From a virus, in the IMG/VR virus record IMGVR_UViG_3300037189_001431, positions 1 to 23,539 of that record: a stretch of 23,539 nt of DNA; one strand, written 5' to 3'. This document shows positions 1-23,539 of the stretch, one piece after another. Position 1 is the first letter of the stretch, and each line of letters opens with the position of its first letter. A model generated the notes under the pieces. It had not been told where the DNA came from, ran no database searches, and was given only the letters and a program-made list of their open reading frames with translations. A program made the translations under genes and the position numbers.

Positions 1-179
1 ATCGCGAATTTTCCCCATCTAACGGGTCCACACTAGGGTGAGTAGTGTGCCTAGTTTTTTACATGGTTTGCTAGGCATCCATTATTCAATTGTGGTCGTT
101 TTCTCCGCGACCCACGAACGATAGCACTTTCTCAAACCATTGCAAGTGATAGGCTGTAACCATTACGGAAGGTGATCTT
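1..179. promoter_or_regulatory. Structured non-coding leader upstream of the packaging genes
   Basis: I see no convincing gene in this stretch. It carries several inverted repeats: CACACTA (29-35) with TAGTGTG (43-49); ACTAGG (32-37) with CCTAGT (50-55); TGCCTAG (48-54) with CTAGGCA (71-77); and GTGGTCG (92-98) with CGACCCAC (108-115), the last needing one bulged C. The first three overlap, so only some can form at once. A T-run (55-60) follows the first stem. AACCATT occurs twice (135-141 and 158-164). The stretch ends in a strong ribosome binding site, GGAAGGTGA (167-175). I found no good -35/-10 pair. A terminator for an upstream operon, an attenuator, or a packaging site near the terminase gene are all possible. 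Confidence 0.5.
29..60 (+). terminator. Possible intrinsic terminator or attenuator hairpin
   Basis: A perfect 7-bp stem, CACACTA / TAGTGTG, closes a 7-nt loop (GGGTGAG). Five bases later comes a run of six T. The stem is short and the T-run is not immediately adjacent, so this would be a weak terminator. An alternative 6-bp stem, ACTAGG (32-37) with CCTAGT (50-55), would disrupt it, which is the logic of an attenuator. It lies before the first gene of the window and would insulate it from upstream transcription. Confidence 0.4.
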
Positions 180-497
180 ATGAAGGTTACATTTTATGGC
201 GGCTCCAAAGATGGAGTCGAACGCGACATAGATCCAGAAGAAGGATACAACCTCACAGTAGTTGCGATGGTTTATCACCCATACTGCCCATTGGTAGAAC
301 AAGAGATTTACGAGATGGGTAAGGATGGCAATTTGCATTTGCGACCAACCGAAATCAAACCGTGTGAACGATGCTCCGTAATTAAAGACGATATGATTAA
401 GGAACAAACGCAGAAGCAAGAAAAGCGCCAAATTGAAATTGCATTTCACAAAGCTGTATGCAACTGCGATTACTGTGGAATAGAGGATGAATTATGA
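180..497 (+). CDS. Hypothetical cysteine-rich protein, 105 aa
   Basis: I do not recognise this protein. It starts at an ATG five bases after the strong ribosome binding site GGAAGGTGA. Six cysteines are present: one at residue 36, a CxxC pair at 62-65 (PCERC) and a cluster at 94-99 (CNCDYC). The last two flank a charged helical stretch (about 66-90). Four or more clustered cysteines suggest a structural zinc site, but no named zinc-finger family fits. Its stop overlaps the next ATG (ATGA), so the two small genes are probably translated together, just ahead of the terminase. A DNA-binding or packaging-accessory role is possible but not shown. Confidence 0.75.
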   Translation: MKVTFYGGSKDGVERDIDPEEGYNLTVVAMVYHPYCPLVEQEIYEMGKDGNLHLRPTEIKPCERCSVIKDDMIKEQTQKQEKRQIEIAFHKAVCNCDYCGIEDEL

Positions 498-649
498 TTA
501 AGGATTTTATTTACTACTGGCGTAACTACGGTTTCCAGTGGGCTTGGCTTTATCTCCAAGTAGGCGCTAACGCAATTGATGGCAGCCTTGCATTGATCGA
601 TAACGATTGCCACTGGGACAAAGACTGCGATTGCTTGGAGTTGATTTAG
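494..649 (+). CDS. Hypothetical small protein, 51 aa
   Basis: This short gene starts at an ATG that shares four bases (ATGA) with the stop of the preceding gene and ends three bases before the terminase start codon. The N-terminal half is aromatic (Tyr, Trp and Phe within residues 6-20). The C-terminus is acidic with three cysteines and a histidine (C39, H40, C45, C47). I do not recognise the family. The tight coupling on both sides and an open frame exactly filling the gap are the main support. It is too short to assign a function. Confidence 0.55.
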   Translation: MIKDFIYYWRNYGFQWAWLYLQVGANAIDGSLALIDNDCHWDKDCDCLELI

Positions 650-652
650 TAA

Positions 653-2548
653 TTGACTGCATTAGGTGGCGGCACTAACAAACGCATTGATGATGGGCGC
701 TGGCGTAAGTACGCACGTCTCATCAACGAAGGACACTCTCAAAGAACTTCGGCTCAGATGGCTGGCATCAGCTATTCATCTGTCATGCGTCAAATGCGCG
801 TACCCACTTCACGCCTTAACAGAATCCTCGGTGAGTTCGGACATGAGAAGGCTGGAGTTTTTAGCGTTGATAAAGTCAAAGGCGATTCAGCTAGAGCGCT
901 AGAGGACTTTGGCTATTTCCGCAGTCGATACTTTGCTCGATCTACTTCGCCATGGGCAGAAGAAGCCGTTTACAAAATGATGGAGTTGGCTGCCAGCCCG
1001 CATAAGGAATATGTTGTAGTTAACCAGCCTCCTGGTGTTGGTAAGTCAACGCTATGGACTCACGACTTTCCAGTATGGCTTGCGGTGCGCGATAGATCTA
1101 GACGAACCATGATTGGCTCTCGTACTGCTAATCAGGCAATCAAATACACAGGTCGCATCCGTCGTACCTTTGAACGCATGACACCAATGAAGGCTGACCC
1201 AGTGTTGCTAGAAAAAGGTTTAGCTGTTGATGCAGTCTCCACGCTTATCACAGACTTCGGACGATTCAAGCCAGCCAACTCAGACTTGTGGCGTTTGGAA
1301 GAATTTATCTTGGCTCAGGATGGCGGAGTTGCCGTCGATGACAAGGAAGCAAACTTTGCAGCTTTTGGTATGGACTCAGGTTTTCTCGGTGGTCGTTATG
1401 ACACAGTTATCTGGGATGACCTTGTGGACAAGACAAACATCCGCACAGCCGAATCAAAAGAGAACCTCATCAACTGGTGGGAAACCGAAGCTGAAACTCG
1501 TCTCGATCCTGGTGGACTCCTGATCCTCAATGGACAAAGAATGGCTTCTGATGACTTGTACCGCTACGCCCTAAACCTTGTTGACTGGTCTGAGGAATTT
1601 GAAGATCAACCAGAGAAGGCTCCAAAGAAATATCACCACATCATTTACAAGGCTCACTACGACGAGTTATGTACCGCTGATAAAACCAATGGTGGGCATA
1701 AGGGTAATTACCCAGATGGGTGTTTGCTCGATGAGATTCGTTTGCCATGGCGCGAACTTGCCCGCGTTCAAAAGAACCGTCTGGATCGCTACCGAATTTT
1801 GTATCAACAAGAAGATGTTGACCAAGCCTCAAGCCTTATTCAGCCAGCATGGATTGACGGGGGAATGGATTCCACTGGCGCTTCTTATCAAGGGTGCTGG
1901 GATGAGAATCGAAACATCGGCAAGTGGCCAGAGAACATCCACGCATATTCTGTAGTTACCGCTGACCCGTCTCCAACAAAATACTGGGCGGTTCAATGGT
2001 GGGCTTATGACGCTGAGACTCAGATGCAACATCTGGTGGACTTGGTTCGTTCGCCTATGGACGCGCCAGACTTCCTTGACTACAACCAAGATAGCCGTAG
2101 ATTCACAGGACTCCTTGAGGAATGGTGGCAACGCTCAAACGATCAAGGGCATCCATTCACCCACCTCATTGTGGAAGCTAATGCTGCCCAGCGCTTCATG
2201 TTGCAATACGACCACTTCAAGCGATGGACTGCTATTCGCAACGTCATCATCATTCCCCATCAGACTAACCGCAATAAGTCAGATGAGGAATACGGAGTGC
2301 AGACTCTCGCACCTCACTACAAAGCTGGTCGAGTGCGATTCCCTGCTGGTGATTTCATGGGATCCAAAGTGACAATGCGCCCGATGGTGAAAGAATTGAT
2401 TCATTGGCCAGAGGGTTCAACTGACGATACTGTGATGGCTCACTGGTTTTTAATTTGGAACGCGCCAAATCTTTTCCATGCCCACATGGATACACCACCA
2501 ACATTTGCTCGACCTTCATGGATGTCTGGATCTCGCTGGCGAGGCTAA
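653..2548 (+). CDS. terL: Terminase large subunit with N-terminal helix-turn-helix
   Basis: This is the motor of DNA packaging: an ATPase that drives DNA through the portal, plus a nuclease that cuts concatemers. A helix-turn-helix-like segment lies at about residues 16-50. The ATPase domain follows, with Walker A PPGVGKST (126-133) and a Walker B-like strand TVIWDDL (251-257). The RNase H-like nuclease domain has candidate metal-binding acidic residues D438 (TADPS), E508 (IVEAN) and D591/D592 (DDTVMAHW). At 631 aa it is somewhat longer than many TerL proteins, because of the N-terminal extension. The start is TTG: an in-frame TAA lies immediately before it, and the next ATG (residue 36) would cut into the helix-turn-helix. 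GGAG sits 12 bases upstream. No separate small terminase gene is visible nearby, so the fused N-terminus may do that DNA-recognition job (inference). Confidence 0.95.
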   Translation: MTALGGGTNKRIDDGRWRKYARLINEGHSQRTSAQMAGISYSSVMRQMRVPTSRLNRILGEFGHEKAGVFSVDKVKGDSARALEDFGYFRSRYFARSTSPWAEEAVYKMMELAASPHKEYVVVNQPPGVGKSTLWTHDFPVWLAVRDRSRRTMIGSRTANQAIKYTGRIRRTFERMTPMKADPVLLEKGLAVDAVSTLITDFGRFKPANSDLWRLEEFILAQDGGVAVDDKEANFAAFGMDSGFLGGRYDTVIWDDLVDKTNIRTAESKENLINWWETEAETRLDPGGLLILNGQRMASDDLYRYALNLVDWSEEFEDQPEKAPKKYHHIIYKAHYDELCTADKTNGGHKGNYPDGCLLDEIRLPWRELARVQKNRLDRYRILYQQEDVDQASSLIQPAWIDGGMDSTGASYQGCWDENRNIGKWPENIHAYSVVTADPSPTKYWAVQWWAYDAETQMQHLVDLVRSPMDAPDFLDYNQDSRRFTGLLEEWWQRSNDQGHPFTHLIVEANAAQRFMLQYDHFKRWTAIRNVIIIPHQTNRNKSDEEYGVQTLAPHYKAGRVRFPAGDFMGSKVTMRPMVKELIHWPEGSTDDTVMAHWFLIWNAPNLFHAHMDTPPTFARPSWMSGSRWRG

Positions 2549-2614
2549 GAAAAGTTATGGGTAAGGTGGTATATTTTACGCAAAGTTACCCGCGCCCACA
2601 GAAATGAGAATCAC
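2549..2614. promoter_or_regulatory. Short intergenic gap with an inverted repeat around a TATATT box
   Basis: GGGTAA (2559-2564) and TTACCC (2586-2591) form a 6-bp inverted repeat flanking TATATT (2570-2575), which resembles a -10 element. No convincing -35 hexamer sits 16-18 bases upstream. It lies between the terminase gene and the lysine-rich cassette and could be a weak internal promoter with an operator, or chance. Confidence 0.25.
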
Positions 2615-2788
2615 ATGGCAGCGAAGAAGAAAGCAGAAGTTTACAAGTCCAAAGCCGCAATGAAGAAGCATGAAAAAGGCGAAGGCAAGAAGATGGAAAA
2701 GAAGGAAGCAAAGATGGGCATGACCGATAAGGTCAAGACATCAGTTAAGGGAAAGACTGCTTCTCGCAAGATTGTGAAATCAATCTAA
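2615..2788 (+). CDS. Lysine-rich small protein 1, 57 aa
   Basis: A third of the residues are lysine (19 of 57), with few acidic ones, so the protein is strongly basic. It has no hydrophobic core long enough for a membrane segment and is probably disordered or a bare helix. It opens a run of five tiny basic genes between terminase and portal; its stop codon overlaps the next ATG (TAATG). The composition suggests binding to nucleic acid or to the acidic portal/terminase surface, but I do not recognise a family and this is inference. The GAGAA ribosome-binding match is weak. Confidence 0.65.
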   Translation: MAAKKKAEVYKSKAAMKKHEKGEGKKMEKKEAKMGMTDKVKTSVKGKTASRKIVKSI

Positions 2789-2961
2789 TGAAGGCACATC
2801 CAGGATTCAAAGCAGTTGCTAAGTCTATTGCTAAGAAGCAAGGAATCTCAATGGATCGCGCATCAGCAATTGTTGCATCAGGCGCTCGCAAGGCATCACC
2901 TAAAGCAGTAAAAGCTAACCCACGTTTGAAGAAAGTTTCAGGCGTTAAGAAGGGTTACTAA
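2788..2961 (+). CDS. Lysine-rich small protein 2, 57 aa
   Basis: The ATG overlaps the previous stop (TAATG) and the stop overlaps the next ATG in the same way. The N-terminal half reads as a compact helical motif: GFKAVAKSIAKKQGIS (6-21), then DRASAIVASGARKAS (23-37). A basic tail follows (NPRLKKV). From memory, similar small proteins with 'ASGARKAS' and 'NPRLKKV' segments recur in uncultured phage genomes near the terminase; I cannot verify this here. Twelve lysines. Function unknown. Confidence 0.7.
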   Translation: MKAHPGFKAVAKSIAKKQGISMDRASAIVASGARKASPKAVKANPRLKKVSGVKKGY

Positions 2962-3116
2962 TGCCAAAAGAATTTTGGGATAAAAAGAATCCTAAAAAGA
3001 CTTCTACAAAGTTGACTCCTACGCAGAAGGCAAAAGCGAAAGCTAGTGCAAAAGCAGCAGGGCGGCCTTATCCAAATCTAGTTGATAATGCAGCGGCATC
3101 GAGAAAGAAAAAGTAA
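2961..3116 (+). CDS. Lysine-rich small protein 3 with AGRPYPNLVDN motif, 51 aa
   Basis: Translation is coupled on both sides by TAATG overlaps. The protein starts with MPKEFWDKKNPKK, continues with a KAKAKASAKAA helix and ends with AGRPYPNLVDNAAASRKKK. I recall the PYPNLVDN-type motif from many small phage proteins without assigned function. Thirteen of 51 residues are lysine. The order relative to terminase and portal suggests a packaging or head-assembly accessory, but nothing in the sequence proves it. Confidence 0.7.
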   Translation: MPKEFWDKKNPKKTSTKLTPTQKAKAKASAKAAGRPYPNLVDNAAASRKKK

Positions 3117-3415
3117 TGGCAAAGACTCCAGCATGGCAACGCAAAGAAGGACAGAACCCTAAGGGTGGTCTTAATGCAAAAGGTCGTGCCAGTGCTAAGG
3201 CAGAAGGTCACAACCTAAAGCCACCAGTAAAGTCTGGGGATAATCCACGCAGAGCAAGTTTTCTTGCTCGTATGGGTAACGCTCCTGGGCCAGAGCATAA
3301 GCCAAACGGAGATCCAACTCGCTTGTTGTTATCACTTCAAGCATGGGGAGCATCTAGCAAGGCAGATGCTAAGAAAAAAGCAGCAGCAATCTCAAAGAGA
3401 AACAAGGGTAAATAA
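3116..3415 (+). CDS. Basic small protein of an uncharacterised family, 99 aa
   Basis: The largest member of the lysine-rich run. It carries conserved-looking blocks: TPAWQRKEGQNPKGGLNAKG (4-23), KPPVKSGDNPRRASFLARMG (35-54) and LLSLQAWGASSKADAKKKAA (71-90). These match my memory of a widespread small phage/bacterial domain of unknown function (I believe DUF6321, unverified). Tryptophans, prolines and glycines suggest that part of it folds, unlike its neighbours. It is coupled to both neighbours by TAATG overlaps. A nucleic-acid or virion-internal role is plausible from charge alone. Confidence 0.78.
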   Translation: MAKTPAWQRKEGQNPKGGLNAKGRASAKAEGHNLKPPVKSGDNPRRASFLARMGNAPGPEHKPNGDPTRLLLSLQAWGASSKADAKKKAAAISKRNKGK

Positions 3416-3582
3416 TGAAGCAGACCAAGGCAACAAAGAAAGTTGCAAAAGTTATGAAAGAATACGGTGCTGGGAAACTTCATTCAGGATCTAAAAAGGG
3501 TCCAGTTGTAAAGTCACAAAAGCAAGCAGTCGCAATTGCACTTTCAGAAGCAGGAAAGTCCAAGAAGAAATCAGGTAAGTAA
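3415..3582 (+). CDS. Lysine-rich small protein 5, 55 aa
   Basis: It starts at the ATG in TAATG and its stop overlaps the portal start in the same way. The features are KVAKVMKEYGAGKLHSGS (9-26) and KSQKQAVAIALSEAG (33-47), ending in a KSKKKSGK tail. The 'KQAVAIALSEA' block resembles a family of small proteins of unknown function common in phages and bacteria (possibly DUF6496, from memory). Sixteen lysines. Coupling to the portal gene suggests matched expression with head genes. Confidence 0.72.
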   Translation: MKQTKATKKVAKVMKEYGAGKLHSGSKKGPVVKSQKQAVAIALSEAGKSKKKSGK

Positions 3583-5342
3583 TGCTGGGTCCATCAGTTG
3601 ATGAAATTGCTGCGATGCTCCAAGAGCGTCAACAGTTGCAAGGTCCAATCATTGAAAATATGCGCCAGTTGCGCGATACATACAATGGTGATCTTGTTAT
3701 TCCGCTACCAGAAATGGATAAGCGTGAGAAGTCTGCCGTTGCAAATCTCATCACTACTGGACTAGACCAGACTGCTATGCGCATTGCTTCAACAATGCCT
3801 AGCGTTTTTTATCCTGCACTTAAAGAAGGCGATTCAGCATCAGAGAAGCGCGCCCGTATTCGCAAGCGCGCAACTATGGGTTGGTGGGAAGCTAACAAGA
3901 TGCCACTTAAAATGCGCCGTCGCGCTCGCTGGCTTATCGGATACGCATCATCACCAGTAGTTCTACGCCCAGATACCAAGTGGGGTGCAGCTCGTTGGGA
4001 TGTACGCGATCCACTAAATACTTTTCCTTCAACTGGCGAAGATCCAGATAGCATCACACCAGACAACTGTATTTTTACATACACTCGTTCACGCGCATGG
4101 ATGCAAGCACGATACCCAGAAGCGCTTTCTAAACTTCAAAAACTTAAAGTAACTAAGCCAGACGATCTTATTCGCATTGCCGAATACACAGATAACGAAG
4201 TTACTGTTCTTATGGCATCAGCAACAATCAAGCCAAACCCATGGGATTCAGATATGCAAGGATTCCCAAACGTGGAACTTGAACGCGTACATAACCGCAC
4301 AGGAATGTGCCTTGCTGTAGTTCCAAACCGCATTACTTTGGATCGCCCAATGGGTCAGTTCGATTCACTCGTTGGAATGTATCAATTACAATCTAAGTTG
4401 ATGGCTCTTGAAGTCATTGCAGTAGAGCGCGGTATCTTTCCAGATACTTACCTTGTATCGCGCCCAGGAGAAACAGCACGATTTGTTGCTGGTCCTTATG
4501 ATGGTCGTACAGGTCAGGTAAACGTCGTTCAGGGTGGAGACATCCGAGAGATGGCTGCTAACCCAGGATTCGCAACTAATGGAATGATGGATCGCATTGA
4601 ACGCGCACAACGCATCGCTTCTGGAACTCCAGCAGAATTCGGTGGAGAATCAACAACTAACGTGCGTACAGGAAAGCGCGGAGATGCAATCCTTTCAGCA
4701 GTAGTTGATTTCCCTATTCAAGAAGCACAGGAAGTTCTCGCAGCTTCACTTCAAGAAGAGAACCGTCGCGCTATTGCAATTGCTAAGACTTACTTTGGTA
4801 ATGAACGCAAGTCATTCTATGTTTCATCACGCGGAGCAAAGGGTCACGTTGACTATGTTCCAAATAAGGACTTTGAAGATGACAACAATGTTGTTACTTA
4901 TTCACACTCAGGTGCAGATGCAAACTCTCTCGTAGTTGGATTGGGTCAGCGTATTGGTATTGGAATCATGTCCAAGCAAACAGCACAGGAAATTGATCCG
5001 TTCATTGCTGATCCAGAACTAGAGAAAGACCGTGTAGTAAGTGAAGGACTCGAACAAGCGCTCCTACAGTCAATTCAAACCCAAGCATCGCAAGGTGCTA
5101 TTCCTCCTTCTGATGTGGCTGCTATTGCAGCTTTGGTCGCAACTGACAAGATGGACTTGGCAGAAGCAGTAACTAAGGTTCACGAAGAAGCACAGAAGCG
5201 TCAGGCAACACCAGCACCTACTGGTGCGCCAGAGACAATGCCAGGACTCGCACAACCAGGAATGGGCGCGGAACAACCACAAGAAGCGCCAGCAGGTCCA
5301 CCAGATTTAGGAGCATTACTCGCACAAATCGGAGGTCGCTAA
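3582..5342 (+). CDS. Portal protein
   Basis: The portal is the dodecameric ring at one capsid vertex through which DNA enters and leaves. The call rests on size (586 aa), position right after terminase, and content. There is a helical N-terminus (MLQERQQLQGPIIENMRQLRD), then an alpha/beta body with many Arg and Trp residues, including MGWWEANKMPLKMRRRARW (about 98-116). The stem-like region includes IQEAQEVLAASLQEENRRAI and ends in a proline/glutamine-rich, probably disordered C-terminus (about 540-586), which portals often have. There is no catalytic motif. It starts at TAATG, overlapping the previous stop. Confidence 0.88.
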   Translation: MLGPSVDEIAAMLQERQQLQGPIIENMRQLRDTYNGDLVIPLPEMDKREKSAVANLITTGLDQTAMRIASTMPSVFYPALKEGDSASEKRARIRKRATMGWWEANKMPLKMRRRARWLIGYASSPVVLRPDTKWGAARWDVRDPLNTFPSTGEDPDSITPDNCIFTYTRSRAWMQARYPEALSKLQKLKVTKPDDLIRIAEYTDNEVTVLMASATIKPNPWDSDMQGFPNVELERVHNRTGMCLAVVPNRITLDRPMGQFDSLVGMYQLQSKLMALEVIAVERGIFPDTYLVSRPGETARFVAGPYDGRTGQVNVVQGGDIREMAANPGFATNGMMDRIERAQRIASGTPAEFGGESTTNVRTGKRGDAILSAVVDFPIQEAQEVLAASLQEENRRAIAIAKTYFGNERKSFYVSSRGAKGHVDYVPNKDFEDDNNVVTYSHSGADANSLVVGLGQRIGIGIMSKQTAQEIDPFIADPELEKDRVVSEGLEQALLQSIQTQASQGAIPPSDVAAIAALVATDKMDLAEAVTKVHEEAQKRQATPAPTGAPETMPGLAQPGMGAEQPQEAPAGPPDLGALLAQIGGR

Positions 5343-5343
5343 T

Positions 5344-5829
5344 ATGCCACGCGGTAGAGGCGGAAAGCGCGATGGTGTAGTTGGAAAAAACTATTCAAAT
5401 CGCACTGATCTTCAAGGTCAGAATGTAGTTTCAGCACAGCCATCAAACCAACCTGGCATAAAACTTGCTGCGCAAGCGGCAACTGGTCAACCATACGGAA
5501 TGGCAACTGCGCAAGAGAACGCGATGAAAGCATTGCCAATTCAGAATACTGGTATGCCAGCAGTGACTACACCACAAGGACAACCAACACCTCGCGGTCA
5601 GCAGACACTTACTCCACTTGATGCACCAACAGATCATGGACTTCCCATTACACATGGCATGGACATTGGCGATGGCGCTGGCAGAGAAGCGCTTATTACC
5701 CCATTCCAAGCAGACATCACAGTAAAGGCTCTTGGGTTGCTCAATCAATTAGGTTCTGATGTATCACCACAGGTTGCTTTGGCTAGAGATTACCTAACTG
5801 CTAGAGCATCAAATGGTGCGCCACGATGA
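5344..5829 (+). CDS. Hypothetical Gln/Pro/Gly-rich protein downstream of portal, 161 aa
   Basis: The first two thirds are low in hydrophobics and rich in Gln, Pro, Gly and Thr, so probably disordered. It begins with a basic MPRGRGGKRDG head. The last 45 residues look folded and helical (ADITVKALGLLNQLGSDVSP, then ALARDYLTARAS). It lies one base after the portal stop and shares ATGA with the next, giant gene. I recall similar 'MPRGGKR...NRTDL' proteins next to portal genes in uncultured actinophages but know no function. A scaffold- or adaptor-like role is possible. Confidence 0.75.
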   Translation: MPRGRGGKRDGVVGKNYSNRTDLQGQNVVSAQPSNQPGIKLAAQAATGQPYGMATAQENAMKALPIQNTGMPAVTTPQGQPTPRGQQTLTPLDAPTDHGLPITHGMDIGDGAGREALITPFQADITVKALGLLNQLGSDVSPQVALARDYLTARASNGAPR

Positions 5830-8800
5830 GTATGGTGAATCCCCTACCTACTCCAGAAAAAACACCAGCGCAAGAACTAGCAGATAACATTGATGCGCTT
5901 CATGCAAATGGATACGGTTCACTAGATATTCCTACACAGGTTGCAATTGCTTCTAGTGGCAACCCATCAACAGTTCAGTTTGCTATTGCTGACCAAATTA
6001 AACAAGCTACTGCAAACAATGCAGCGAGTCTGGATCATTTCTATGCAGATGCACAGCAAGCGCGTATGCCATCAATGGTACAAAAGGCAACAACAGCAAT
6101 CAAGGGTCACTTTGGTAATACACTTTTAGCAGAAGATCATGTTTCAACAATTCAGCAGGACATGATTAAAGCGGGACTAGCTCCAAAGGGAGCAAAGGTC
6201 ACTGGCATTTGGACTCCAGAGTGGACGGCAGCAGCGAATGATGCTGCATATAGCCAACTGACAAAGCCAGGAGCGGGCAATGCACCTGCTAAGTCCACAG
6301 TTCAACACGTTCTAGGCGCACTCAGCCTTTCACGCAACCTCAATGTCATCCTTGAAGTTGCTAAATCAACTCCACGATCTGTAATGCAACTTATTGGTGA
6401 CTCATTGGTAGGTGCAGTGCCAGCTGGTGTTGCATCTGCCGTTGGTCAAGTAGGGGCAAAACCAGAAAATAGAATTAGCGCCAAAGAATACAAGGAACGC
6501 GCACTTACTCCTGGTCAAGTATTTAACGATGCAATGACTCTTCTTACATTTATACCTTTGGCTCGCGCAGTAACAGGAGCAAAAGTAGCAGCGACTACAG
6601 CAAAAACTGGTGCAGTTTTGTCAGCAGCAGAAGTTGCTCCTAAATACACATTGCTTAATTCAATTGTTGCGGCTAACACTGCTGGAGTTACCAGCATTGC
6701 TAATGTATCCGCTAAGGCTTTGCTTAATAAGCCAATCCTTAAACAACTTTATTGGGGTATTGATAAAACAATAGTTCCAATTATTGCCAAAACAGCACCC
6801 GCTCAAATTGCTATCAGAGACACATTAGCCCAGCGCCTTCGTTTGCCAGCAGTTCGAGCAGCGAATCAATTAGGGCTTACAGTATTAGGACGTGGATTGC
6901 AGGAACAGGGAATCGCTCTTGCCGAAAGTAAATTAGGCAATGAAGAAGGTCCATTAACTTCTACTGTTTATGGTGTTGCTCCTATTTCTGGCGCTCTTGC
7001 TAACGCTTTAGATATTTTTGCAATTCAAATGAATCCAGGAACAGTGGCTTCTCGCGCAGCAACAGCAAAGCAAATTGTTGGAGATACAGCAAAAGCAGGA
7101 GCGGCTTTCCGTAATGCTCTTGATGATATGGGCGCACTCGTTGCATGGCAGAAAGCAAACCCAGATTTAGATTATGCAGAGATCCTTGCAGCCCATAAAG
7201 CTGCTGGCGGAACCGAACTTGATGTATTAAAAACTATCGGCCAGCAAGTAAATCAAATTGCTGCACAACAGGCAATGATGGAACTTCGCAACCCTCTTAT
7301 TCAAGATGGTAGTTGGGGCGCAATGACCGCTGCCCAAAAGGAAGAGTGGGGTTTAGCCACACAGCGCCAGATTTGGGATGATGCAGGAAATCCTAATGGT
7401 CTTTTGGCTCAAGCGCGACAAACTCTTGTAGCAGATCAAAACGCTCTTGAAACTGGCTTTCGTCAAATTGGCGCAAATGCAGCAGGAGATGTTCGCAAGA
7501 TTGCACAAAAGGGCAAAGGCACATCTCGCTTTAATCAGCAGATTGAAGCTAACTCAATTATGGATCGTGTCCTTAACAGCGATATGAGCCAAAACTTCAT
7601 TACGCCTCAACTCCTTGAAAAGTTAACAACAGGACAAATTCCAAAGGCAGAAGAAGTTCTTGCTGCTCGCAAGGCAGAACCAATTGTTACTGGATCACCA
7701 GAAGAGATTGCAAGCGCGCAAAAAGTTCTTAACGATGCTACCAAAGCAGAGGAACTTGCTAAGGCAAGTGCGAAGAAGGCTGGTCTTGAAGTAGAAGGCG
7801 TGTATAAAGTTTATACACAAGCCGACATCAAGAAAAAGATTATTACAGAAGCACAGATGAAGGCGTACCAAGAATGGAACGCGGCATCTAGGGCAGTCCG
7901 TGAGGCTCGCTCTGCTTTGAACAAGGTTAATCCAAAGGCTCCATCAGAGTTCGTCGCTCCTACTGTAGAGATGGCAAAACAGGCAGAAGTAAAGCCTAAC
8001 GCTGGCGCTATTGGTATTGCCCGTCTTGAGACTCTTACTAAGGCTGGCGCTAATAAAATTTACAACAACCTTGCAGAAGAATTACGCCTTGCTAAGACAC
8101 CCGAAGCAAAGGCAAAAGTCCGCACCGAAATTGCTAACACCCTTCTTGAAGAGTTCGGCTACGATGTTTACAAACTTGGCGGATATGACACATCAGAATT
8201 GCTTCGCTTGCTAGGTGATGAAGGAAGTAAGTTAGCATCAGATTTATATGTAATTCGTGATGCTCCAAAAGAATTTACTGACATGATTGCTCGCCTTAAA
8301 GAACTTGGTTACAAGCCAGTTATCGGTACAGACATTGGGCATACTTTCAACCCAGCAGTTCAGTTCACTGATCTCGGCACTGCCGAGATTAAGACTGCTT
8401 CTAAGATTGCGAGCAAGTTTGGTTTAAGCCCACGCCTTTCAGATTCAGAAGCCGTATCTGCTCGCGCCCGCGTAGAAACAAATCGCACTATTCAAGACGC
8501 AATTGATTCTGGCAAGATTAAGGTTTTCCCTAGCTTCAATGCTGATCGCCTTCTTACTTATATCCGAAGTGCAGCAGAGAAGGAAGTTAAACTCACTTGG
8601 GGTCAGGAGCAAGTTCTCCTAAGCAGTCGCAAGGCTGGCTTATATGACATCCCAATCAAACGCATTATGGAAGCAGAAGGCTATACAGAGACAGAGGCTT
8701 GGAACGCAATTCTTGAAGCTAAGCGTACTGAACTAGGGCTTCGTGAAATTCCTTATGCAGACTTGATGCGTATCCTCACGAAGCCATTGGACAAAGATGT

Positions 8801-10409
8801 AGCAGACATGATGGGGCTTCCAAACGGAACCAAGTTCATGGATGAGAAGTCTGCTCAGAACACTATTAAGGCAATTTGGAAGGCTCGTACCAATGTGCCG
8901 ACAGAGATGATTGGTGGCTTGGCTAAGGTCGAAGATTGGCTTTATGGTGGTTTGGGTATTGGCGATAAGTTCAGCGGAACTAATGGAATCAAGTTGGCTT
9001 CCGTTCCTTCTCGCCTATTCAATCTTCGTTCACGCGTCCGCTATCAGTTGTCACCACTCTTCGCTTATCGTCGTATGTTCAAGACAGCGGCTAAGGGAAT
9101 CACTGAGAATATCCCACCAACTATGTACCCTGAATCAAAGATGGAAGAAATGGGTATCTATGCGCAAGCAAAGAAGATCCATGAACGCATTTTCCCAGAG
9201 GATGCAACAAAGAACGCTTTCCTTGATGAAGCAGAACGCGTCATCCGCGAGACAGACTTCTATAACCTTTACAACACACGCGCAGCAGAACAGTGGGCTT
9301 CTTACTGGCTGGCAAAGCAAGGATTCAACGATGCTGAGATTGCGCAGAAGATTGAAAATGTCATGGGATATGGCGAGCGCACTGGAGCCGAGCGCACAGT
9401 AAACGCCATCTTCTTCCCATTCTCATTTAACAAGACCGTTATGCGTCAGTTTGGTTCTTACCTTTTGACTCACCCAGGACAGGTCATGTTGACTCATGCA
9501 ATTCTGGATCTATATGACAAACATGGCGGTTCTGAAATGAACAAGTGGCTTGATGAGAATATGCCAATCATCAAGGAGATTCATAAGTTGAACCCCCTTG
9601 AGCATGGTGTAGGACTCGGCGGACTTGGTGGTATCAATGCCCCATACATTCAGGCTCTATTCGACCTTCTCGCTCCAAAGATGATCGATTATGGAACTAC
9701 CTCACATAACAATTCTGTGATGTCAACACTCAACAAATACATTCCTGCCGTCAAGGAATTCAGCGACCTCTTTATGACACGCGAAGGCAAGGTCGGAGAA
9801 GGCGAAGTTTGGGCAAGCATCAAGAGCCTAGCCAATATCGGTGAAGAGGTTAAGTCTAAGTTGGAAGGTGGAGAGACTCTCATCGCTCCACGCCAGCATA
9901 AGAATATGCCTACTCAGGCACAGCAGACAGCAGCATGGGAATACCGCAATACCCTCATTGCTCAGTTGCAACCATACTTGGACTACAACTATAAGAATCC
10001 TAACAACCGTATTGTCTGGCCAGATAAGATCAAGACCGAAACAGGTCTTGCTGGCAAGGCAATTAACAAGCAGACTATCGATGAACTTGTTCACTACAAG
10101 TACCCAGCATGGGATAACTCAGCATCAGCTTCAATCTCTCGCCAAAAGGCAACAGAAGCAGATCGCTTCATTGGCGAAGTTCGAGCAAGAGATCCACAGC
10201 GCGCAGCCAACTACGAAGTATTCCAAAAAGCAGCACAGCGAGTTAGCGATGCAGTGGCTAAGGACTCAGTTCCAGATGCCAACCTTGTTAAGATAACTGA
10301 TGGATTCCGCAAGGTCGCGATAGACTTAGCGCAGAAGGATCCGAACTTTGCAGCTTTCTATAAGACGCACTATGAACGCCTATTCGGACCATTGGAAGGA
10401 TTTAAGTAA
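5826..10409 (+). CDS. Very large virion protein, candidate ejection/internal protein, 1527 aa
   Basis: The largest gene in the window. No enzyme motif is evident. It is mainly helical and alanine-rich. Two hydrophobic, glycine/alanine-rich segments (about 185-210 and 231-259) could insert in membranes. A long charged helical stretch (about 621-702) is likely coiled coil. The C-terminal third is different: better conserved in feel, with GTDIGHTFNPA (about 834-844), aromatic/basic blocks such as FNLRSRVRYQLSPLFAYRRM, and FFPFSFNKT (1196-1204). It lies between portal and scaffold. With no tape-measure gene elsewhere, size and membrane-active segments suit an ejection/internal virion protein of a short-tailed phage (compare T7 gp16 in size only). 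A tape measure or polyvalent protein cannot be excluded. The ATGA overlap couples it to the previous gene. Confidence 0.8.
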   Translation: MSMVNPLPTPEKTPAQELADNIDALHANGYGSLDIPTQVAIASSGNPSTVQFAIADQIKQATANNAASLDHFYADAQQARMPSMVQKATTAIKGHFGNTLLAEDHVSTIQQDMIKAGLAPKGAKVTGIWTPEWTAAANDAAYSQLTKPGAGNAPAKSTVQHVLGALSLSRNLNVILEVAKSTPRSVMQLIGDSLVGAVPAGVASAVGQVGAKPENRISAKEYKERALTPGQVFNDAMTLLTFIPLARAVTGAKVAATTAKTGAVLSAAEVAPKYTLLNSIVAANTAGVTSIANVSAKALLNKPILKQLYWGIDKTIVPIIAKTAPAQIAIRDTLAQRLRLPAVRAANQLGLTVLGRGLQEQGIALAESKLGNEEGPLTSTVYGVAPISGALANALDIFAIQMNPGTVASRAATAKQIVGDTAKAGAAFRNALDDMGALVAWQKANPDLDYAEILAAHKAAGGTELDVLKTIGQQVNQIAAQQAMMELRNPLIQDGSWGAMTAAQKEEWGLATQRQIWDDAGNPNGLLAQARQTLVADQNALETGFRQIGANAAGDVRKIAQKGKGTSRFNQQIEANSIMDRVLNSDMSQNFITPQLLEKLTTGQIPKAEEVLAARKAEPIVTGSPEEIASAQKVLNDATKAEELAKASAKKAGLEVEGVYKVYTQADIKKKIITEAQMKAYQEWNAASRAVREARSALNKVNPKAPSEFVAPTVEMAKQAEVKPNAGAIGIARLETLTKAGANKIYNNLAEELRLAKTPEAKAKVRTEIANTLLEEFGYDVYKLGGYDTSELLRLLGDEGSKLASDLYVIRDAPKEFTDMIARLKELGYKPVIGTDIGHTFNPAVQFTDLGTAEIKTASKIASKFGLSPRLSDSEAVSARARVETNRTIQDAIDSGKIKVFPSFNADRLLTYIRSAAEKEVKLTWGQEQVLLSSRKAGLYDIPIKRIMEAEGYTETEAWNAILEAKRTELGLREIPYADLMRILTKPLDKDVADMMGLPNGTKFMDEKSAQNTIKAIWKARTNVPTEMIGGLAKVEDWLYGGLGIGDKFSGTNGIKLASVPSRLFNLRSRVRYQLSPLFAYRRMFKTAAKGITENIPPTMYPESKMEEMGIYAQAKKIHERIFPEDATKNAFLDEAERVIRETDFYNLYNTRAAEQWASYWLAKQGFNDAEIAQKIENVMGYGERTGAERTVNAIFFPFSFNKTVMRQFGSYLLTHPGQVMLTHAILDLYDKHGGSEMNKWLDENMPIIKEIHKLNPLEHGVGLGGLGGINAPYIQALFDLLAPKMIDYGTTSHNNSVMSTLNKYIPAVKEFSDLFMTREGKVGEGEVWASIKSLANIGEEVKSKLEGGETLIAPRQHKNMPTQAQQTAAWEYRNTLIAQLQPYLDYNYKNPNNRIVWPDKIKTETGLAGKAINKQTIDELVHYKYPAWDNSASASISRQKATEADRFIGEVRARDPQRAANYEVFQKAAQRVSDAVAKDSVPDANLVKITDGFRKVAIDLAQKDPNFAAFYKTHYERLFGPLEGFK

Positions 10410-11344
10410 TGGCTGGTAAATCAAAAGTTACACCTACACCCACACCGACTGCCAACGCAGATGTTTTGGGTTTGCTTGGATCTCTCCCATCAGGCGGTGG
10501 TTCTTCTAATATCGGCAAGTTTGACATTACTTCTAATGAGTATGACATCTCTGGTCTGGGTCTCCCAGCTAGTGTCACTGGTGGCAAGACAAAGTTAGAT
10601 GCAGATTCTTTTGTTAAGGCTCTTCGCAAAACAGCCGAAGTATCACCACAGACTTGGGCTGGAATTCAGTACGCTCTTTTCCAATCAAAGTTCTACAGTT
10701 CAACCCCTACATTTGGCAGTTGGGATCCATCTTCAACAACAGATTTAATCGCTGTTAAGAATTTCATGGAATCTCTAACCGCCCACAATTCAGCAGACCC
10801 AACCGTTGCTGCACCAGTAACTTCTTATTTGACAGATCAGCAGAATACCGCAATCAAATATGGTGGTAATGCTGTGCGCACACAGATTGCAAAGGTTCAG
10901 GTTCCTAACACAACCGATCTTTCTTACATTGCAGATAAGGCATTTCGTGATGTCCTCGGAGTAGGCGCAACAGAAAAGCAACGTAAGCAGTTTGCTGCTT
11001 CATTCCAATCTCAGGTTATGTCAGCAGCTCGCATGAGCGCTGCTGCTACTCAGGTTCAAACACCAACAGTTCCATTTGCGCCTAGCGCAACTACTCCTTC
11101 TTATCCAGAAGGTTTTGTCGGTCCACAAGTTCCAGGAGTAGCACAACCTACAATTCAGCAAAACTTCCAAAGCGCTGACATGACTCCAAAGGTTCAGGTA
11201 CAAGCAGTTCAATCTGCGCCAGATGCAAATGTTGCAGCAGCAGAGTTTGCTCGTAAGGCAGATCCAACTCAGGCTGGCGTTAATGGATTAAATGCTGCTG
11301 TTGATACATGGTTTAAGTCACTTGGCGGAAGAGGAACTAAGTAA
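10409..11344 (+). CDS. Hypothetical virion protein A of portal-scaffold block, 311 aa
   Basis: It starts in a TAATG overlap. The N-terminus is Pro/Thr- then Gly/Ser-rich (1-35), followed by NEYDISGLGLP and a helical unit around TWAGIQYALFQSKFYSSTP (81-99). A second unit, DLSYIADKAFRDVLGVGATE, resembles the 'A..LLGR.PT..E' unit I remember from large structural proteins of actinophages (unverified). The C-terminal 100 residues are Gln/Pro/Ala-rich and probably disordered. No enzyme motif. Together with its two downstream neighbours it probably forms one functional set, perhaps virion-internal. Confidence 0.75.
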   Translation: MAGKSKVTPTPTPTANADVLGLLGSLPSGGGSSNIGKFDITSNEYDISGLGLPASVTGGKTKLDADSFVKALRKTAEVSPQTWAGIQYALFQSKFYSSTPTFGSWDPSSTTDLIAVKNFMESLTAHNSADPTVAAPVTSYLTDQQNTAIKYGGNAVRTQIAKVQVPNTTDLSYIADKAFRDVLGVGATEKQRKQFAASFQSQVMSAARMSAAATQVQTPTVPFAPSATTPSYPEGFVGPQVPGVAQPTIQQNFQSADMTPKVQVQAVQSAPDANVAAAEFARKADPTQAGVNGLNAAVDTWFKSLGGRGTK

Positions 11345-12258
11345 TGGCAGCGAAAACTAAAGTATCTACTGATGCAGAACTTATAGCCAAGGCGAAGAAA
11401 ACAACACCTTGGTTAGTTCCACTTCTCACTGATCCAGAACACGGAAAAACTTATCTTCAATGGGCGCGTGATGCTGAGGCTGGCAACCCACCAACAGCAG
11501 AACAAGTCAGAGCCGCGACATATAACTGGGACATTACTCAAGTCTGGTCTGCTAACCAAGCAAGCCTTTTCAATCTTGCTTTAACAAATCCTGGTGAATA
11601 TAAGAAGCAACAAAAAGCAATTGAAGCAAACATTGATGCGTATATTACTCAATCAGGAAATCCTGTAAATCCAGAAACTCGTCAAGAACTTGTTAATGAT
11701 GTTTTCCTAAAAGGATGGTCTTTAACAGATCCTCGCGTTAAGCAATTAGTTGCTGGTACATACGATGTTACTAAAGCAAAGACTGGCACAGCTCTTACAG
11801 CAACCGACCAAGTTAAGAACCTTGCTCGTAGTTACATGGTTCCTGTTTCAGACCAGATTATCGGTCCATGGGCGCAAGCAATTCAGGCTGGCACTAAGAC
11901 TGCTGCTGATGCTCAAAAGTATTTCAAAGACCAAGCAGCAGGACTTTACCCATTCATGGCTGGAACTATTGATGTTGTAGATCCATCCACTTGGTTCACA
12001 CCAGCAAAAAATCTTATTGCGACAAACCTTGGAATCAATGAAAACATGATTGACTTCAATGACCCAAGCGGTAAATGGATGAACGCGGTGACAACTCGCG
12101 ATCCAAAGACAGGTGCTATTACTGCTCGCACTAATGCAGATGTAATTAAAGAAATTCGCAGCAACCCTGTTTATGGATACGATTACACTCCTGGTGCTAT
12201 TTCCTCAGCAAAAGACCTTGGCAGATCGCTTAAAGCAATGATGGGATTTGGAGAATAA
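11344..12258 (+). CDS. Hypothetical virion protein B of portal-scaffold block, 304 aa
   Basis: Coupled to the previous gene by TAATG. It is all-helical in appearance, with repeating small domains: TPWLVPLLTDPEHGKTYLQW (20-39), YNWDITQVWSANQASLFNLA (56-75), TNPGEYKKQQKAIEANIDAY (77-96) and a tail with NPVYGYDYTPGA. The pattern '..W......S...L...TNPGEY...' followed by a ladder of helices is reminiscent, from memory, of repeated modules in uncharacterised actinophage structural proteins. No signal peptide, membrane segment or catalytic motif seen. Confidence 0.75.
   Translation: MAAKTKVSTDAELIAKAKKTTPWLVPLLTDPEHGKTYLQWARDAEAGNPPTAEQVRAATYNWDITQVWSANQASLFNLALTNPGEYKKQQKAIEANIDAYITQSGNPVNPETRQELVNDVFLKGWSLTDPRVKQLVAGTYDVTKAKTGTALTATDQVKNLARSYMVPVSDQIIGPWAQAIQAGTKTAADAQKYFKDQAAGLYPFMAGTIDVVDPSTWFTPAKNLIATNLGINENMIDFNDPSGKWMNAVTTRDPKTGAITARTNADVIKEIRSNPVYGYDYTPGAISSAKDLGRSLKAMMGFGE
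12250..12253 (+). promoter_or_regulatory. Ribosome binding site deciding the start of virion protein C
   Basis: GGAG stands six bases before the ATG at 12260, inside the end of the preceding gene. It argues for that ATG over the upstream in-frame TTG at 12248, which has no similarly placed site. Confidence 0.6.
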
Positions 12259-12259
12259 A

Positions 12260-13390
12260 ATGGCTAAAGCACCTTTAGAATCAGATGTAACAATTTCCCC
12301 TGCTGCCCCCGTTCGTGATATATCGGGTATTGCAACGCAAGCCGCTAATGCAATTCTTACAAAAAAGTCATTGCCTACGGCAACAACAACTGCTGGTTAC
12401 AAAATAGCCCAAGATGCTCAAATAGCAGCCGATCAAGCAGCAGCAGACGCGGCAGCAAAAGTAATAGCAGACAAAGCAGCAGCCGACAAAATAGCAGCAG
12501 ATAAAATTGCAGCAGAAAAGGCAGCAGCAGATAAGGCAGCAGCGGATAAAGCAAAAGCTGATAGTGTTGTAACTCAATCCGCTAAAGACATTGTTAATGG
12601 ATACCTTCGCGAAGCAGGGCTTGGCGCACTTAGCGATGAAACATGGAAGCAATGGAACGCTGGAACCTCAGCAGAACAAATTATGGATTATGTCCGTACA
12701 ACCCCAGATTATGCAAAGCGTTTTCCCGCCATGGCAACACTTCGCACAGCGGGTAGAAGCATTTCTGAGGCACAGTATGTTGCTAAGGAACAAGCGGATG
12801 TTGACATGATGACCTCTTATGGAATCCCAGCAGAAATCGCGACTAACCGCGATTTGCTTGGCAAACTTATTGCAAACAATGTCAATCAGGTCGATCTTCA
12901 AAAGCGTCTCATCGCTGGTCAAGAATCAGTCATGTCCCTAGATAAGAGCGTCCTTAAATATGCAGCAGATACATTTGGTCTAACTCCAGGAGATTTGACT
13001 GCTTTCGTTCTTAACCCAGATATTGCAACTCCAGTTATTGAGCAGAAGGCTAAGGCAATCCAAATTGGTGGAGCTGCTTTCCAAGCAAGTCAGAAGATTG
13101 CAGGAGAACAGGCTTTGAAGTTGGCTGCGGCTGGAGTCACAGGCACACAAGCACAACAAGGATTTGGCAATATCGCCCAACAACAGCAACTTACTCAGGC
13201 ACTTCCAGGAGATGTCTCTGGATCAGTCACCAACGAAGAACTTATCAACGCGCAATTCGGCATGAGTCCAGAAGCACTTGCTAGAACTCGACGAGTTGCT
13301 GGTACACGCGCTGCTGAATATCAGCAAGGCGGACAGTTCGTTTCTGGTCAAGGTGGCGTTATAGGATTAGGTTCTGCACCTCAAGTTTAA
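12260..13390 (+). CDS. Hypothetical virion protein C with Ala/Lys/Asp repeat, 376 aa
   Basis: The ATG with GGAG six bases upstream is preferred to an in-frame TTG 12 bases earlier. A low-complexity region (about 51-102) repeats Ala-Asp-Lys units (ADKAA, ADKIA, AEKAA) and should form a long charged helix, as in TolA-like stalks. The globular part includes NGYLREAGLGALSDETWKQW (113-132), RTTPDYAKRFPAM (146-158) and a stretch around YGIPAEIATNRDLLGKLIAN (187-206). I recall the order 'Y-L-..-G-L', 'TPEYK.RFP', 'YG.P' from actinophage structural proteins, unverified. The C-terminus is Gly/Gln-rich. It is the last gene before a 220-bp gap, so probably ends this block. Confidence 0.76.
   Translation: MAKAPLESDVTISPAAPVRDISGIATQAANAILTKKSLPTATTTAGYKIAQDAQIAADQAAADAAAKVIADKAAADKIAADKIAAEKAAADKAAADKAKADSVVTQSAKDIVNGYLREAGLGALSDETWKQWNAGTSAEQIMDYVRTTPDYAKRFPAMATLRTAGRSISEAQYVAKEQADVDMMTSYGIPAEIATNRDLLGKLIANNVNQVDLQKRLIAGQESVMSLDKSVLKYAADTFGLTPGDLTAFVLNPDIATPVIEQKAKAIQIGGAAFQASQKIAGEQALKLAAAGVTGTQAQQGFGNIAQQQQLTQALPGDVSGSVTNEELINAQFGMSPEALARTRRVAGTRAAEYQQGGQFVSGQGGVIGLGSAPQV
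12410..12565 (+). repeat. Low-complexity repeat encoding Ala-Asp-Lys units
   Basis: The DNA repeats short units such as GCAGCAGATAAGGCAGCAGC with variation, coding for ADKAA/ADKIAA/AEKAA. The units drift in sequence and are not exact copies. Such tracts can change length by slippage. Confidence 0.65.
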
Positions 13391-13391
13391 T

Positions 13392-13420
13392 TAGACAAAT
13401 CAATCTGATATGTCTATGAT
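13392..13420 (+). promoter_or_regulatory. Sigma-70-like promoter for scaffold and capsid genes
   Basis: TAGACA (13392-13397) and TATGAT (13415-13420) each match five of six consensus bases and are separated by exactly 17 bases. The pair begins two bases after the stop of the previous gene and is the best promoter I see in the window. It would drive the scaffold and major capsid genes with a leader of up to roughly 180 bases. Confidence 0.6.
13393..13415. promoter_or_regulatory. Inverted repeat spanning the capsid promoter (candidate operator)
   Basis: AGACAAATCA (13393-13402) and TGATATGTCT (13406-13415) are inverted copies with nine of ten positions matching and a three-base spacer. The repeat covers the -35 element and the whole spacer and touches the first base of the -10. 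A dimeric repressor or activator could bind here. As RNA the same repeat could form a hairpin at the end of the upstream transcript, but no T-run follows directly, which makes it a poor terminator. Confidence 0.5.
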
Positions 13421-13445
13421 TTTCTTAGTAGGTCCATTTTTGTGT

Positions 13446-13469
13446 AAGCAGTCTCCAAATCGTCTGCTT
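13446..13469 (+). other. Small inverted repeat in the capsid leader
   Basis: AAGCAG (13446-13451) pairs with CTGCTT (13464-13469) across a 12-base loop. A competing pairing, GTCT (13462-13465) with AGAC (13471-13474), overlaps its right arm. It could be a leader structure; support is weak. Confidence 0.3.
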
Positions 13470-13560
13470 TAGACCTCGGAAGATTTGATGGGATTTGCCC
13501 CGTTGTTGGCTACGCGGTGTCAGGTTCGTCGCTTCGGCGCATAAAAAACACTAGCCCCGC

Positions 13561-13585
13561 CACACCGCCCTCCAAGGCAGGTGTG
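13561..13585 (+). other. Strong hairpin just upstream of the scaffold ribosome binding site
   Basis: CACACCGCC (13561-13569) pairs with GGC (13576-13578) and GGTGTG (13580-13585). This gives nine base pairs, with one bulged A (13579) and a six-base loop (CTCCAA). It ends 13 bases before GGAG (13599-13602). No T-run follows, so it is unlikely to be a terminator. Leader stems near highly expressed capsid genes can stabilise mRNA or control translation; that role is inference. Confidence 0.5.
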
Positions 13586-13598
13586 CGATACGGAATTT

Positions 13599-13602
13599 GG
13601 AG
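13599..13602 (+). promoter_or_regulatory. Ribosome binding site of the scaffold gene
   Basis: GGAG lies eight bases before the ATG at 13611. It supports that start rather than the in-frame GTG at 13581, which would fall inside the leader hairpin. Confidence 0.65.
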
Positions 13603-13610
13603 AAATAAAA

Positions 13611-14114
13611 ATGAGCGATCTTGATTACAATGAAGAAGAACTAGATAACAACCTCGGTAACGACGAATCTGAAAATGACTCGAAGAACTGGCGGCGTAAG
13701 TTAGAGGCAGACGCAAAAGAAGGCAAGCGCGCATCACGCGAGGCGGAAATCGCCAAGCAGGAAGCGGCTCAAGCAAAGCGCGAACTCGCACTTATGAAGG
13801 CTGGAATTGATTTAGAGTCAGGCACAGGCAAGTTATTTGCTAAGGCTTATGATGGAGAAGCAACACCAGAAGCAATTAAGGCAGCAGCACAGGAGTTCGG
13901 TCTAGTTCCAACTAGCCAGACTCAAGAAGTTCAAGATGACCTATCGGCTATCGACAGAATTTCACAGGCTTCTGCTGGTGCAACTGGAACTATTGCTCCA
14001 TCAGCTTTGGATGAAATCCGCAACGCGGCTAATCCAGCAGATGTCATCAAAATTCTTCAAGCAAACGGAATCACGATCTCTAATGAACAGCCTGGCGGTT
14101 GGTTCCCAATTTAA
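13611..14114 (+). CDS. Probable scaffolding protein, 167 aa
   Basis: Scaffolds fill the procapsid and guide coat assembly, then leave. Evidence: the gene sits immediately upstream of the major capsid gene. Its N-terminus is very acidic (NEEELDNNLGNDESENDS, 7-24). A highly charged helix likely to be coiled coil spans about 28-63 (WRRKLEADAKEG onward, with an AEIAKQEAAQAKRELALMKA core). The C-terminal half has short helices and Gly/Pro turns. This is the usual make-up of small phage scaffolds. I chose the ATG with GGAG eight bases upstream. It shares the promoter region at 13392 with the capsid gene. No protease motif is present. Confidence 0.8.
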   Translation: MSDLDYNEEELDNNLGNDESENDSKNWRRKLEADAKEGKRASREAEIAKQEAAQAKRELALMKAGIDLESGTGKLFAKAYDGEATPEAIKAAAQEFGLVPTSQTQEVQDDLSAIDRISQASAGATGTIAPSALDEIRNAANPADVIKILQANGITISNEQPGGWFPI

Positions 14115-14157
14115 TTGGTAACTGCCCCTTAACCCTTCAACAGAGAGAGAACTACAA

Positions 14158-15345
14158 ATGGCATTAACACAGGTCAGCTCGCTTGATCTTTCCAAGGCCG
14201 CGTATGAGATGATCGCGTATTACGCGCTTCGTCCAGAACTTTACTACGATGCACTCGTAGAAGTTCAGTCAACAAACGCAACAAACCGTGGAACAAGCGT
14301 CACATTCACAATCGCTTCTGATCTTGCAGAAGCAACAACAGCACTTACAGAAACAGCAGATGTTACTCCAGTAGCAATGTCTGACTCTTATGTAACTGTT
14401 ACACCACTCGAATACGGCAACGCAGTTCAGTTGACTTCAAAGTTGGGCGCAACAGCGTTCATGGAAGTTAACCCAATCGCTGCTAACGTAATCGGTTGGA
14501 ACGCTGGTATTTCAACAGACGGCATTGCCCGTACTGCTGCTGGCTCAGGTACAAACGTCGCATACACATCTGGCACAACACGCGCTGGACTTGCAAAGAC
14601 AAACACACTTACAGGTAACGATGTCCGCAAGGCTGTTGCTAACCTCCGTAAGAACAATGTTCCTACATTCAACGGAATGTATAAGGGAATCATCCACCCA
14701 GATGCTTCTTACGACTTCCGTGGCGCAACAGGCGGAACAAACTGGTCAGATCCACACGTCTATTCAGATCCAGCAGGTATCTTCAATGGCGTAATTGGTA
14801 ACTTCCAGGGCGTTCAGTTCATGGAAACACCACGCGCTCCATTCTTCTCAGATGGTGGAACAAACTCATACACAATCTCAACAATCACTGTATCTTCAAA
14901 TACAGCAACACTTACAACTTCTGCGGCTCACGGGCTTGTAGCTGGCGATACACTCACAATCTCAGGTGCAACTGCTACTTCTGGTACTGGTTCAACATCA
15001 CAGGTTGGCTTCAACGCACAGTTCACAGTCCTTACAGCTCCAACAACAACAACACTTACAGTTGACATCACAGGAAAGACATCTACTTGCAACGCAGGTA
15101 CATCACTTTCACTCGTTGTCTCTGCTGTTGACGTTTACGGAACACTCGTAATGGGCCGTCAGGCACTTGCTAAGGCGTTCTCAACTGGTGGCGGATATGG
15201 CGAACAGGCAATCATCGTTGATGTTCCTGTTATCGACACACTTCGTCGCTTCACTGGTGTCGGCTGGAAGCACTTCGTAGGATATGCTCCATTCCGTCAG
15301 GCTGCTTTGTACCGCATTGAGTCAGGTTCTGCAATCGGTCAGTAG
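14158..15345 (+). CDS. Major capsid protein, N4-gp56-like with an inserted beta domain
   Basis: The coat protein that builds the icosahedral shell. Residues 1-230 and 324-395 look like an HK97-fold coat of the N4-gp56 family: YYALRPELYYDALVEV near the N-terminus, LTGNDVRKAVANLRKNNVP (151-169), the central GIIHPDASYDFRGATG (177-192), GVIGNFQGVQFMET (211-224), then VYGTLVMGRQALAKAF (326-341). Between them, about 232-323 is Thr/Ser/Val-rich with an Ig-like AHGLVAGDTLTISGA (257-271) and FTVLTAPTTTTLTV (289-302), an apparent insertion that could project from the capsid surface. The start follows a GAGAGAGA purine tract. A strong hairpin follows the stop, consistent with a separately controlled, abundant transcript. 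Confidence 0.9.
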   Translation: MALTQVSSLDLSKAAYEMIAYYALRPELYYDALVEVQSTNATNRGTSVTFTIASDLAEATTALTETADVTPVAMSDSYVTVTPLEYGNAVQLTSKLGATAFMEVNPIAANVIGWNAGISTDGIARTAAGSGTNVAYTSGTTRAGLAKTNTLTGNDVRKAVANLRKNNVPTFNGMYKGIIHPDASYDFRGATGGTNWSDPHVYSDPAGIFNGVIGNFQGVQFMETPRAPFFSDGGTNSYTISTITVSSNTATLTTSAAHGLVAGDTLTISGATATSGTGSTSQVGFNAQFTVLTAPTTTTLTVDITGKTSTCNAGTSLSLVVSAVDVYGTLVMGRQALAKAFSTGGGYGEQAIIVDVPVIDTLRRFTGVGWKHFVGYAPFRQAALYRIESGSAIGQ

Positions 15346-15354
15346 TTGATACTT

Positions 15355-15394
15355 GGGGGTAGGGCGCTTTATTCACCTTTCTCGCCCTACCCCC
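15355..15394 (+). terminator. Hairpin terminator or processing stem after the capsid gene
   Basis: GGGGGTAGGGCG (15355-15366) and CGCCCTACCCCC (15383-15394) form a perfect, GC-rich 12-bp stem with a 16-base loop, starting nine bases after the capsid stop codon. The sequence after the stem (GCTTTATCACTTTTAG) is only moderately T-rich, so it may be a partial terminator or an mRNA-stabilising stem that lowers expression of downstream genes. Confidence 0.75.
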
Positions 15395-15423
15395 GCTTTA
15401 TCACTTTTAGATAGGAACTGGAA

Positions 15424-15714
15424 ATGCCACAATTCACACCTCCGATAGCAACACTCGTTCCAGTTATTTCCCCTGTAGTTCCGAAATGGAAACAGCGCCC
15501 GTTCGCTTTCTTTAAGCCGTCAATTCCTCGCGGTGCAAATGTATGGTTTTGGACTAACGGCATTATCAGCACATCTCAACCTCCAGTCTGGATCGCTACA
15601 AATAACCAACCAGGAGTTGCCAAGGTTTATTACGGTGGACGCACTTATGACATCTCTAACGATGAAGCTGCTATCCTCGCTAACGCTGGTTTCGGTGATA
15701 ACATTGTCTATTGA
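15424..15714 (+). CDS. Hypothetical small protein after capsid, 96 aa
   Basis: It starts 29 bases after the capsid terminator stem. The composition is beta-rich and aromatic, with prolines at the N-terminus (PPIATLVPVISPVVPKW), then WFWTNGIISTSQPPVW and YYGGRTYDISNDEAAILANA. No membrane segment or catalytic motif. The position between capsid and head-completion genes suggests a minor head or decoration protein, but I do not recognise a family. Confidence 0.72.
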   Translation: MPQFTPPIATLVPVISPVVPKWKQRPFAFFKPSIPRGANVWFWTNGIISTSQPPVWIATNNQPGVAKVYYGGRTYDISNDEAAILANAGFGDNIVY

Positions 15715-15716
15715 TA

Positions 15717-15724
15717 AAGGGGAG
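15717..15724 (+). promoter_or_regulatory. Ribosome binding site deciding the next start
   Basis: AAGGGGAG lies three bases before the ATG at 15728. It supports this start rather than an in-frame ATG at 15533, which would overlap the previous gene by 180 bases. Confidence 0.7.
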
Positions 15725-15727
15725 CAA

Positions 15728-16087
15728 ATGGATCACAGAGACCACACAGAATTCGTAGAGGGTTGCTTCGTTTGCAAAATCTCTACAATCTCGTTTGGTA
15801 CTGGAACCGCCCCAACTCGTCGCGCTGAAGCAGAAGTAGTAGAAGCTCGCGAACGCCGTTGGAACAGAGATATGCCCGCGTATAAGGCTCTTCGCGCCCA
15901 AGGTTTGCAACCACCACGCATTGATGGTTCAGCAGAACTTATGGAAAAAGCCGAGACAAGATTTGAAGTTGAGTCTGGCAAGATCATGCTAGGACAAGCC
16001 AAGAAAATCGAAAGCACAGTAAAGGCTTTTGAAGCAGTAACAGGCACAAGCGTTTATCAACCTAACACAACCCCAGTGAATCTGTGA
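15728..16087 (+). CDS. Small protein with HTEFVEGCFVCK motif, 119 aa
   Basis: The ATG follows AAGGGGAG. The N-terminus has two histidines (3, 6) and a CxxC pair (13, 16) that could bind a metal ion. A long basic/charged helical stretch follows (about 30-65), including RRWNRDMPAYKALRAQGLQP, then more helix. I recall proteins with 'HTEFV.GCFAC' openings and 'MPAYKRLR..G.QPP' middles near head-tail genes of actinophages, function unknown. A virion or head-completion role is inferred only from position. Confidence 0.75.
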   Translation: MDHRDHTEFVEGCFVCKISTISFGTGTAPTRRAEAEVVEARERRWNRDMPAYKALRAQGLQPPRIDGSAELMEKAETRFEVESGKIMLGQAKKIESTVKAFEAVTGTSVYQPNTTPVNL

Positions 16088-16094
16088 GAACTGA

Positions 16095-16985
16095 ATGACA
16101 ACCGTAAATGACTGGGTGACAACTACCCGCTCGACACTGATGAGTGGCTATACAGAGAACCGCAATAAACTTTCTGTTGCTTATACCAAGGGCGGATCAA
16201 CACTTACTTTCCAATACACCCCAGACGGAGTTCGTCCAGGCGCTCGCCTTTCAATCGGTACAAATACTTTTTATGTCTGGTCAATTGACGGACAGCAAGC
16301 AACTGTTTCTGGCGGAGAAGATGGTTCAACAGACCAAGATGCACCCGTAGGAAGCCTTGTACGCGTCTCTCCACGCTTTACAGACGATGAGATTGTAAAG
16401 GCATTAGCTGGCGATCTTAACGACCTCTCATCCCCTGCTAACGGCTTATTTGGCATTGGCACAGTTGACCTTACCTACAACGCAATCATCAATGGCTATG
16501 ACCTTGGTGCTACTGCGGGTGACTTGGTTTCAATCTATGAGGTTAAGTATCTAACCCCTGGACCTCAGATGGATAACCCACGCATCCATACAACTGGATA
16601 CCGTCTCAACCGCAATGCAATTAGTTCTCAGTTCCCATCAGGAATGTCATTGCAGTTGTTCGAGCCAGCGTACCCAGGATATAACGTGCGCGTTGTCTAT
16701 CGCTCTAACTTCTCAATGCCAACAACTCTTTATGCAAATGTCTCAGCAACAGGACTTCTTACAAGCGCTTATGACTTGCCTCCAATCGGAGCAACAATCC
16801 GTCTCATGGCTGGTCGCGAAATCAAGCGCAACTTCACAGAAGGTCAGGGAGATACTCGTCGTGCAAGCGAAGTCCCAGCAGGAGCAGTTGCTCAGTCACC
16901 ACGAAACTTGCAGATCCTACGCCAGCAACGCATTACAGCAGAAGCAGCAAAATTAGAAGCACTATACCCAAACTTTAAGGCGTAA
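16095..16985 (+). CDS. Putative head-tail adaptor protein, 296 aa
   Basis: The N-terminal third is a beta-rich domain (SVAYTKGGSTLTFQYTPDGV, then IGTNTFYVW and QQATVSGGEDGS). A helical segment RFTDDEIVKALAGDLNDLSS (about 94-113) follows, of the kind seen in small connector proteins. Then comes another beta-rich region, and the protein ends with a basic helix (PRNLQILRQQRITAEAAKLE). Position, directly between capsid genes and the large beta-rich tail protein, fits a ring that joins portal and tail. A minor tail protein is the alternative. It starts seven bases after the previous stop with a poor ribosome binding site. Confidence 0.6.
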   Translation: MTTVNDWVTTTRSTLMSGYTENRNKLSVAYTKGGSTLTFQYTPDGVRPGARLSIGTNTFYVWSIDGQQATVSGGEDGSTDQDAPVGSLVRVSPRFTDDEIVKALAGDLNDLSSPANGLFGIGTVDLTYNAIINGYDLGATAGDLVSIYEVKYLTPGPQMDNPRIHTTGYRLNRNAISSQFPSGMSLQLFEPAYPGYNVRVVYRSNFSMPTTLYANVSATGLLTSAYDLPPIGATIRLMAGREIKRNFTEGQGDTRRASEVPAGAVAQSPRNLQILRQQRITAEAAKLEALYPNFKA

Positions 16986-16987
16986 CT

Positions 16988-18871
16988 ATGGCTTCCATTG
17001 AGAAATACAATACGCCCTATTACAAACCATCACCTGCTTACTATGGTGGTACAAGTTATTCTAAACTCGTTCCATACCCATTCCCAGTAAGTATCGATGG
17101 ACGCGCTTATCAGATCCAGTGGGACGCAAACTCAATTGGCGTGTGGGGTGCAAAGTTCAAGCGCAACTCACTCCCATTACTTCGTGGTCAGGCGGATAGT
17201 TCTAATACTCCTGGCGAGCAGTCAATTTCCCCAGAGCAATTCTGGCGTAGATCTCAGGAAACTTGGACACTTGGCGAAGGTCAAGTCCACCTAGACCGAG
17301 CGACTTCCGATATTCGTCGTTACCACGACAGCGAAGGCATTGACCCATGGGATCCATGGCAGGTAAAACTTCTCAACAAGACAGCGCAAAAGCGAACCTC
17401 AGCCAATACAAATCTTCAATGTATTGTTGCTGGATCCTATGTTTATTTGATTGATGGAACTTCTGTTTACTATTCCACAAACTTAACTTCATGGACTGCT
17501 GTAACTGTAACTGGAAGCCCAGCAGATCCAACCTCACTTGCAACCGATGGATATAACGTATGGATTGCGCGTGGCACTAGCGGTATTTACAAAACAACCG
17601 TAGGCGCAGCAAGCATGACTTCTTACGCTACTTATAGCGGAACGCTGAACCTCATCAGCTTTACTAAATCCCGTTTGATGGCTACTGGTAATGGCAAACT
17701 TTTTAATGTAATCAATTCTGGATCTCTCGGACCATCAGATCTATTGCTCGACTTATCTTCTCGTAGTTTTACATGGGTAGATATTGTTGGTTCCCCAACA
17801 CAAATTTACGCTGGCGGATATTCTGGCGATAAGTCATTTATCTACCGCACAGCAATTAAGGCAGATGGAACAGCGCTTGATGTGCCTATCGTCGCTGGTC
17901 AACTTCCAGATGGCGAAATTATCGCATCCCTTGGTGAATACCTTGGCTATATCTTTATTGGCTCAAACCGAGGCATCCGATTCTGCACCGTAGGGACAGA
18001 TGGTTCACTTGTTATCGGGCCACTTATCCCTACCTATGACACTGTTTATGCGTTTGAAGGACAAGATCGTTTTGTTTGGTACGGTAACTCAAATTACGAT
18101 AACGATAGTGGTCTAGGTCGCATGGATTTGACCACCTTCACTTCGACCCTAGTTCCTGCTTATGCCTCAGATTTAATGTCTAAGGCTGGCAGTGGAACGG
18201 TTAGTTCGGTTGCAACTTTTAGCAACCTTCGTATCTTCACCATCAATGGCAAGGGACTTTATTCGGAACTTGCCAACACCCCAGTAGATTCAGGAACTCT
18301 TGTAACTGGAACTATCAGTTACGGAATCTCGGATCCAAAGGTTGCCATGTTCTTGGACATCAAGCATGAACCTCTTCACGGCACAATCACTGCTGGCATC
18401 ATCGCAGATCAGCATGATTCTGATCTTGACTTAGATACAGCAAATGTTATTGGCATTTCAGATACCCAAGAAAGCGTATCCCCAACAGCAGCATTTCCTT
18501 GTGGTCAACTTTCTAACGAGTCGGTTCAATTGGTTTTCAAGTTAGAACCAAGTGCTGCTGGAGTCAGTCCAATCCTCAACCGTTGGACTCTTCGTTCTTA
18601 CGTTGCGCCAAAACGCACAGCACAATGGGATGTTCCAATCCTTCTCTATCCAACAATTCAAGCTGGAGATAAGGATTGGTCATACGGAGTTCAAAAGGAA
18701 GTTGATTTCCTTGCAGGACTTCATCAAGCACAATCAATTGTTACACTTCAAGTAGCCGAAGCAACATATCAAGTGGTTATGTATGATTACCAATGGATAC
18801 CAGAGGCTATTGGTGTGGACGGACAGCCACGCGGAATTTTCTACGCACAACTTAGAGAGATAGTAGGTTAA
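16988..18871 (+). CDS. Large beta-rich tail protein, candidate nozzle or hub, 627 aa
   Basis: The N-terminal 130 residues form a distinct region ending in RRYHDSEGIDPWDPWQV (110-126). From about 145 to 440 the sequence reads as repeating four-stranded units typical of beta-propellers, for example YVYLIDGTSVYYSTNLTSWT (151-170), YNVWIARGTSGIYKTT and LGYIFIGSNRGIRFCTVGTDG. The C-terminal 180 residues are another beta domain. Propeller-like tail nozzles are known in short-tailed phages (T7 gp12, P22 gp10), so a nozzle/hub role fits the gene order. This is inference from strand patterns; a receptor-binding propeller is the alternative. Confidence 0.7.
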   Translation: MASIEKYNTPYYKPSPAYYGGTSYSKLVPYPFPVSIDGRAYQIQWDANSIGVWGAKFKRNSLPLLRGQADSSNTPGEQSISPEQFWRRSQETWTLGEGQVHLDRATSDIRRYHDSEGIDPWDPWQVKLLNKTAQKRTSANTNLQCIVAGSYVYLIDGTSVYYSTNLTSWTAVTVTGSPADPTSLATDGYNVWIARGTSGIYKTTVGAASMTSYATYSGTLNLISFTKSRLMATGNGKLFNVINSGSLGPSDLLLDLSSRSFTWVDIVGSPTQIYAGGYSGDKSFIYRTAIKADGTALDVPIVAGQLPDGEIIASLGEYLGYIFIGSNRGIRFCTVGTDGSLVIGPLIPTYDTVYAFEGQDRFVWYGNSNYDNDSGLGRMDLTTFTSTLVPAYASDLMSKAGSGTVSSVATFSNLRIFTINGKGLYSELANTPVDSGTLVTGTISYGISDPKVAMFLDIKHEPLHGTITAGIIADQHDSDLDLDTANVIGISDTQESVSPTAAFPCGQLSNESVQLVFKLEPSAAGVSPILNRWTLRSYVAPKRTAQWDVPILLYPTIQAGDKDWSYGVQKEVDFLAGLHQAQSIVTLQVAEATYQVVMYDYQWIPEAIGVDGQPRGIFYAQLREIVG

Positions 18872-18873
18872 TA

Positions 18874-19794
18874 ATGGCAAGACGCGAATATAAAGGTGCT
18901 GCTACCCCAACAACGCTTTCAGCGAACATCAACAACTCAGCGACTTCACTCACCATCACCGATTCGACCAACTGGCCGACTGGATCATTTTCACTTGTTA
19001 TCGATCCAGGACTAGCTGGCGAAGAAAAGATCCTTGCCACCTCCCGCTCTGGTACAACAGTCACACTTACTACTCGTGGTTACGACAATACTTCTGCATC
19101 TACTCACACAACTGGCGCAGTCATTTACCCAGTTCCAACAGCGGTTGACTTCGATGAGGCTAACGCTCACGTCAATGCTTCAACAGGTGTCCATGGACTT
19201 TCTGGCGCAGTGGTTGGTACAACAGATACTCAGACCCTTACAAATAAAAGTTTATCTGATAGCACAGTATCTATTGTCGATGTAGCGGATGCAACAAAGG
19301 CAATTAAGTTTGATATTGGCGGAACTACATCAGTCACAGGAACTATTACTACTGCTTTTACTACAGCAAAGACAGTAACTATTCCAGACGCAACAGATAC
19401 CTTGGTGGGTAAAGCAACAACAGACACCCTCACAAATAAGACTCTTACCTCTCCTACTATTAACACCCCAAAGACTTACATTGGATACACAGCTAAAACT
19501 GCTGCATATACTGTAGGAACTGGCGATGAAGGTTATTTATTCTCAATGAACAATGCTGCAACGCAGCAGTTCAATATCCCAACAGACGCCACCTTTAACT
19601 TTGCAATCGGTACTGTGATTAACTTTGTATGGATCACAGGAGCAGGTCAGCCAACAATCGGTGCAACAACACCTGGTACTACAACAATCAGTTCAACTGC
19701 TGGTGTAACTCCAAAACTTCGTGTGGCTAACTCAGCTGCCAGTGCAATCAAACTAGCAGCAAACTCTTGGTTGGTCGTGGGAGACATTGCCTAA
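18874..19794 (+). CDS. Tail fibre-like protein, 306 aa
   Basis: The N-terminal domain (about 10-90) is a small beta fold of a kind common at the base of phage fibres (TTLSANINNSATSLTITDST, then EEKILATSRSGTTVTLTTRGY). VDFDEANAHVNASTGVHGLSG (91-111) links to a thin fibre region with two copies of a T-[QD]-TLTNK-[ST]-L repeat (119-127 and 183-191), typical of trimeric phage fibres. The C-terminal part is beta-rich (FNFAIGTVINFVWITGAGQP) and resembles fibre tips that handle host surface sugars, though no binding site can be read. It begins two bases after the stop of the propeller-like gene and its own stop overlaps the next ATG. Confidence 0.82.
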   Translation: MARREYKGAATPTTLSANINNSATSLTITDSTNWPTGSFSLVIDPGLAGEEKILATSRSGTTVTLTTRGYDNTSASTHTTGAVIYPVPTAVDFDEANAHVNASTGVHGLSGAVVGTTDTQTLTNKSLSDSTVSIVDVADATKAIKFDIGGTTSVTGTITTAFTTAKTVTIPDATDTLVGKATTDTLTNKTLTSPTINTPKTYIGYTAKTAAYTVGTGDEGYLFSMNNAATQQFNIPTDATFNFAIGTVINFVWITGAGQPTIGATTPGTTTISSTAGVTPKLRVANSAASAIKLAANSWLVVGDIA

Positions 19795-20342
19795 TGAATC
19801 CAATCTTAGGTATCATTGCTTCGTCTATATCGGGTAGTTTGAATGCTTCATCTTATGAGTCTATTCAGACTGTGACCCTTGGTTCTGCTCAATCGACTAT
19901 TTCATTTTCGTCAATTCCCAGCACCTATAAGCATTTGCAAATTCGTGGAATTATGAAGACAAGCGCAACCAGCGGTGGTTCAACAAGCATAACATTCAAT
20001 TCTGATACCGCTGGCAATTACTCAATGCACGGACTTTCTGGAAACGGAGCTTCTGCATCTGCTTACGGCTTTACTGGTGAAACGAAGATTTATGTGGGTT
20101 ATGGAACACAAGACACAACTCAATTCAGTGCGCTAATCATCGACATTTTAGAATATGCGAATACGAATACCTACAAGACCGTAAGAGCTTTGTCTGGCTT
20201 GGATACTAATGGCGGTGGAATTGTCGAACTACTTTCAGGCAACTGGCGTTCAACTAGCGCGGTCACTTCCATCACTTTGACCCCGCAGTCTGCCAATTTT
20301 ACTCAATACTCATCATTCGCTCTCTACGGCGTGAAGGGATAG
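19794..20342 (+). CDS. Appendage protein, copy 1 of 3, 182 aa
   Basis: I start it at the ATG in TAATG overlapping the fibre stop; an upstream GTG would add nine residues inside the fibre gene. It shares a framework with the next two genes: FSSIPSTYKHL (38-48), a TYKTV segment, a WRSTSAVTSITL segment and a terminal F-x-LYGVKG. The fold is probably a beta-sandwich (Ser/Thr/Gly-rich, alternating hydrophobics). The tandem position after the fibre gene suggests tail-tip or receptor-binding subunits. The first 20 residues are hydrophobic (ILGIIASSISG) and unlike those of the other copies. Confidence 0.78.
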   Translation: MNPILGIIASSISGSLNASSYESIQTVTLGSAQSTISFSSIPSTYKHLQIRGIMKTSATSGGSTSITFNSDTAGNYSMHGLSGNGASASAYGFTGETKIYVGYGTQDTTQFSALIIDILEYANTNTYKTVRALSGLDTNGGGIVELLSGNWRSTSAVTSITLTPQSANFTQYSSFALYGVKG

Positions 20343-20345
20343 ACG

Positions 20346-20825
20346 ATGGCTTCTACTTATACCCCGATTGGGACTGGAACATCTAGCGGTTCTACAACAG
20401 AGTTCAACTTTACTTCAATTAGCGGTTATACAGATATAGTTGCTATTTTCAATGGTGCTACAAATGCAAGCGATAGCATTTACTGTCAGGTAAATGGCTC
20501 AGGTGGTACTAACTATTCATCTACTCGCATTTATGGAAACGGCTCTGCGGCTTATTCAGATAGAAGCACAAACAGCGATTCTTGGAATTTCAATATTGGT
20601 GCTACAGATAATCGCCAAGAAATTAGATTGAACTTTCAAAACGTAAATAACACTACAACCTACAAATCAGTACTATCTCGTTCCGATAATCCTTCCGCTT
20701 CTTATGTTGGAAGCCACGTCGGGTTATGGCGTAGTACTGCTGCAATTACTTCAATTAGACTTTATACTCTCAACTCTTTTACAACTGGCTCTACCTTCAC
20801 CCTATACGGAATCGCGGCGGCGTAA
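20346..20825 (+). CDS. Appendage protein, copy 2 of 3, 159 aa
   Basis: It follows copy 1 after a three-base gap and ends in TAATG with copy 3. The shared framework is FTSISGYTDI (22-31), TTYKSV, WRSTAAITSIRL and a terminal F-T-LYG. Between these blocks the sequence differs strongly from its neighbours, with many Asn and Ser residues. It is shorter than the other two. It is probably the same beta-sandwich fold; ligand unknown. Confidence 0.78.
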   Translation: MASTYTPIGTGTSSGSTTEFNFTSISGYTDIVAIFNGATNASDSIYCQVNGSGGTNYSSTRIYGNGSAAYSDRSTNSDSWNFNIGATDNRQEIRLNFQNVNNTTTYKSVLSRSDNPSASYVGSHVGLWRSTAAITSIRLYTLNSFTTGSTFTLYGIAAA

Positions 20826-21346
20826 TGGCAAACACAATGACATTGATTTTATCCGTTACAGTGGGAGTGGGTGGGTCTGCAACTATGTCTTTTACTTCCA
20901 TCCCATCAACATATACAGATTTGCAACTTGTTGTTTCTGCGCGTTCATCTACGGGAATTTATCAAACAGACTGTAATGTACAGGTAGGTAATGGTTCAGT
21001 AGATACTGGAAGCAACTATAAAACTATAGAAGTGTATGGAGACGGAACTAGCGCTGCTTCAAATAGTTTTACCACAACAAATGTACACCCGCCTATTGCT
21101 GGTGCTGGTGCTACATCAAGCACTTTTGGAAATTTTCAGTTGTATTTCCCAAATTATGCAGGCTCAACTGCCAAATCTATAAGTTGCGATGTGGTAACAG
21201 AAAACAATGCCACAAATGCTGCGGCTCGTTTAGCCGCTTATTTATGGACTGGTACTAGCGCAATCAACATTATTACTTTAACCGCAGCAAGCGGTAATTT
21301 TGTTCAATACTCAACCGCCTACCTATATGGAGTAAAAAATGCCTAA
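20825..21346 (+). CDS. Appendage protein, copy 3 of 3, 173 aa
   Basis: Coupled to copy 2 by TAATG. The framework is recognisable again: FTSIPSTYTDLQ (23-34), AKSIS, WTGTSAINIITL and a terminal YSTAYLYGVKN. The FTSIPSTY block is closest to copy 1. The central region has its own insert (about 70-110, Gly/Ala/Thr/Pro-rich). The eight-base overlap with the following small helical gene suggests coordinated translation. Confidence 0.78.
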   Translation: MANTMTLILSVTVGVGGSATMSFTSIPSTYTDLQLVVSARSSTGIYQTDCNVQVGNGSVDTGSNYKTIEVYGDGTSAASNSFTTTNVHPPIAGAGATSSTFGNFQLYFPNYAGSTAKSISCDVVTENNATNAAARLAAYLWTGTSAINIITLTAASGNFVQYSTAYLYGVKNA

Positions 21347-21572
21347 CCCAACACGAATCGAAGTCAACTGCACCACAGGTGAAGTTCTTGAAATTGAACT
21401 CACCGATGCAGAAGTAGCACAGATGGAAGCAGACCGCGTAGCTGCAGAAACACGCAAGGCTGAGGAAGATGCAGCAGCACAGGCTCTTACTGATCTAAAA
21501 ATGTCAGCTCGCGCTAAACTTGTAGCAGGAACACCACTTACAGAAGAAGAAGCAGCAACACTCGTCATCTAA
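21339..21572 (+). CDS. Small helical protein downstream of appendages, 77 aa
   Basis: It overlaps the preceding stop by eight bases. The N-terminal beta hairpin (TRIEVNCTTGEVLEIEL, 5-21) is followed by a long acidic Ala/Glu helix (22-62), probably coiled coil, and a short C-terminal helix (TPLTEEEAATLVI). The arrangement (beta hairpin plus long helix, directly after fibre genes) resembles small tail-fibre chaperone or assembly proteins, but I cannot name the family. Confidence 0.7.
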   Translation: MPNPTRIEVNCTTGEVLEIELTDAEVAQMEADRVAAETRKAEEDAAAQALTDLKMSARAKLVAGTPLTEEEAATLVI

Positions 21573-21581
21573 GGAGCAGTA

Positions 21582-21827
21582 ATGCGTACAGCACAATACT
21601 CAGTAAGCACCACAGCAGTAAAGATAGTTGACCAAACTGGATCACCCCGCAAGGTTTCCATCCACAGCGAAACAGTGGCAACCTATCTTGGAGACCGTAA
21701 TGTGACATCATCAACAGGTTACAAGTTGGATGCCAACGATAAGATTACTCTTGATGTTAATGGTGGCTCTGAACTTTGGGTTATTACGGCATCAGGTACA
21801 GCAGCAATATCAGTATTTGAAAACTAA
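21582..21827 (+). CDS. Small beta-rich virion-like protein, 81 aa
   Basis: A good ribosome binding site, AAGGAG (21571-21576), lies six bases upstream, overlapping the end of the previous gene. The sequence is almost entirely predicted strands (YSVSTTAVKIVD, RKVSIHSETVATYL, ITLDVNGGSELWVITASG) without cysteine or charge clusters. Such small all-beta proteins occur as decoration or tail components; no specific family recognised. Confidence 0.72.
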   Translation: MRTAQYSVSTTAVKIVDQTGSPRKVSIHSETVATYLGDRNVTSSTGYKLDANDKITLDVNGGSELWVITASGTAAISVFEN

Positions 21828-21851
21828 TTTACAACCGTAAAGGCGCTAATA

Positions 21852-22088
21852 ATGATTCTCACCCAAGCAAGTCTGACAATAGGCATACTTGTAGGGATAA
21901 TGAACCTTTTTGTCATGTTCTTGGGTGGGATCAAGATATATGTGCATATCGTCAAGAAACTGGATCGTATCGAATACGCCCTTTTCAATGATGGCAACGG
22001 AGCGGTTCAGAAAATCAACGACCTTTACAAGAATCAAGCCCTTATCAAAACGGACATTGAAGTAGTAAAGGCGAGGATTGAAAATTGA
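21852..22088 (+). CDS. Membrane protein with one helix and coiled coil, lysis-associated, 78 aa
   Basis: One hydrophobic segment (about 8-34, TIGILVGIMNLFVMFLGGIKIY) is followed by a charged helix (LDRIEYALFNDGNGAVQKIN onward) that should lie in the cytoplasm or periplasm as coiled coil. The stop shares TTGA with the endolysin start directly downstream. Holins, antiholins and spanin-like partners have such layouts; the adjacent endolysin and second membrane protein make a lysis role likely, but which one is unclear. Confidence 0.65.
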   Translation: MILTQASLTIGILVGIMNLFVMFLGGIKIYVHIVKKLDRIEYALFNDGNGAVQKINDLYKNQALIKTDIEVVKARIEN

Positions 22089-22537
22089 AATCGTCTAATG
22101 GCTGGGAAGCCTCAGCCGATCAAGCAAAGATTGATATTGGAGTATTTACTGTTATAGGCGGAATTCGCCCAATCAGACTTCGTTGCGCTAAAGCTGTGGC
22201 TCCATTGCTTATTGCGGCTTGTAAAGAATGGCACAAGCGGGTAGAGAAATTAGAACCTGGAGAAGTTCAGGGATACGCCTATCGCGATGTACGGGGTGGA
22301 GCTGGAACTCTTTCCAATCATGCTTCTGGAACTGCCGTAGATATATGGCCATCCCGCCACCCTCAAGGCTCTGCCAATGGTAATCTTACGCCAGAACAAC
22401 AATCAGCAATTCTTGACATTTGCTCTAAATATGGACTTCGTTCAGGCGGAACATACAAAAGCGCAAAGCCAGATTGGATGCACATTGAAATCAATGTAAC
22501 CCCAGACGAAGCAAAATTGCTAATAGCCAAACTCTAA
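22085..22537 (+). CDS. Endolysin, M15-type zinc D-Ala-D-Ala/L-Ala-D-Glu peptidase, 150 aa
   Basis: The enzyme cuts peptide stems or cross-links of peptidoglycan to release progeny. The M15 signature is complete: SNHASGTAVDI (78-87) supplies zinc ligands H79 and D86, and DWMHIEI (130-136) supplies ligand H133 with D130 as likely catalytic base. The whole 150 residues form one catalytic domain, with no separate wall-binding domain. The start is TTG inside TTGA, overlapping the previous stop: an in-frame TGA lies just upstream (22079-22081) and GAGG (22073-22076) is eight bases away, so no other start fits. No signal peptide is present, so export needs the holin. Confidence 0.88.
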   Translation: MKSSNGWEASADQAKIDIGVFTVIGGIRPIRLRCAKAVAPLLIAACKEWHKRVEKLEPGEVQGYAYRDVRGGAGTLSNHASGTAVDIWPSRHPQGSANGNLTPEQQSAILDICSKYGLRSGGTYKSAKPDWMHIEINVTPDEAKLLIAKL

Positions 22538-22546
22538 GGAGAAACA

Positions 22547-22738
22547 ATGCTAGACAAACTTTCGCCAGAATTTCGCCACATCATCATCGCTTCTATGGGA
22601 GCAATCCTTGGCGTTATCGCTGAATCAATCCCAAGCTTTAATCTTAATCCAGTTTTTGCAGCCGTGGCTGGATCAATAGTCACAAGCGCCACCCTTTATT
22701 ACAGCAAGTTGACCAAGCAGTACGGTAAAGGCAAGTAA
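22547..22738 (+). CDS. Holin, two membrane helices, 63 aa
   Basis: A perfect AAGGAG-type ribosome binding site precedes the ATG. Two hydrophobic segments (about 11-31 and 34-54) are joined by a short turn with Ser and Pro, and a basic tail (KLTKQYGKGK) follows. That is the layout of a class II holin, which forms holes that let the endolysin reach the wall. It lies directly downstream of the endolysin. With another membrane protein upstream, one may be the holin and the other its partner. Confidence 0.75.
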   Translation: MLDKLSPEFRHIIIASMGAILGVIAESIPSFNLNPVFAAVAGSIVTSATLYYSKLTKQYGKGK

Positions 22739-22748
22739 GGTACAATAA

Positions 22749-22838
22749 ATGTCTAAAGTAACCATGGAATTGGTCATCACCGCTGAGGCGGAAGTGACTC
22801 ACGCTGATGGAACAAAAGATACTAAGGAGTCAGAATGA
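22749..22838 (+). CDS. Very small hypothetical protein, 29 aa
   Basis: The open frame has AAGG (22737-22740) eight bases upstream and its stop overlaps the next ATG (ATGA), as in the confirmed gene pairs. The peptide has one strand (VTMELVITAEAEVTHADG) and an acidic/basic tail. It is too short for a functional call, and could instead be a leader peptide for the next gene. Confidence 0.5.
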   Translation: MSKVTMELVITAEAEVTHADGTKDTKESE

Positions 22839-23218
22839 CCGTAGGATTAGCCACAACAACACTTGCAAACAACTGGCTCAATATGCTCCGTGCGGTTGCT
22901 TTTACTGCTCCTGCTGCAACATACATTAAACTCCATACAGGAGATCCTGGTGCTGCTGGAACAGCAAACGCATCAGCAGTAACAACTCGCCAATCAGCAA
23001 CATTTTCTGCTGCTTCTGGTGGAGCAATTGCTCTTTCCAATTCACCTGCATTTACCATGACAACTACAGAGACCATCACGCACATCTCAGTATGGGATGC
23101 TTCAACTGCTGGCAATCTTCTTTGGACTGCTGCGCTAACAACTTCCAAGTCAGTTGTTAACACAGATGTATTGACTTTCACGACTCTTGGAGTTTCACTT
23201 TCACCATTAGCGGCATAA
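22835..23218 (+). CDS. Virion or tail protein with LHTGDPGAAGTANA motif, 127 aa
   Basis: AAGGAG precedes the ATG. After an N-terminal helix (ANNWLNMLRAVAF) the protein is beta-rich and Thr/Ala-rich; YIKLHTGDPGAAGTANA (30-46) is a motif I remember from many actinophage proteins annotated as minor tail or fibre proteins (unverified). ITHISVWDASTAGNLLWTA (81-99) continues the fold. It starts in an ATGA overlap. Surface or tail role inferred. Confidence 0.75.
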   Translation: MTVGLATTTLANNWLNMLRAVAFTAPAATYIKLHTGDPGAAGTANASAVTTRQSATFSAASGGAIALSNSPAFTMTTTETITHISVWDASTAGNLLWTAALTTSKSVVNTDVLTFTTLGVSLSPLAA

Positions 23219-23221
23219 TTT

Positions 23222-23461
23222 ATGGCAACTAATTATCCTAACGCTCTTGATAGCCTGACAAACCCAACGGCAACTGACACCCTTGATTCGGTCACGGTTC
23301 CTCACGCTTCTCAGCACACAGACATCAATGATGCAGTTGAAGCTATCGAAGGCGAACTTGGCACAAACCCAAAGGGTTCATTTGCCTCAGTCAAAGCTCG
23401 TCTTGTTGCTGGAGATCCAGATTCAGATCAATCACTTTTAGCTTCACAAATCTTCGGATAG
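23222..23461 (+). CDS. Small phage protein with NYPNALDSLTNPTATDTLD motif, 79 aa
   Basis: The short sequence contains two conserved-looking blocks: NYPNALDSLTNPTATDTLD (4-22) and VPHASQHTDINDAVEAIEGE (26-45), followed by LGTNPKGSFASVKARL. I have seen the same blocks in fibre or attachment proteins of actinophages, often as an N-terminal module of a longer protein; here they stand alone. It ends with a stop, eight bases before the next ATG. Confidence 0.75.
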   Translation: MATNYPNALDSLTNPTATDTLDSVTVPHASQHTDINDAVEAIEGELGTNPKGSFASVKARLVAGDPDSDQSLLASQIFG

Positions 23462-23469
23462 GAATATAA

Positions 23470-23539
23470 ATGGCAACTTTTACAAAGACACTTCTTTCAG
23501 GCTCATCACAGGGTCAGCCAATCACAGTTGTGCAAACTG
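23470..23539 (+). CDS. Partial gene cut by the window end, probable virion protein
   Basis: An ATG preceded by AGGA (seven bases away) opens a frame that is still open after 23 codons. The visible start, MATFTKTLLSGSSQGQPITV, resembles openings of small beta-rich phage virion proteins as I remember them. No further statement is possible without the downstream sequence. Confidence 0.6.
   Translation, partial: MATFTKTLLSGSSQGQPITVVQT

Follow-up and report, generated by a model that had tools for sequence, protein, structure and literature searches.

The DNA analysed here, referred to as the window, comprises 23.5 kb and is a virus record from IMG/VR, itself a fragment. Besides a large terminase, it encodes a major head protein and other structural proteins; a 306-aa fibre gene comes next, followed by three genes that we call A, B and C. 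Downstream of C lie a 77-aa gene, then small genes, and then an M15 peptidase (Table 1). The stop codon of the fibre gene and the start codon of A overlap as ATGA at position 19794. The first-pass annotation had placed three tandem open reading frames of 182, 159 and 173 aa directly after the fibre gene, and this arrangement was confirmed.

Table 1. Features of the fibre-linked locus, in positions of the window.
Feature	Position	Strand	Remarks
Fibre gene, 306 aa	18874..19794	+	PHROG matches include a tail fibre family
Fibre base, codons 1-97	to about 19163		Conserved; the distal part of the fibre lies within the exchanged cassette
A, putative slot 1 subunit, 182 aa	19794..20342	+	N-terminal segment MNPILGIIASSISGSLNASS, then predicted all-beta domain
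B, putative slot 2 subunit, 159 aa	20346..20825	+	Predicted all-beta domain, almost nothing besides
C, putative slot 3 subunit, 173 aa	20825..21346	+	Predicted all-beta domain, pLDDT 92
Exchanged cassette: distal fibre, A, B and C	19163..21299		Relative to siblings L025/L039; sliding profile of DNA identity
A/B junction: conserved A end and B start	20290..20375		Homology kept among relatives (L018 86%, L022 76%)
B/C junction: conserved B end and C start	20793..20866		82% patch vs. L025/L039 within otherwise replaced cassette
Distal crossover stretch: last C codons and start of 77-aa gene	21299..21360		Near-perfect match to L025 from here
77-aa gene	21339..21572	+	Next after C in most relatives (synteny); possible accessory protein

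Elsewhere in the window, a 1527-aa ORF (5826-10409) between the terminase and the major head protein matched no PHROG or Pfam family; its position ahead of the head gene would be unusual for a tape measure. About 300 bp (12271-12569) could not be aligned to the sibling locus L039, inside a stretch that is otherwise 95-97% identical. The 627-aa gene upstream of the fibre gene (16988-18871) has a homologue downstream of C and the 77-aa gene in many relatives with A-B-C. Beyond the peptidase, a 127-aa protein (22835-23218) matches PF23140 'Podophage GP4 fiber I protein gp80' (E 1e-33) and is possibly the product of a second fibre-like gene. The 79-aa gene that follows (23222-23461) is only 82% identical to its counterpart in the sibling L025, compared to ~99% for its neighbours, and may mark a second variable region starting at the end of the window.

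BLASTP aligned A with B at 31% identity over 163 columns (7e-10), A with C at 35% identity (8e-12) and B with C at 36% identity over the N-terminal 88 residues (8e-5). Smith-Waterman scores compared to 2000 shuffles gave z = 12.4, 15.1 and 9.6, respectively, for A-B, A-C and B-C, vs. about 0 for each of the three against the equally Ser/Thr-rich fibre. The shuffle scores rule out a composition artefact as the source of the likeness. Profiles of the three classes could be aligned in full (hhalign E 2e-34 to 5e-37, ~30% identity), and the earlier description of the copies as diverged 'beyond easy alignment' was overstated, since they align over their whole length. The framework motifs listed in the first-pass annotation do reflect homology beyond chance, but two of them had been misread: the second is really an aligned K[ST] (K128 in A, K107 in B and K117 in C), and B reads F.SISGY, not SIP.TY.

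The AlphaFold model of C has a pLDDT of 92, and a model of A and B as a single read-through chain, whose alignment consisted of read-through rows only, has a mean pLDDT of 84. The placement of A relative to B in the latter carries no weight, because the linker of the joined chain is artificial. The first-pass annotation had allowed that the three folds might differ; instead, the predicted strand order is identical in A, B and C across both models, with 11-12 beta strands each. A, B and C are thus full-length homologues sharing one predicted fold. Searches of PHROGs and Pfam with the three proteins returned no family above cut-off, and one of 25 A-class members matched an unnamed PHROG. Profile searches of the PDB with A, B and C gave no matches. 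Comparison of C with solved structures, lectin-like sandwiches (galectin, laminin G, CBM) among them, found none at E <= 1e-3, with TM <= 0.42, while A+B matched laminin G / galectin tandems (E 3e-7 to 7e-6), but with a TM of about 0.2. Structural matches extended to many beta sandwiches and were weak and non-specific, and none of the solved structures was a convincing match.

Relatives recovered with A (10 loci) or C (23 loci) contained the full trio unless a contig end intervened. As a single-sequence query, B found no relatives; those of B were recovered via A, C and profiles. In a tree of 114 domains, built by a quick method, the three genes formed one clade each (SH-aLRT support 98, 86 and 99, respectively, for A, B and C), and the closest relatives of each copy were the same-slot genes of other phages. 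We also compiled a wider set of 140 loci, most of them retrieved by A or C sequence and some of them the same contig under two names. The order A-B-C was kept in 88/88 of the loci in this set that were flanked by DNA at both ends; shorter patterns all ended at a contig edge, and four loci had an extra C or a repeated ABC. Complete trios were also present at loci retrieved via unrelated neighbour genes, either the 627-aa gene (L043, L046) or the peptidase (L063, L066, L067, L076). Three loci (L060, L064 and L071) each have a single distant copy of the domain, which can therefore apparently work without two partners; the copy in L071 had no match in named phages. When slots were assigned from the variable cores alone by five-fold cross-validated classification, 321/321 were correct, and no exchange between slots was therefore seen in this sample. 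Judged by their sequences, A, B and C represent orthologous classes of ancient origin and not recent duplicates.

Mean column entropy hardly differs between strands and loops in A (1.67 vs. 1.62) and B (1.63 vs. 1.61) and is higher in strands for C (1.77 vs. 1.42), suggesting that the 'surface loops' to which variability had been ascribed are too narrow a description. The variable blocks of each class are contiguous runs of strands and hairpins. These data also bear on the origin of the trio, which the first-pass annotation had explained by local duplication and subsequent loop diversification. A recent tandem duplication in the window phage would account for three adjacent homologues with a common framework, but it is very hard to reconcile with three clades in which same-slot genes of other phages are closest, with an order kept at every complete locus, with strands as variable as loops and with cores swapped between phages (see below). 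We consider it extremely improbable.

Two observations on individual loci are worth recording. L009 (1083-2354) has a two-trio array, A-B-(C-fn3-A)-B-C, in which the C of the first trio is fused to the A of the second. In a genome scan, one actinobacterial MAG contig, L180, was found to contain the trio, which hints at an actinobacterial host.

DNA identity to L025/L039 is 98% up to 19163, is lost across the distal fibre, A, B and C, and is back at 21299 (95%); the breaks fall at fibre codon ~97 and within the final codons of C. Compared to L025, the encoded proteins are 99.4% identical for the 627-aa gene, 94.8% for the fibre base and 41% for the distal fibre. Identities to L025/L039 are 51, 46 and 51%, respectively, for A, B and C, and those to the sibling are 84% for the 77-aa gene and 99% for the peptidase. 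A fibre-linked region is thus replaced between near-identical backbones, as expected of a hypervariable host-recognition island. Among pairs of loci with at least 85% identity in the flanks on both sides, most either had the whole trio in common or were as unlike in it as unrelated phages. For 21 pairs of siblings, drawn from 23 loci and with flanks at ~93%, we compared third positions at identical residues: identity in the cores was at the level of random pairs, whereas it reached 64-92% in the last decile of each of the three genes and 65-68% in the first decile of B and C. Replacement therefore removes the cores and tends to spare the junctions.

Single genes are exchanged as well. The sample contains 107 distinct trios, with ~100 alleles per slot. 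Seventeen pairs of trios share alleles at a threshold of at least 90% identity, and exactly one gene is in common in 16/17 of them; these pairs, like the sibling pairs, are not independent, the same loci recurring in several. Five loci (L125, L143, L152, L160 and L177) have different genes in common with different partner trios, and in most allele-sharing pairs the Blast breakpoints fall near gene junctions. Correlations between the A, B and C distances are weak (Mantel r 0.42, 0.29 and 0.18). Given this one-at-a-time re-assortment and the weak correlations, any subunit interfaces must lie in the frameworks. Change within a slot is, as far as sequence comparison can tell, a swapping between phages of entire variable cores. 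Targeted hypermutation, for example by a diversity-generating retroelement, might also make a fibre-linked gene extremely variable, but the alleles differ over the whole core, including changes in length, third positions are saturated, and old alleles recur in different combinations, as expected for recombination. Judging from this pattern of variation, we give hypermutation next to no credence as its source.

The domains attached to relatives of A, B and C point to the tail. The glycine-rich domain PF21722 was confirmed at the C-terminus of relatives' B and C in the four cases tested; in the A, B and C of the window, this profile (Gly_rich_2, gp38-like) gave no match above the Pfam cut-off. 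Long C-terminal extensions occur in 6/135 B and 9/143 C proteins, and in 0/130 A proteins. Segments resembling fn3 precede A in some relatives, and A is the only one of the three with an extra N-terminal segment. In Streptomyces phage gp29 proteins the domain is found at the C-terminus, and among its structural relatives in BFVD are proteins named tail fibre, Stf-repeat, collagen-like, fn3 and glycine-rich. From these fusions, gp29, the BFVD relatives and the N-terminal segment peculiar to A, we infer that the three form a complex at the fibre tip, docked through A. That homologous appendage proteins lie in a hypervariable, exchangeable, fibre-linked module makes a role in host range likely, and the assignment of an appendage gene in the first-pass annotation is supported.

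The weak and non-specific matches to beta sandwiches would fit virion proteins other than adhesins, such as a decoration of the tail or head, a shaft or a cap, varying to escape something besides receptor change. The exchanged stretch, however, includes the distal fibre and stops exactly after C, the domain is fused to glycine-rich and fn3 segments and is C-terminal in the Streptomyces phage gp29, and the same island has been linked to host recognition in print. A non-adhesin function is therefore unlikely in our judgement.

We propose that A, B and C are three non-interchangeable subunits of a fibre-tip adhesin, probably a hetero-oligomer. We favour this full model with moderate confidence; we are more confident of the tail adhesin function and of the evolutionary pattern, and less so of a 1:1:1 hetero-oligomer. 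Each subunit would be a small all-beta domain in which a conserved framework surrounds a core of high variability. A, the one subunit with an extra N-terminal segment, would probably dock on the fibre, and B and C, which have little beyond the bare domain, would probably join A at the tip in a hetero-oligomer, the simplest form being one of each. The variable cores would contact the bacterial surface, and through such receptor binding the complex may affect host range. Novelty would arise by homologous recombination at the fibre base, the A/B and B/C junctions and the end of C, the whole cassette or a single subunit core being replaced by an allele from a common pool, with the slot frameworks maintaining the compatibility of the parts. 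A hetero-oligomeric tip would be consistent with the observed slot-locking.

A competing possibility is that A, B and C are three separate adhesins, each forming its own homo-oligomer and recognizing a different receptor, with the gene order reflecting operon habit only. Phages with several receptor-binding proteins are common; the Ackermannviridae, for example, have up to four tail spikes. The independent exchange of alleles of each gene and the existence of single-copy relatives also fit separate adhesins. Such proteins would not, however, require the constant presence of all three genes together with unmixed slot frameworks, and B and C have no extra segment usable as a separate virion anchor. 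We see separate adhesins as conceivable, but on the improbable side.

For the slot-locked tip complex that we prefer, re-assortment gene by gene with slot identity kept means that few recombination steps would explore very many tip combinations. The swapping of slot versions probably lets viruses track changing bacterial surfaces. We give roughly even chances to the most specific formulation, a combinatorial, slot-locked, hetero-oligomeric adhesin whose paralogous subunits, from apparently large allele pools, are re-assorted gene by gene via conserved junctions. The cassette described here, presumably for host recognition, is genuine, deeply conserved and organised in an unusual way. Exchange of the fibre tip is a known route to host change, usually pictured as the swap of one receptor-binding protein. 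In these phages the unit of exchange comprises three fixed slots, each represented by about a hundred alleles in a small sample, and the alleles are mostly re-assorted singly. It offers a compact natural system for studying how an adhesin of several parts holds together while these are exchanged. The idea is testable, because E7 and F5, cultivated phages of the freshwater 'Ca. Planktophila', an abundant group, carry the cassette. As far as the available literature goes, the three classes, their fixed order, the slot-locking and the gene-by-gene exchange are new.

Planktophila phages E7 and F5 (OX376640 and OX376641), both of which infect LanE-43, have a 5-kb variable island that was tentatively linked to host recognition (PMC10202952). 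OX376640 has the same A-B-C as the window, but the paper does not describe three orthologous classes, a fixed order, slot-locking or single-gene exchange. The homologues were labelled DUF2541 (PF10807) in print, a label that the A, B and C proteins do not match: hmmscan gave no match in those of E7, and the profile had none at E <= 10 in the window, with a positive E. coli control. Between E7 and F5, the DNA of B, of C and of that part of A which was compared is identical, vs. ~97% in the surroundings. This identity fits a host-linked cassette, but it is one case and only suggestive, because other stretches of E7 and F5 are identical too. In E7 (L037, 10190-11923), two separate glycine-rich proteins (PF21722) lie between the fibre and A; by eye their N-termini are like that of A, perhaps a common docking segment.

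Pelagimyophage host-recognition islands likewise consist of a hypervariable tail-fibre region in a conserved backbone, but they are large, with varied genes, and a three-slot cassette does not appear in the available passages of that paper (PMC7029224). In gp38 of T2, S16 and PP01 and in gp24 of Pam3, recognition takes place at the fibre tip via glycine-rich domains, which carry the receptor loops (PMC12892980, PMC9608196) and have variable ends. The beta domain of Pam3 gp24 precedes a glycine-rich one, an arrangement also seen in the extended B and C of relatives, but gp24 is a homotrimer of one protein, whereas A, B and C of the window are without the glycine-rich domain. Streptomyces phage Microdon gp29, from the minor tail gene region of an actinobacterial phage, has a C-terminal copy of the domain (29% identity to A); in gp29 and its relatives, however, a single copy ends a longer protein and there is no trio.

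In mycobacteriophage Mysterious, gp35, gp36 and gp37 form a beta-sandwich heterotrimer, present six times per baseplate, according to a cryo-EM preprint (PMC13252515). They are the products of three consecutively numbered genes of an actinobacterial phage, ~205 aa each; A, B and C, too, are three neighbouring beta genes of similar size that are slot-specific and always occur together. The passages available describe the Mysterious proteins as baseplate parts and contain no allele exchange. By analogy, and not as evidence of homology, the Mysterious heterotrimer is a precedent for the architecture proposed here.
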